Positions 1 through 64,000 of a stretch of 64,000 nucleotides of DNA are shown one piece after another. The stretch spans positions 1-64,000 of the forward strand of contig JABXKS010000120.1 in assembly GCA_013619125.1 (NCBI GenBank), in the 5' to 3' direction. The notes beneath the pieces are model-generated. The model worked only from the letters and a program-made list of their open reading frames with translations, did not search any database and was not told the origin of the DNA. The DNA is from Clostridiales bacterium (GTDB lineage Bacteria > Bacillota > Clostridia > Tissierellales > GPF-1). How positions within the stretch are numbered: position 1 is the first letter of the stretch; each line of letters begins with the position of its first letter. A program made the position numbers and the translations under genes.

Positions 1-1
1 T

Positions 2-265
2 CACGGTTCCAACCATCCCGTGGAGCGTCTGGAAGATAAAAAGACCTTTATCACGGCTCAAAATCACAACTATACAGTTGTTGAAATGCCTTCTGTTATG
101 GAGTGCACCTATCGCAATCTGAACGATGATAGTGTCGAGGGAATGAAGCATAAAACCCTGCCGGTACTCTCGGTTCAGTTTCACCCGGAAGCGGGTCCGG
201 GTCCTTACGATGCGGAAGATGTGTTCGATGCGTTTATGACAATGATGGAGGGTAATCATGAATAA
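2..265 (+). CDS. carA: Carbamoyl-phosphate synthase small subunit, C-terminal part (5' truncated by window edge)
   Basis: Open from the window start (HGSNHPVERLEDKKTFITAQNHNYTV...VLSVQFHPEAGPGPYDAEDVFDAF), glutamine amidotransferase C-terminal QFHPE motif; directly followed by carB with an 8-nt overlap. Confidence 0.93.
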   Translation, partial: HGSNHPVERLEDKKTFITAQNHNYTVVEMPSVMECTYRNLNDDSVEGMKHKTLPVLSVQFHPEAGPGPYDAEDVFDAFMTMMEGNHE

Positions 266-3200
266 AAATCAAGGGAAAAAGGTATTGGTGCTCGGCTCTG
301 GTCCCATTGTAATCGGTCAGGCGGCAGAGTTTGATTACTCCGGCACCCAGGCATGCCGTGCGTTGAAGGAAGAGGGCTGCGAGGTAATTTTGGCCAACTC
401 CAATCCGGCAACCATTATGACGGATCCAGAGATTGCGGATCGTGTTTACATTGAACCCTTGACGGTGGATTGGATGGAGGCCTTGATTGAAAAGGAACGC
501 CCGGATGCGATTCTAGTCAATGTCGGGGGTCAGACGGCTTTGAATCTAGCCATGGACTTGTCGAATCAAGGGGTTTTAAAGCAATTCAATGTTGAGGTGC
601 TAGGCACTTCCATTGAAGGCATTTATCGAGGGGAGGACCGGGAAGCCTTTCGTGCATTGATGCAGGAAATTGGGGAACCGATTATCGAGTCTCAGATTGT
701 CACAACGGTGGAAGGCGGACAAGCCTTTGCCGATCGCCTGGGCTACCCTGTTGTTGTACGACCGGCCTATACCCTAGGCGGATCCGGAGGTGGCATTGCC
801 AAAACGGAAAAGGAACTGCTTGAGATTCTGCCGGAAGGCTTGCAGCGTTCACCCGTCACCCAGTGCTTGGTAGAACGGGCGATTCTGGGTTGGAAAGAAG
901 TCGAGTATGAAATCATGCGCGATTATCAAGGCAATCGCATTGTGGTCTGTAATATGGAAAATATCGATCCGGTGGGGATTCATACGGGCGACAGTATTGT
1001 TGTGGCACCGAGCCAAACCCTGTCGGATACGGAATACTATATGTTAAGAACGGCATCCTTTCACATTGTGGATGCGGTGGAGATTATTGGCGGATGCAAT
1101 GTGCAATTTGCCCTTCATCCGGTAACGGGGGAGTATGCGGTAATTGAGGTCAATCCCCGGGTGTCTAGGTCCTCTGCATTGGCTTCCAAGGCGACAGGCT
1201 ACCCAATTGCCAAGGTGGCAACCAAGCTTGCCCTGGGGTACCGCTTGGCGGATGTAGAAAACTCGATCACCAAAAAGACAACGGCATTCTTTGAGCCGGC
1301 TCTCGATTATATTGTGGTAAAGTTGCCGAAATGGCCTTTTGATAAATTTCCGGTTGCCAAGCGGGAGCTGGGTACGCGTATGATGGCGACAGGGGAATCC
1401 ATGTCTATCGGCGCGAATTTCTCTCAAGCGCTATTAAAAGGAATCCGTTCCATCAATCCAAAAAGACAGACGCTGACAGATCCTGCTCTCTTCAATGTTT
1501 CCTTTGAAAAATTGAAGCTGGCGGTGGAATCACCCAATGATGAGCGGCTTTTTCATCTGGCTGAATTGATTCGACGCCGATACGGCCTCGAGCGATTGGA
1601 ACAGATGACGGGGATTATGCGATTCTTCTTGGCGGCTTTCGATATAATTATTCAGGAAGAGGAAGCCTTGCGCAATCAAATGGTAGGCGATCTTTCAGCA
1701 GAAAAGCTACTGGAACTGAAGCGTTTGGGATTCTCTGATGCTGGAATTGCCGCGCTTTTGGACACGGATCAAGCGGCTATTCGCCAAATGAGAAAAGAAA
1801 ATCAAATCAAAGCGACCTTTAAAATGGTGGACACCTGCGCGGGAGAATTTGAAGCGGTATCACCTTACTTCTACTCCACGTATGAGGAAGAGGACGAGGG
1901 TCCTGTGACGGATCGCAAGAAGATTGTGGTCTTGGGTTCCGGTCCAATTCGCATCGGTCAAGGTGTCGAGTTTGACTACGCGTCGGTTCATGCTATGCAA
2001 GCCTTGGAGAAACAAGGGTACGAAACGATAATGATCAACTGCAATCCTGAAACCGTGAGTACGGATTTCGACCTGGCAGATCGCCTGTATTTCGAGCCGA
2101 TTACCTTTGAAGAGGTGATGAATGTCATCGAAAAGGAAAAGCCGGAAGGGGTCATGGTACAGTTCGGTGGACAGACTGCCATTGATTTGGTAGAAAGCCT
2201 GTCAGGCGAAGGGGTCAAGATTTTTGGATCTTCATACGAAGCGATTAATCTGGCCGAAGATCGAAAAGCTTTCGATCAATTGCTTGAGGAACTGGGATTG
2301 CCGCGTCCGAAAGCGGGAACAACTCGGGATTTGAACGAGGGATTGGCAATCGCAAAGTCTTTCGGTTATCCGGTTCTTGCAAGGCCATCTTATGTCATCG
2401 GGGGACAGGGCATGGCGATTCTTGCCAATGAAGAAGAATTGCAGGGTTACTTGGAAAACTTCTTTATCCAGTATCAAGATGGACGGGTGCAGATCGATCA
2501 GTATATACAGGGACAAGAACTGGAAGTGGATGTGATCTCGGACGGCAAGAATTGCCTGATTCCAGCGATTATGACTCACTTGGAACCTTCGGGTGTCCAC
2601 TCGGGAGACAGTATTACTATTCTGCCGTCACCGTTTTTGGACCAAGAAATTATCGATCAAGCAGTAAACGCATCAGAGAAGCTGGCAGCCGGCTTGAAGG
2701 CGGTTGGTTTCTTGAATATCCAGATGATCTGGGCAGATAAACTTTATATCATTGAGGCAAACCCACGGGCATCAAGAACCCTGCCGATTTTGTCTAAAGT
2801 AACAGAAGTGCCGATGACAGAGATTGCCATTCGCGTTATGCTGGGGGAAGAATTGAAAGACTTGGGTTACGGAACGGGTCTTTTGGCTCCAAAATTGCCA
2901 TACGCTGTCAAGGTGCCGGTCTTCTCCATGGAGAAGCTGCCGGGTGCTGAAGTGATGTTGGGACCAGAAATGCGTTCGACTGGCGAGGTGCTCGGCCTCG
3001 GAGCAACACCGGAAGAGGCGATGAGAAAGGGCATGATCGCCGCTGGGGTGCCGTTCCCGAAAGAGATCCGAATTTTGGTCATGGTGCGGGATGTAGAAAA
3101 GCCGCGACTTCAGGAAATCATCAAGGGAACCCAAGGCTTGCAGGTGGAGTGGACCGCGACAGAAGGCACAATGAAACTCTTTGTCGATGAGGGGATCACT

Positions 3201-3449
3201 TGCTCAAAGGTAGAAAAAATTCAGCAGAGCGCTGGGTTGTTAACGGAGATTCGTCAAGGCGATTACGACTGGGTATTGAACCTGCCGACCAAAGGCAACG
3301 ACGCGACTCGGGACGGATTTCTTATCCGCCGCGCGACTCTGGAATCAGGGAAAACATTGTTCACCTCATTCGAGACATTCGAAACTGCCTTTGCGCAGTG
3401 GCAATTGGTTGAAGCGGAGAAACGATTCTATCCATTGATGAAAAAGTAA
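258..3449 (+). CDS. carB: Carbamoyl-phosphate synthase large subunit
   Basis: 1063 aa; duplicated ATP-grasp halves (KVLVLGSGPIVIGQAAEFDYSGTQACRAL; KIVVLGSGPIRIGQGVEFDYASVHA). Confidence 0.97.
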   Translation: MNKNQGKKVLVLGSGPIVIGQAAEFDYSGTQACRALKEEGCEVILANSNPATIMTDPEIADRVYIEPLTVDWMEALIEKERPDAILVNVGGQTALNLAMDLSNQGVLKQFNVEVLGTSIEGIYRGEDREAFRALMQEIGEPIIESQIVTTVEGGQAFADRLGYPVVVRPAYTLGGSGGGIAKTEKELLEILPEGLQRSPVTQCLVERAILGWKEVEYEIMRDYQGNRIVVCNMENIDPVGIHTGDSIVVAPSQTLSDTEYYMLRTASFHIVDAVEIIGGCNVQFALHPVTGEYAVIEVNPRVSRSSALASKATGYPIAKVATKLALGYRLADVENSITKKTTAFFEPALDYIVVKLPKWPFDKFPVAKRELGTRMMATGESMSIGANFSQALLKGIRSINPKRQTLTDPALFNVSFEKLKLAVESPNDERLFHLAELIRRRYGLERLEQMTGIMRFFLAAFDIIIQEEEALRNQMVGDLSAEKLLELKRLGFSDAGIAALLDTDQAAIRQMRKENQIKATFKMVDTCAGEFEAVSPYFYSTYEEEDEGPVTDRKKIVVLGSGPIRIGQGVEFDYASVHAMQALEKQGYETIMINCNPETVSTDFDLADRLYFEPITFEEVMNVIEKEKPEGVMVQFGGQTAIDLVESLSGEGVKIFGSSYEAINLAEDRKAFDQLLEELGLPRPKAGTTRDLNEGLAIAKSFGYPVLARPSYVIGGQGMAILANEEELQGYLENFFIQYQDGRVQIDQYIQGQELEVDVISDGKNCLIPAIMTHLEPSGVHSGDSITILPSPFLDQEIIDQAVNASEKLAAGLKAVGFLNIQMIWADKLYIIEANPRASRTLPILSKVTEVPMTEIAIRVMLGEELKDLGYGTGLLAPKLPYAVKVPVFSMEKLPGAEVMLGPEMRSTGEVLGLGATPEEAMRKGMIAAGVPFPKEIRILVMVRDVEKPRLQEIIKGTQGLQVEWTATEGTMKLFVDEGITCSKVEKIQQSAGLLTEIRQGDYDWVLNLPTKGNDATRDGFLIRRATLESGKTLFTSFETFETAFAQWQLVEAEKRFYPLMKK

Positions 3450-3483
3450 AGATTCAAGTAATCAAGAATAGATAGTATATGGA

Positions 3484-3508
3484 AGCAGCCTGCGGGCTGC
3501 TTTTTTTA
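3484..3508 (+). terminator. Intrinsic terminator after carB
   Basis: GCAGCC-TGCG-GGCTGC followed by TTTTTTT. Confidence 0.85.
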
Positions 3509-3652
3509 TGGAAAGACTTTCGCTTTTTTTGCATACAGAGGCGTCGAACAATGATTTGAAAGAAGAACTGCTTCAGAGATTTTTCTAAATTTGACAAAGA
3601 TTGACAAGCGTGGTAAATTAATAACATCGGATTCCGAGGTTAGGAGAAAAAG

Positions 3653-3976
3653 ATGAATAAAGAGTTGAGAAAAGGAATCAATCCATCGCTGATTTTAGCG
3701 CTTTTGCAACAAGAGTCTTTATATGGATACGCATTGATTGAACGATTGATGCTCAAGACAGGCGGCGCGTTGGAATGGAAGGAAGGCACCCTTTATCCGT
3801 TGCTCCATCAAATGGAAGGCAAGGGATGGATTCAATCAGAGTGGCAGGTGGCGGAAGGACGTCGCAGAAAAGTATATAGCATTACGAAAAAAGGACATGG
3901 AGAGCTGCAGAAACAAAAGGAAGAATGGGTGGCTTTGCAAGTGGCCATCGGCAGTGTATTGGGGGAAACAACATGA
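3653..3976 (+). CDS. PadR family transcriptional regulator
   Basis: ALLQQESLYGYALIERL...LEWKEGTLYPLLHQMEGKGWIQSEW...RRRKVYSITKKG, classic PadR winged helix. Confidence 0.92.
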   Translation: MNKELRKGINPSLILALLQQESLYGYALIERLMLKTGGALEWKEGTLYPLLHQMEGKGWIQSEWQVAEGRRRKVYSITKKGHGELQKQKEEWVALQVAIGSVLGETT

Positions 3977-4812
3977 CAGAAGAGAAGAGACAAGAGAAAT
4001 TTATTCGAAGAATCACCGATCAGATTCACGATCGGGAACGAGCGAATGAGATCAAAGATGAAATGCGCGATCATTTGGAAACGGCGGTCGCTGACTATAG
4101 GCAAATGGGTCTTTCTCTAGAAGAAGCGGGAGAAAAAGCGCGCAAGCAAATGGGGGATCCGGCTACTCTGGGTTACGCACTGGAGCACAATGCGCCAAAG
4201 CGCTTGACGAAATGGCATGCTTTGATTATTTTGTTATTTGCGTTGCAAGGAATAATCGCAAGCCGATTTGTATTCAATTCATGGGCAAAGGGCGTGTTTG
4301 ATTGGTTGGATCTTCTGATTGTGGGGGCAATGATCATCATCGCAAGTGTGATGGTCTGGAACAATTTGAAGAAGCAGACACAGCAAGGAAAGCAACCCAT
4401 TATGGTGATACGAGCCAACGAGACGCTCTCGTCCTTAGATCAAGTGACGACTGGAATGTTGTTGTTAGGAATGGGTCTCGTAGTCCTAGGTACTGTGATG
4501 AGCATATTTGGGGATGAAAGAACGACAGTTCCTGTTATGAACAGTTTGTTTTTAGCAACCAATTGGATTGTGATATGGACAGGACAGCGAGTGGGAAGTG
4601 CGGTATATGCGGAAGGTATTCAATTTAATGGAGGAAAACTCTTGTCTTGGTCGGAGTACAAATCGTATCGGGTGCTGGTCTCTCATACAAAAAAGGGCAA
4701 GGTGTATCAGATTAAACTCTACGGAGGAAAGATGGAACCGATCCTTGGTGTGGAATCGAGTCAATTAAGAACGGTAGAAACTCTCGTTTCTCAATATTTG
4801 AACTATGCATAA
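3973..4812 (+). CDS. Membrane protein with N-terminal permease-prefix-like domain
   Basis: ATG at 3973 overlapping padR stop; N-term MTEEKRQEKFIRRITDQIHDRERANEIKDEMRDHLETAVADYRQMGLSLEEAGEKARKQMGDP, then TM helices. Confidence 0.75.
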   Translation: MTEEKRQEKFIRRITDQIHDRERANEIKDEMRDHLETAVADYRQMGLSLEEAGEKARKQMGDPATLGYALEHNAPKRLTKWHALIILLFALQGIIASRFVFNSWAKGVFDWLDLLIVGAMIIIASVMVWNNLKKQTQQGKQPIMVIRANETLSSLDQVTTGMLLLGMGLVVLGTVMSIFGDERTTVPVMNSLFLATNWIVIWTGQRVGSAVYAEGIQFNGGKLLSWSEYKSYRVLVSHTKKGKVYQIKLYGGKMEPILGVESSQLRTVETLVSQYLNYA

Positions 4813-4817
4813 ACAGA

Positions 4818-4840
4818 AACAGCCATAGGCTGTTTTTTTT
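4818..4840 (+). terminator. Intrinsic terminator
   Basis: AACAGCC-ATA-GGCTGTT + T run. Confidence 0.8.
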
Positions 4841-4990
4841 GTTGGAAAACGAACATTAGGAACTGAATATTTTAAAATGTAAGAAAATGTAAGGTAAATT
4901 TTGAGTGGAAAATATTGTTAGCGTTATGGGATTCCTTTACAATAGAAGTTGTGAGTTTAGATTGTTATGAGTGGGAAAGGAGAATTTTTT

Positions 4991-7021
4991 ATGAAAAAAC
5001 AGAGAATGAGAATAATTGGTTTATTGGTGTTGATTTTGATGTTAGCAGCAGGATGCTCGGGACCAAAAGAGCCGACAGAATCAACGGGAACCGAAGAGAA
5101 TTCATTTGCGGCGAGCGAATCGGAAACGGATGAGCTGGAAGCAACAGAAAAAGGGTCGTCGGAGGAGACTGGAGAGGATCTTGCAATTGAAATGACCAAG
5201 GCGGCCCTTGCTGAAACGAATTGGATCAGCATCCAAATGGAGGAAGAACAAATTGACATGCCAGCAAATGAAGCGTTTAATCAGGCCTTGGCATTCGATA
5301 CTTGGGAGTCGGTGGAAGATGAAATTGAGTCCGAGGAAGTGATGCGGTTTGCAGTGGGAACCGGTGAGATTGTCATTCTTGACGGTGCGGCGTACCTGTT
5401 GACAGACCACGGCATGGACTGGTATAGAACTACGGAAGAGGTTGTTTCTCAAGTCATGCTGTATTTTGAAGAAAACTTCACGATGTCGGCCCGCAGCATG
5501 TTGTTCAATGACGAGTATATGTTTGCGGAGTACTATTATGACACCATCGCAAGTTTGGGGAATTTAGAGTCTTTTGATGGACATGGACCGTTGCTAGACG
5601 AAATGGTGAAATACGCCTGGTACCGTTATACATACGAAAATTCAGAGGAAACGGTGCGGGAGTTATACAATGAAGAAAGTGGAGATTTTGTCTTTTCAAA
5701 GGCGCTCGCAATTCAGGAAGTGAAACGCTATTTTGATTTTGATGAAACTGCGACCGATTTTTCGACTCTGGATAGTTACAATGCGGCGGAAGAAGGATTT
5801 ACACTTTGGTACTCCGGTCCAGATATGTCGGATCGCTCTAATTTTCAAAACGGCTGGGGATATGCCTTTGGCGGATTGAAGGAGATTGGAACCGAACGAT
5901 ATGAAGTGCGTTTGATCGACTATGCGGACAGCAGCGAGACGAGGATCAACAAGACGAATGTCATGGAGATTGCCTTCGATGGAGAAGGGAATATTCGATT
6001 TGATCGGGGATATGAAGAGGTTCCATCCTATAATTTGGCAGATACTGCACCTGGTTTAGAAGCAATTGAAATTGTTAAGGAATATGAATATATGAGCGGC
6101 GTATATTTGGGTGAAACTAAAAATGCTTATTACTATATTTCTGATGATGGCGAATGGGTTTCCTATTTCAAATTAGACAAGGCGTCTATGGAGATGACCA
6201 CGGTCTATGCACCCGAAATGGCGAATGAGGAGTTTGCATATCGCGTGGAACAGCATGGGGAGGAATTCTTTTTCTATACCAATAAAAATGTGCGAATTAC
6301 GGATGCCGATTGGAATTTGATTGAGACTGTGGCGTATCCAAATGCCATTGTGGAAGGGTTGGCTTCTTATTGGGAGCAATATGATCCGATCTATTTCGGA
6401 GAAGCACTGTCTGATGATCGAAGCATGTTTGCCTATGTGGATCAAGAGGGCTTGAAATTGATTCAAAATGATTCTAACGAGACGACTCTTGTTGTTCCGC
6501 GGGAAGGCGACGGAGATGTTACTGAAGCGATTTGGTGCTTAAACCCACGATTTGCCGATCATGATACGAAGATTGTGACGGCCCGAACAAGGGATTGGAA
6601 TTCTGGGTTCACCGTTTATGATATCAAGACTGAAACAAGTAAGACTGAGCCCGGCTATATCATGCCAAAAGAGTTGCTGCTTGCCGGCGATCGAGGGTTC
6701 TTTATGAGTGATAAATCCTATTTGTATTTCTATGATTTTCAGTTAGGGGAAGTCAAAGAGGTACCGATTGAGGGGTATTGTTCTGAGATCAGTGGCATAA
6801 CATATTTGCTTGCCAATGAATCCTATGCGACCTATTTCGATACAAAGGATGATGCAAAGACGTTGGTGTTGCTAGATCTGGAATCTTGGTCGATCACACA
6901 AAAGGCGTCGATAGAAAATATGGAAGTTGGATTAAACTTTTTAGCGAGCAGTGGTGATGTGGGTGTTTCTTACAGCTTTAGTTGGACGGATCATGGCTAT
7001 GCGATTATGAAAAACAAGTAG
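4991..7021 (+). CDS. Large secreted lipoprotein of unknown function
   Basis: MKKQRMRIIGLLVLILMLAAGCSG lipobox; acidic low-complexity linker, ~640 aa ectodomain. Confidence 0.75.
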   Translation: MKKQRMRIIGLLVLILMLAAGCSGPKEPTESTGTEENSFAASESETDELEATEKGSSEETGEDLAIEMTKAALAETNWISIQMEEEQIDMPANEAFNQALAFDTWESVEDEIESEEVMRFAVGTGEIVILDGAAYLLTDHGMDWYRTTEEVVSQVMLYFEENFTMSARSMLFNDEYMFAEYYYDTIASLGNLESFDGHGPLLDEMVKYAWYRYTYENSEETVRELYNEESGDFVFSKALAIQEVKRYFDFDETATDFSTLDSYNAAEEGFTLWYSGPDMSDRSNFQNGWGYAFGGLKEIGTERYEVRLIDYADSSETRINKTNVMEIAFDGEGNIRFDRGYEEVPSYNLADTAPGLEAIEIVKEYEYMSGVYLGETKNAYYYISDDGEWVSYFKLDKASMEMTTVYAPEMANEEFAYRVEQHGEEFFFYTNKNVRITDADWNLIETVAYPNAIVEGLASYWEQYDPIYFGEALSDDRSMFAYVDQEGLKLIQNDSNETTLVVPREGDGDVTEAIWCLNPRFADHDTKIVTARTRDWNSGFTVYDIKTETSKTEPGYIMPKELLLAGDRGFFMSDKSYLYFYDFQLGEVKEVPIEGYCSEISGITYLLANESYATYFDTKDDAKTLVLLDLESWSITQKASIENMEVGLNFLASSGDVGVSYSFSWTDHGYAIMKNK

Positions 7022-7029
7022 AAAAGGAA

Positions 7030-7069
7030 AAACGGAAGAGATCAAGCGATCTCTTCCGTTTCTTTTTTT
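7030..7069. terminator. Bidirectional terminator between convergent genes
   Basis: AAACGGAAGAGATC-AAGC-GATCTCTTCCGTTT flanked by A and T tracts. Confidence 0.85.
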
Positions 7070-8298
7070 GCAATTGATGATTTGTGTTCTGTTTGATCTA
7101 GAAATTGCATGGCGATTGTCGATAGGATGGCGATAACAGCGACAATTTTCCAGGTGCCTGAAATGGCGTAGCGAGGAATTAAGTTTCCGACGATCAGGGG
7201 ACCAAAGGTGAAACCGAGTCCCATGACAATGGGCAAGACCGCATTCATCCGCCCGCGATGTGAAGCGGGGGTGTGGTTCGCGAGAAAAGGCATAAAACTA
7301 ATGGTGACGATAATTTCGCCTAGGGTGATAATAAAGCAGGCGAGAATAAAGGCTGGTGTGGTTTCCACAAACCCGAGCATGCCAAAGCCGACCACATAAC
7401 CGATCCCGCCGATGACAATTTTTTGAATTTCCCGCAAATTTTCAAAGCCTTTGGTGATCAAAGGCGTGAATAGAATGACCGTGAAGCCGTTAAGGGCGGC
7501 GAGTTTGCCATAGAGTGCAGCGCCCTCTCCGGGATTCATGGCTTCCACATGCATGGGCAGCAAGAAACCCCATTGAGAGTAGACAAAGTTATATCCAAGG
7601 GCGAAGAGGGCAAACCATATCAGAAGCGGACGGCGGAACAAAACAGCGAGTATGCCGCCTTCTTCCCTTGCTTCCGATTGTAGCTCTGGTTGCTCGGTCT
7701 CTTCATGGTTGGTGGGTATGGTTTCTTTAATAAAGAAGAAGACCAAAGCCAAAGAAGCAATACCGGTGATTGCATCGCCCAAAAAGAACCATTTTAAGTG
7801 ATTTTCAAAGAGCATTCCACCGATAATGGGTCCGATAGCAAAGCCCAAGTTAAAGCCTAAATAGGATAACGAATAGGCGCCAGCACGGTTCTCTACGGTG
7901 GTCAAATCGGCAATCATGGAAGAGTGAGCGGGATCGGCCATCATAAAGAAGACACCAGCTCCCATCATCATATAGACCATTGGCATGGACGGTTCCACAA
8001 AGGCGCAGGCACCAAAGAGGAGAACCGCGGTTCCTTCACAGAAAAGGAGCACCGGTTTTCTGCCAATGGTATCAGTCAATTTTCCGCCAATTAAACTGGC
8101 TGGCATGGATAAAATACCAGAAACGGCAATCCAGAATCCGGCTTCTGCCGTAGAAAGACCAATTTTTTTTGTTAAGATCAAAGTCATCATGGGCCATACA
8201 AAGGCGCCAATGGCATTGACGACCCGCGCAAGGAAGATGATATAGACTTCTCTTGGAAGACCTTGATAGGGGCTAAGTAAAGTTGTGATTTTTTTCAT
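7042..8298 (-). CDS. MFS transporter (multidrug-exporter-like)
   Basis: MKKITTLLSPYQGLPREVYIIFLARVVNAIGAFVWPMMTLIL...GGKLTDTIGRKPVLLFCEG; start at 8298 preceded by AGGAGGGCAACTCAT. Confidence 0.88.
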   Translation of the reverse strand: MKKITTLLSPYQGLPREVYIIFLARVVNAIGAFVWPMMTLILTKKIGLSTAEAGFWIAVSGILSMPASLIGGKLTDTIGRKPVLLFCEGTAVLLFGACAFVEPSMPMVYMMMGAGVFFMMADPAHSSMIADLTTVENRAGAYSLSYLGFNLGFAIGPIIGGMLFENHLKWFFLGDAITGIASLALVFFFIKETIPTNHEETEQPELQSEAREEGGILAVLFRRPLLIWFALFALGYNFVYSQWGFLLPMHVEAMNPGEGAALYGKLAALNGFTVILFTPLITKGFENLREIQKIVIGGIGYVVGFGMLGFVETTPAFILACFIITLGEIIVTISFMPFLANHTPASHRGRMNAVLPIVMGLGFTFGPLIVGNLIPRYAISGTWKIVAVIAILSTIAMQFLDQTEHKSSIAKKETEEIA

Positions 8299-8319
8299 AT
8301 GAGTTGCCCTCCTTAAATA

Positions 8320-8346
8320 AAAAAACGCCACAAGGCTGCGGCGTTT
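8320..8346 (-). terminator. Second leader terminator upstream of the MFS gene
   Basis: Minus strand AACGCCGCA-GCCT-TGTGGCGTT then TTTTTTTATTT, just before the Shine-Dalgarno. Confidence 0.8.
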
Positions 8347-8370
8347 TTGTCTAATTGATTGAAAAATAGC

Positions 8371-8400
8371 AAAAAAAAACGCAGACATGAAAAGTCTGCA
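8371..8400 (-). terminator. First leader terminator upstream of the MFS gene
   Basis: Minus strand GCAGAC-TTTTCAT-GTCTGC-GTTTTTTTTT. Confidence 0.82.
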
Positions 8401-8437
8401 GGACGAGGTATATGTCGCTAAAGAATAGCTCAAGTAG

Positions 8438-8521
8438 CTATAGGAAAGCAACCACCGACGAGGCTGGCAGACAAGAATCTATGAAACTGTGATGAAATCG
8501 TTTTATGCTGCTCCCTAGCAT
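8438..8521 (-). CDS. Candidate 27-aa leader peptide MLGSSIKRFHHSFIDSCLPASSVVAFL
   Basis: ATG to TAG between a consensus promoter and tandem terminators; upstream purine-rich GGGAGCGAGG. Confidence 0.5.
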   Translation of the reverse strand: MLGSSIKRFHHSFIDSCLPASSVVAFL

Positions 8522-8554
8522 CGCGCCTCGCTCCCTTCGTATAAAGCTCTCTTT

Positions 8555-8583
8555 ATGATATGTGAGATGCCAATTATTGTCAA
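8555..8583 (-). promoter_or_regulatory. SigA-type promoter for the MFS leader transcript
   Basis: Minus strand TTGACA-N17-TATCAT. Confidence 0.75.
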
Positions 8584-8669
8584 GAAGGGTAAGAATGTTC
8601 AGAGATTTTTGTTTTAACTGGGGGTATGGTAAAATAAGGCTGACTTTCAAAGGATAAGGAGTGATTGAA

Positions 8670-10973
8670 ATGGATATCAATCAACAGATCAGCAAGGAAC
8701 TTTCGTTGCGGCCCAATCAAGTGAAGACCGCTATTGAATTATTAGACGGTGGCAATACGGTGCCGTTTATCGCCCGGTATCGAAAAGAGATGACCGGCGA
8801 AATGACCGATGTACAATTACGCGATTTGTCGGAGCGCTTGACTTACTTAAGAAATCTGGCTCAAAGAAAAGAAGACGTGATTCGTCTGATTGAGGAGCAG
8901 GGCAAGCTGACGATAGAACTGAAGACGAGCATCGAACAAGCGGACGCGCTTCAGCGCGTGGAGGACTTGTATCGCCCCTATAAGCAGAAGAAACAGACCC
9001 GGGCGACCAAGGCAAAGGCGAAAGGACTTGAGCCTTTGGCTGAGCGTCTGATGGCTCAGGTCGAGACAGAGGGAAACCCACAAGAGTGGGCGCAAGCCTA
9101 TCTCAACGAAGAGTTGGGAGTATTGAGTGTGGAAGAAGCCATAAAGGGAGCCTTGGATATCTTGGCGGAACAGGTGGCCGATGATCCGGATGTGCGTAAA
9201 GTGAGCCGGACGATGACTTTGAAGCAAGGCGCGATCACATCGAAAGCGACGGATTCTGATGAAGTAACAGTTTATGAAACCTATTATGATTTTAAAGAAA
9301 GCGTACATACCATGGCCAACCATCGTGTCCTCGCCATCAATCGTGGCGAAAAGGAGAAGAAACTGAAGGTGAAGTTAGTGGCCCCGGATGAAAAAATTCT
9401 AGCGTGGATGTTGTCTCAAGTCATCACCAACCCGAATTTCGTTGGAAAAACAGAGCTGACAGCCATGGTTCAGGATTCCTATAAGCGATTGCTGCAGCCG
9501 GCCATTGAGCGGGAAATTCGGAAAACCCTAACGGATCGGGCGGATGAAAGTGCCATCGAGGTCTTCTCGAAAAATGCCAAATCGCTGTTCTTGATTGCAC
9601 CAATTCGCGACGCGGTTGTGATGGGATTTGACCCGGCGTATCGAACGGGATGCAAGATTGCGATCGTTGATGATACAGGAAAGCTGTTGGAATTTACCAC
9701 GGTTTATCCAACAATGCCGCTCAATAAGGTTGCTGAGACGAAGAAAACCCTGAAAAAAATGATCCGAACGCATGGTGTCAATTTGATTGCCATCGGCAAT
9801 GGCACGGGCAGCCGTGAGTCGGAATCGATTGTAGCAGAGATGATCAGCGAGATGGAAGAAACGGTATACTATACCATTGTGAATGAAGCGGGCGCTTCCG
9901 TGTATTCTGCGTCCAAATTGGCTCACGATGAGTATCCCGATATTAATGTATCTATTCGTGGTGCTATTTCGATTGCAAGGCGGTTGCAGGATCCACTGGC
10001 GGAATTGGTTAAGATCGATCCGAAGTCTGTGGGCGTCGGTCAATATCAGCATGATGTGAATCAAAAGAGACTGGGCGAAAGCCTGAGTGCCGTGGTTGAG
10101 GATTGTGTCAACCATGTGGGAGTGGATCTGAATACGGCTTCCGCTTCGCTCTTGTCATACGTCTCCGGCATCAATGGCACCATCGCTAAGAATATGATTG
10201 CCTATCGCGAAGAAAACGGCAAATTCATGAATCGTAAGGCGATTCTCAAAGTTCCACGTCTTGGACCGAAGGTGTTTGAGCAATGCGCGGGGTTCTTGCG
10301 GGTTATTGAGTCGGAAAATCCTTTGGATCAAACGGCTGTTCATCCAGAAAGCTATAAAGCTGTGGAACGATTTTTGGACCTTTTGGGGTATACCCAGGAG
10401 GATGTGCGCAACCATCGGCTGGAGGATATGAATCAGCGGATTGATCGATTGGTTCCAAAAGAGAAGAAAGAGTCTGCCATGCAGACTAAGGGAGGCAAGC
10501 GCCTTCATGGATTGGATGCCTTGAAGCAGATTTCCTTCGAGGATCCCAAGAAGTCCAAGCGCAAAGACCAAGCGCAGCATCATAAAAAAAGTATGCGATT
10601 TTTGTCTGGACAGTTGGAAATAGGGATTCCGACCCTCGTGGATATGATGGATGAGTTGAAGAAACCTGGGCGAGATCCCAGAGAGGATATGCCAAAACCG
10701 ATTTTTCGATCTGATGTCTTAAAGGTGCAGGATTTAGAAGTGGGGATGGAGTTGACAGGTACGGTGCGAAACATCATCGACTTCGGTGCTTTTGTGGATA
10801 TCGGGGTGAAACAGGATGGATTGGTGCATATCTCAGAATTGAGCGATAAGTATGTGCGAGATGCCATGACGGTAGTTTCTGTTGGCGATACAGTTCGTGT
10901 AAAGCTTATTGGAGTGGATGAAAAACGAGGCAGAATCTCTTTGAGCATGAAGGGAATCAAACAGCCGAAATAG
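8670..10973 (+). CDS. tex: Tex family S1 RNA-binding transcription accessory protein
   Basis: ~767 aa; TVPFIARYRKEMTG, GFDPAYRTGCKIAIVD, VGVGQYQHDVNQ, C-terminal S1 domain; alternate GTG start at 8661. Confidence 0.95.
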   Translation: MDINQQISKELSLRPNQVKTAIELLDGGNTVPFIARYRKEMTGEMTDVQLRDLSERLTYLRNLAQRKEDVIRLIEEQGKLTIELKTSIEQADALQRVEDLYRPYKQKKQTRATKAKAKGLEPLAERLMAQVETEGNPQEWAQAYLNEELGVLSVEEAIKGALDILAEQVADDPDVRKVSRTMTLKQGAITSKATDSDEVTVYETYYDFKESVHTMANHRVLAINRGEKEKKLKVKLVAPDEKILAWMLSQVITNPNFVGKTELTAMVQDSYKRLLQPAIEREIRKTLTDRADESAIEVFSKNAKSLFLIAPIRDAVVMGFDPAYRTGCKIAIVDDTGKLLEFTTVYPTMPLNKVAETKKTLKKMIRTHGVNLIAIGNGTGSRESESIVAEMISEMEETVYYTIVNEAGASVYSASKLAHDEYPDINVSIRGAISIARRLQDPLAELVKIDPKSVGVGQYQHDVNQKRLGESLSAVVEDCVNHVGVDLNTASASLLSYVSGINGTIAKNMIAYREENGKFMNRKAILKVPRLGPKVFEQCAGFLRVIESENPLDQTAVHPESYKAVERFLDLLGYTQEDVRNHRLEDMNQRIDRLVPKEKKESAMQTKGGKRLHGLDALKQISFEDPKKSKRKDQAQHHKKSMRFLSGQLEIGIPTLVDMMDELKKPGRDPREDMPKPIFRSDVLKVQDLEVGMELTGTVRNIIDFGAFVDIGVKQDGLVHISELSDKYVRDAMTVVSVGDTVRVKLIGVDEKRGRISLSMKGIKQPK

Positions 10974-11025
10974 CAAACGAGGTGCAGAAAAATTTCAAAT
11001 AGCAAACGAGGTGCAGAAAAATTTC
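10968..11025 (+). repeat. Perfect 29-bp tandem duplication over the tex stop codon
   Basis: AAATAGCAAACGAGGTGCAGAAAAATTTC at 10968-10996 and 10997-11025. Confidence 0.95.
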
Positions 11026-11040
11026 TGCACCTCGTTTTTT
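11004..11040. terminator. Bidirectional terminator between tex and the convergent membrane gene
   Basis: AAACGAGGTGCAGAAA-AA-TTTCTGCACCTCGTTT + T run. Confidence 0.85.
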
Positions 11041-12124
11041 AGAAGAGAATCAATCCGACAACAAGGAGGATGATTCCGATATAGATCAACTTGCCAACTG
11101 GGTGACCCGCGTTGACCGTGTAGCCACCGCTGAATCGTTTTGGTACCCACAGGGTGGGGTCGTTAGGGTTGTAATAGAAAAGACCACCCTTCCAAAACTG
11201 ATCCTCGTCCGGGGGAGCCAGATTGTCATTTTCTGATTCGTCGGCCTTAACGGTTAGGCGTTGGCCGTGATCGCCTGTGGTCAGATAGTAAACGGCGATT
11301 CCTCCGAAGGCAACGGCAAGGGTTGCTATGGAAGCAGCGGGATAGACCCACTTTGGAAGAACCAAAATCGCGCCTAGTTGAACCACGGCCAACAGAATGG
11401 TAACCGCGTTGGCCAAGAGAACCAGAAACAGGCTCATACGGTCCCGGGCGATTTTGTATCGAATCAAAGAGGTCTTGGGCCTTGCGGGATCAATCAGTCG
11501 CTTGGCTTGATAGTGCTTATTGGAAAAGAAATAAAAGACGGCGACTAGGAGCAGGATCATGCCGGCATTTTGATGGACGGCGATTTTGGTCTTGTCGACG
11601 AAACCATTGGGTTGCCCCATCAGATCCCAGTGAATGGGAAGTGGGTCGGGCAGGGCATCGTAATTCAGAACCAAGAAGATCCAGGTTGCTGCCGCAATAC
11701 CTATTGCCAACCAAAATCCGAGATGAATGTTTCTAGGGAGGGTTGGTCGGGGTGCGAGATCGGCGGTCCGAACGATTTTAATCTCGGAATCAACGGGGAA
11801 CACAAGCTTCATTTGCTTTAGGCGGCGATGAAAATAAAATTGAAGTCCCCAGAGAAGCAAAATCCAATAGGCGACACCGTATCCTTCTGGCAAAGGATCA
11901 AGCAGAAAAGCGGCAAGGGGAAGCAATAGAAACCCAAGGAGATAAGCCATGCGAAAGTCCTTGAGCGTTTTCTTCAAGACTCCTTGAATCGCAGGATCCA
12001 ATTGCTGTTTCGCAGAAAATTGAACACCAAACCAGTGTTTGCCAGCCAAGCCTTTTCCTCGCTGAAAATCTGGTAAGAAATATCCGATAACGAGTAGAAT
12101 CATCCATAGAATCAACATGGTCAT
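11039..12124 (-). CDS. DUF1648/DUF5808-type multi-TM membrane protein
   Basis: DALPDPLPIHWDLMGQPNGFVDKT (DUF1648-like) and FWKGGLFYYNPNDPTLWVPKRFSGGYTVNAGHP (DUF5808-like). Confidence 0.78.
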   Translation of the reverse strand: MTMLILWMILLVIGYFLPDFQRGKGLAGKHWFGVQFSAKQQLDPAIQGVLKKTLKDFRMAYLLGFLLLPLAAFLLDPLPEGYGVAYWILLLWGLQFYFHRRLKQMKLVFPVDSEIKIVRTADLAPRPTLPRNIHLGFWLAIGIAAATWIFLVLNYDALPDPLPIHWDLMGQPNGFVDKTKIAVHQNAGMILLLVAVFYFFSNKHYQAKRLIDPARPKTSLIRYKIARDRMSLFLVLLANAVTILLAVVQLGAILVLPKWVYPAASIATLAVAFGGIAVYYLTTGDHGQRLTVKADESENDNLAPPDEDQFWKGGLFYYNPNDPTLWVPKRFSGGYTVNAGHPVGKLIYIGIILLVVGLILF

Positions 12125-12501
12125 GCCTCCTTCGTAAAGTTTTCAATAATGGATTGTACAAGGGTTTGTGTTTCTTCAAGTGATAGGCCCTTGATGTGCG
12201 CTTTCGCCAACAGAATGGTCAGTGCATTTCGCAAGTCTTCGATTCCATTCTTGTCGATGGAAAAATCCATGGCGACAAAGGCGCCCTTTTTTTTATTGAT
12301 GATGACAAATCCATCCTGGGCCAATAGGCGATATGATTTATTGACCGTATGGAGATTTACACCCAATTCTCCACCAAGCTGACGAACGGAGGGGAGAGAA
12401 GCGCCAGGTGCGAGTTCGCCTGTGGCTATGCCCAACAAGATCGACTCGTAGATTTGGGTATAGAGGGGTTTTTCGCTATTTACATTGATTTGTAAAATCA
12501 T
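12121..12501 (-). CDS. GntR family regulator, YtrA type
   Basis: 126 aa; PLYTQIYESILLGIATGELAPGASLPSVRQLGGELGVNLHTVNKSYRLLAQDGFV; 4-nt overlap with downstream membrane gene. Confidence 0.9.
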   Translation of the reverse strand: MILQINVNSEKPLYTQIYESILLGIATGELAPGASLPSVRQLGGELGVNLHTVNKSYRLLAQDGFVIINKKKGAFVAMDFSIDKNGIEDLRNALTILLAKAHIKGLSLEETQTLVQSIIENFTKEA

Positions 12502-12519
12502 AAGTCCTCCTTGTATTAT

Positions 12520-12542
12520 CTGTTATATAAATAGTATAACAG
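12520..12542. promoter_or_regulatory. Putative autoregulatory operator (8-7-8 palindrome)
   Basis: CTGTTATA-N7-TATAACAG immediately upstream of the GntR gene. Confidence 0.6.
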
Positions 12543-12608
12543 AAAGAAAAACTTGTCAAGACTTGACGAATGGTGTTTGCTTTCGTATAATGAACGTACA
12601 AAAGAATA

Positions 12609-12717
12609 TTCTTCAGGGCAGGGTGAAATTCCCGACCGGCGGTGATAGTCCGCGAGCCGAAAGGCTGACTTGGTGTAATTCCAAGACCGACAGTACAGTC
12701 TGGATGAGAGAAGAAGA
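12609..12717 (+). promoter_or_regulatory. FMN riboswitch (RFN element)
   Basis: CTTCAGGGCAGGGTGAAATTCCCGACCGGCGGTGATAGTCCGCGAGCC...GACAGTACAGTCTGGATGAGAGAAG. Confidence 0.96.
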
Positions 12718-12734
12718 GCGTTTGCTCGTACCTT

Positions 12735-12763
12735 ATCAAGCCCTTTTTGGCTTGATTTTTTTA
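12735..12763 (+). terminator. FMN riboswitch expression-platform terminator
   Basis: ATCAAGCC-CTTTTT-GGCTTGAT + T run. Confidence 0.85.
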
Positions 12764-12803
12764 TTGCCCGAGAGTGTTCTTCCACTAAAGGAGGAAGAAT
12801 ATA

Positions 12804-13397
12804 ATGACTACATCAATGAAAACCAAATGGATTGTGAAGGTGGGTATGTTGTCCGCCGTTGCTTTTCTACTACAGCTTTTAGAACTTCCACTTGGAATTT
12901 TTCCAGCATTTTTGCAGATCGACTTTTCTGACGTACCCGCGCTTTTGGCAGGTTTTTCTTTTGGACCTGCGGCAGGGGTTGCTGTAGAGTTGATTAAAAA
13001 CCTGTTGCATCTGGTCCTAAAAAATAGCGGAACCGGCGGAGTCGGCGAATTGGCCAACTTCTTGATTGGATCTGCTCTCGTGGTGCCTGCAGCGATTCTA
13101 TACAAGCGCAAGCACAGCCGTCGCATGGCCATATACGGGTTGATTGCGGGTACGATTGTGATGGTAATTGTAGGAGTTTTGGCAAATCTTTATATTTTAA
13201 TTCCGTTTTATGCAACCGCGTTCGGTATGCCGGTTGAAGCGATTGTCTCCATGGGAACGGCAGTCAATTCGGCGGTCACTGATTTAACGACCCTGGTTTT
13301 GTATAGTATTGTTCCCTTCAACCTGTTGAAGGGTCTGTTGGTATCCATCGTGACGGTTTTGATCTACAAACGTCTGTCGCCAGTTTTGCATAAGTAA
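12804..13397 (+). CDS. ribU: Riboflavin ECF transporter S component
   Basis: ~197 aa multi-TM; LLQLLELPLGIFPAFLQIDFSDVPALLAGFSFGPAAGVAVELIKNLLHLV; downstream of FMN riboswitch. Confidence 0.93.
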   Translation: MTTSMKTKWIVKVGMLSAVAFLLQLLELPLGIFPAFLQIDFSDVPALLAGFSFGPAAGVAVELIKNLLHLVLKNSGTGGVGELANFLIGSALVVPAAILYKRKHSRRMAIYGLIAGTIVMVIVGVLANLYILIPFYATAFGMPVEAIVSMGTAVNSAVTDLTTLVLYSIVPFNLLKGLLVSIVTVLIYKRLSPVLHK

Positions 13398-13409
13398 AAG
13401 CGAAAGAAA

Positions 13410-13430
13410 AACGCCTTCGGGCGTTTTTTC
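13410..13430 (+). terminator. ribU terminator
   Basis: AACGCC-TTCG-GGCGTT + TTTT. Confidence 0.85.
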
Positions 13431-13440
13431 ATTGTGAATT

Positions 13441-13708
13441 ACTGGAACAAAACACCTTGGTGAGTTATTTCCTCTTTAAGGCGGTTTGTTCATCTTAGTA
13501 CTTGAATAAACCGCAGATCTGGAACATAACTCTGACTCGGGCGTTTTTTCATTTTCATCGTTTTTTTTCCTCTAAGGTACTGGAACAAAAAGCGGAACTG
13601 GAACAAAACACCTTGGTGAGTTATTTCCTCTTTAAGCGGTTTGTTCATCTTAGTACTTGAAAAAAACTCCAACCTGGAACAAAACGCTGACTCGGGCGTT
13701 TTTTCTTT
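13441..13708 (+). repeat. Two-copy non-coding repeat, each ending in a GGGCGTTTTTTC T-tract
   Basis: ACTGGAACAAAACACCTTGGTGAGTTATTTCCTCTTTAAG(G)CGGTTTGTTCATCTTAGTACTTGA at 13441-13505 and 13597-13660; both followed by a variable part and ...CTGACTCGGGCGTTTTTTC. Confidence 0.9.
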
Positions 13709-13759
13709 AGCGTTTTATTTTTAGAACTTGGGTATAAGTGGAGAAAGGGAGGGATTCTA

Positions 13760-13990
13760 ATGCGAAAACAATCAATTTTATGGTGGCTGTCAACGGGTTC
13801 TTTTGTTTTGGCAATGAGCGCAGGTGGATATACTTTGATTCGGTATTTTTACAATCGTATGACTTTGCCTGATGGAGTCTGTCCAGTTTCACCGATTGAC
13901 GGATGGTTCAAATTGACCATTGTCATCGCACTTTTTTCATTTTTATTGAATGTCATTCAAGATCGTAAAATGAGGAAGCAAGAAGAGTAA
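13760..13990 (+). CDS. Small two-TM membrane protein
   Basis: 76 aa, two hydrophobic helices; upstream GGAGAAAGGGAGG. Confidence 0.6.
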   Translation: MRKQSILWWLSTGSFVLAMSAGGYTLIRYFYNRMTLPDGVCPVSPIDGWFKLTIVIALFSFLLNVIQDRKMRKQEE

Positions 13991-14048
13991 ATTTCCGGGT
14001 ATTAATAGTAGGAGAAGGCGTTACATACCAGTAAAGGATGTGTGACCC

Positions 14049-14285
14049 ATGAAAAAGATTCGATTTCTATCGGAAGCCTTCTTTGTTAGCGCCGTTGTTC
14101 TTATCATTTTTGTAATCGGAAAGATTTTAGTTGATCGAAATCAAGTTCCTTATGGAACGGATCCGATTATGGTGAATAGGGAAATGTTGTGGGGGGTTGT
14201 TCTCGTGGGAGTAATTTCTCTGCTTTTAACCGGGATCGAGTTAATCGTTGAAAAGTGGAAAGCCAAAGGCTCTACGGAAAAATAA
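14049..14285 (+). CDS. Small two-TM membrane protein, likely paralog of the preceding gene
   Basis: 78 aa; same helix-loop(PxGxxP)-helix layout as 13760..13990. Confidence 0.6.
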   Translation: MKKIRFLSEAFFVSAVVLIIFVIGKILVDRNQVPYGTDPIMVNREMLWGVVLVGVISLLLTGIELIVEKWKAKGSTEK

Positions 14286-14318
14286 AAGGGAATCGAAATT
14301 TCGATTCCCTTTTTTCTT
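14286..14318. terminator. Bidirectional terminator
   Basis: AAAAGGGAATCGAAATTTCGATTCCCTTTT. Confidence 0.85.
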
Positions 14319-14323
14319 TGTAC

Positions 14324-14707
14324 CTATTCTACATAGATTTCCACTTTTTCGCCTTCATTTGTATCAACTTCCACCAATTTGCCTTCGACGCCTTCTTCGA
14401 TCATTTGAAGTACTTCTTCCATATCAACTTTTTCCAAGGCTTTCAGATCATCATCGTCCCCGTATTTGCTGGCCAGTTTTAAGCCGATTTTAACAAGACC
14501 GATCGGGATATTGATATTGACCTTGTCGCCACCTTTTTTGTCATCGACACGGATGCGAAGGAATTTTTTCTTGCCTGAAGGTGTTTTGATGGTTTCCTCT
14601 TCTGAGCCGTCCAAGGCATTCAGTAATTCCATGGCTTGATCTTGTGTAATCTTTCCAGAAGTCAGCATTTCAAGAATTTGTTTTTTCTCTTCAGCATTTG
14701 CTTTCAT
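14324..14707 (-). CDS. SHOCT-like/YvlB-N-like domain protein
   Basis: MKANAEEKKQILEMLTSGKITQDQAMELLNALDG + C-terminal KLVEVDTNEGEKVEIYVE. Confidence 0.65.
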   Translation of the reverse strand: MKANAEEKKQILEMLTSGKITQDQAMELLNALDGSEEETIKTPSGKKKFLRIRVDDKKGGDKVNINIPIGLVKIGLKLASKYGDDDDLKALEKVDMEEVLQMIEEGVEGKLVEVDTNEGEKVEIYVE

Positions 14708-15081
14708 TATTTTTCCTCCTCACCACTAAGCAATTTAAGCGCTTCTTCAGTTGAAATATCGCCGGCATCCAATTTTTTTAAAATGGATTTTCGATCTACC
14801 GTTTTTGGGGTACCGGTCTGATATCCTAGTGCTTTGATAATCGAGTCGAGCCTGTTTCGAACGGTTGGGTAGGAGATACTCAACTCTTTCTCGATCTCTT
14901 TAATATTACCCCTATTTTTAACAAAGACCTCTAAAAAATAGAGTTGTTCTTTATTCAATTTCATAAACTTGTTTAATTGAAAATTGCCTTCCAAGGCTGT
15001 GCCACAATTCGTACACTGCAATCGAGTAACTTTTAGCTCGTGGGAACAGATCGGACAGCTTCCGATAACATCATTTTTCAT
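14707..15081 (-). CDS. DUF2089-type HTH protein with N-terminal zinc ribbon
   Basis: CPICSHELKVTRLQCTNCGT + KEIEKELSISYPTVRNRLDSIIKALGY. Confidence 0.8.
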   Translation of the reverse strand: MKNDVIGSCPICSHELKVTRLQCTNCGTALEGNFQLNKFMKLNKEQLYFLEVFVKNRGNIKEIEKELSISYPTVRNRLDSIIKALGYQTGTPKTVDRKSILKKLDAGDISTEEALKLLSGEEEK

Positions 15082-15090
15082 TTTGTCCTC

Positions 15091-15396
15091 CTATAAAATA
15101 CGGATGGAGACTTTCGTTCCATCACTTGCGTCCACATCAACCAACTTGTAGGGAACACCGACATCGAGAGCGCTTATTAGTATTCTTAAATCACGGGGAC
15201 TGATCTTTTCTAAAATCTTGACCCATTCTTCATCTTCGTTTTCTTTTTTCCCTTGTCGCTTTGCAACCCAGATTCCAAATCGCGCCCATGAGGCAAGCCA
15301 CCGAAGGGGGATTGCGGGGATGCGTATGGAGGGGCCGTCCATTGGAAGGACGACGATCTTAATTTTTCCTTTGCTTTTCGTGGCTTCTGATGCCAT
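15091..15396 (-). CDS. Conserved hypothetical protein, first gene of the DUF2089 operon
   Basis: ATG 15396 with AGGAGGTG upstream; C-terminus KLVDVDASDGTKVSIRIL resembles the 14324..14707 product. Confidence 0.65.
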   Translation of the reverse strand: MASEATKSKGKIKIVVLPMDGPSIRIPAIPLRWLASWARFGIWVAKRQGKKENEDEEWVKILEKISPRDLRILISALDVGVPYKLVDVDASDGTKVSIRIL

Positions 15397-15434
15397 ATCC
15401 AGCACCTCCTTGCAACTTCAGTATACGACCATAA

Positions 15435-15491
15435 ATCAATATTGTCAATAAAAAAATCAATATAATCAATAATGATATTAATAATATTGAT
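15435..15491. promoter_or_regulatory. Cluster of (A/G)TCAATA repeats upstream of the DUF2089 operon
   Basis: ATCAATATT 15435, GTCAATAAA 15444, ATCAATATA 15456, ATCAATAAT 15465, inverted AATATTGAT 15483-15491. Confidence 0.5.
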
Positions 15492-15574
15492 TATACGTAA
15501 TAATTGGAAGGCTTTTAAGGGAAAATATCTAGTTGAAATAAAGATAGTTAATATGAAAATTGATTTATTTAAAA

Positions 15575-15606
15575 GAAAAACCGCAAAGCTTAAAGCTCTG
15601 CGGTTT
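15575..15606 (-). terminator. hisS terminator overlapping the stop codon
   Basis: Minus strand AAACCGCAGAGCTTTAAGCTTTGCGGTTTTTC. Confidence 0.75.
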
Positions 15607-16825
15607 CATTATCTCTTCCGAATACCATAAAATGGGTATATCCAAGGGATTTCAATTGATTGATTTGTTTGCCTAATTTTTTCTTTGCCAAGATGCAGGA
15701 TACCGTCGCGTCAACACGAAGGGCATCGGCTACTGGAAAGATCTCTGTCCAATCCGTATCATTCGGATAGATCAGAGCAATCCGTTTCTCCGTCGCTTCC
15801 GTTTGTAGCGCTTCTTCCATCAGGATTCCGATGATTCGCTCAAAGCCAATGGAAAATCCAACAGCAGGAACGCTGGTTTTGGCAAATCGTCCGATCATTT
15901 CATCGTATCGACCGCCACCGGCAATTGAGTACCCGTAGGGACCATAGCTTGCCTCGAAGATCAAGCCGGTATAATAGCCCATGCCGCGAACCAAGGTTGG
16001 ATCAAATTCGATCACATACGCATCTTTGCTGGTTGCTTGAATGGTTTTGACAACCCGAGTCAAAGCGTCTTTGACTTCTTCAGCGATGGGAAGTGCTGTC
16101 AGGTTCTCCAGATTCATGGATTCAATGGAAGTCAAGAAGATTTCTACAGATTCCGGCGCGTATTCCTTCTTCAGCATTTCTTCTTTCACACCGTCAAAAC
16201 CAACTTTGTCCAGCTTATCGAGGGTGATGCAGACGCCATTGATTTGTGTTTCGTTAAATCCGGCGGCCAGGATCATCGCACTCAAGATTCGTCGATCGTT
16301 GATTCGAATCTTGAAGCCTTTAAATCCAATGGCGGATAAAGCCTTCGCTGTTGTGCTGATCAATTCTATCTCTGCATTCTCGGTAGGGTCTCCAAGGATG
16401 TCGATATCACATTGCTTAAAGGAACGAAATCGACCTTTTTGTGGACGTTCCGCCCGGAAGACATTGTCTACTTGAATGGCTTTAAAGGGCATCTCCAAAT
16501 CATTTTGGTGATTGGAGAAAAATCGACTCAAGGGCAGGGTCAAATCATACCGAAGGCCCATGTCGCAAATATCATTTTCTTTCAGATTCTCAGCGGCCAG
16601 ATTTAATTTCGCACCGCGTTTTAGTATCTTATAAATCATCTTCAGGTTTTCTCCGCCTTCGCTTCCTAAAAGAAGCGACAGAGATTCAATTGCTGGCGTC
16701 TCGATTCGATGGAAGCCATGAGACCGATACATCTCCAAAATCTTACCCTCCACCTCATCGCGTAATCGCATTTCAGATGGAAGAATATCACGAGTTCCCC
16801 GTACAGGGTTAGAACTAAATTTCAT
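15590..16825 (-). CDS. hisS: Histidine--tRNA ligase
   Basis: PVRGTRDILPSEM, GLRYDLTLPLSRF, FRAERPQKGRFRSFKQCDIDILG, VRGMGYYTGLIFE. Confidence 0.92.
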   Translation of the reverse strand: MKFSSNPVRGTRDILPSEMRLRDEVEGKILEMYRSHGFHRIETPAIESLSLLLGSEGGENLKMIYKILKRGAKLNLAAENLKENDICDMGLRYDLTLPLSRFFSNHQNDLEMPFKAIQVDNVFRAERPQKGRFRSFKQCDIDILGDPTENAEIELISTTAKALSAIGFKGFKIRINDRRILSAMILAAGFNETQINGVCITLDKLDKVGFDGVKEEMLKKEYAPESVEIFLTSIESMNLENLTALPIAEEVKDALTRVVKTIQATSKDAYVIEFDPTLVRGMGYYTGLIFEASYGPYGYSIAGGGRYDEMIGRFAKTSVPAVGFSIGFERIIGILMEEALQTEATEKRIALIYPNDTDWTEIFPVADALRVDATVSCILAKKKLGKQINQLKSLGYTHFMVFGRDNETAEL

Positions 16826-17030
16826 TTCATTCCTCCTTAATAAAATTCTTTCCTAACTATACCATAAATGAGGGGGACTGCCAAACCCTTATGGGTGCAA
16901 AAAAGAGCCATAAAGATAAAGAAACTCAGTACAAGGAAAAAAGTGCTAATAGGCATATAATGAAAAAACGCCCTAGCGTTTTGATCGAGTAGTAGATTTT
17001 TAAATTAAAAAAACGCCCTTAATAAGGCGT

Positions 17031-17288
17031 TTAGGTTCCAAGAACAATCTGATCCAAAATGGAATTGTCGAAATAAAGCCGAACACGACTTCCTTTATTG
17101 GCTTGTCGATAGAGCGGGTAGGCAACACCAAATTCTTCGGAGACACCATTTGTATGCTGAACTTTTATGTAGTAAAATTCTGTGGAGTTATGCTTCCCAG
17201 AATGGCTGGAAATAATTGTATTTGCCCGTTTTGAAAGAATGGTGGCAAGTTTTACTTTCATTTTTTTTCTTTTGAGAAATGAAAACAT
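17031..17288 (-). CDS. Small hypothetical protein
   Basis: MFSFLKRKKMKVKLATILSKRANTIISSHSGKHNSTEFYYIKVQHTNGVSEEFGVAYPLYRQANKGSRVRLYF; followed by a terminator. Confidence 0.55.
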   Translation of the reverse strand: MFSFLKRKKMKVKLATILSKRANTIISSHSGKHNSTEFYYIKVQHTNGVSEEFGVAYPLYRQANKGSRVRLYFDNSILDQIVLGT

Positions 17289-17418
17289 AGAACTCCTCCA
17301 AAGTTTTCTTTTATTATACAACGGCGTAAACAAAAAGAAAAGACGGAATCGGTTGTTTAATCGATAGCTTACAATTTCTTACGGATGTAGGTATAAAAAA
17401 ACCCGCAATTTGCGGGTT

Positions 17419-17494
17419 TGGAGCTGATGGGGAGACTCGAACTCCCGACCTATTGATTACGAATCAATTGCGCTACCATCTGTGCCACATCAGC
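17419..17494 (-). tRNA. tRNA-Thr (anticodon CGU), CCA encoded
   Basis: Minus strand GCTGATG.TG.GCAC..., anticodon arm ATTGA-TTCGTAA-TCAAT, T arm GGGAG-TTCGAGT-CTCCC, CATCAGC TCCA; followed by a hairpin and T run. Confidence 0.95.
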
Positions 17495-17658
17495 ATAATC
17501 ATTTGACTCGTTTATTATAGTACGATTGGAAAGCATTGACAAGTGAATGGCAGAAAAAAATTTCTGGAGACAATTAAAAACTTTGTAAAAGATTGGAGTT
17601 TGCAAAGCGAGGGTGATATCATTATAATGAAGTGAAACTCTAGAATGAAGGAGAATTC

Positions 17659-18144
17659 ATGATGAAATGGATCTTGTCCAGTCTGCAAGAAACAGCGGAC
17701 TTAGGATATTACATGGGGAAACAAATCGATCAGCGATTTTTAATTTGCCTGGATGGAGATCTGGGTGCCGGAAAGACAACTTTTTCAAAGGCATTGGCAA
17801 AAGGGTTTGGAGTGGAAGACATGGTAACAAGTCCGACATTTACACTCTTGCAAGAATATCAGGGGCGGATGCCCTTTTATCATTTTGATGTATATCGTTT
17901 GGGGGATGAGGAGGCATTTTTGGCTCAGGGCTTTGACGAGTACTGGGAGGAAGATGCATTGGTTGTGATGGAATGGGCGGAGATGATTCGTGAGATTCTA
18001 CCAAAGGACCATATGGAAATGAGATTCTTTCAAACGGAGAAAGAAGAAGAACGGATCGTTGAGGTGGAAGCCTTTGGACCTGTTGCAGAGGCATTGATTC
18101 AACAAATATGTACGTTTTTTGCTGCAAAGGGGGAAGACAGATGA
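17659..18144 (+). CDS. tsaE: tRNA threonylcarbamoyladenosine biosynthesis ATPase
   Basis: CLDGDLGAGKTTFSKALAKGFG P-loop, TSPTFTLLQEY. Confidence 0.95.
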   Translation: MMKWILSSLQETADLGYYMGKQIDQRFLICLDGDLGAGKTTFSKALAKGFGVEDMVTSPTFTLLQEYQGRMPFYHFDVYRLGDEEAFLAQGFDEYWEEDALVVMEWAEMIREILPKDHMEMRFFQTEKEEERIVEVEAFGPVAEALIQQICTFFAAKGEDR

Positions 18145-18851
18145 AGCTATTGGCAGTTGAAACATCTTCAAAAACAGCGAGCGTAGCCTTGGTGTCGGAA
18201 GAGAAACTATTGGGGGAATTTACGGTACAGACCAAGTTCACGCATTCTCAGAGTTTGTTGCCCATGGTTGATCAGATGCTGAAGCAGGCTGGCGTATCCA
18301 TTACGGAAATTGACGGTTTTGCCGCCTCCATGGGACCGGGTTCCTATACCGGGTTACGGATTGGAATTGCCGCGGTCAAGGCCTTCGGATTTGCCTTGAA
18401 TAAGCCTGTTTACGGGGTGGAAACCCTGATGGCGATGATCGATCAGGCAAATGAGAAAATGGGAATACTATTGGCACTGGTGGATGCGAGACGCAACAGG
18501 GTGTATGTTGCTGGAATTCAGCGAGACTGTAATGGGGAGCGGGTTGTTTTGCCGCAACAAGCCATGGAAGTTGAGTACTTAATCGCATGGATCGCAGAGC
18601 AGTCGGAACCGGTTTATTTGATGGGCGAGGGAGCAGTTCGATATCAGGAAGAGCTACAGACAGCTCAGCCATCCCCACAATTTTTATCGGCGCGATATGC
18701 AACCCCAACGGCAAGAACCATAGCATGGCAGGCTTTTGAACGATTAAAACGTGGCGAAGTAGCAGATCCTGACCAGCTGGTGCCTAGCTATTTAGCAAAG
18801 ACACAAGCAGAACGTGAATTGGAAGAAAGGCGGAATAAGGATGAAAATTAG
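18141..18851 (+). CDS. tsaB: tRNA threonylcarbamoyladenosine biosynthesis protein TsaB
   Basis: MKLLAVETSSKTASVAL...GFAASMGPGSYTGLRIG. Confidence 0.95.
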   Translation: MKLLAVETSSKTASVALVSEEKLLGEFTVQTKFTHSQSLLPMVDQMLKQAGVSITEIDGFAASMGPGSYTGLRIGIAAVKAFGFALNKPVYGVETLMAMIDQANEKMGILLALVDARRNRVYVAGIQRDCNGERVVLPQQAMEVEYLIAWIAEQSEPVYLMGEGAVRYQEELQTAQPSPQFLSARYATPTARTIAWQAFERLKRGEVADPDQLVPSYLAKTQAERELEERRNKDEN

Positions 18852-19296
18852 AGAGATGCAGCAAGGGGATATCCCAGCAGTTGTCGAAATTGAAAACCAG
18901 AATTTTCGCGAACCCTGGACAGAAGCAATCTTTAAAGAAGAAATGGCGCAGGGGACCAGGACCTATTATATCGCCGAATTAGAGGATCGCATAATCGGGT
19001 ATATGGGTCTTATTTGGATTTTGGACGAGGGACATATTACCAATGTAGCCATTGATGCGAACCATCAGGGAATGGGATATGGTCGAGAATTGATGACCTA
19101 TGTGGCCAATCTTGCCTTTGAAAAAGGGTTGACCAGCATGACCCTGGAGGTGCGCGCGTCCAATGCCCGCGCTATTCACGTCTATGAGAGCCTGGGATTT
19201 ATCAACGAAGGAACGCGTCCGAAGTATTACGAGGGACGGGAAGACGCATATATCATGTGGCTCTATAAGGAGGCATGGAATGAAAGAACGGTTTGA
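18841..19296 (+). CDS. rimI: Ribosomal protein S18 alanine N-acetyltransferase
   Basis: GNAT fold; NVAIDANHQGMGYGRELM...LEVRASNARAIHVYESLGFINEGTRPKYY. Confidence 0.93.
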   Translation: MKIREMQQGDIPAVVEIENQNFREPWTEAIFKEEMAQGTRTYYIAELEDRIIGYMGLIWILDEGHITNVAIDANHQGMGYGRELMTYVANLAFEKGLTSMTLEVRASNARAIHVYESLGFINEGTRPKYYEGREDAYIMWLYKEAWNERTV

Positions 19297-19972
19297 AGTT
19301 ACAGTTCAAAGGATAAAATGGCTGATGTGGGATCCAGATCAGCTGTTTTTACAATTTAAGACAAAGGCGAATTGGCTTTTCCCGCTTTTGGTGGTGATGA
19401 TTGGTCTTCCGCTGATCGGGGTGATTTTTCCTCAGGTTGTCACGGGATTTTCTTCTCTTGGGGAGTATGTTGAATTCTATCAAAAGACTGCTGTGGAAAC
19501 CGGAGTAGATCCCGCGGAGGCCTCACTTACGGCGCGGTATTATACGGATATTGTGATGCAGGGCTTCGGGATTTTGATGATCTGGATATTTAAATCATGG
19601 ATGTGCGGAGGTTTGGCAAATGGGTTGGACGGCGAAGGAGAATTGAAACAAGCCTTTTCCATTGTGGCTTGGGCGTATCTACCGGTTGCTTTTTCAAAAA
19701 TGATCACCCTGCTGACAGCAGGATTGTTTGGAACAGGACTGACCTTCCACTTGGCAGCTTTTCTGCCTGTAAGCATGCAAATGAGTTTTCTTTTCCTGAT
19801 ACTTCGAGAAGTGAATCTCTTTGTGATCTGGTATCAGGTCTTGGTGATTCGCGGACTTCGCGTCGTTTATGGCGTTGAAAAGAAATTTGCGATTTTTATT
19901 GGACTGATTACGTGGATCGCATATATCGGCATGAGTGTTGGATTTACCATTCTCTCATGGTATCAGTTTTAA
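19280..19972 (+). CDS. Yip1-domain membrane protein
   Basis: Multi-TM, N-term KWLMWDPDQLFLQFKTKANWLFPLLVVMIGLPLIGV; between rimI and tsaD. Confidence 0.65.
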   Translation: MKERFEVTVQRIKWLMWDPDQLFLQFKTKANWLFPLLVVMIGLPLIGVIFPQVVTGFSSLGEYVEFYQKTAVETGVDPAEASLTARYYTDIVMQGFGILMIWIFKSWMCGGLANGLDGEGELKQAFSIVAWAYLPVAFSKMITLLTAGLFGTGLTFHLAAFLPVSMQMSFLFLILREVNLFVIWYQVLVIRGLRVVYGVEKKFAIFIGLITWIAYIGMSVGFTILSWYQF

Positions 19973-19984
19973 GGAGGACAGAGA

Positions 19985-21007
19985 ATGGAAACAATACGCA
20001 CCTTATCAATAGAAACATCTTGCGATGAAACAAGTGTCGCGATTTTGGAGAACGGACGGCGGATTTTATCTAATGTTGTTTATTCTCAGATTACCGTTCA
20101 TCAAGCCTTTGGCGGCGTTGTGCCGGAGGTGGCAAGCCGCATGCATGTTGAAAAGATCAACGGCGTGATTCGGCAAGCCCTGGAAGAGGCGGACATCACC
20201 CTGGAAGAATGCGATCATGTAGCCGTGACCTATGGTCCAGGTTTGGTGGGTGCTCTTTTGGTGGGCCTGACCAGCGCGAAAGCAATCAGCTATGCATTGA
20301 GTAAACCCCTCGTTGGGGTCAATCATATTGAAGGACATATCTACGCGAATTTTATTGCCCATCCGGAGTTAAAGCCGCCTTTTCTTTGCTTGGTTGTATC
20401 CGGAGGACATACCCATTTAGTAGAAATGAAGGATTATGGAGAGTATCGAATCCTGGGACAGACACGGGACGATGCGGCTGGAGAAGCTTTTGACAAGGTT
20501 GCCAGAGCCATAGGTCTTGGTTATCCGGGTGGACCCAAGATCGATATTTTATCCAACCAGGGAAATCCAGAGGCGATTGATTTTCCTCGTATCTTCTTGG
20601 AGAAGGGTTCTTACGATTTTTCCTTTAGTGGTTTGAAGTCTTCGGTGTTAAATTATCTTCACCGGCACAGGCAAAAGGGAGAACCAGTTAATGAAGCGGA
20701 TGTTGCGGCGAGTTTTCAGGCTGCGGTGATCGAGGTACTGGTGGAAAAATCCTTTCGGGCAGCCAAGGAATTGGGTTATGAAACCATTGTGATGGCGGGC
20801 GGTGTTTCGGCCAATCGTCATTTGAGAAGGGCGTTTCAGTCTCGAGCCGAAGCTGATGGTTTAGCCTTTTATTTCCCGCCGATCGAATTGTGTACGGACA
20901 ATGCGGCCATGATTGGCTGTGCGGGGTATTACCAATTTATGGCGGGGAAACGAGATGAATTAGATTTAAATGCCATTCCGTCCCTAAAATTAGCGGATCA
21001 GGGATAA
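19985..21007 (+). CDS. tsaD: tRNA threonylcarbamoyladenosine transferase TsaD
   Basis: [38 protein letters not shown]. Confidence 0.97.
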
Positions 21008-21029
21008 ACTGGCAGAATACTTACAGAGC

Positions 21030-21133
21030 TGTGGGAAAGTTCGGAAAATTCGGGGATAACTCTGTGGACAAAGTGGATAAGTTTTAGAATTCTCAGAATA
21101 TTCCCGAATATAGACCATTGTACCTGTGGATAA
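21030..21133 (+). promoter_or_regulatory. Cluster of DnaA-box-like sites
   Basis: TGTGGATAA 21125-21133 (perfect); TGTGGACAA 21063 and AGTGGATAA 21072 (1 mismatch); TGTGGGAAA 21030 and CGGGGATAA 21051 (2 mismatches); all same orientation. Confidence 0.45.
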
Positions 21134-21178
21134 CCAAGAAAAAGACATGCGAGCACATGTCTTTTTCTTGGTTTTTTC
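21132..21178. terminator. Bidirectional terminator between tsaD and ABC-F gene
   Basis: AACCAAGAAAAAGACATG-CGAGCA-CATGTCTTTTTCTTGGTT. Confidence 0.85.
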
Positions 21179-21205
21179 CTATATATTGGAGAATGATGAG
21201 GAAAC

Positions 21206-23125
21206 TTACTCCTCTTCCAAGATTTCCAGCAATTCAGTCCAGGCTTCCATGGCGTCGTTCAGGGCAGTCTCAGTTGCCTCCAAAGCCTGATGGATCAAGC
21301 GACTGCGCTCTGGATTCGTGTAGACATCTTCGTCGCAAAGCTGTGTGTGAAAGTCCTCGATCTCTGATTCTTTCTTTGTGATTGCATTTTCCAGTTCTTG
21401 CAAATCTTTCCTTTGTTGACGCTTTTTCTTTTCTTCGTCCTTGATTCGTTTTCGTTGCGCTTTTAGAGCGGTTTTATTGGTCTGGATTGGATCCACGGAA
21501 GCATCGATCACTTCATTTTTCTTTTCCAGATAATAATCGTAATTGCCCAGATAGGATTCGATCCCGTTATCGGTCAATTCAAAAATTCTCGTTGCAACGC
21601 GATTCAGAAAATATCGATCATGGGAAATAACAAAAAGGGTTCCGTCGTAATGCCGCAGCGCGTTTTCCAAGGCTTCTTTGGACTCGAGATCCAAGTGGTT
21701 GGTCGGCTCATCCATTAGAAGAAAATTGGCTTCCGAAAGCATGAGCTTCATAAGTGCCAGCCGCGCTTTTTCTCCCCCGCTTAAAGATTCAATCTCCTTG
21801 AACAGGTCGTCGCCGAAAAACAGGAAGCGAGCCAACAGGGAACGGATATGGTAGTGATCGAAGGTCGGATTCTCATCCCAAATCTCATCGATAATGGTTT
21901 TGTTGGGATTCAAGTTGGTATGCTCTTGATCAAAATGAGCGGCGTGAACGTGATGACCGAAATCAACATCACCAGCGGAGGGAAGAATTTCACCTAAAAG
22001 CACGCGAAACAAGGTGGTTTTTCCGACGCCGTTGGGACCGATCAAGCCGATGCGTTCCTGCCGATAGAGGGAAAAAGCGAGATCGCGAAAGATCTTTTGA
22101 TCCCCGTAGGACTTGCTGAGTCCAGAAATTTGAAGCACCTCATTGCCGCTTTTGATGCGAGGCGAGAATCGAAGCTTCAGATTTCCTTGTTCGCCGGAAG
22201 GGGTGTCCATCTTTTTCATACGATCCAACATCTTCTGTCGACTTTTCGCTTGCCGAATGGAGCGGGCGCTTTTGCGGTCCATAAAATCTCGGATCATTGC
22301 TTCCTGACGCTTGACTTCTTTTTGCTGAATCATGAATCGCTTTTCCAGTTCGGCGTAGAGTTTTTCTTTGTGCACGACGAAAGCAGAGTAGTTGCCTGGA
22401 TAGGAATCCAATTGTTGGTGGTGAAGATGAAGAATACGCTGCACAGTAGCATCCAGAAAGTATCGATCGTGAGAGATGACGAGGACCGCTCCTGCATAAT
22501 CACGAATATATTTTTCCAGCCATTCGATGGCAGCAAGGTCTAAGTGGTTTGTGGGCTCATCCAACAATAACAGATCTGCTTTTTCCAAGAGAAGTTTCGC
22601 AAGAATTACCCTGGATTTTTGGCCGCCGCTCAATAGGTTTACTGGTTTGAAAAATTCGTCCTCGTTAAATCCGAGTCCTCTGAGGGCGCCTCTAAGTTCC
22701 GATTCGCAGGCGTATCCATTGGCTTTCGTGTAATCCTCCTGTAAACGGGAATATCGTTCCATCAGGCGGGGAAGTAGATCGGTTTGCTCGGATTTCGCCG
22801 CAATTTCATGTTCCAGCTCGCGCATTTCCTCTTCCATTCGAAAGATGGGGGCAAAGACCTCTTTGACTTCATCGTAGACGGAGTTCTCGCTGGTGATATG
22901 GGTATTTTGCTTGAGATAGCCAACACGAATGGTTTTAGGGATCATAACTGACCCTGAATCTGCCGAGATCTGATTGGTCAAGATTCGAAAGAGGGTAGTT
23001 TTGCCCGTGCCGTTGGATCCGACAAGTCCCACTTTTTCTCGATGATTGATGGAAAATGACAGATTTTCGAAGATGGTTTCTCCAACAAATGATTTGCTCA
23101 GTTGTGAGATGTTTAGTACTTTCAT
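21206..23125 (-). CDS. ABC-F family ATP-binding protein
   Basis: 639 aa, two ABC domains (GSNGTGKTTLFRIL, LSGGQKSRV; GPNGVGKTTLFRVL, LSGGEKARL), linker, C-terminal coiled coil. Confidence 0.95.
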   Translation of the reverse strand: MKVLNISQLSKSFVGETIFENLSFSINHREKVGLVGSNGTGKTTLFRILTNQISADSGSVMIPKTIRVGYLKQNTHITSENSVYDEVKEVFAPIFRMEEEMRELEHEIAAKSEQTDLLPRLMERYSRLQEDYTKANGYACESELRGALRGLGFNEDEFFKPVNLLSGGQKSRVILAKLLLEKADLLLLDEPTNHLDLAAIEWLEKYIRDYAGAVLVISHDRYFLDATVQRILHLHHQQLDSYPGNYSAFVVHKEKLYAELEKRFMIQQKEVKRQEAMIRDFMDRKSARSIRQAKSRQKMLDRMKKMDTPSGEQGNLKLRFSPRIKSGNEVLQISGLSKSYGDQKIFRDLAFSLYRQERIGLIGPNGVGKTTLFRVLLGEILPSAGDVDFGHHVHAAHFDQEHTNLNPNKTIIDEIWDENPTFDHYHIRSLLARFLFFGDDLFKEIESLSGGEKARLALMKLMLSEANFLLMDEPTNHLDLESKEALENALRHYDGTLFVISHDRYFLNRVATRIFELTDNGIESYLGNYDYYLEKKNEVIDASVDPIQTNKTALKAQRKRIKDEEKKKRQQRKDLQELENAITKKESEIEDFHTQLCDEDVYTNPERSRLIHQALEATETALNDAMEAWTELLEILEEE

Positions 23126-23151
23126 TTGATCGCTCCTTTAGTTCCGTATCT

Positions 23152-23180
23152 ATTGTATGAGTGGGTCCGGGTAATGTCAA
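23152..23180 (-). promoter_or_regulatory. Consensus promoter for ABC-F gene
   Basis: Minus strand TTGACA-N17-TACAAT. Confidence 0.75.
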
Positions 23181-23278
23181 CAATTTACGGTTTTGAGTGA
23201 GCGATATCGTTTGCAAATTAACAATACTTTCTTTATAATAAGAATAGGATTGTGGAAACCTTAATAGGGAGTGATAAA

Positions 23279-23917
23279 ATGCAGCGAAACAGTAATATTT
23301 CGATGGCGGTCATTCGTCGACTGCCAAAATACTTTCGATATTTATCGGATTTATCAGAAAAAGGTGTCAATCGGATTTCTTCAAAAGAATTGAGCCAAAT
23401 CACAGGATTTACGGCTTCCCAAATCCGTCAGGATCTTAATAATTTTGGAGGTTTTGGCCAGCAGGGTTACGGCTATAATGTTTCAGGATTACGGGATGCC
23501 ATTGCATCCATTATCGGGTTGGATAAACGATATCGTGTGGTAATTGCCGGAGCGGGCAACATGGGTTCGGCCATTGCAAACTATACAGGCTTTCATTCTT
23601 CGGGATTTGAGGTTTTGGCCTTATTCGATACCCAAGAAGAGCTGGTTGGAAAGGAAGTCGGAGGCAAGCCAATTCGTGATATTCGCGAGCTTGGAACCTT
23701 TATCGATGACCATCGGGTTGAAATTATCGTAATTTCTACTCCGAAGCATGCGGCTCAAGGAATAGCAGATATTGCGGTTTCTCGTGGCGTGAAAGGTATT
23801 TGGAACTATGCACCAGTTGATATTCGGGTGCCAGAGGATGTTGTGGTTGAGAATGTACATTTAAATGAAAGTCTGTTTACCTTGTCTTATTTGATGAAAG
23901 AGAAGGAGAACATTTAA
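23279..23917 (+). CDS. rex: Redox-sensing transcriptional repressor Rex
   Basis: AVIRRLPKYFRYLSDLSEKGVNRISSKELSQITGFTASQIRQDLNNFGGFGQQGYGY. Confidence 0.96.
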   Translation: MQRNSNISMAVIRRLPKYFRYLSDLSEKGVNRISSKELSQITGFTASQIRQDLNNFGGFGQQGYGYNVSGLRDAIASIIGLDKRYRVVIAGAGNMGSAIANYTGFHSSGFEVLALFDTQEELVGKEVGGKPIRDIRELGTFIDDHRVEIIVISTPKHAAQGIADIAVSRGVKGIWNYAPVDIRVPEDVVVENVHLNESLFTLSYLMKEKENI

Positions 23918-23941
23918 GAACTGGATTTCCAGTTCTTTTTT
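23918..23941 (+). terminator. rex terminator
   Basis: GAACTGG-ATTT-CCAGTTC + T run. Confidence 0.8.
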
Positions 23942-23965
23942 CACGTAAAAAAGGGAGTGTTGTGA

Positions 23966-24820
23966 ATGAAGAAGTTGCAAGAGATTCGATTGTCATGGTT
24001 TGATGTTCGGGCAACGGTGGAGAGTGGACAGTGTTTTCGATGGTACCCCCTCTCTGAGGATCGATATGCTGGATGGATCGGTGAATTTCCTGTTGAAGTT
24101 GAGCAGGAAAAAGACGCGGTGATCATTCGAGTTCAAGAGGAACTTCCGGTTGAGCAGGTTGTTCGATACTTCGATGACAATCGGGATTATCGAGTCATAC
24201 TGGATCCCTGGAGAAGCAGCGATGATTTAGGCGATATTGTCAATCGCTGGGGAGGGATTCGTATCCTACGACAACCCTTGGATGAAATGATCATTAGTTT
24301 TATCCTGTCTCAGAATAACAACATTCCCAGAATTCAAACGATGATTGAGCGCTTTTGTCAAAGTTATGGTCAACGTATCGAAAAAATAAATGGAGAACTG
24401 GGTTTCACCTTCCCGCAAGACTGGGAACAACTTGTGATCACGGAAGCTGATTTGAGATCTCTTGGATTCGGATACCGTGCGAAGTATGTGGCGGCGGCCG
24501 TTGACGCCTTTCAAACCGGCGAATACACGGAACTTGAGTTTTCTAGTTTGTCTGCCCAAGAGCAGGAAATAAAGCTTTTGGATTTGTTAGGGATTGGGAA
24601 GAAAGTCGCGGCTTGTATCCGATTATTTGGATTGGGGGATTTTTCTGCTTTTCCTATGGACGTTTGGGTACTGAGAATCATGAGGAAGCGATATTTGGAT
24701 GAAACGAGTTCACCGAAGAAAATCGAGGCTTATGCAGAAGCGGTCTTTGGTAAAAATCGAGGATATATACAACAATTATTATTTCATGAGTATCGAAGGA
24801 GAGAGAAGGAGAGCGAATGA
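23966..24820 (+). CDS. 8-oxoguanine DNA glycosylase (OGG1 type)
   Basis: SGQCFRWYPL, ISFILSQNNNIPRIQTMIERFC, LLGIGKKVAACIRLFGLGDFSAFPMDVWVLRIM (HhH + catalytic Asp). Confidence 0.9.
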   Translation: MKKLQEIRLSWFDVRATVESGQCFRWYPLSEDRYAGWIGEFPVEVEQEKDAVIIRVQEELPVEQVVRYFDDNRDYRVILDPWRSSDDLGDIVNRWGGIRILRQPLDEMIISFILSQNNNIPRIQTMIERFCQSYGQRIEKINGELGFTFPQDWEQLVITEADLRSLGFGYRAKYVAAAVDAFQTGEYTELEFSSLSAQEQEIKLLDLLGIGKKVAACIRLFGLGDFSAFPMDVWVLRIMRKRYLDETSSPKKIEAYAEAVFGKNRGYIQQLLFHEYRRREKESE

Positions 24821-26073
24821 TGGAACAAAAAGGGGATAAACGTCAAGCGGTATTAGCAAAAACAATACGATGGTTGTTGAGTGGATGGCGATTCGTTGGA
24901 TTAAGCATCGTTTTTTTGCTTCTTTATAAATTTATTGTTGCAGATGCCAGGGTGGGGTGGTTACTGGGCTCAGTCAATGTGGTCGTCATTGCCTTTATTT
25001 TGGCTTATTTTCTGGATCCTTTGGTGCGATTGATTGAGAAAAAGATCGGTTTGAAGCGAATGTGGGCGGTCGTTATTACCTATGGATTGATCATCTTTGT
25101 GGTCTATTTGTTTGTGAAGAGCGCCGTGCCAAGCATTTGGGAAAGCATATTGCTCCTGATACAAAATGCACCGGGGTATCTGGAGGAAATCAGCAGGATC
25201 ATTACAGAAAATCGATTGAATCTTTCGCCGAATATATTGGGATTTTTGCAAGTACAACTGGATGCCTTAAATGCTAATGCGGGTGGGATTATAAGCAACG
25301 CGTTTACAATTATCCTCAACGGCGCATTCAAAGTGACCAGTAATTTTGTGCAATTTACAATCTCCATGTTCATTGCTTTTTACATTTTGACAGGATTAAA
25401 GGGAGGCGCAAGAAAAGCACGCTTGATGTCATTCGGGCTGCTGCCGCGTGAGGTTGCAGAACGCGTGGTGCATGCAGCGGCACTTTCGGATCGTGCATTT
25501 AAAGGCTTCTTTATTGGAAAGTTTTTTGATTCCTTGATCATTGGCATTATCTTTCTAATTACGGTTAATTTGCTGAATGCCTTTGAAAACATTCAGTTCC
25601 TATATATTCCGTTGATGGCTCTGATTATTGCTATCACCAATATGATTCCGTATTTTGGCCCCTGGATTGGTGGTATTCCTTGTATTATTATTTCTTTGTT
25701 TGCCGGACTCCACGAGGGTGCATCGATGACATTGGTGATCCTTGCGATTCAACAGTTTGACGGACTGATATTGGGACCAAAGATCTTAGGAGATGTGATG
25801 GGGATTACCCCATTCTGGGTTTTGTCTTCCATTACAGTGGGGGGTGCTCTGTTTGGACCTATTGGAATGCTTGTTGCGGTACCGATTGCCGTGGTGATTA
25901 TTGAATTGTTCACGGAATATGTCAATCAGCAGCTGGAGAAGAAGGGCATTGACGAAAAAATGGACATGCCGCCAGGGCCGCAGGGACCGAAAAATATGAT
26001 GAAGCGAAACAAACAGGATGGAATTTCGATTCAGATTACCAGTTCTGGAGACTCAACGCAGAAGAAAGAATAG
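24817..26073 (+). CDS. AI-2E family transporter (PerM type)
   Basis: AFILAYFLDPLVRLIEKK...LMALIIAITNMIPYFGPWIGGIPCIIISL. Confidence 0.93.
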   Translation: MMEQKGDKRQAVLAKTIRWLLSGWRFVGLSIVFLLLYKFIVADARVGWLLGSVNVVVIAFILAYFLDPLVRLIEKKIGLKRMWAVVITYGLIIFVVYLFVKSAVPSIWESILLLIQNAPGYLEEISRIITENRLNLSPNILGFLQVQLDALNANAGGIISNAFTIILNGAFKVTSNFVQFTISMFIAFYILTGLKGGARKARLMSFGLLPREVAERVVHAAALSDRAFKGFFIGKFFDSLIIGIIFLITVNLLNAFENIQFLYIPLMALIIAITNMIPYFGPWIGGIPCIIISLFAGLHEGASMTLVILAIQQFDGLILGPKILGDVMGITPFWVLSSITVGGALFGPIGMLVAVPIAVVIIELFTEYVNQQLEKKGIDEKMDMPPGPQGPKNMMKRNKQDGISIQITSSGDSTQKKE

Positions 26074-26152
26074 GGAAATATAAAGAATATATAAATTCGA
26101 AATCAAGACCTTGATTTTCTATAGAAAATTCACTATGATAGAGATAAGAAAA

Positions 26153-26179
26153 TTAGCACTCGATAAATAAGAGTGCTAA
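26153..26179. promoter_or_regulatory. CIRCE operator (HrcA site)
   Basis: TTAGCACTC-N9-GAGTGCTAA, perfect; promoter TTGATT-N17-TATGAT just upstream. Confidence 0.98.
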
Positions 26180-26198
26180 CGGCATAAGGAGGAAGCAA

Positions 26199-26462
26199 AT
26201 GAATATTAAACCATTAGGAAAACGCGCGGTGATTCAACGGGTAGAAGCAGAAGAAAAAACGACAAGTGGAATCATCTTGACGGGTTCAGCAAAAGAAAAG
26301 CCGCAATACGCGAGAATTTTGGCCGTAGGTGTAGACGAGGAAAATGAATTAAAGGTCGGCGATCAGGTGATCTATAAGCAGTATTCCGGTACAACTGTGA
26401 AGATTGACGGAGAAGAGTTTATTGTGATCGAGCTGGAAGATATTCTGGCAATCATTGAATAG
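26199..26462 (+). CDS. groES: Co-chaperonin GroES
   Basis: MNIKPLGKRAVIQRVEAEEKTTSGIILTGSAKEKPQ. Confidence 0.97.
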   Translation: MNIKPLGKRAVIQRVEAEEKTTSGIILTGSAKEKPQYARILAVGVDEENELKVGDQVIYKQYSGTTVKIDGEEFIVIELEDILAIIE

Positions 26463-28115
<1,653 letters not shown>

Positions 28116-28131
28116 TTAATCAAGAATCAGT

Positions 28132-28165
28132 GAAGCCTCCGAGAAATCGGAGGCTTTTTGTTTTT
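28132..28165 (+). terminator. groESL terminator
   Basis: AAGCCTCCGA-GAAA-TCGGAGGCTT + T run. Confidence 0.85.
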
Positions 28166-28215
28166 TCCATTTTTTTACGGGTACTAATATCCCATCAAAT
28201 TCAAGGAGGCTACAG

Positions 28216-29004
28216 ATGCAATTTGATTGGATTTCTTATGCTGTAAAAGCGGTAGGCGTAATACTGGTATTATGGATTGGATTTATGGTGATCAGGGCCA
28301 TAGTGAAGCGAATTGATAAGATGCTGTCGAAGCATGATATGGATCCTGCCCTTCGTGGGTTTGCCGTTACCATTGCACGGATTGGATTGAAGGTGATGTT
28401 GACAATCTCCGTTCTTGACATGGTTGGAGTTGGAGTGTCTAGTTTTGCAGCGCTTATTGCGGCGGTCGGATTTGCCATTGGATTTGCCCTGCAAGGCAGC
28501 CTGTCCAACTTGGCTGGCGGCGTGATGATCCTGATTTTCAAGCCCTTTACAGTCAATGAATTTATTCAAGGCGCGGGTCATACGGGGAAGGTCAAGGAGA
28601 TTCAATTGTTCCAGACCCACCTTTTGAGTCCGGACGGCAAGCGGATTATCATTCCAAACGGGGAGCTTTCCAATAGCAGTGTGGTGAATTATACAAGAGA
28701 AGCCACTCGTAGAATCGATTTTGTTATCGGGATCGACTATGGGGATGACCTGTTGAAGGCGCAAGGGGTGATTTTGGATATTCTGAAGAAAGAAGAACGG
28801 ATTTTGAAGGAGCCAGCTCCATTTGTTGGACTCTTGGAACTGGGAGACAGTTCGGTTAATCTTGCTGTACGTCCTTGGGTGCAGACGGAAGAGTATTGGC
28901 CGGTATACTTTACCTTGATGCAGGCATTTAAACTTGAATTGGATGTAGCGGGCATTCAATTCCCGTATCCACAAATGGATGTGACGGTTAAGAATCCTGA
29001 ATAG
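28216..29004 (+). CDS. Small-conductance mechanosensitive channel (MscS family)
   Basis: ALIAAVGFAIGFALQGSLSNLAGGVMILIFKPF. Confidence 0.94.
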   Translation: MQFDWISYAVKAVGVILVLWIGFMVIRAIVKRIDKMLSKHDMDPALRGFAVTIARIGLKVMLTISVLDMVGVGVSSFAALIAAVGFAIGFALQGSLSNLAGGVMILIFKPFTVNEFIQGAGHTGKVKEIQLFQTHLLSPDGKRIIIPNGELSNSSVVNYTREATRRIDFVIGIDYGDDLLKAQGVILDILKKEERILKEPAPFVGLLELGDSSVNLAVRPWVQTEEYWPVYFTLMQAFKLELDVAGIQFPYPQMDVTVKNPE

Positions 29005-29096
29005 AAAAGGTTTTCATGATTTTTTCAGGCGGCTAGGGGAACCTAGCCGTTTAAATTGTTCGACTTTTCAGGTGGTTCTGTGATACAATATTTTCT

Positions 29097-29145
29097 ATAA
29101 GATGCGTCTTAGGAAGACAGAAGTACGTCTGAGAAAGACGCTTAT
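29097..29145 (+). other. Structured 5' leader hairpin upstream of pyc
   Basis: ATAAG.AT.GCGTCTT ... AAGACGC.TTAT with inner AGAC/GTCT. Confidence 0.45.
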
Positions 29146-29192
29146 TACAAAAATGCTTGAAAAGAGATTCGGTAACGAATCAATGAGGAGGG

Positions 29193-32100
29193 ATGAATTT
29201 GCGTAAGTTTCAGAAGGTTTTGGTGGCGAATCGTGGAGAAATTGCGATTCGAATCATCCGCGCCTGCCAAGAACTAGGAATTCGAACCGTAGCGATTTAT
29301 GCGGACGAAGACCGTTTATCACTGTTTCGTACCAAAGCGGACGAAGCATATTTGATCGAAGACCCAAATCCAGTGGGGGCATACCTCAACATGGATACGA
29401 TTATTAAACTTGCAAAGAAGAAGAATGTCGATGCGATCCATCCGGGATATGGCTTTTTAGCTGAAAATCCAGTATTTGCACGTCGTTGTGAAGAAGCTGG
29501 AATTGTTTTTATCGGTCCTACTGCTGAGATGATGATGGCGCTAGGTGACAAGATTCAATCAAAAATTGTGGCGAAGAGCGTTGGTGTACCAACGATTCCT
29601 GGTGTGGAAGAACCCATTACCAGTGATGAAGATGCCTTTGAATTTGCCAAGGTGGCTGGCTATCCAGTGATGCTGAAAGCAGCCGCTGGTGGCGGTGGAC
29701 GGGGCATGCGAATCGTTCGTAAAGAAGAAAAATTGTTGCAGGAATTTCATTCAGCGCGCAGCGAGGCGGCAAAAGCCTTTGGCAACGATTCGATGTTTAT
29801 TGAAAAATATGTGGAACGACCGAAGCATATCGAAGTGCAAGTGCTGGGCGATGGATACGGCAACCTGGTTCATCTCTATGAGCGGGATTGTTCGATTCAA
29901 CGACGCCATCAAAAATTGGTGGAGTTTACGCCTTCATTGGCTTTAACTGACAAACAGCGGGAAGCGATTTGTGCGGATGCGATTCGCATTGCCAGCGCTG
30001 TCAACTATCGAAACGCTGGTACGGTCGAGTTTTTGCTCGACTCGGAAGGGCATCATTATTTTATTGAGATGAACCCAAGAATTCAGGTTGAGCATACGGT
30101 CACCGAGCTAGTGACAGGGATTGACCTGGTGCAAAGCCAGATCTTGGTTGCGCAAGGATATGAGTTGTCTTCTCCAGAGGTTGGCATAGCCAATCAAGCG
30201 GCGATTCAACCCCGCGGGTTTGCGATTCAATGCCGTGTGACGACAGAAGATCCACAGAATTCCTTTGCGCCAGATACGGGCCAATTGGACGTCTATCGAA
30301 CGGGATCCGGCTTCGGCATTCGACTCGATGGTGGCAATGGATTTGCCGGATCGGTGATTACTCCGTATTACGACAGCCTGTTGGTGAAGATCTCAGCGTA
30401 TTCGCGTACCTTTGACGACACGCGCCGTAAGGCGATTCGTGCCATCAAGGAAAGTCGAATTGAGGGCGTCAAGACCAATCAGGGATTCCTCTTGAATGTT
30501 TTGAATCATCCACGATTCATTGCGGGGAAATGTGATACGGGCTTTATTGATGGAAATCCAAGCCTATTTGATTTCCAAGAGAAGAAAAGCGATGAACGCA
30601 AGCTCTTGCTATTCTTGGCGGAAAAGATTGTCAATGAAACCCATGGGAAAAAGCAAGCTTTCGATGTTCCAGTGATTCCTGAAGTGGCAAATCCCTTCGA
30701 TCTGTCAGGAACCAAACAACTCTTGGATGCTGGCGGACCTGAAGCTGTTGTGAATTGGATCAAAGACCAAAAGAAACTCTTATTGACGGATACGACATTG
30801 CGGGACGCGCATCAGTCTTTGATGGCAACGCGAGTGAGAAGTCGTGATATGATCAAGATCGCTAGAGCGACTGCCACCTATGGCCGAGATCTGTTTTCGG
30901 TTGAGATGTGGGGCGGCGCGACATATGACGTCAGCTATCGATTCCTGAAGGAATCTCCTTGGGAACGATTGGATGAGCTCAGAAAGCGGATGCCGAATGT
31001 GATGTTCCAGATGTTGCTTCGCGGATCCAATGCGGTTGGATACAAGAATTATCCGGATAACGTGATTCGAGAATTTGTGAAGGAAGCGGCTGATCATGGA
31101 ATTGACGTTTTCCGAATCTTTGATTCTCTCAACTGGTTAGAAGGAATGAAGATTGCAACAGAGTCCGTCTTGGCGGCGGGTAAAATTGCGGAAGTCTGCA
31201 TGTGCTATACCGGAGATATTTTAAATCCGGACAAGACCAAGTATGATTTGAATTACTATATTAGTTTGGCGAAAGAAATTGAAGCGACAGGTGCTCATAT
31301 CCTCGGCATCAAAGATATGTCAGCCTTGCTGAAGCCGGCTGCCGCTTATCAGCTGGTAAAGGCATTGAAGCAGGAAATTTCAATCCCCATTCACCTGCAC
31401 ACCCATGATACATCCGGCAATGGCGTGGCTACCGTTTTGATGGCAGCTATGGCGGGCGTTGATATTGTGGACAGTGCGGTCAATGGTATGAGCGGGTTGA
31501 CAAGTCAACCGGCCCTCAACTCCATTGTAGCGGCATTGGAGAACACCGAACGTGATACGGGAATTGAACCGGAAGAGATGCAACAAATTTCCGATTACTG
31601 GGTTGCTGTTCGGGACGTCTATGCTGGATTTGAGTCAGATCTGAAATCAGGCACGGCAGAAATTTACAAGTATGAGATTCCTGGCGGGCAGTATTCGAAC
31701 CTGAAGCCTCAGGTGGAAAGCTTTGGCTTGGGTCATCGTTTTGCAGAGGTTAAACGAAAATATATCGAAGCAAACAAGTTGTTTGGCGACATTATCAAGG
31801 TAACCCCGTCTTCAAAAGCAGTTGGCGATATGGCGATCTTTATGGTGCAAAACGAGTTGGATGCGGCAAATATATACGAGAAGGGTGTGGACTTGGCCTT
31901 CCCTGATTCGGTTGTTGATTTCTTCAAGGGCATGATGGGTCAGCCAGTAGGTGGATTCGATAAGACCTTGCAGAATATTGTATTGAAGGGCGAAGAACCG
32001 ATAACCGTTCGTCCGGGTCTATTGTTGGAAGCGGTTGATTTTGACGCGCTCCGCACGGACTTGGCGGTGCGATACGACCGTGAGTTTAGCCGGACTGATC

Positions 32101-32645
32101 TATTGAGTGCAGCGCTTTATCCGAAGGTGTTTGAAGATTTCTTGAAATTCGGTGAAGAGTATGGTGATTTTATGCGAATGGAAAGTGATGTGTTCTTCCA
32201 TGGTCTTCGGGAGGGCGAGGAAGCTAGAATTGACATGGCCAAAGGAAAAAGCCATATGGTAAAGCTGGTTGGCATCAGCAAAATTGATGAAGATGGGATG
32301 CGCCAGGTTGTATTTGAAGTGGATGGCTTCCGTCGTGAAATCGGCGTAGAAGACAAAAATGCAGTAACTTTGTCGACAAACGCGAAAGCGCAGAAGGCAG
32401 ATCCTGAGAATCCATTCCACATCGGAGCGGGGATCCCAGGCAAGATCATTGAGATCTTGGTCAAGGAAGGCGACTCGGTTTCTGAGAATCAGCCATTATT
32501 GATTGTGGAAGCCATGAAAATGGAGACGCAAATGGTTGCTCCGTTTGATGGTGTGGTCAGTCGTATTTTGACTCATAAGGATCAACAAGTGGAAAGCGGA
32601 GAATTACTAATGGAATTGGCTGAAAGTTTTTTTGAAGAAGAATAA
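29193..32645 (+). CDS. pyc: Pyruvate carboxylase
   Basis: 1150 aa: biotin carboxylase (KVLVANRGEIAIRIIRACQ), carboxyltransferase (TTLRDAHQSLMATRVR), biotinyl EAMKMET. Confidence 0.98.
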   Translation: MNLRKFQKVLVANRGEIAIRIIRACQELGIRTVAIYADEDRLSLFRTKADEAYLIEDPNPVGAYLNMDTIIKLAKKKNVDAIHPGYGFLAENPVFARRCEEAGIVFIGPTAEMMMALGDKIQSKIVAKSVGVPTIPGVEEPITSDEDAFEFAKVAGYPVMLKAAAGGGGRGMRIVRKEEKLLQEFHSARSEAAKAFGNDSMFIEKYVERPKHIEVQVLGDGYGNLVHLYERDCSIQRRHQKLVEFTPSLALTDKQREAICADAIRIASAVNYRNAGTVEFLLDSEGHHYFIEMNPRIQVEHTVTELVTGIDLVQSQILVAQGYELSSPEVGIANQAAIQPRGFAIQCRVTTEDPQNSFAPDTGQLDVYRTGSGFGIRLDGGNGFAGSVITPYYDSLLVKISAYSRTFDDTRRKAIRAIKESRIEGVKTNQGFLLNVLNHPRFIAGKCDTGFIDGNPSLFDFQEKKSDERKLLLFLAEKIVNETHGKKQAFDVPVIPEVANPFDLSGTKQLLDAGGPEAVVNWIKDQKKLLLTDTTLRDAHQSLMATRVRSRDMIKIARATATYGRDLFSVEMWGGATYDVSYRFLKESPWERLDELRKRMPNVMFQMLLRGSNAVGYKNYPDNVIREFVKEAADHGIDVFRIFDSLNWLEGMKIATESVLAAGKIAEVCMCYTGDILNPDKTKYDLNYYISLAKEIEATGAHILGIKDMSALLKPAAAYQLVKALKQEISIPIHLHTHDTSGNGVATVLMAAMAGVDIVDSAVNGMSGLTSQPALNSIVAALENTERDTGIEPEEMQQISDYWVAVRDVYAGFESDLKSGTAEIYKYEIPGGQYSNLKPQVESFGLGHRFAEVKRKYIEANKLFGDIIKVTPSSKAVGDMAIFMVQNELDAANIYEKGVDLAFPDSVVDFFKGMMGQPVGGFDKTLQNIVLKGEEPITVRPGLLLEAVDFDALRTDLAVRYDREFSRTDLLSAALYPKVFEDFLKFGEEYGDFMRMESDVFFHGLREGEEARIDMAKGKSHMVKLVGISKIDEDGMRQVVFEVDGFRREIGVEDKNAVTLSTNAKAQKADPENPFHIGAGIPGKIIEILVKEGDSVSENQPLLIVEAMKMETQMVAPFDGVVSRILTHKDQQVESGELLMELAESFFEEE

Positions 32646-32656
32646 GAAAGATATAA

Positions 32657-32699
32657 AAAAAGCGTCCTGCCACAGAAAGTGTGGCAGGACGCTTTTGTC
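32657..32699. terminator. Bidirectional terminator
   Basis: AAAAGCGTCCTGCCAC-AGAAAGT-GTGGCAGGACGCTTTT. Confidence 0.9.
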
Positions 32700-32701
32700 T
32701 T

Positions 32702-34630
32702 TTAGTACCGTAAACTTCTAGGTAATTCATTTTCATCGATTGAGTAATAGAGGGTATTGATCGACCGATCTGAAAAATAGATGACCAGCTCGTAATCGGT
32801 AGGCCTCCAATAGCGGTCGCCTGTGTTATTGATAAAAGTGATTAAGTCTTGAACGGTTTCAGGATCGTTGATCACTTTGTCGGTTTTTGGATCTTCCGTG
32901 GATAGCAAGTGAATACTCTCGATTTCATCCATGGTCAACACCAGTCGGTCCATGCGTTCGGAGCTTGTCAATTGCGAGACGGTTTTTTCAAATTGATTGC
33001 GTAAGGGCATATCCAAGAGGGTCTGTCCGTCCTGGTCCAGGAAGTGGGCATAGGCAAATTCTGCATTCCTTTCATCATCCGGCAGATAGTTCCAATAGGT
33101 TCCACCCTGAATCTCATGAATATCGCTTTGAATGGCTTCTGTCAACAATCGGATTTCACTGGGACTGGTTATCGTAATGACACGCCCAGGCAGATTGTTT
33201 GACGACAATCGTAGGGTCGCAATCTGACTAGAATGCATGGAAAGAATCGGGAAATTTTGAGTTATAATCTCTGGATCCGCAAGGTACTCACGATAGGTGG
33301 AGTTCAAAAAGCCGTCGTCGAGTGTGTAGACTCGCCTGCTATGACCATCATGATTTAGGTAATAGTTGCAGTAAATCATTTCCGTGTTGGGACTTCCCTC
33401 TGGGAGATTTTTAGCGATCATTTCAACTTGAAGCGCCAGAGCTTTTTCTTTTATGGGTAGGCTGATCGGATCTGTGTCATCCTCCATATTGAAATAGTAC
33501 TGATTGTAACTGGATATGGAGAGTGCTTGTATTGATTCGGCCTGGGGCTGCCAGTTTTGTATACCGATAAGATCCATGCGCATACCGCCGATCAAGATGG
33601 TGGAGAGTCCGATAAAGACAAGGAAACTTTTCCATTTGTTCCAGATATGGAAGCTCTTTTGAATTAAGACTTCTGCCAGAAAGAACCCGAAAAGTCCGCC
33701 CAATCCATAGCCGATATAGAGCCAAGTAGGGATCTCATTGGACAAGAGATAAAAGAATGGGCCAAGAACCATCATAAAGCTGAAACCCATGCCGTATTTA
33801 AAGATTCGGTTGAGCTTGGGGAAGGCAATGACATTGCCCGCTGATTCCAAAGCACGAATGCGATACAAGAGGTAGGCGCCAAGGAAGATCAGGAGTCCGA
33901 CAACAAGATAGATTAAATCTTGAAGATATGGGAATCCATTTCTTAGGCTGACCCGCATAATCGGCATCCACCAGGAGAAACGTTCTGAGAAATTGAATGA
34001 ATAATTGTAAGTCTGAATCATCAAGCTCATATTTACCAGACTCAAGGCATACATCCCTAATGGGAAGAGATAGGCGATTACAGTGAACAACCCGTGGGTT
34101 GGAATCATCCCGGTTAATAATCCCATAAAAATGGTGATCGACGTATGCAGGAGTAGAAAAATACTGCCGTGGATCATCCATTGAAGCAGGTACTTCCATT
34201 CCAAAACGCTTTGGAATTCTGGTGTCAAGCCTTTTAGCATATAGACAACAATTCCTGTTAGCATCAAAGGAACCCAGACGGTGCAATAGGCGATCAAGCC
34301 TCTGCCCAGTAGAAGATCCATTCGTGTAACGGGTAATTGATGGACCAAGTCGACTCGGTTTTTCTGATGCAGGTGGCTGAAGATAATCAGCACGCTGATA
34401 ACGGGGGCGAGTAAGACATATACAATCAAAAGCGAATTTTCGAAATTTTGTATTTTTTCCGCGTAAGCGATCATTTCATCTCCAAAGTTCATGGAGCTGT
34501 GGGAGCGGAACATCAGCATACGGGTTGGTAGAACGCTTAAAAGTAATCCAGCCCAGCCAATGCATAGCCATTTGTATTGTTTGCAGCCGTTTAAAAAGAT
34601 GGCGCGAATGCGTTTGATCATATCAGTCAT
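32702..34630 (-). CDS. ABC-2 type transporter permease
   Basis: Multi-TM; FSHLHQKNRVDLVHQLPVTRMDLLLGRGLIAY; follows YtrB-like ATPase. Confidence 0.82.
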   Translation of the reverse strand: MTDMIKRIRAIFLNGCKQYKWLCIGWAGLLLSVLPTRMLMFRSHSSMNFGDEMIAYAEKIQNFENSLLIVYVLLAPVISVLIIFSHLHQKNRVDLVHQLPVTRMDLLLGRGLIAYCTVWVPLMLTGIVVYMLKGLTPEFQSVLEWKYLLQWMIHGSIFLLLHTSITIFMGLLTGMIPTHGLFTVIAYLFPLGMYALSLVNMSLMIQTYNYSFNFSERFSWWMPIMRVSLRNGFPYLQDLIYLVVGLLIFLGAYLLYRIRALESAGNVIAFPKLNRIFKYGMGFSFMMVLGPFFYLLSNEIPTWLYIGYGLGGLFGFFLAEVLIQKSFHIWNKWKSFLVFIGLSTILIGGMRMDLIGIQNWQPQAESIQALSISSYNQYYFNMEDDTDPISLPIKEKALALQVEMIAKNLPEGSPNTEMIYCNYYLNHDGHSRRVYTLDDGFLNSTYREYLADPEIITQNFPILSMHSSQIATLRLSSNNLPGRVITITSPSEIRLLTEAIQSDIHEIQGGTYWNYLPDDERNAEFAYAHFLDQDGQTLLDMPLRNQFEKTVSQLTSSERMDRLVLTMDEIESIHLLSTEDPKTDKVINDPETVQDLITFINNTGDRYWRPTDYELVIYFSDRSINTLYYSIDENELPRSLRY

Positions 34631-35504
34631 TTTGGGCGCCCTCCACTTCATGAATAAAGATTTCTTCCAGACTTAAGGGAATGAAATCGCAAACCACAGG
34701 GTGGGTTGCTTGCACTCGTTCGAAAATTTCGCGCCGATTTCCGCGGGCGATGATGGTATATACACTGCCGGTTCGCTTGACGGAGATGGTGTCTAAATCC
34801 TGCAAGGGAAAATCGATAGGCATGTTTTGATAGGCTACTTGTATCTTATGGAGATCATTCTTCAGGGTGTTCATTTCGCGGGCTAGAATCAACTTGCCAT
34901 CTTCTAAAATGGCGATATGATCACATAGGTCTTCCAGTTCCCGCAAGTTGTGGGACGAGATAATGATTGTCGTTTCCTTCAGGGTGACATCCTCAATCAT
35001 CAGATCACGAACCTGTTTTCGAATCATGGGATCCAATCCGTCGATGGGCTCATCAAGCACCAAAACCTCGACGCCCTTGCATAGGGTCAGCCAGAAGGTT
35101 GCCTGTTTTTGCATGCCCTTGGACAGGGTGCGGATCTTCTTTTGATCACTGAATTGGAAGATGCGTTTCAGGTAGTGGTAACGCTCATAGTCCCAATTCG
35201 GATAGATTCGCGCGTATAGTTTCGCCATTTCTTCTGTTGTATAATGGAGATGGTATAGCGGTTGATCAGACAGATATCCGATTTTCGCTTTTGCCTCGGG
35301 ATTTTCATAGATGGGTTTTCCATTTAGCAAAACATCCCCATCATCCTGGCGGTAGATGCCTACCAAGTGTTTTATCAGGGTTGTTTTACCAGATCCGTTG
35401 GGACCGACGAGGCCGTAGATGGATCCTTTTGAAACTGAGATGCTGACGTCGTTGACTGCGACTAGATTTCCGAATTTTTTTGTCAGATGAATGGTTTCAA
35501 TCAT
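34623..35504 (-). CDS. ABC transporter ATP-binding protein
   Basis: GLVGPNGSGKTTLIKHLVGIY...LSKGMQKQATFWLTLCKGVEVLVLDEPIDGLD. Confidence 0.94.
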   Translation of the reverse strand: MIETIHLTKKFGNLVAVNDVSISVSKGSIYGLVGPNGSGKTTLIKHLVGIYRQDDGDVLLNGKPIYENPEAKAKIGYLSDQPLYHLHYTTEEMAKLYARIYPNWDYERYHYLKRIFQFSDQKKIRTLSKGMQKQATFWLTLCKGVEVLVLDEPIDGLDPMIRKQVRDLMIEDVTLKETTIIISSHNLRELEDLCDHIAILEDGKLILAREMNTLKNDLHKIQVAYQNMPIDFPLQDLDTISVKRTGSVYTIIARGNRREIFERVQATHPVVCDFIPLSLEEIFIHEVEGAQND

Positions 35505-35883
35505 GGGAAATCTCCTCCTTGTCTGTAATAAAAGGGGTTATACAAGCGAACAACCGCTCTCTTGGAATTTTTAGGTAACGTGCCTCGTAAAGAAGATGCT
35601 CGATTTCCATCATGATTTGTTCTTCTCTAAGGGGATCATGGATGTGTTCGGGGGAAGCGACATAAGAGCCACGGCCCTGGATGGTGTAGAGATATCCGGT
35701 TCTTTCCAATTCCTTGTATGCCTTTTGAATGGTATTGGGGTTCACTCCTGTGGATTGAGCGAGTTCTCGTACAGAGGGCATGCGTTCATCGGGAGACAAT
35801 ACTTCGCGAAGGATTAATTGGCGGATCTTCACCAACACTTGTTCATATAAGGGGACGCGATTATAGGGATCGATTTGTATCAA
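35497..35883 (-). CDS. GntR family regulator, YtrA type
   Basis: PLYEQVLVKIRQLILREVLSPDERMPSVRELAQSTGVNPNTIQKAYKELERTGYL; TTG start with AGGAGGTGG. Confidence 0.92.
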   Translation of the reverse strand: MIQIDPYNRVPLYEQVLVKIRQLILREVLSPDERMPSVRELAQSTGVNPNTIQKAYKELERTGYLYTIQGRGSYVASPEHIHDPLREEQIMMEIEHLLYEARYLKIPRERLFACITPFITDKEEISHD

Positions 35884-35899
35884 GAGACCACCTCCTAAG

Positions 35900-35920
35900 T
35901 GTATTATGATACATAATACA
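35900..35920. promoter_or_regulatory. Perfect 9-3-9 palindrome, candidate GntR operator
   Basis: TGTATTATG-ATA-CATAATACA directly upstream of the gntR-ABC operon. Confidence 0.7.
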
Positions 35921-36017
35921 GTTCGATCACTTGTAGTTTAATTGAAGCGTATCTGGTTGTCAAGGACAACATTAAGGCCATTCCTTTTGAGGAATTCGGG
36001 AAATTCAGGCTTTAACC

Positions 36018-36046
36018 TTGACTAACTGCTTCGAGTTTGCTAATAT
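36018..36046 (+). promoter_or_regulatory. guaBA promoter
   Basis: TTGACT-N17-TAATAT. Confidence 0.65.
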
Positions 36047-36072
36047 ACTTAATTAAGTCAAAAGAATATTGT

Positions 36073-36137
36073 TCATATATCATCCGGGATTTGGCCGGAA
36101 AGTATCTACCAGAAAGCCGTAAACTTTTTGACTATGA
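36073..36137 (+). promoter_or_regulatory. Guanine riboswitch aptamer (purine class)
   Basis: TCATATATCATCCGGGATTTGGCCGGAAAGTATCTACCAGAAAGCCGTAAACTTTTTGACTATGA: P1 TCATA/TATGA, P2 CCGG/CCGG, J2/3 TNTCTACC, P3, J3/1 GACTATG with the guanine-specifying C. Confidence 0.93.
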
Positions 36138-36157
36138 GCAGACCTACCACAAGTGTA

Positions 36158-36188
36158 TGGTTCTGCGCGTAGTCAAGGACCAGTTTTT
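36158..36188 (+). terminator. Riboswitch expression-platform terminator
   Basis: TGGTTCT ... AGGACCA then GTTTTT; alternative pairing GACTATG(36130)/CGTAGTC(36168) overlaps it. Confidence 0.65.
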
Positions 36189-36209
36189 ATATTTTGAGGA
36201 GGCGCATGA

Positions 36210-37685
<1,476 letters not shown>

Positions 37686-37723
37686 TATTCGATCATAATG
37701 GTTCGCTAGATATAGGAGGAAAC

Positions 37724-39256
37724 ATGAAAAAAAGTTTGGTATTGGTGATGGATTTTGGTGGGCAGTATGCCCAGTTGATCGCGCGCCGTGTACGTGAATC
37801 AAAAACATATTGCGAGATTGTACCATATAGAATCTCTGCTGAAGAGATTAAAAAACGAGCGCCGGAAGGAATTATTTTCTCTGGTGGCCCGAATAGTGTT
37901 TATGCAGAAAATGCACCAGAAGTGGATCCAGCCATTTTTGAGTTGGGAATCCCCGTTCTAGGCATCTGCTATGGCGCGCAATTGATGGCAAAAGCCTTCG
38001 GCGGCGTAGTATCTCACGCGACGGATCGTGAGTACGGCAAGGTTGAATTGCAAGTCGACAAGACGGAAGGACTGTTAAAAGGAATTACGTCATCGGTTTG
38101 CTGGATGAGCCATACGGACTTCATCTCAGAAGCACCAGAAGGTTTTGAAGTCATTGCCCATACGGACAGCTGTCCGATTGCCGGCATGCAGAATACAGAG
38201 AAGAAGTTTTATGCGATCCAGTTCCATCCAGAAGTGGAGCATACAGAGCAAGGCACGCAATTGCTTTTAAACTTTCTATACAAAGAATGCGGTTTGACTG
38301 GCGATTGGGACATGGGGGACTATGCCCGTGAGATGATCGCTAAGATCAAGGAAGAAATTGGCGATAAGAAGGCAATTTGTGCCCTTTCAGGCGGTGTAGA
38401 CTCTTCTGTGGCGGCTCTAATGGTTCACCAGGCCATTGGCGATAATCTAACCTGCGTGTTTGTCGATCACGGACTTTTGAGAAAAGACGAAGGCGATTGG
38501 GTGGAGAAGGTATTCGGTGAACGTTTTGATATGAAATTGATTCGCGTCAATGCTCAAGAGCGTTTCTTGTCGAAGCTGAAAGGCGTAACTGATCCAGAAA
38601 CAAAACGAAAGATTATTGGCGAAGAATTCATTCGCGTATTTGAAGAAGAGAAGAACAAGCTTTCGGACGCGGATTATCTGGTGCAAGGAACCATTTACCC
38701 AGATGTTATCGAGTCCGGCGGTTCTGCCGAATCTGAAGTCATCAAATCTCACCATAACGTGGGCGGACTTCCAGATGACGTTGATTTCAAATTGTGCGAG
38801 CCACTAAGAGAACTCTTTAAAGACGAGGTTAGAAAAGTTGGTTTGGAAGTTGGGTTGGATGAGGATCTTGTTTATCGTCAACCATTCCCAGGACCAGGAC
38901 TTGCAATCCGTGTAATTGGTGAGATTACCGATGAAAAGTTGGAAATTCTGAGAGAAGCAGACTATGTGTATCGAGATGAGATTGCGAAAGCTGGCTTGGA
39001 TCGAGAGATCTGGCAATACTTTGCCGTAATGACAGGTCTTCGCAGCGTCGGCGTGATGGGTGATGGCAGAACCTACAGCTATACCATTGCACTACGTGCA
39101 GTAACCAGCTCCGATGGCATGACATCGGATTGGGCGAAGATTCCATTTGAAGTCTTAGAGAAGATCTCATCGAGAATCGTCAACCAAGTTGACCATGTGA
39201 ATCGTATTGTGTACGATATTACAACTAAGCCACCAAGTACAATTGAGTGGGAATAA
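37724..39256 (+). CDS. guaA: GMP synthase (glutamine-hydrolysing)
   Basis: [51 protein letters not shown]. Confidence 0.98.
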
Positions 39257-39264
39257 AAATACAA

Positions 39265-39310
39265 AAACCTGCAACCCCGATGAATACTGGGATTGCAGGT
39301 TTCTTTTTTA
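39265..39310. terminator. guaBA terminator
   Basis: AAACCTGCAACCCC...GGGATTGCAGGTTT + T run. Confidence 0.82.
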
Positions 39311-39355
39311 GTAAAGCATACTAATAGCGTACTAATAGAGACTTATATTTATTGA

Positions 39356-40036
39356 CTACTCGTATGTTAGCCCAATATATTCTTCTTCATATTCCCATCG
39401 ATGCTTATTGTAAGGGCAGAAGTCTTGGCAGTGATCACAGCCGATCGTAAAGTTATCGAAAATGAGATCAGCTTTAAATGCGATACACTTTTCTGTATCT
39501 TTTGAGCTTTTTGTAAGAGCTTTTTCTGGGCAAGTTTTAACACATATACCACAGTGTCCAGGACAATCTGTCGGTGGCTCATCAAAGTCACAGGTTAAAT
39601 CTACATCCAATAGCCATGCATGTAAATGACAATAAGAGCCTTCCTCTGTATAGAAATATCCATTTTTTCTTGTAATGCCAATACCCATTTCAGCAGCAAT
39701 ACTATTTTTTATAGAGGACGCTAAGGTCGTCATATCTAGATGTTTTATTCTTTCTTTTGATAGTAATGCTTCAAATTCTGTGGCTGCATCATTTTCATGA
39801 GAGTGTTTTATATAACGTCCTTTAAATAAATCTTTTTTGCTAACCTTACCTTCTAATTGAGAGGGTATTCTATAAAAGTTATAGTGAAAGGTTGCAATGA
39901 TTATTGAATTAGCCCATGGGTGATCTTGTTTGATCTTTTCTATCGATTTATTTTCGATATCACTAAATTTTAATGCACCAATCCGGCTATATCCTACAGC
40001 CAGTCCTTCGTCATATAGCAATTCTGAAATATCCAT
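39356..40036 (-). CDS. Epoxyqueuosine reductase-like double-cluster 4Fe-4S protein
   Basis: CPGHCGICVKTCPEKALTK and CDHCQDFCPYN ferredoxin motifs; QueG-like N-terminus. Confidence 0.72.
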   Translation of the reverse strand: MDISELLYDEGLAVGYSRIGALKFSDIENKSIEKIKQDHPWANSIIIATFHYNFYRIPSQLEGKVSKKDLFKGRYIKHSHENDAATEFEALLSKERIKHLDMTTLASSIKNSIAAEMGIGITRKNGYFYTEEGSYCHLHAWLLDVDLTCDFDEPPTDCPGHCGICVKTCPEKALTKSSKDTEKCIAFKADLIFDNFTIGCDHCQDFCPYNKHRWEYEEEYIGLTYE

Positions 40037-40196
40037 TTGACCTCTTTTCTTTTTCCGTTAGTTTAACTTCATTTAGTTTAACAGAAATTAGATTCAATTG
40101 TTAAATGGAATGCTTATATAGAACTCGGGATTTTTGTAGAGTGTACTGATATACGAATGATTTTCTCGAAAAGATGGTTTTTATTCGGTTTTTATA

Positions 40197-40225
40197 TAGA
40201 CAATTTTTGTTTTACGTATTACAAT
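40197..40225 (+). promoter_or_regulatory. Promoter of M20 hydrolase/OsmC genes
   Basis: TAGACA-N17-TACAAT; inverted repeat GTAAC-N6-GTTAC at 40239-40254 just downstream. Confidence 0.6.
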
Positions 40226-40296
40226 ATGAGTCGTGAGTGTAACGGAATTGTTACGAAATAGTAAAAAATAGAAAGTTGGAAGGAAGTCATCAATCT

Positions 40297-41505
40297 ATGA
40301 AAAAAGAGAAGAGTCAATTAAATATCGAAGTGTTGAAGAATAGAATTGAAAAAATGAATAATGAAATCGTTAGTTGGAGACGCCACTTTCATCAGCATGG
40401 TGAACTTTCTTTTCAGGAATTTGCCACATCTGATTTTATTGAAAAACAACTTGAAAGTTTTGGCGGCCTAGATATATCGCGACCGACAAAAACGGGTGTT
40501 ATCGCCAAGATTATTGGAGAAAAGCCGGGAAGGACCATTGCCTTGCGTGCGGATATCGACGCATTGCCTATGACGGAATTGAATGATCTTCCCTATGCTT
40601 CTGAGATCGAAGGGGTAATGCATTCCTGCGGACATGACGGACATACGGCGATTCTTTTAGGGATTGCAAAGCTATTTTCTGAACAAAAGGATCAAATGAG
40701 CGGAACCCTTGTTTGTATCTTTCAGCATGCAGAAGAACTTCCACCAGGCGGGGCTGTTGAAATGGTGAAAGCCGGTGTCATGGAAGGGATTGATGAGATC
40801 TATGGATTGCATCTGTCGTCTTCATTCCCGACGGGAACCTTTGGCATTCGTTCTGGCTTTTTAACCGCTGCAACGGATCGGTTTGATATTGAAGTCATTG
40901 GCCAGGGGGGACATTCTGCCATGCCGGAGACTTGTGTGGATCCAATTGTAATTGGCGCACAGATCATCAGCAACCTTCAAACGATTGTTTCGAGAAGAAT
41001 AAAAGGCATTGAACCTGCAGTTTTGTCAGTCTGTCAGGTAGAAGCTGGGCATGCATATAATATTATTCCGAATACAATGAACATAACGGGTTCTGTAAGA
41101 ACTTTTTCGCAAGAGACAAGAAACAATATGGCGGGTATGATCAAAGAAATTTCTCAGGGGAATGCATCCTCATATGGAGCTGATTGTAAAGTGTCCTATG
41201 AACTAGGATACAGTTCTGTTGTCAATGACGAGGAACTGACTGAGAATGTAGAAGCGGTTGTCGAAGCCTGGTTTGGAAAAGAAAGTATCTTGGCGATCGA
41301 CCCGGTTATGCCGGGAGAAGATTTCTCCGCCTTTACGGAAGCGACGGATTGTCCGGGATGTTTTGTTGAGATTGGTACAGCCAACGAAGTGTTGGGAACA
41401 ACACGGCCTCATCACAATCCTAATTATTTGATGGACGAAGAGGGATTGTATTATGGAACGTCATTATTCGCTGGCATCGTTTTTGACCGTCTGTTTACAG
41501 ATTAG
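40297..41505 (+). CDS. M20 family metallopeptidase/amidohydrolase
   Basis: WRRHFHQHGELSFQE, ALRADIDALPMTE, MHSCGHDGHTAILLG, MPGEDFSAF. Confidence 0.93.
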   Translation: MKKEKSQLNIEVLKNRIEKMNNEIVSWRRHFHQHGELSFQEFATSDFIEKQLESFGGLDISRPTKTGVIAKIIGEKPGRTIALRADIDALPMTELNDLPYASEIEGVMHSCGHDGHTAILLGIAKLFSEQKDQMSGTLVCIFQHAEELPPGGAVEMVKAGVMEGIDEIYGLHLSSSFPTGTFGIRSGFLTAATDRFDIEVIGQGGHSAMPETCVDPIVIGAQIISNLQTIVSRRIKGIEPAVLSVCQVEAGHAYNIIPNTMNITGSVRTFSQETRNNMAGMIKEISQGNASSYGADCKVSYELGYSSVVNDEELTENVEAVVEAWFGKESILAIDPVMPGEDFSAFTEATDCPGCFVEIGTANEVLGTTRPHHNPNYLMDEEGLYYGTSLFAGIVFDRLFTD

Positions 41506-41560
41506 GAAAAAAGACTTAGCAGACGGCCTGTCCCGTTTTATGCTCCAGGAAAGGAAAACC

Positions 41561-41983
41561 ATGGCAAAGATTACGGTTCTTGCAACCGCAACGAATACAA
41601 CGAAAACAACGATTACAGCAGGTAAGCATAGCATTATTATTGACGAACCTCCTCTTTTCGGAGGGGCGGATGAGGCGCCAAGTCCTGTTGAAATGTATCT
41701 CGCATCGATTGCCGGGTGCATTAATGCAGCCGGTCAATGGATCGCAAAAGAAATGAATATGGATCTGCAGAAGATTGATATTTCCATTGAAGGCGAAGTG
41801 GATGGTTCCAAGTTTCTTAAGAATAACGATACGTTTAGAGCCGGATTTTCTGAAATCGTAACAAGGGTTCGCATTGTTTCAGACAGTGAGCCTTCCGTCC
41901 AAGAGGCGTGGCTTCAACAGGTAAGGGAACGTTGCCCTGTGATTGACAATACAGAAAACGGCACTAAATTCATTATGAAGTAG
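41561..41983 (+). CDS. OsmC family protein
   Basis: GGADEAPSPVEMYLASIAGCINAAGQWIAKEMNMDLQKIDISIEGEVD. Confidence 0.88.
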   Translation: MAKITVLATATNTTKTTITAGKHSIIIDEPPLFGGADEAPSPVEMYLASIAGCINAAGQWIAKEMNMDLQKIDISIEGEVDGSKFLKNNDTFRAGFSEIVTRVRIVSDSEPSVQEAWLQQVRERCPVIDNTENGTKFIMK

Positions 41984-41986
41984 AGT

Positions 41987-42015
41987 TTGAAAAATCAAGA
42001 ATAGGTAACTATAAT
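41987..42015 (+). promoter_or_regulatory. Promoter upstream of pot-type operon
   Basis: TTGAAA-N17-TATAAT. Confidence 0.6.
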
Positions 42016-42045
42016 TGGAAACAATGTAATTTTGAGTAAATACGT

Positions 42046-42084
42046 GCAACGAAGCCCGTTTTTGGGCTTCGTTGCGTTTTTTTT
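42046..42084 (+). terminator. Strong terminator between promoter and first pot-type gene
   Basis: GCAACGAAGCCC-GTTTTT-GGGCTTCGTTGC + GTTTTTTTT, 12 bp perfect stem. Confidence 0.9.
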
Positions 42085-42109
42085 AAATAATTACAAGGAA
42101 GTGTACGTT

Positions 42110-42937
42110 ATGAAAACAAAAAAGAAAATACTGTTTTTAGCATTACCCGCGTTGGTTACGTTACTTACTGTATTTATTATTCCAATGATCTATACGTTTA
42201 TCGAAGGAATAGCAACTGACAAACTAGATTTTTATATCAAGTTTTGTACAGATCCTTTCTACCTGTCTATTTTAGGGAATACAGCCATTCTTTCTGTTAA
42301 GACAACGGTTTTGTGTTTAATTCTGGGATATCCTACAGCCTATTTCTTGGCGAGAACGCAATCAAAAATCAAAAGTGCATTGTTGATTGCCACTATATTC
42401 CCTTTTCTAATCAGTGCCGTTGTAAGGGCTTATGGCTGGATGGTGCTGCTAGGCAGCAACGGATTGGTCAATCATTTCTTGATGGCCGTTGGCCTGGTGG
42501 ATGAACCGGTTAAAATTATGTATACAGAAAAAGCTGTCATGATTGGTTTAACACAGTTGCTTCTCCCGTATATGATTCTTTCAATTATGAGCGTTATACA
42601 ATCTATTGACAGCAACTTGGAAGATGCGGCAAGCAGTTTAGGGGCAAACCCTTTGACCACCTTCTTAAAAGTCATCTTTCCATTAAGTGCACCGGGGGTT
42701 GTGTCCGGATGCACACTGGTCTTCACTCTGAGCATGACATCCTATGTGACGCCCCGATTGCTGGGAGGTGCCCAATATCTGACCGTCAGCACATTTATAT
42801 ACAGTCAGGTGAAGACGGCATTCAATATGCCTTTTGCCAATGCCATCTCTTATGTACTGGTCTTTGCAATATTGTTGTTCCAAGTATTTTCAAACAGTGC
42901 AAATCATTACGTATCAAAGAAAGTCGGAGGTGTATAA
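42110..42937 (+). CDS. ABC transporter permease, spermidine/putrescine (PotB) type
   Basis: ATG 42110; EDAASSLGANPLTTFLKVIFPLSAPGVVSG (EAA loop). Confidence 0.9.
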   Translation: MKTKKKILFLALPALVTLLTVFIIPMIYTFIEGIATDKLDFYIKFCTDPFYLSILGNTAILSVKTTVLCLILGYPTAYFLARTQSKIKSALLIATIFPFLISAVVRAYGWMVLLGSNGLVNHFLMAVGLVDEPVKIMYTEKAVMIGLTQLLLPYMILSIMSVIQSIDSNLEDAASSLGANPLTTFLKVIFPLSAPGVVSGCTLVFTLSMTSYVTPRLLGGAQYLTVSTFIYSQVKTAFNMPFANAISYVLVFAILLFQVFSNSANHYVSKKVGGV

Positions 42938-42940
42938 ATC

Positions 42941-43741
42941 ATGTATGAGAAAAAGAAAATAAACTGGTTATTTAAATTAATAACGGTTATTGCATTTATG
43001 ATTATATTGGCTCCGATGATTGTCATTGTGATTGTTTCGTTCAATGCGACGGAGATCATCACTTTTCCACCGCAAGGGTTGTCCATGAAGTGGTATGCAA
43101 ATATATTTGCTGAGAATTCAAAATTTGTGGATGGCTTTCTCAACAGTGTAAAATTGGCAATTGTTGCAACCCTATTTGATATTGTTATTGGTGTGTTGGC
43201 TTCGATTAGTGTAACGAAGTACAGCTTCAAGCAAAAAGGATTATTGATTTCATTATTTACATCACCAATGTTCATACCATCGATTGCTTTTGGTTTTGTA
43301 TTGTTGCAGATGACGGCATCGATGAGAATTCTGACGCCATTCTTGAAGATCTTAATTGGGCATATCATTATCATATTGCCTTATATTATAAGAAATACCT
43401 TGGGGATCTTGACCTCCTATGATTGGACGATCGATGATGCTGCAGCAAGCCTGGGGGCTAATCCTGTAAAAGTGTTTTTCAAGATTACCTTGCCGATCAT
43501 CAAGCCGGCTGTCTTATCAGGTGCTTTGTTGGCATTTTTGTATTCATTTGATGAGGCGGTAATTAGCAGTTTACTGACATCAGCGAAATTCACTACCTTG
43601 CCGGTACAGATTATCAACTATATGGAATTCAGATTTGACCCTACGGTGGCGGCAATATCCACCATACTCATGGCTATATCTTTGGCATTGATGATACTAA
43701 TGGATAAATTCATTGGCTTGGATGCTTTGACAAAACAATAA
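42941..43741 (+). CDS. ABC transporter permease, PotC type
   Basis: DDAAASLGANPVKVFFKITLPIIKPAVLSG (EAA loop). Confidence 0.9.
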   Translation: MYEKKKINWLFKLITVIAFMIILAPMIVIVIVSFNATEIITFPPQGLSMKWYANIFAENSKFVDGFLNSVKLAIVATLFDIVIGVLASISVTKYSFKQKGLLISLFTSPMFIPSIAFGFVLLQMTASMRILTPFLKILIGHIIIILPYIIRNTLGILTSYDWTIDDAAASLGANPVKVFFKITLPIIKPAVLSGALLAFLYSFDEAVISSLLTSAKFTTLPVQIINYMEFRFDPTVAAISTILMAISLALMILMDKFIGLDALTKQ

Positions 43742-43752
43742 GGAGATTGAAA

Positions 43753-44817
43753 TTGGGATATCTTACAATTGATAGTTTGACAAAAAAATACGGTGATTTA
43801 ACTGCAGTAAAAAGTATAAATTTAAAAATTAAGCAAGGTGAAATGGTTGCACTTCTCGGTGGCAGTGGTTGCGGAAAGACCACGATCCTAAGAATGATTG
43901 CAGGGTTTATCGAGCCTAATGCAGGAACAGTTTCCATAAACGGAAAAGTCATGAATAACATTCCTGCCTATAAAAGGAACGTTGGGATTTTCTTCCAAAA
44001 TTATGCATTGTTTCCTCATATGACTGTTATTGAAAATGTTGAATTTAGTTTGAAACTAAAGAAAATGAAGAAGGCTGAAATAAAGGAAAAGGTAGAATAT
44101 ATACTGGGACTGGTGAAGTTGGAGGGAAAAGGTGATAGTTATCCACGACAACTATCCGGAGGTCAGCAGCAGCGTGTTGCATTGGCAAGAGCCCTTGTTA
44201 TGGAACCAGATGTACTGCTATTGGATGAACCTCTTTCCAACTTAGATTCAAAACTGAGACAAGAAATGCAGGTTGAGATTAAAAGGATTCAAAAGAAATT
44301 GAAGTTAACGACCATTATCGTTACACATGACCAGGAGGAAGCTGTTTCATTAGCAAATCGTGTTGTTATTATGAATGAAGGTGAAATCGAGCAAATCGGT
44401 GAACCTGGTGAAGTCTTCAATCATCCGGCACATCCCTTTGTAGCTGAATTTATGGGTTTTTCCAATTTTATGGAGGGCAAAATTGTCCGAAAAGAGGGGA
44501 AAGAGATTCAGATTGAAGTAGCTGAAGGCAAAGTGATGAACCAATCATACGATCGAGCGGATGAACTGGCCGTAGGCGATGCGGTGGTATTGACAATTCG
44601 ACCTGAAGCTGTATTGATCTCAAAAACAGAAGAGGACGGATATGCACAAGGGAAGATCGTAAATATGACCTATAAAGGCCATAATACGATGGTGGATATT
44701 TTAAGTTCCTTCAATGAAAAGGTTCAAGCGATTAACGTTGATATGGTACTACCTAAGGAAGGCGAGAGCATTTATTTTGCATTTCCGTCTGACAAGGTAA
44801 TCATATATAAAAAATAA
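43753..44817 (+). CDS. ABC transporter ATP-binding protein, PotA type
   Basis: LLGGSGCGKTTILRMIAGFIEPNAG, LSGGQQQRVALARALV, TOBE domain; TTG start likely. Confidence 0.93.
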   Translation: MGYLTIDSLTKKYGDLTAVKSINLKIKQGEMVALLGGSGCGKTTILRMIAGFIEPNAGTVSINGKVMNNIPAYKRNVGIFFQNYALFPHMTVIENVEFSLKLKKMKKAEIKEKVEYILGLVKLEGKGDSYPRQLSGGQQQRVALARALVMEPDVLLLDEPLSNLDSKLRQEMQVEIKRIQKKLKLTTIIVTHDQEEAVSLANRVVIMNEGEIEQIGEPGEVFNHPAHPFVAEFMGFSNFMEGKIVRKEGKEIQIEVAEGKVMNQSYDRADELAVGDAVVLTIRPEAVLISKTEEDGYAQGKIVNMTYKGHNTMVDILSSFNEKVQAINVDMVLPKEGESIYFAFPSDKVIIYKK

Positions 44818-44839
44818 GGTATTAAGAGGAGTAGGGGAA

Positions 44840-45961
44840 ATGAAAAAAAGATTATTATCTATTATTTTGGTGATGATAGTAGGCATCGCTTTACTGGCAG
44901 GCTGTTCTCAAGAAAGTGCTGAAACAACCGAAGCAGCTCAAACGGAAGGTGCGTCAGAAGATACAGTAGTTGAAGCACCGGATTACAGTGGTGTTCAATT
45001 GGTTGTATGTACATGGGGCGGGTATACTGGATCGGCAACGAAAGAGATTGCAGCTGATTTCGAAGAATTATACGGTTGTGAAATCATTATTGATGAAGTG
45101 AATGCAAATTCAGATCGCATTGCAAAATTACAAGCTCAAATCAATTCGGGTATTGTTGAAGACGATGTTGTTTATCTTTCAGGAAGCTACGCAAATCAAG
45201 CGGAAGAACTTGGTCTTGTTGAGTTGATTGATACAAGTGTTGTGACAAACGTTGATGAGTTATACGATTTCGCAAAAAATGAATCAGGTTACGGTCCTAT
45301 GGTAGCTGTAGGTCGTTACGGTATTATGTACAATGCAGATATGTTGGATGAATTAGGACTGGAAGCACCAACTTCTTACATGGATTTATTTGATGATCAA
45401 TATGCAGGAATCGTATCACTTCCTGCTATGAGTTCTACTGCAGGTCCTTATGTTTTGGGTGCAATAGCGGAAGAACTTGGCGGTGACTTGGATAACTATC
45501 AAGTAGCATTGGATCTATATGCAGAGAAAAAGGATAATATCAAATTATGGTATACCAGTGATTTGATTGGTGCCATGGCACAAAAAGAAGTAGCTGTAAC
45601 TGTATTTATGGATTTATTGATGCCTGTTCTTGAAAATTCAGGACTTAATATGGTTTGGGTTGATGCAGAAGAAGGTAACTTCGGAGATGATGTATATATC
45701 AATGTTGTGAAAGATGCGCCAAACAAAGAATTGGCACAATTGTTCGTGGATTATACCTTGCAACAATCAACTCAAGAAATGTTCCTTGAGTTGAACAACG
45801 AAGCTCCGACGAATAAGAATGCGGTTATGTCTGAAGAACAACAAACGTTCCTGGCTTATGGCCAAGAAGCGTTTGAGAATTGTACATTCTTTGATTATGA
45901 TAAGCTTAATGTGTTGAAACCCACATTGGTAGAAGAGTGGCAAAAAATAGTAGCCGAGTAA
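44840..45961 (+). CDS. ABC transporter substrate-binding lipoprotein, PotD type
   Basis: LLSIILVMIVGIALLAGCSQ lipobox; VVCTWGGYTGSATKEIAADFEELYGCEIIIDEVNANSDRIAKLQAQ. Confidence 0.9.
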   Translation: MKKRLLSIILVMIVGIALLAGCSQESAETTEAAQTEGASEDTVVEAPDYSGVQLVVCTWGGYTGSATKEIAADFEELYGCEIIIDEVNANSDRIAKLQAQINSGIVEDDVVYLSGSYANQAEELGLVELIDTSVVTNVDELYDFAKNESGYGPMVAVGRYGIMYNADMLDELGLEAPTSYMDLFDDQYAGIVSLPAMSSTAGPYVLGAIAEELGGDLDNYQVALDLYAEKKDNIKLWYTSDLIGAMAQKEVAVTVFMDLLMPVLENSGLNMVWVDAEEGNFGDDVYINVVKDAPNKELAQLFVDYTLQQSTQEMFLELNNEAPTNKNAVMSEEQQTFLAYGQEAFENCTFFDYDKLNVLKPTLVEEWQKIVAE

Positions 45962-46406
45962 GTAACCTATAAAATGAATCAAAAACGTGATTTCAGAAAT
46001 GGCTTATCTCAAGAGATGTAAGCGTTGGTAGAAATGAAAATCATGCTAAAATTATGGAAATGGAAAAGTCATCTCATCAATTATGATGAGGTGATTTTTT
46101 ATTGACAGAGAATAGATCAAGTAAAAGTCGCCAGGTGGTGCGATTTGTCTAATACCTCCTCCTGTATGTTGATTCTACCCTTGGGAGAAAGGAAAAACGC
46201 TTTTAAACTTGATTCACATTCGCGATTGAAGGTTTGTTTGCATTGGAAGGCAACTTACCATATAGTTAAAGCATGTATATTTTCCTTTATTTGGAATAAT
46301 GAAAAGAGTACAGAAAGCTACTGGTTTCTCTTTAAAGAAAAAGAGGATCGTAGAACGGGATATATTTGAAAATCGGGGATTTTAGATTAACATGGGGGAG
46401 AATGAG

Positions 46407-48194
46407 ATGAAGAAGAAATTGGTCATGATTGTAGTAACTGCTTTTGTACTATTTAATGCAAACCCAGTCCTGGCAACAGCGCAATTGGTTCCAGAAATTG
46501 AATGGCAAAAAAGTTTGGGCGGTACGTCTAGTGAACTTGCTCAAAGTATTCAGCCGACAAAAGATGGCGGATATATTGTTGTTGGTTCTACATATTCAAA
46601 TGATGGAGATGTATCGGACAATCATGGGAATGTGGATGCTTGGGTTGTGAAACTGGATGCCAAAGGTGAAATGGAATGGCAGAAATGCCTGGGTGGTACT
46701 TCTTATGAACATGCCTACGGTATTCTAGAGACAAATGATGGTGGCTATATCGTTGCTGGCAAGACGGGATCACAAGATGGTGATGTATCGGACAATCATG
46801 GCGGATCAGATGCTTGGCTTGTAAAGCTGGATGCGACGGGCAAAATTATTTGGCAGAAATGCTTAGGCGGTTCTGGGGATGAAGAGGTTTTCGATATTCA
46901 GAAGACAGATGATGGTGGATATATACTTGTTGGTTCTACATATTCAGTTGATGGAGATGTGGTGGGTTGTCGTGGAGATGGATCGGGCAATTATGGCGAA
47001 TCGGATGCTTGGGTAGTAAAACTGAAAGAAAACGGTGATATTGATTGGCAAAAATGCCTAGGTGGTAGTGCTTATGATGTTGCCCATAGTATTCAGCTGA
47101 CGAAGGATGGCGGCTATATAATTGCTGGCGTAACGTCTTCACAAGATGGCGATGTATCGGATCCTATTGGCGGATTGGATGCTTGGATTGTAAAACTGAA
47201 GGAAAACGGTGAAATTGAATGGGAGAAATGTCTAGGTGGTACTTTTCATGAACATGCCTACAATATTCAGCTGACAGATGATGGTGGATATGTGTTTGTT
47301 GGCTTTACATGGTCAAGTGATGGAGATGTATCGGGCCATCGTCGCACCTATGATGTCTGGGTTGTAAAACTGAAGGAAAACGGTGACATTGATTGGCAGA
47401 AATGCCTAGGTGGCACGAATCATGATCAAGCCTACAGTATTCAACTGACAAATGACGGCGGATATATAGTTGCTGGCGGAACGCAATCACAAGATGGCGA
47501 TGTATCAGGCCATCATAGATATGAAGATATTTGGGTTGTAAAACTGGATGAGAAGGGTGAAATCAATTGGCAGAAAAGCCTGGGTGGTACCGAAAATGAT
47601 AATGCCTACAGTATTCAGCAGACCGATGATGGTGGATATGTGGTTGCTGGTCATGTTTATTCACAAGATGGCGACGTATTGAGCAATCATGGTAGCTGGG
47701 ATGTTTGGATCGTAAAGTTTGAGGGGAATGGTGATGAAGCACCTGCGTCGAATGGAGATGCATCGATGAATCGACCCAGAGCGATCATTCGCGAGCGGAC
47801 CTTTGCCGGTCAAACACTTGCAACTTTTCGAAATGATGGGTTTGGGTTACTGAAGGTTATTGATCCGCTAACGAAAGCCATTGATTTTCGCGCACCCCTA
47901 CGGTCTGAAGAAAAGGATGTACGGTTGAGAATTCCTTATGCGGATATACAAATGAAAGTCGCAGTTGGGGCGAAAAATCTTTTGATCGAGCATCGAGGAC
48001 AAGAGATTCAAATTTCCATGAGTACCTTTGAGTGTGAGGAGCTTCTTTTTGGGATGCCTTCTCACGACGAAGCCATGATTGAAATTCATTTGATTGAGGA
48101 AGAGGATGGATCTCTTGAAAAAGTGATCCAGTTGATTGTTGTCGAACAAGTGGATGAGAAGACAAAACTTGTGCACCGAATGAATATTCAATAA
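46407..48194 (+). CDS. Secreted seven-repeat beta-propeller-like protein with conserved C-terminal domain (paralog 1)
   Basis: Signal peptide; seven ~57-aa repeats WQKCLGGT..E.A.SIQ.T.DGGYIVAG.T.S.DGDVS..HG..D.WVVKL...G; C-term ~135 aa domain. Confidence 0.82.
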   Translation: MKKKLVMIVVTAFVLFNANPVLATAQLVPEIEWQKSLGGTSSELAQSIQPTKDGGYIVVGSTYSNDGDVSDNHGNVDAWVVKLDAKGEMEWQKCLGGTSYEHAYGILETNDGGYIVAGKTGSQDGDVSDNHGGSDAWLVKLDATGKIIWQKCLGGSGDEEVFDIQKTDDGGYILVGSTYSVDGDVVGCRGDGSGNYGESDAWVVKLKENGDIDWQKCLGGSAYDVAHSIQLTKDGGYIIAGVTSSQDGDVSDPIGGLDAWIVKLKENGEIEWEKCLGGTFHEHAYNIQLTDDGGYVFVGFTWSSDGDVSGHRRTYDVWVVKLKENGDIDWQKCLGGTNHDQAYSIQLTNDGGYIVAGGTQSQDGDVSGHHRYEDIWVVKLDEKGEINWQKSLGGTENDNAYSIQQTDDGGYVVAGHVYSQDGDVLSNHGSWDVWIVKFEGNGDEAPASNGDASMNRPRAIIRERTFAGQTLATFRNDGFGLLKVIDPLTKAIDFRAPLRSEEKDVRLRIPYADIQMKVAVGAKNLLIEHRGQEIQISMSTFECEELLFGMPSHDEAMIEIHLIEEEDGSLEKVIQLIVVEQVDEKTKLVHRMNIQ

Positions 48195-48221
48195 GGTGTA
48201 TTTGAAAATCAGAAGAATGAG

Positions 48222-48267
48222 CCTAGCAGACCTGAATGAAATTAGGTTTGTGGGCTCATTTTTTTGC
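48222..48267 (+). terminator. Intrinsic terminator
   Basis: AATGAGCC ... GGGCTCATTTTTTT. Confidence 0.65.
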
Positions 48268-48429
48268 GATGACCCTACAACTCTTTGAAGTCGCTTATTG
48301 TGCTAGGGCATTGCCTATGATAATATAATTCAGTGAAATGCATGGTTAATTCTTATGTTAACGGTTTGAGAAATATGGAATTTATTAGGGTTTACGTTAT
48401 AGCAATAATAAAGTTGTTGAGGAGAGGTT

Positions 48430-49770
48430 ATGGAAGGATTAAGTAAGAAATATGGATTGCCTACGGCGATTGCCATGGTGGTTGGCATCGTCATTGGTTC
48501 AGGCGTATTTTTCAAAGCGGATGATGTTCTGGTGCTTACGGGCGGCAATGTGTTATTGGCCTTGGTTGCGTGGGGGCTTGGCGCCTTTTCCATGATCTTT
48601 GGCGCATTGTGCTTTGCAGAGTTCGCGGGACGAATTGAGAGATCCAACGGGATTGTGGATTATATGGAGATTGCTTATGGCAATCGCATGGGGTACTTGA
48701 TCGGCTGGTTTAATTGTGTGCTGTATTCTTCAGCATTGTGTGCGATTCTGGCATGGGTAAGTTCTCTTTATACCATGATACTTTTGGGCAGCGACAATCC
48801 CTCAAATTCAATTGCGACTTGGGTACTTGCGGTGGTGTACATGGTGCTGATCTATACCATGAACTATGTAGCACCCATACTGGCAGGAAAGTTTCAGGTC
48901 ACGACAACGGTCATTAAGTTGATTCCACTGACTTTGATTGCAGTGCTGGGTGTTGTGAGTGGAATGATCAATGGCGTTTTAGTTGAAAATATGAGTGCGG
49001 CGGCTTCGGGGATCACAAAGTCCGGTGGCACATTGGCATCGGCGGTTGTTGCGACCGCTTTCGCGTATGAAGGCTGGATTTTGGCGATTACGGTAAATAG
49101 TGAAATTAAGGATTCTAAGAAGAATCTGCCTAAGGCCTTGGTGTTGGGAACGCTCACTGTCTTTGTCGTCTATGTGATCTACTTCTTAGGGATCACCAGC
49201 GCATTGCCGACTGATGTCATCTTGGCGCAAGGCGATCAAGCCGTTAGTATGGTGGCGAATAATATGTTTGGCACGATCGGCGGAAGTATTCTGACTGCAT
49301 TTGTTGTAATCTCCTGCCTGGGAACCTTAAATGGTCTGGCGTTGACGAATTCGAGAATCCCATATTCTTTGGCGATTCGAAATCAGGGTCCTGCACCTGC
49401 ATTTTTTTCTAAAGTCGATCCGAAGACGAATATGCCAAGACATTCAGCGATTGGCGCTTTTGTCATTTCGATGATTTATTTGGCTCTTTGGTATGGAAGT
49501 TTGAATAATGTATTCGGTCGTTATATCGGTTTGGATGAAATTCCAATTGTTATGATTTATGGTTTCTACATCCTTTTGTATGTTTGGTATATTCAAAATT
49601 TCAAGGACTTGAACGTGTTTAACCGATATGTAAAACCGATTTGCGCCATTTTGGGTGCTCTGGTCATTGTAGTCGGGGGCATTCAAAACCCGAATGTCGG
49701 GATCTACATGTTGATTTCCCTTGTGTTGATTTTGAGCGGTCTTTTCTTCTACCGCAAGGAACCGGCTTGA
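48430..49770 (+). CDS. APC family amino acid permease
   Basis: PTAIAMVVGIVIGSGVFFKADDVL, 12 hydrophobic segments. Confidence 0.92.
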   Translation: MEGLSKKYGLPTAIAMVVGIVIGSGVFFKADDVLVLTGGNVLLALVAWGLGAFSMIFGALCFAEFAGRIERSNGIVDYMEIAYGNRMGYLIGWFNCVLYSSALCAILAWVSSLYTMILLGSDNPSNSIATWVLAVVYMVLIYTMNYVAPILAGKFQVTTTVIKLIPLTLIAVLGVVSGMINGVLVENMSAAASGITKSGGTLASAVVATAFAYEGWILAITVNSEIKDSKKNLPKALVLGTLTVFVVYVIYFLGITSALPTDVILAQGDQAVSMVANNMFGTIGGSILTAFVVISCLGTLNGLALTNSRIPYSLAIRNQGPAPAFFSKVDPKTNMPRHSAIGAFVISMIYLALWYGSLNNVFGRYIGLDEIPIVMIYGFYILLYVWYIQNFKDLNVFNRYVKPICAILGALVIVVGGIQNPNVGIYMLISLVLILSGLFFYRKEPA

Positions 49771-49799
49771 TTATCAAATGTAACGTTTAAAGTTAAATC

Positions 49800-49847
49800 G
49801 GAACCTCTATGGAATGGGTGAAACTAAACTCCGTAGAGGTTTTTTTG
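49800..49847 (+). terminator. Intrinsic terminator
   Basis: GAACCTCTATGGA...TCCGTAGAGGTTTTTTT. Confidence 0.75.
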
Positions 49848-49922
49848 CATATAAAAACTTGCATGGTCATTTCGAAATGTGATATGGTGTATCATACTTT
49901 ATGGAATGGACGTGATAAAGAT

Positions 49923-50594
49923 ATGGCTAAAATAGTGAAAATAAAGAAACCGAAACTAACGCCGTGTTTGGCAGTTTGTATCGATGCAAAAAGTGAGCTG
50001 CGAGCGAGTGTGGAGAGGGAAGACGATGTAATCAACCTTCATTTCAAACAGCAAAATTTGGAGAATGAAGTGTTTGACAATCTTTATTTTGAGAATGTTT
50101 GTTTTGATAATTGCTCATTTTCTGAGGTAGTATTGGAGCGATGTTCATTCAGCAACGTGGTGTTTGACTCCTGCGCCTTTCCCAATTGCGATTTCTCCCG
50201 TAGTTGGTTTAGTCAGTGTGAATTCAAAAGTTCTCAATTGGTAGGTTCCAATTTTGCAGAATGCAAGTTCATTGATTTTACGATCGAAAAGAGTGCGTTG
50301 CGCTATGCGAACTTTACCAGTGCGCAGTTTGATAAGTGTGCGATTCTCGATTCGGATCTATCGGACGCTTTTTTTGCCGGTTGTTCGTTAAAGTTTTTTG
50401 AGACGAGGGACTCGCAGTTCGTTCGAACCGAGTTTTTTAGAACGCCCTTAAAGAATGTAGATTTTTCTGCCTGTGATTTGGAAGGAATTTGTGTATCGGA
50501 GCATGCAGAAGAATTGAAGGGTGTAATTGTGAACGTCTATCAAGCTGTTGAGCTGTCTAAATTATTGGGATTACAGATCAAAGAAGATGAGTAA
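49923..50594 (+). CDS. Pentapeptide-repeat protein (Qnr/MfpA-like fold candidate)
   Basis: VFDNLYFENVCFDNCSFSEVVLERCSFSNVVFDSCAFPNCDFSRSWFSQCEF; Phe at the central i position. Confidence 0.82.
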   Translation: MAKIVKIKKPKLTPCLAVCIDAKSELRASVEREDDVINLHFKQQNLENEVFDNLYFENVCFDNCSFSEVVLERCSFSNVVFDSCAFPNCDFSRSWFSQCEFKSSQLVGSNFAECKFIDFTIEKSALRYANFTSAQFDKCAILDSDLSDAFFAGCSLKFFETRDSQFVRTEFFRTPLKNVDFSACDLEGICVSEHAEELKGVIVNVYQAVELSKLLGLQIKEDE

Positions 50595-50666
50595 AGAATA
50601 GACTACGTTGTGGTTTGCTATTCCATCGAGAAGGTCAGAGGAAATGAAATAAAATAGTATATATAT

Positions 50667-50720
50667 GAAAACAACCCCTGTATGTCTGAGTCAAATCAGA
50701 TCTGCAGGGGTTGTTTTCTC
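50667..50720. terminator. Long inverted repeat, terminator-like
   Basis: GAAAACAACCCCTG ... CAGGGGTTGTTTTC (14 bp arms). Confidence 0.7.
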
Positions 50721-50994
50721 GTGTTGCCGGTGTCGTTGGAAGGCTGTGTGTTGTGAAGCGATTCGGTTTTGTAGGGAAGAAAATCTGTTTTTATTTAAGC
50801 TTGAGTTGAATGAATATTCGGATTGTAAGGCTTGTTGGGGTTGTAATGAAAAGAAAATAAAGGTATAGTTAATATGGAAATTAATTACTTTTTTTAAATT
50901 ATTTTCTAATTTCTAGTTTGAAGCATTGAGGTGTACTGACGGAAAAGAATAGAATATGACATTTACTCCAACTTGAGAAAGGAGAATTATCAAA

Positions 50995-52785
50995 TTGAAA
51001 AAGATGCTTATTTACGGATTCATTATTACTATACTCTTGTTTTCAGCAACCCCGGTACAGGCAGCTTCGCAAGATATTCCGGAGGTGGAATGGCAGAAAT
51101 TCTTGGGTGGTCTTATGTCTGAACGGGCTTCTAACATTCAGCAGACCGTGGATGGCGGATATATCATAGCCGGTGAAACGAATTCTATTGATGGAGCTTT
51201 TTCAGGCAATCATGGTGGTGGTGACGTGTGGGTCGTGAAGTTGAGCACCTCCGGCAGTGTTGAATGGCAGACTTGCCTAGGTGGCTCTAAATATGAGGAT
51301 GCGAATAGCATTCAGCAAACCAAGGATGGCGGATATATCGTCGCCGGTTATACCCAGTCAAAGGATGGCGATTTTTTAGTCGATGAGGGCGATTCCTCAG
51401 ACAATGGAGTTTACTGTGATGCGTGGGCAGCGAAGTTAAGCACGTCCGGTAGTGTTGTATGGGCAAAGACCTTTGGTGGTTCAGCTGCTGATATCGCGAA
51501 TGACATTCAGCAGAGAGCGGATGGTGGATATGTTTTTGTTGGTTATACAGAGTCCAACGATGGCGGTGATTCGGGCTATCATGCTAGAATGGATATGTGG
51601 ATCGTGGCGCTGGACGAAGATGGCGAGATAGAAAAACAGAAATGCTTAGGTGGTTCTGCTAATGAACTTGCCTATAGCGTCCAACCGACAGCGGATAAGG
51701 GATATATCGTTGCTGGTTTTACAGGTTCGAGTGATGGCGATGTTAAAGAGATGGCTGGAATCGTTGATGCTTGGGTTGTGAAACTTGATGCGGAATTGAA
51801 TATAGCGTGGGAGAATACCCTGGGTGGTACTTCTGATGAGTATGCGGAGAGTGTTTTGCAAACCGAGGATGGCGGATATATCTTGGCCGGTTATACCGAC
51901 TCAAAGGATGGCGATATTTTAGTTAAGGATGTCGATGAATCGGGCAATCATGGCAAGCGTGACGCATGGGTTGTGAAGCTGGGAGTGAACGGCAGCATGG
52001 AGTGGCAAAATTGTTTGGGCGGTTCTTCGGAAGATAGCGTATCTGACATTCAGCTGACATCGGATGGTGGATATATGGTTTCCGGTACTTCGAGTTCTAC
52101 GGATGGCGATGTTGTTGGCAATCATGGTGGCGTTGATGCGTGGGTTGTGAAGCTGCAAGCAGACGGTAAACTAGAATGGCAGAAGTGTATTGGGAGTGTT
52201 GAATATGACTTCTGTTACGGTGGTAGCTTGACAAAGGAAAATGGATATATCATGGTTGGTGAAAGTGAATACGGTGCTGGCGATGTACCGTTCGAATTAA
52301 GTTATGGAAATATATGGGTGGTAAAGCTCAGCGGTGTCGAGGAAGTCAGAGAATCTACAGGACGACCAATATCTATGATTGTAGAACGCTCATTCGGAGG
52401 CCAAACGCTGGCGACTTTCCGAGACAATTGCTTTGGAGTGTTTAAAGCAGTCGAGCTGGAATCGGGGAGAGTTGATTACCGGGCATTGTTGAAATCTGAT
52501 GAAATGGATCTGCGGTTGAGAATTCCATTTGAGGACATCATGAGAAAACAGGGTGCTGGGGCTAACAATCTGTTGATTGAATATCGGGGACAAGAGATTA
52601 AAATCCCGATGAGCCTCTTCTATTGTGAGAGTCTTCTTGCGGAGATGCCTTGCCAAGACGATGCCACGATTGAAATTCATTTGACAGTGGATGAAGATGG
52701 AGTTGTGAATCAGAAAATCCAATTGTTTGTTGTTGAACAAATCGATGAGATCTCACGGGTGGTGCGTCGCGCAACAGTACAATAA
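50995..52785 (+). CDS. Secreted seven-repeat beta-propeller-like protein with conserved C-terminal domain (paralog 2)
   Basis: Signal peptide; seven repeats of the same type as 46407..48194; C-term ERSFGGQTLATFRDNCFGVFKAV...VVEQIDEISRVVRRATVQ. Confidence 0.82.
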   Translation: MKKMLIYGFIITILLFSATPVQAASQDIPEVEWQKFLGGLMSERASNIQQTVDGGYIIAGETNSIDGAFSGNHGGGDVWVVKLSTSGSVEWQTCLGGSKYEDANSIQQTKDGGYIVAGYTQSKDGDFLVDEGDSSDNGVYCDAWAAKLSTSGSVVWAKTFGGSAADIANDIQQRADGGYVFVGYTESNDGGDSGYHARMDMWIVALDEDGEIEKQKCLGGSANELAYSVQPTADKGYIVAGFTGSSDGDVKEMAGIVDAWVVKLDAELNIAWENTLGGTSDEYAESVLQTEDGGYILAGYTDSKDGDILVKDVDESGNHGKRDAWVVKLGVNGSMEWQNCLGGSSEDSVSDIQLTSDGGYMVSGTSSSTDGDVVGNHGGVDAWVVKLQADGKLEWQKCIGSVEYDFCYGGSLTKENGYIMVGESEYGAGDVPFELSYGNIWVVKLSGVEEVRESTGRPISMIVERSFGGQTLATFRDNCFGVFKAVELESGRVDYRALLKSDEMDLRLRIPFEDIMRKQGAGANNLLIEYRGQEIKIPMSLFYCESLLAEMPCQDDATIEIHLTVDEDGVVNQKIQLFVVEQIDEISRVVRRATVQ

Positions 52786-52822
52786 CTGACTAGTTATTCG
52801 AGTAGTTTGATAAAACCAAGAA

Positions 52823-52861
52823 ACGCCTGCAAATTCGATTTCGAATTTGCAGGCGTTTTCT
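52823..52861. terminator. Bidirectional terminator
   Basis: AACGCCTGCAAATTCG-ATTT-CGAATTTGCAGGCGTT. Confidence 0.88.
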
Positions 52862-52862
52862 A

Positions 52863-53498
52863 TCAAATGATTTCATTTATTTTGTCGGCGGTTCTTATTT
52901 TGTTGAGGGTTCTCATTCCAAACCCGACCAAGAGAACGCCTACGGCGCCATTGAAGGATTTCAGTATAATCGGTGAGATGATTACCGAGAGTGTGTTGCC
53001 AAGAACACTGACGGCGCTGAGGAAGACTAGGGTGGAAAGCACAGCTCCTGTGCCAAATTTAATCATATCGATTTGACCAAGGTTTTCTTCTGCGAGCTTG
53101 GCTGAAAATACGCCAGCCCAGAAGAGGATGGTCAATGGGTTTGACAGGGTCAAGAGCATGGTATGCTGGAATATGTTTCCTGGATCACCGGCTGCCAGGC
53201 TGAAGCTTGGAAGAAAAGAGATGTCGAAGGCGCCCAGGAGAGTGCTGAGTCCGAACACCATGACGATGATCCCGCCAAAGAGCTGAATGAAGTGTTGAAT
53301 CTTGGGGTTTGCTTTGAGTAGTGTGCCCAGACCAAGAATGGCTGCCGCAATAAAGAGGGCGTCAACTAGAGTGACACCGAGTACGCCGAGAAGGGCTGGT
53401 TTTAGCCCTGTGGAAATGGCCGTTTGAAAGATGAATAGACAGACCGGACCCACTGCAAATTGCAGGAGGAGGCCGAATTTGAATCCCTTGATCATCAT
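52863..53498 (-). CDS. LysE family translocator
   Basis: GLLLQFAVGPVCLFIFQTAISTGLKPALLGVLGVTLVDALF; adjacent Lrp. Confidence 0.88.
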   Translation of the reverse strand: MMIKGFKFGLLLQFAVGPVCLFIFQTAISTGLKPALLGVLGVTLVDALFIAAAILGLGTLLKANPKIQHFIQLFGGIIVMVFGLSTLLGAFDISFLPSFSLAAGDPGNIFQHTMLLTLSNPLTILFWAGVFSAKLAEENLGQIDMIKFGTGAVLSTLVFLSAVSVLGNTLSVIISPIILKSFNGAVGVLLVGFGMRTLNKIRTADKINEII

Positions 53499-53947
53499 GG
53501 CGCCGCAATCCTGTTAAGGTCTGACTTGATCGTTGAAAGATTGATCAGGGTATTGGTCTTCTGGACGCTGAAGATGCCTTTCAATCGGTTGCTGATAAAT
53601 TGTTCAAGCTCTTGGGTGTCGGTGAGAAGAACCTTTAAGAGATAATCATATTCGCCTGCAATATGATGGCATTCGAGGACCTCGGGGAAGGAGTTCATCG
53701 CTTCTCGAAATTGAGGGATGGAAGCACCGCCCTTGAGGGAGACGAAAACGAAGGCCATTAGATTTAGATTCATTTTCTTGTAGTTGAGCTTCAAGGTGAA
53801 TTGTTCGATAATGCCGGCTTCTTCTAATTTTTTGATTCTTTCGGATACTGCTGGTGTTGATAAGCTGACGAGTTTTGAGATTTCCGAGACGGTGGCGCGA
53901 CTGTTTTTATCGAGTGCATCGAGGATGGCAAGATCTGTATGATCCAT
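53495..53947 (-). CDS. Lrp/AsnC family transcriptional regulator
   Basis: DLAILDALDKNSRATVSEISKLVSLSTPAVSERIKKLEEAGIIEQF. Confidence 0.95.
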   Translation of the reverse strand: MDHTDLAILDALDKNSRATVSEISKLVSLSTPAVSERIKKLEEAGIIEQFTLKLNYKKMNLNLMAFVFVSLKGGASIPQFREAMNSFPEVLECHHIAGEYDYLLKVLLTDTQELEQFISNRLKGIFSVQKTNTLINLSTIKSDLNRIAAP

Positions 53948-54125
53948 AATAGTCTCCTTTTCTCTGTATTTTAATCTATTTTACATGTATTCCTTTTAAT
54001 TGTAAATGGTTAAGCGTTAATTCGAAATAATAGTAAGTATATTTGAATTTAACCTTACTATAATACGTGGTTGACCGATTTTTATTTCGTATTGTTATCC
54101 ATTTAAAGGAGAATCGTGCGCAAGA

Positions 54126-54147
54126 AATCGTTTGCCAGAAAACGATT
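54126..54147. promoter_or_regulatory. Inverted repeat just upstream of the aro promoter
   Basis: AATCGTTT-GCCAGA-AAACGATT, 12 bp upstream of -35. Confidence 0.45.
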
Positions 54148-54159
54148 GTCATTTATCGG

Positions 54160-54188
54160 TTGACAATGCATTACGGAAGCTTTACACT
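54160..54188 (+). promoter_or_regulatory. Promoter of aromatic leader/aro operon
   Basis: TTGACA-N17-TACACT. Confidence 0.8.
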
Positions 54189-54214
54189 AATAAAAAATCC
54201 AATGAGGTGCAACT

Positions 54215-54379
54215 ATGAACCGATTGATTGAAGCAATCAAAGAGAATTGTACACAATTGAAGCAACAAGCAATTGCATATTTTACATTCTTTTTCCAAGG
54301 CTATTATTTTTATTATGGCGTTGGCTATTTTGCATTCAATTATATACGAACAAATCGAATCATAGGGGAACCGGCATAG
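54215..54379 (+). CDS. Candidate Phe/Tyr-rich leader peptide (54 aa), absent from the supplied ORF track
   Basis: MNRLIEAIKENCTQLKQQAIAYFTFFFQGYYFYYGVGYFAFNYIRTNRIIGEPA; SD GAGGTG 6 nt upstream; sits between promoter and terminator of the aro operon. Confidence 0.85.
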   Translation: MNRLIEAIKENCTQLKQQAIAYFTFFFQGYYFYYGVGYFAFNYIRTNRIIGEPA

Positions 54380-54400
54380 GAAACGTTACTCACTACTAGC

Positions 54401-54433
54401 TGCGGGGAATCAATTGATTCTCCGCATTTTTTT
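54401..54433 (+). terminator. Attenuator terminator upstream of aroF
   Basis: TGCGGGGAATC-AATT-GATTCTCCGCA-TTTTTTT; 11 bp stem, tetraloop. Confidence 0.93.
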
Positions 54434-54461
54434 ATGTTTTTTTCGGAAAGGGAGGAAAATT

Positions 54462-55472
54462 ATGGTTATTGTAATGAAAAAAGGAGCAAAGGATTCGGAT
54501 ATTCAGGCGGTGGTCGCTCATATCCACAAAAATGGAAACGAGGCAGATGTAAGTAGCGGGCCAAATCGAACCGTGATTGGCGTTATTGGAGACACATTGA
54601 AATTTGAATTGTCGGAGTTTTTGATGGATCCGATGGTGGACAAGGCGTACCGTATTACGGTTCCCTACAAACTGGCAAGTCGATCTTATAAACGAGACGA
54701 TACAGTAGTCATGGTAGGAAATGTTCCTGTAGGCAACGGAAGCTTTACAGTGATTGCTGGTCCTTGCGCCATTGAGAGTCGCGATCAGATGATGGCGGCG
54801 GCAATAGCGGTTAAGAAATCAGGCGCAAATATCCTTCGCGGTGGTGCATTCAAGCCTAGAACATCGCCATATAGCTTTCAAGGAATGGGCGTTGAAGGCT
54901 TGAAATTGTTGAAAGAAGCGGGCGAGCTTACTGGACTCCCGGTTGTATCGGAATTGATGAGCACTGCAGATTACGATGTGGTAGCGGAGCATGTGGATCT
55001 GATTCAGATTGGTGCTAGAAATATGCAGAACTTTTCTTTATTGAAATGCGTTGGTCGTGGAGACAAGCCAGTTTTATTGAAACGCGGCATGTCGGCAACA
55101 CTGGAAGAGTTATTGGTAGCGGCGGAATACATTATGGCGGAAGGCAATCGCAACGTCATTCTGTGCGAAAGAGGAATTCGAACTTTCGAGAAATATATGA
55201 GAAACACCCTAGATCTGAATGTGGTAACGGCCATTAAAGAGATGTCGCATTTGCCGATTCTGATTGATCCAAGTCATGCGTCTGGTAGACGAAACATGGT
55301 CATTCCGATGGCGCGGGCGTCGGCAGCGATCAAGGCAGATGGTGTCATGGTTGAGGTTCATGCGAATCCAGATGAGGCGTTGTGTGACGGGGGACAGTCT
55401 TTGTACCCAGAACATTTTGAAGAGTTGATGCAGTCGGTGCGGGTGGTGCACGAAGCTGTGCGCGACCTATAA
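54462..55472 (+). CDS. aroF: 3-deoxy-7-phosphoheptulonate synthase (with N-terminal ferredoxin-like regulatory domain)
   Basis: MVIVMKKGAKDSDIQAVVAHI...IAGPCAIESRDQMMAAA...GGAFKPRTSPYSFQGMG. Confidence 0.96.
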   Translation: MVIVMKKGAKDSDIQAVVAHIHKNGNEADVSSGPNRTVIGVIGDTLKFELSEFLMDPMVDKAYRITVPYKLASRSYKRDDTVVMVGNVPVGNGSFTVIAGPCAIESRDQMMAAAIAVKKSGANILRGGAFKPRTSPYSFQGMGVEGLKLLKEAGELTGLPVVSELMSTADYDVVAEHVDLIQIGARNMQNFSLLKCVGRGDKPVLLKRGMSATLEELLVAAEYIMAEGNRNVILCERGIRTFEKYMRNTLDLNVVTAIKEMSHLPILIDPSHASGRRNMVIPMARASAAIKADGVMVEVHANPDEALCDGGQSLYPEHFEELMQSVRVVHEAVRDL

Positions 55473-55486
55473 GAGGAGGAAAAGAG

Positions 55487-56329
55487 ATGGAATCGGACTT
55501 TAAGCGGATTTTAATAGTTGGAATGGGATTGATGGGCGGATCATTTGCGAAAGCGATTCGCTATGCGGTTCCTGCAATTAAAATGGATGGGCTGGATCTG
55601 GATTATGAATCAATCGAGACAGCCCAAGCCCTCGGTATTATCGATGCGGGATTTAGCCAGACCCAAGAAGAAAAATATGACTTGATCGTATTGGCGACAC
55701 CCCTAGGAGCATATCCAACCATTATCAATATGTTGATTCCATGGATGGCGGAAGGCGCCCTGGTGACAGACTTGGGAAGCGTCAAGGAACGGGTTCATAG
55801 AGAAATGGTAGCTTGTTTGCCGGAGTTTGTTTCCTTTTTAGGCGGGCATCCCATGTGTGGAGCGGAACGGAATGGATTTTCTGCATCCCGTGCGGATCTC
55901 TTTGATGGGAAGGTATTTTTCATAACCGGCGGAACCAATTGTCCAGTGCAAAACGCATATATTCGATTACTGGAAGCCATTGACGTACAGATCGTAAGGA
56001 CGAGTCCGAAAGAACATGATACAATGGTGGCGAAAACAAGTCATATTCCTCATTTGACTGCCGTTTTGCTTTCCACTTTGATGGAAAGTGAAGAGAATTT
56101 CAAAAATTACATTGGCGATGGCTTTCGAGATTCCACGAGGATTGCCGCGGGAGATCCAAAGGTGTGGAGAGATATCTTCTTATATAACGCACCGGCAATA
56201 CTGGAGGACTTGGAAGAATTTCAAAGAAAACTCAATCGCTTGAAAAATTGTTTGCAGTCGGACAATGGAATGGAAATTCTAGATACATTGGCAAGCGGCA
56301 AGCAGTTTCAAGAGGGAATAAAGGAGTAG
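55487..56329 (+). CDS. tyrA: Prephenate dehydrogenase
   Basis: ILIVGMGLMGGSFAKAIR, GGHPMCGAERNGFSASRADLFDG. Confidence 0.93.
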   Translation: MESDFKRILIVGMGLMGGSFAKAIRYAVPAIKMDGLDLDYESIETAQALGIIDAGFSQTQEEKYDLIVLATPLGAYPTIINMLIPWMAEGALVTDLGSVKERVHREMVACLPEFVSFLGGHPMCGAERNGFSASRADLFDGKVFFITGGTNCPVQNAYIRLLEAIDVQIVRTSPKEHDTMVAKTSHIPHLTAVLLSTLMESEENFKNYIGDGFRDSTRIAAGDPKVWRDIFLYNAPAILEDLEEFQRKLNRLKNCLQSDNGMEILDTLASGKQFQEGIKE

Positions 56330-56332
56330 AGG

Positions 56333-57412
56333 ATGCAAAAAATCGATGTGCAATCAAAACACGGGAAATATCCAATCTTAATTGAAGAGGGAATATTTAA
56401 GCAGGCGGGAAATTGGATTCGCAGGTGGATGCCTTCTTCACAATTGGCGATTATCACCGATACCAATGTAGGCGAACTCTACTTGGAGCAACTTCAGGCT
56501 GATTTGAAGCAAGCTGGACTAGGGTTTGTGGATGCCTTCATAATCAAGGCGGGTGAAGAGAGCAAGAACCTTCAAACAATAGAGACTATTTATCATTGGC
56601 TTTTAGAAAAAGGGCACGATCGATCCAGTGGGATCATTGCCCTCGGCGGCGGTGTTGTAGGTGATATGTCTGGGTTTGTCGCTTCAACGTTTATGAGGGG
56701 AATTCCTTTTGTGCAAGTGCCGACGAGTTTGTTGGCACAGGTAGACAGTAGCGTTGGCGGAAAGGTTGGCGTGAATGTAAGGGAAGGAAAAAATTTGATT
56801 GGCAGTTTCTATGCGCCTAAGGGTGTGATTATTGACCCTAGTGTTCTAATGTCTTTGCCGATGAGACAATTTCGAAACGGGATTGCCGAGGTTGTAAAGA
56901 CAGGGGCGATTTTGGATGCGAATTTATTGAAGCAAGTTGCTCTTTTGCGTGACGAAGCGGAGCTGAGACCTGCATGGGGCAAGGTGATTGCGCGCTGCTG
57001 CGAGTTAAAGGCGATGGTTGTCAGCCAGGATGAAGAGGAGCACGGACTTCGAAAGATTTTGAATTTCGGCCATAGTTTTGGACATGGCATTGAGCAATAC
57101 ACGGAATACAAGAAATATGCCCATGGCGAGGCTGTTGCCATAGGGATGATTCTGGCAGCGCAAATCGGTCAAGAATTAGGAATCACGGAATCGGGTGTCG
57201 AAGAAGAGTTGACAGCTTTGCTCACTCAATTTCACTTGCCGGTTCAATCCATTCCAATTCCGACGGAAGAATGGCTTGCTGCCATGAAAAAAGATAAGAA
57301 GAAAAGCCGAGGACTCTTGCATCTTGTGGCGGTGAAAGCGATGGGGCAGGCAGTGGTACGTCCTGTGAAATATGGTATTATTGAAGACTTTTTAAAGGGG
57401 GTAGCGGAATGA
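56333..57412 (+). CDS. aroB: 3-dehydroquinate synthase
   Basis: IALGGGVVGDMSGFVASTFMRGIPFVQVPTSLLAQVDSSVGGKVGVN. Confidence 0.97.
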   Translation: MQKIDVQSKHGKYPILIEEGIFKQAGNWIRRWMPSSQLAIITDTNVGELYLEQLQADLKQAGLGFVDAFIIKAGEESKNLQTIETIYHWLLEKGHDRSSGIIALGGGVVGDMSGFVASTFMRGIPFVQVPTSLLAQVDSSVGGKVGVNVREGKNLIGSFYAPKGVIIDPSVLMSLPMRQFRNGIAEVVKTGAILDANLLKQVALLRDEAELRPAWGKVIARCCELKAMVVSQDEEEHGLRKILNFGHSFGHGIEQYTEYKKYAHGEAVAIGMILAAQIGQELGITESGVEEELTALLTQFHLPVQSIPIPTEEWLAAMKKDKKKSRGLLHLVAVKAMGQAVVRPVKYGIIEDFLKGVAE

Positions 57413-58668
57413 AACGAGTGATTCAGCCATCGAGTTTACAGGGCACCTTGCGAGTTCCTTCCTCTAAAAGCGTTTCGCACCGTGCCTTGATCTGCGCAGC
57501 CTTGAGTGCGGGGGTTTCTTGTGTAAGCGGACTTGATGATTCGAGGGATTTGCGTGCAACCCGTGAGGCGATGGAAGCCTTGGGGGCGAGTTTTGAGCTC
57601 GTGGAAGACGGTATTTGGGAAATCACCGGGGTCAGGGAACATACGAAAAATGCTGTAATTGATTGTGGTGAATCGGGTTCAACCCTTCGCTTTATGATTC
57701 CGATTGCGGCACTTTTAGCGGATCGTGCAGAGTTTAATGGAGAAGGTAAGTTGCCGACTCGGCCGATTCAGACGATCCTTGATGTCTTTGACCAGGCGGG
57801 AACAACCTATACATATCCAGGACAATTGCCTCTTGTCACTGAGCGGTTTGAGTTGCCAACTTCCTTTGAACTGGATGGAAGCATTAGCTCGCAATTCTTT
57901 ACGGGCTTTTTACTTGCGGCGCCCATTGCGAAATCCGAAATGACATTGGACATTCAGGGGAAGTTGGAGTCGGAGCCCTATGTGGAGTTGACTCGAGAGG
58001 TGATGGCTGCCTTTGGTATTGAGATCAATCGGACAGAAACGGGATACTACGTGCCGGATGGTCAAAGATATACCTCGGTTGACTTTCATGTAGAGGGCGA
58101 CTTTTCGCAAGCTGCATTTTGGATTGTTGCCGGATTAATTGGCACGCAGCCCATTTGTCTCAGGGGATTGAAGAAAAAGTCGAGGCAAGGGGATCGAGCG
58201 ATTCTATTCTTGGTGCGCGAGATGGGCGGGGATTGGGAATGGAAAAATGATGATCTGTGGGTGTATCCATCCAAAACAACTGGCATTACTATCGACGTTC
58301 GAGATATTCCAGATCTGGTACCGATTTTGTCGGTACTTGCAGCCGTCAGCTTTGGGGAAACAAGGATTGTCAATGCGGCTAGACTTCGTATCAAAGAATC
58401 GGACCGATTGGAGTCGACAACGAATGTGTTAACAGCGTTGGGTGTGAAGATTCAGGAAGAAAAAGAAGGATTGCTAATTCAAGGTGGCGAAGGATTTACC
58501 GGCGGCTTGGTGGATGCGTGGAACGATCATCGCATCGCCATGGCGGTAGCCATTGCCAGTATAAGGGCGTCGGCAGAGATTGAATTAACTGGAAGTGAAG
58601 CGGTGAATAAGTCATACCCGCATTTTTGGGATGAGTTTCAGCGAATGGGAGGAAAAATAGATGAGTAG
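57409..58668 (+). CDS. aroA: 3-phosphoshikimate 1-carboxyvinyltransferase (EPSP synthase)
   Basis: LRVPSSKSVSHRALICAALS, CGESGSTLRFMIPIAAL, RIKESDRLESTTNVL. Confidence 0.97.
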   Translation: MKRVIQPSSLQGTLRVPSSKSVSHRALICAALSAGVSCVSGLDDSRDLRATREAMEALGASFELVEDGIWEITGVREHTKNAVIDCGESGSTLRFMIPIAALLADRAEFNGEGKLPTRPIQTILDVFDQAGTTYTYPGQLPLVTERFELPTSFELDGSISSQFFTGFLLAAPIAKSEMTLDIQGKLESEPYVELTREVMAAFGIEINRTETGYYVPDGQRYTSVDFHVEGDFSQAAFWIVAGLIGTQPICLRGLKKKSRQGDRAILFLVREMGGDWEWKNDDLWVYPSKTTGITIDVRDIPDLVPILSVLAAVSFGETRIVNAARLRIKESDRLESTTNVLTALGVKIQEEKEGLLIQGGEGFTGGLVDAWNDHRIAMAVAIASIRASAEIELTGSEAVNKSYPHFWDEFQRMGGKIDE

Positions 58669-59749
58669 TCAGTGGGGAAAGAATCTTCGAATGAGTATAT
58701 TTGGGGAAAGCCATGGCACTGCCATTGGTGTGGTAATGGATGGACTTCCTTCGGGATTGCCGATCGATGAAGAACGGATTCTTTTTGAGATGAAGCGCAG
58801 ACAACCTGGGAATATGCCTTGGAGCACCAAACGGAAAGAAGCGGATCTACCAGAGATTGTTAGCGGCAGTTATGAAGGAAAGACAACGGGGACTCCTCTT
58901 TGTGCCATGATAAGAAATACCAACGCGCGATCGAAGGATTATTCAGTATTGACATCTTTGTATCGCCCGTCTCACGCAGATTATTCGGGAAGCATTCGCT
59001 ATGATGGCGCCAATGATCCCAGAGGGGGCGGACATTTTTCTGGGCGATTGACGGCACCCATGGTATTTGCAGGTGCATTGATCCGGCCGTGGTTGGAAGA
59101 GAAGGGAATTTTTATTTTCGCTCAGATTCGCCGAATTGGCGGACTTGGAACGAAGCCGATCGAGACGCTTTCGGAAGAGGAATTGAAGAGTTTGTCCGGA
59201 TTGGACTTTGCCGTGTCTCGGGAGTGGGACCGCAAGGAAATGATTGAAGCTATTGAAAAAACTCGACTGCAGGAAGACTCCTTGGGCGGCTCGATTGAGT
59301 TGTTGATTACCGGCTTGCCGGTTGGGGTTGGTAACCCGATCTTCGATACGGTGGAGGGGAACCTGGCGCAAGCCTTGTTTGGAATCCCGGCCGTCAAGGC
59401 GATTGAGTTTGGAGACGGATGTGAGTTTGCGGATATGACGGGTTCCCAGGCTGCGGATGAAATGCGAATGGATGGCGATACGATTACCTTCGCATCGAAT
59501 CACAACGGCGGGATCGTTGGTGGGATTACAACGGGCGCGCCGATTCGATGTCGTATCACGATCAAACCGACACCATCCATCAGTCAACCCCTTCAAACCG
59601 TAACGCGGGAAGGTGTTGATGAAACCTTGCGGTTGACGGGTCGGCATGATCCTTGTGTTGTCCCTCGCGCCGTACCTGTAGCAGAAGCGGTTGCAGCCAT
59701 GGTGCTGGCTGATTTGCTCTTGGGAGGTGGCGATCATGGCGACAAGTAA
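58661..59749 (+). CDS. aroC: Chorismate synthase
   Basis: GESHGTAIGVVMDGLPSGLPID, YDGANDPRGGGHFSGRLTAPMVFAGAL. Confidence 0.97.
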   Translation: MSSQWGKNLRMSIFGESHGTAIGVVMDGLPSGLPIDEERILFEMKRRQPGNMPWSTKRKEADLPEIVSGSYEGKTTGTPLCAMIRNTNARSKDYSVLTSLYRPSHADYSGSIRYDGANDPRGGGHFSGRLTAPMVFAGALIRPWLEEKGIFIFAQIRRIGGLGTKPIETLSEEELKSLSGLDFAVSREWDRKEMIEAIEKTRLQEDSLGGSIELLITGLPVGVGNPIFDTVEGNLAQALFGIPAVKAIEFGDGCEFADMTGSQAADEMRMDGDTITFASNHNGGIVGGITTGAPIRCRITIKPTPSISQPLQTVTREGVDETLRLTGRHDPCVVPRAVPVAEAVAAMVLADLLLGGGDHGDK

Positions 59750-60575
59750 GTTGGTTGGGTATCAAGGTGTTCCCGGCGCATTTTCTGAAATTGCTGTTCG
59801 TTCTTTTTTTCATGGATTTGAACATCGTGCTTTTGAAACCTTTGAAGCGGTGGTGGAAGCGGTGCAATCCGACGAAGTTATCGCGGGCATGCTCCCTATT
59901 GAAAATAGCTCAACGGGCGCCATTCGTGCCGTGTATACCCTGTTGCTTCAGGCGGGACTCAAGATCGTAGGAGAGGAATATGTTCCCGTGAGGCATTGCC
60001 TGATGGTGAAACCGGGAGCGAAACTGGAAAATATCCGAGATGTTTATTCCCATCCGGAAGCTTTGCGGCAATGTCAGGCTTTTTTAGGTGAGTATAGGGA
60101 GTGGACACAGCATGCTTATCTCAATACGGCCAAAAGTGCGGAGCGCGTTGCGGAAAGTGGGGATGAAACAATCGCGGCGATCGCGAGCAAACGGGCGGCT
60201 GAGATCTATCAGTTGGAAATTTTGAAATCGGAAATTCAAGATCAACGAACCAATACAACACGATTCGTGGTCGTTGCGAAAGCATCGATTGAAAATACGC
60301 CGCTTACCAAGGCGTCAATGATCTTGCGGGTTTCACATCAGCCGGGTTGCCTTTTCGAAGCCCTTGGCGTGTTTTCGGAGTATAAAATCAATATGTCGAA
60401 GATTGAATCCCATCCAGCAAAAGAGGTGCCGTGGGAGTATGATTTCTTCATTGATCTGGAACGAACGGCCGATGAAAAAGCATTTCAAGCGATGCTGGGA
60501 GAACTAAGCAAACGGTCTTTGGAATATCAATTGTTGGGGTCCTATACGGCTAATCCCCTTAATGAGATCAAATAA
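59736..60575 (+). CDS. pheA: Prephenate dehydratase
   Basis: YQGVPGAFSEIAVRSFF, PIENSSTGAIRAVYTLL, NTTRFVVV, ACT domain SHQPGCLFEALGVFSEYKINMSKIESHPAKEVPWEYDFFIDLE. Confidence 0.95.
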   Translation: MATSKLVGYQGVPGAFSEIAVRSFFHGFEHRAFETFEAVVEAVQSDEVIAGMLPIENSSTGAIRAVYTLLLQAGLKIVGEEYVPVRHCLMVKPGAKLENIRDVYSHPEALRQCQAFLGEYREWTQHAYLNTAKSAERVAESGDETIAAIASKRAAEIYQLEILKSEIQDQRTNTTRFVVVAKASIENTPLTKASMILRVSHQPGCLFEALGVFSEYKINMSKIESHPAKEVPWEYDFFIDLERTADEKAFQAMLGELSKRSLEYQLLGSYTANPLNEIK

Positions 60576-60579
60576 ATGA

Positions 60580-60612
60580 GAAGCGGACATGATTTGTTCG
60601 CTTTTTTTTGCG
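60580..60612 (+). terminator. aro operon terminator
   Basis: AGCGGACA...TGTTCGCT + TTTTTTTT. Confidence 0.8.
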
Positions 60613-60820
60613 TTTTTCGAATGGAAATGGTATTTTGGCAAACATTTACCTGCCATATCCGTATGAATATGGAACGCTGATCGATACACTTTGTATAAAA
60701 ATGCACATTCACGAAGAATGGAATTATTTTAATAAAAAACATTCGTGTTTTGCGTTGACTTTCCCTGCCTCCTTTGTTAGACTGTATTTGAATTAATACA
60801 GAACACGAGGAGGAACATTA

Positions 60821-62128
60821 ATGGAATCATTTTTTAAATTAAAGGAAAACGGCACCAATGTTCGAACAGAGATTTTGGCAGGGATTACAACCTTTATGAC
60901 GATGGCCTATATTTTGATCGTCAATCCCTTAACCTTAGAGGCTGCAGGGATGGATTTCGGTGGCGTATTTACAGCAACTGCCTTGGCTTCTATCTTGGCA
61001 ACGATCACCATGGGTCTTGTGGCCAATTATCCGTTTGCATTGGCACCGGGCATGGGCTTGAACGCATTTTTCGCCTATACGGTTGTGCTTCAGATGGGTT
61101 ACACATGGCAAACGGCGTTAACGGCTGTATTAATTGAAGGTCTTATTTTTATCGGGTTGACATTCTTGAATGTTCGGGAAGCGATTATAAACTCAATTCC
61201 AATGAACATTAAGAAGGCAATTTCAGTCGGTATTGGTTTATTTATAGCATTTATTGGCCTAGCGAACGCGGGCATTGTTGTACAGGGAGCGACTCCGGTT
61301 ACTCTGGGCGATCTTTCATCTCCAACGGTAATTGTTGCGCTTGTGGGCTTGGTTGTAACAGGTATCCTATTAGCGAGGAATGTGAAAGGCGCTTTATTGT
61401 TTGGTATTTTGCTTTCAGCACTAGTCGGTATCCCTTTGGGTGTGACTCCGATTCCAGAAAGTATTATCAGTGCGCCACCGTCATTGGCGAAGGTTGCGTT
61501 CCAATTTGATTTCGGTTTCTTGACGGATCCGAAAGCATTATTTGATATTATTGTTGTTTTGTTTACCTTCCTAATGGTAGATATGTTTGATACGGTAGGA
61601 ACCCTGGTTGGGGTTGCGACCAAAGCTAATATGTTGGACAAAGATGGAAAGCTTCCTCGTGCGAAACAAGCCTTGTTTGCCGATGCGATCGGAACAACTA
61701 TTGGCGCGTGTCTTGGAACATCAACGGTTACAACGTATGTGGAGTCTGCTTCAGGTGTTTCTGAGGGCGGCCGTACTGGTTTGACCGCATTGTCTACTGC
61801 GGGTATGTTTGCAATTGCCTTGTTTATGTCACCATTGTTTATTGCGATTCCGGGAGCGGCTACCGCACCCGCGTTGATCCTTGTTGGTTTGTTTATGATG
61901 AGTCCAATCAAAGAGATCGATTTGACTGATTACACAGAAGCCATTCCAGCATTCTTGACAATCATTATGATGCCTTTGGCATATTCGATTGCAGAAGGAA
62001 TTGAATTTGGTATTCTTTCCTATGTATTGTTAAAAACATTCACGGGAAAAGGAAAAGATGTGCCAGTACTTACCTATATTGTCGGGCTGCTATTCCTGGT
62101 TAAGATTTACTTCACGTACTTCGCGTAA
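60821..62128 (+). CDS. NCS2/AzgA-type purine permease
   Basis: TEILAGITTFMTMAYILIVNPLTLEAAGMD...LAPGMGLNAFFAYTVVLQMGYTWQ. Confidence 0.92.
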   Translation: MESFFKLKENGTNVRTEILAGITTFMTMAYILIVNPLTLEAAGMDFGGVFTATALASILATITMGLVANYPFALAPGMGLNAFFAYTVVLQMGYTWQTALTAVLIEGLIFIGLTFLNVREAIINSIPMNIKKAISVGIGLFIAFIGLANAGIVVQGATPVTLGDLSSPTVIVALVGLVVTGILLARNVKGALLFGILLSALVGIPLGVTPIPESIISAPPSLAKVAFQFDFGFLTDPKALFDIIVVLFTFLMVDMFDTVGTLVGVATKANMLDKDGKLPRAKQALFADAIGTTIGACLGTSTVTTYVESASGVSEGGRTGLTALSTAGMFAIALFMSPLFIAIPGAATAPALILVGLFMMSPIKEIDLTDYTEAIPAFLTIIMMPLAYSIAEGIEFGILSYVLLKTFTGKGKDVPVLTYIVGLLFLVKIYFTYFA

Positions 62129-62138
62129 AAGTGCATAG

Positions 62139-62177
62139 CATAGAGTCCGAGTAGCGAAATCTATTCGGGCTTTTTTC
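62139..62177 (+). terminator. Intrinsic terminator between permease and purL
   Basis: GTCCGAGTAG-CGAAAT-CTATTCGGGC + TTTTTT. Confidence 0.8.
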
Positions 62178-62196
62178 ATTCTTTAAGGAGGAACAA

Positions 62197-64000
62197 ATGG
62201 TTCAACGAATTTTTGTAGAAAAAAAAGAGCCTTTTCATGAGGGGGCGCAGCGATTACAAAAGCGCCTAGAGACAGACTTAGGTCTTGCTAAATTCGATCG
62301 TGTACGGATCTATCACCGCTATGATGTAGAAGGGGTGGAAGAAAGCGTGTATGAACGAGCCATTACGAGTGTATTTGCAGAGCCGCCGGTTGATCGCTGG
62401 TACAAGGAAACTTTGCCTGAAGAAGGTGATTTGGATTTGGTTGTCGCATTTTTACCGGGACAATTTGATCAGCGTGCCGATTCATGCGAAGAGGCGATTG
62501 CCCTGATCACGGAGGGAATTCGTCCCATCGTGCGTGTGGCGACTCATTATCGTTTCTTTGGTTCCTTCACAGAAGAAGAGAAGATGAAGATCGAACAGGT
62601 ATTGATCAACCCCGTTGATTCGGGTTTGGTGGGTACAGAAAAGCCTGAATCTTTAAGTAGTCATTTTCCAGTTCCGCCAATGATTGAAACCATTGAAGGG
62701 TTCTTGGAGGAAACGGAAGCGGAATTGACAGCCTATCGCGAAAATGCAGGCCTGGCCATGACCAAGGAAGACCTTCTTGTTGTTCAGCAATACTTCAAAG
62801 AAGAAGAGCGAGTCCCGACTATTACAGAGATGAAAGTCATTGACACCTATTGGTCGGATCATTGCCGACATACAACCTTCGCAACAAAACTGGAAGAAAT
62901 TCATCTGGAAGAAGGGGTTGGAATGGCACCGATTCAAGCGGCTTTGGAAACTGCTTTGGCAGCTAAAAAATGTTTGGGACGGGGAGCAAAAGACCTGACG
63001 CTTATGGAACTTGCCACTTTGGGGATGCGCTTTTTGCATCATGAAGGCAAGGCAGACGATCTTGATTTATCAGAAGAAATCAACGCGTGTTCGATTAAAA
63101 TTCCAGTCACCATTGATGGAAAAGAAGAAGACTGGTTATTGATGTTTAAGAATGAAACCCATAACCATCCAACGGAGATTGAACCATTCGGCGGTGCAGC
63201 CACTTGTTTGGGTGGAGCGATTCGAGATCCATTGTCGGGCCGATCTTATGTCTATCAAGCGATGCGTGTGACCGGGGCAGCCGATCCGCGGGAAACCTTG
63301 GCGGATACTTTGGCTGGAAAATTACCACAGAGAAAAATTACTCGGGAAGCAGCTCGCGGATATAGCTCGTACGGCAATCAGATTGGATTGGCAACGGGTC
63401 AGGTCGCGGAGGTGTATCATCCGGGTTATAAGGCGAAACGAATGGAAGTAGGCGCCGTGGTTGCGGCAGCTCCTGCTTCGCATGTTAGACGTGAGCGGCC
63501 AGAAGCGGGCGATAGAATTTTGCTTTTAGGCGGACGTACGGGTAGAGACGGAATCGGCGGAGCAACGGGATCATCCAAAGCCCATACCAGCGAATCCATT
63601 GAGCAGTGCGGAGCCGAGGTGCAAAAGGGAAATCCGCCAACGGAGCGCAAGCTTCAGCGGCTATTTAGAAAATCAGAGTTTTCGCGTTTGATCAGACGAT
63701 GCAATGACTTTGGCGCCGGTGGTGTCAGCGTTGCCGTTGGAGAATTGGCCGACAGCTTGCGAATCGATCTCGATCGTGTTCCAAAGAAATATTTAGGACT
63801 TGACGGAACAGAGTTAGCGATCTCGGAATCCCAAGAGCGAATGGCGATTGTCGTTGAAGCTAAGGACGTTGCGGCAGTGATTGCATTGGCTGATGAGGAA
63901 AATGTAGAGGCGACGGAGATTGCCCTCGTTACCGATACGGGTCGACTGGAAATGATATGGCGAGAAGAGACGATTCTGGATCTGTCTCGTGCCTTCCTTG
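62197..64000 (+). CDS. purL: Phosphoribosylformylglycinamidine synthase, large single-chain type (3' truncated by window; absent from ORF track)
   Basis: ATG 62197 with AAGGAGG; open to the window end; TYWSDHCRHTTF, FKNETHNHPTEIEPFGGAATCLGGAIRDPLSGRSYVYQAMRVTGAADP, GRTGRDGIGGATGSSKAH. Confidence 0.95.
   Translation, partial: MVQRIFVEKKEPFHEGAQRLQKRLETDLGLAKFDRVRIYHRYDVEGVEESVYERAITSVFAEPPVDRWYKETLPEEGDLDLVVAFLPGQFDQRADSCEEAIALITEGIRPIVRVATHYRFFGSFTEEEKMKIEQVLINPVDSGLVGTEKPESLSSHFPVPPMIETIEGFLEETEAELTAYRENAGLAMTKEDLLVVQQYFKEEERVPTITEMKVIDTYWSDHCRHTTFATKLEEIHLEEGVGMAPIQAALETALAAKKCLGRGAKDLTLMELATLGMRFLHHEGKADDLDLSEEINACSIKIPVTIDGKEEDWLLMFKNETHNHPTEIEPFGGAATCLGGAIRDPLSGRSYVYQAMRVTGAADPRETLADTLAGKLPQRKITREAARGYSSYGNQIGLATGQVAEVYHPGYKAKRMEVGAVVAAAPASHVRRERPEAGDRILLLGGRTGRDGIGGATGSSKAHTSESIEQCGAEVQKGNPPTERKLQRLFRKSEFSRLIRRCNDFGAGGVSVAVGELADSLRIDLDRVPKKYLGLDGTELAISESQERMAIVVEAKDVAAVIALADEENVEATEIALVTDTGRLEMIWREETILDLSRAFL

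Follow-up and report, generated by a model that had tools for sequence, protein, structure and literature searches.

The window analyzed here, a stretch of 64,000 nucleotides from a Clostridiales bacterium (contig JABXKS010000120.1), contains a predicted aromatic amino acid biosynthesis operon that is preceded by a promoter, a short leader ORF rich in Phe and Tyr codons, and an intrinsic terminator (Table 1). NCBIfam models agree with the six-gene order initially annotated, aroF-tyrA-aroB-aroA-aroC-pheA, with tyrA recognized only through strong matches that fall below the cut-offs. Adjoining the operon upstream, and divergent from it on the minus strand (52863-53947), are genes for an Lrp/AsnC-family regulator and then a LysE/RhtB-type exporter, which could form an amino-acid-responsive pair. 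Elsewhere in the window, an FMN riboswitch (12605-12719) and a purine riboswitch (36053-36154) both score above the Rfam gathering scores.

Table 1. Features of the aroF leader region and of the downstream operon (positions in the window).
Feature	Position	Strand	Basis or remark
Promoter, -35 TTGACA / 17 nt / -10 TACACT	54160-54188	+	10/12 consensus; predicted from sequence
5' strand of predicted long-range closing helix, including leader Shine-Dalgarno and start codon	54198-54236	+	partner within 54328-54381
Shine-Dalgarno GAGGTG of leader ORF	54204-54209	+	sequence
Leader ORF, ATG start, 54 aa, MNRLIEAIKENCTQLKQQAIAYFTFFFQGYYFYYGVGYFAFNYIRTNRIIGEPA	54215-54379	+	sequence; many Clostridia have similar ORFs ahead of aroF
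Sensor codons 22-43 (7 Phe, 7 Tyr)	54278-54343	+	codons 22-27 immediately 5' of in-frame hairpin
In-frame hairpin, CCAA-G-GCUA / 12-nt loop / UGGC-G-UUGG (4 bp, G.G mismatch, 4 bp)	54295-54324	+	codon register as in other Clostridia
Region 2, candidate antiterminator strand, CCGGCAUAG	54371-54379	+	overlaps leader stop; unchanged in three species
Leader stop codon	54377-54379	+	
Region 3, candidate, CUAGCUGCGGG	54396-54406	+	overlaps terminator 5' arm; unchanged in three species
Intrinsic terminator, 11-bp stem + tetraloop (54401-54426), then T7	54401-54433	+	
aroF, DAHP synthase (PRK08673 / TIGR01361)	54462-55472	+	NCBIfam
tyrA, prephenate dehydrogenase family	55487-56329	+	NCBIfam: strong E-value, below equivalog cut-offs
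aroB, 3-dehydroquinate synthase	56333-57412	+	NCBIfam
aroA, EPSP synthase	57409-58668	+	NCBIfam
aroC, chorismate synthase	58661-59749	+	NCBIfam
pheA, prephenate dehydratase	59736-60575	+	NCBIfam

The promoter, Shine-Dalgarno sequence, 54-codon ORF, and terminator of the initial annotation were all recovered base for base at the coordinates assigned to them there; a second GGGGAA copy that had been placed at 54364 in fact starts at 54366. The short predicted ORF and its Shine-Dalgarno sequence lie within the predicted transcribed leader and are conserved in the genus, and the terminator sits between this ORF and the first gene, aroF, as in attenuators. Over codons 22-43, Phe and Tyr, the end products of the operon, account for 14 of 22 residues. 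The ORF peaks at 9 aromatic residues per 12 codons; when aroF-upstream regions were dinucleotide-shuffled 2,130 times, no ORF reached this value, which argues against a chance origin. No Rfam family matches the leader region, and the T-box model RF00230 is also without a match there.

In the collection, the family to which the window's genome belongs is represented by a single genus of three species, and the leader was compared across all three. A comparison of aroF upstream regions in relatives, a check of the kind suggested in the initial annotation, finds the Phe/Tyr-rich ORF conserved in the genus and ORFs of this type in many other Clostridia. Both other species of the genus carry the leader ORF, with a nucleotide identity among congeners of 94.5-95.2%, versus 80-87% for aroF. 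At fourfold-degenerate sites, 1 of 15-17 positions differs in the leader ORF, compared to 54 of 149 up to 70 of 139 in aroF. The retention of the ORF together with its nearly frozen silent sites indicates that the leader is selected as a reading frame and as an RNA. The two congeners also retain the promoter hexamers (with TACACT or TAAACT as the -10 element), a leader Shine-Dalgarno sequence (GAGGTG in one, GAGGAG in the other), and the terminator, the loop of which is altered; the DNA upstream of the promoter has diverged.

More generally, 213 aroF-upstream regions were collected from named genomes, from genomes that share the window's order and class, and by direct fetches, and a leader ORF was called where at least seven F, Y, or W residues fell within 12 codons, with dinucleotide shuffles as the control. 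An aromatic leader ORF was found in 80 of the 213 regions, mainly from Clostridia, versus 2.3 expected from the shuffles, a fraction that is not an estimate of prevalence, the regions having been chosen by AroF similarity. Among the named genomes, such an ORF is present in Clostridium magnum, C. mediterraneense, Oscillibacter valericigenes, Pelosinus, Monoglobus, and Lachnospiraceae. The arrangement had been considered unusual in a Firmicute; it is instead common before aroF in Clostridia, and seems to be undescribed rather than rare. Near the aromatic cluster, 22% of residues are Phe, 20% are Tyr, and 2% are Trp, with Trp present there in 32 of 86 leaders; F and Y swap freely, and ORF length ranges from 17 to 71 aa. 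None of 20 related aroF leader loci matched Rfam at E values up to 0.1. One leader subtype (L097, L098, L094, and L103) has a Tyr run followed by KLHKYIYKG, with conserved codons in the tail that complement the terminator (UAUAAAGGA x UCCUUUAU).

A codon-by-codon printout of the leaders revealed nucleotide conservation beyond that of the peptide, UGG GGC UAY ... UUU AGC GCN GG, with Ser encoded by AGC in 126 of 197 cases. These codons contribute to a predicted in-frame hairpin, which in the window lies immediately 3' of the first Phe codons. Because a MAFFT peptide alignment was too gappy for covariation analysis, the hairpin strands were placed in 45 leaders (30 distinct) solely by codon register, without regard to pairing. 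Canonical pairs then occupied 202 of 240 cells, versus 186.3 +/- 3.9 with permuted partners (1/5,000), and 99 of 120 cells for the outer four pairs, versus 83.2 +/- 3.5 (0/5,000), figures that are not strict probabilities since the permutation ignores relatedness. At the middle position, 15 have G.G and 10 have A-U. A strict pattern for the hairpin core, outside which the window's own leader falls, has a single occurrence in each of 10 out of 391 class genomes, and its reversed control pattern has none; nine of the ten sites lie within about 450 bases upstream of a listed aroF, and the tenth is in genome G437. Judged by these comparisons, the predicted hairpin recurs with compensatory changes across Clostridia and is supported by covariation. 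In some members of the class, aroF is present twice, at a distance of about 7 kb (G360:C1:719856 and 727542; G485:C47; G569:C40), and the strict core was found before just one copy.

Many leaders have, 3' of the hairpin, a segment (often CUAAUGAGU) that complements the 5' arm and loop of the terminator (often ACUCAUUAG). In other lineages the pairs are unrelated yet matching (GGUAAAGCCCG x CGGGCUUUGC, GUAUUUGUGAGUUUG x CAACUCAUAAAUAC, and AUAAAGGA x UCCUUUAU). The pairing of each segment with its own terminator averages -10.96 kcal/mol, versus -7.85 +/- 0.25 kcal/mol after terminators are exchanged between leaders, and none of 20,000 permutations was as good; the same result (0/20,000) was obtained for the 48 loci that lack the CUCAUY consensus. 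In 33 of 85 leaders, region 2 can also form 4 nt or more of pairing with the sensor codons, a raw count without a control, and such a pairing would equal the classical 1:2 hairpin. No fold common to the leaders was found beyond the hairpin and the 2:3 pairing, and the mean fold z-score of the pre-terminator leaders (-1.9) is not a main argument for the family. Taken from sequence, the combination of an aromatic ORF, a predicted in-frame hairpin, and a complement of the terminator arm is the architecture of a ribosome-mediated attenuator.

Within the window, the strands of the corresponding switch are less readily assigned. When region 3 was scored as terminator arm and loop only, no significant partner emerged relative to shuffled targets (z -0.2); widening it by eight bases yielded two candidate pairings. 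One of them, 54371-54379 with 54396-54406, is short and weak, at about -8 to -10.5 kcal/mol. The letters of both strands are invariant in the three species, most of the spacer at 54382-54389 varies, and this invariance means that covariation cannot test the pairing within the genus. The other, UUUUCCAAGGCUA (54291-54303) with UAGCUGCGGGGAA (54397-54409), is stronger, at -11.9 kcal/mol. It includes the pairing of UUUUCC within the Phe codons with GGGGAA that the initial annotation had raised as a possibility; this antiterminator can form, but a ribosome stalled on the sensor codons would cover its 5' strand, which is part of them. We somewhat favor 54371-54379 with 54396-54406 as the window's antiterminator, because 54371-54379 is better placed: it would be free beside a stalled ribosome and covered by a ribosome at the stop codon.

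Two pairings were discarded: an antiterminator of the form UUUUCC-AA-GGCUA x UAGCU-GC-GGGGAA, which enlarges on the one raised initially and appears in folds but lies within the sensor codons and is weaker in one congener, and a pairing of GGCGUU with the post-stop AACGUUA, which is not conserved among congeners. In folds with the ribosome placed at stall positions, a calculation also proposed initially, the completed terminator was more stable than the antiterminator every time, so that antitermination must be kinetic. For the untranslated leader, the predicted fold has an energy of -46.4 kcal/mol (z -3.1) and joins the region around the start codon to the 3' end of the ORF. Across the three species, 49 of the 59 predicted leader pairs are invariant, 5 are compatible, 1 is compensatory, and 4 are broken in a congener.

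Based on the comparative data, the leader in the window very probably controls the operon from aroF to pheA by ribosome-mediated transcription attenuation, with charged tRNA-Phe and tRNA-Tyr as the signals sensed. This reading, first proposed from the window sequence, is supported in Clostridia by conserved aromatic ORFs, downstream terminators, and a covarying antiterminator pairing. With ample Phe and Tyr, the ribosome would reach the leader stop (54377) and mask the end of the ORF, upon which the terminator at 54401-54433 would form and transcription would halt. Scarcity of either Phe or Tyr would stall the ribosome within codons 22-43, freeing 54371-54379 to pair with 54396-54406; this interaction would hold the terminator 5' arm and result in read-through into aroF. 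If translation fails altogether, the leader would fold on itself from start codon to stop, leaving the terminator free again. The parts themselves come from sequence and comparison, and from them we infer the order of events and the identity of the antiterminator strand in the window's genus. It is also likely that dual Phe/Tyr leader-peptide attenuators of aroF operons form an as yet unlisted family in Clostridia, traces of which extend to Negativicutes and Fusobacteria; the leader codons of its members would double as a hairpin held in a constant codon register, with peptide and RNA co-evolving.

T-boxes bind tRNA directly without translation, whereas the window's leader carries a Phe/Tyr leader ORF. 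The window's genome has 24 T-box (RF00230) matches, none of them in the aroF leader region, and the aroF leader peptide is therefore not a stand-in for a missing T-box system. By eye, from ORF translations, T-boxes of this genome precede pheS- and trpB-like genes; others (among L222-L241) were likewise seen before asnS-, valS-, leuS-, thrS-, and cysE-like genes and genes for amino-acid binding proteins. Three of 20 aroF regions without a clear aromatic leader have a T-box (L149, L150, and L184). The occurrence of either a T-box or a leader peptide before aroF in relatives suggests, at the level of sequence, an exchange of sensor type at one gene.

Alternatively, the leader could encode a nascent-chain arrest peptide that, in the style of TnaC-Trp, responds to free Phe or Tyr rather than to charged tRNA, a reading to which the non-aromatic W-G...S-A-G residues conserved in one clade would lend themselves. 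These residues, however, fall in the paired strands of the hairpin and co-vary to preserve pairing, and the prevalence of AGC among Ser codons (126/197) reflects a constraint on nucleotides rather than on the peptide. Together with the free interchange of F and Y and the spread of ORF lengths from 17 to 71 aa, this makes an arrest peptide quite unlikely. The unusually stable fold (z -3.1) and the conserved hairpin could also point to a metabolite riboswitch or a protein-binding attenuator in which the ORF is incidental. We consider this very unlikely, given that dozens of lineages retain a Phe/Tyr-rich ORF whose codon register over the hairpin is constant, that no common fold of the leaders was found beyond the hairpin and the 2:3 pairing, and that no Rfam riboswitch or T-box matches the leader region or the 20 related loci.

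With its hydrophobic character, the Phe/Tyr-rich stretch could cross a membrane, as it would if the ORF were a functional small membrane protein and the downstream terminator unrelated to it. Almost frozen silent sites, wide variation in sequence and length between genomes, a constant position ahead of a terminator and aroF, and the covarying pairing between ORF region and terminator all speak against such a protein, which we regard as highly improbable.

Firmicute aromatic genes are usually ascribed to regulation by T-boxes, TRAP, or repressors. A family of aroF leader peptides in Clostridia would, if widespread, alter this picture, and it would provide testable regulation for many anaerobes as well as a natural case of a coding sequence and an RNA hairpin selected jointly. 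Ribosome-mediated attenuation is a known mechanism; its breadth before aroF in Clostridia appears to be undescribed, no account of clostridial aroF leader peptides having been found in the open-access literature, to which the search was confined.

The pheL-pheA and trpL attenuators of Escherichia coli have leaders of about 15 aa and sense a single amino acid. The system proposed for the window resembles them in the match between codons and pathway product and, by prediction, in mutually exclusive 2:3 and 3:4 hairpins, and differs in sensing two amino acids, in leader length, in sequence, and in phylum. Attenuation by leader peptides is represented in Firmicutes by a Leu-rich ilvD leader in Staphylococcus aureus (PMC5794164) and by predicted His leader peptides in bacilli (PMC2965389), which concern other amino acids and operons, in Bacilli rather than Clostridia; a 2005 survey concluded that classical attenuation is not used by the aminoacyl-tRNA synthetase genes of Firmicutes (PMC1262725). 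The uORFC-13-1 motif, a predicted Phe-coding uORF with a terminator immediately before aroF, comprises 24 sequences from Acholeplasma and environmental DNA only (PMC8632094). By eye, Acholeplasma oculi (L042) has a short Tyr/Phe ORF that scores 5/12 and lacks the clostridial hairpin core; compared by description, the motif shares with the window's leader an aroF uORF, a terminator, and a low-GC Gram-positive lineage. In Corynebacterium glutamicum, the aroR leader (Neshat et al. 2014), as outlined in PMC11802643, encodes a peptide containing Phe-Tyr-Phe upstream of an aroF operon, and ribosome stalling under Phe limitation leads to read-through, Tyr availability being without effect in that account. 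This organism is an Actinobacterium, and the motif named there holds 3 aromatic residues compared to 14 in the window; going by that description, the two leaders are alike in placing a Phe/Tyr leader peptide before an aroF operon.
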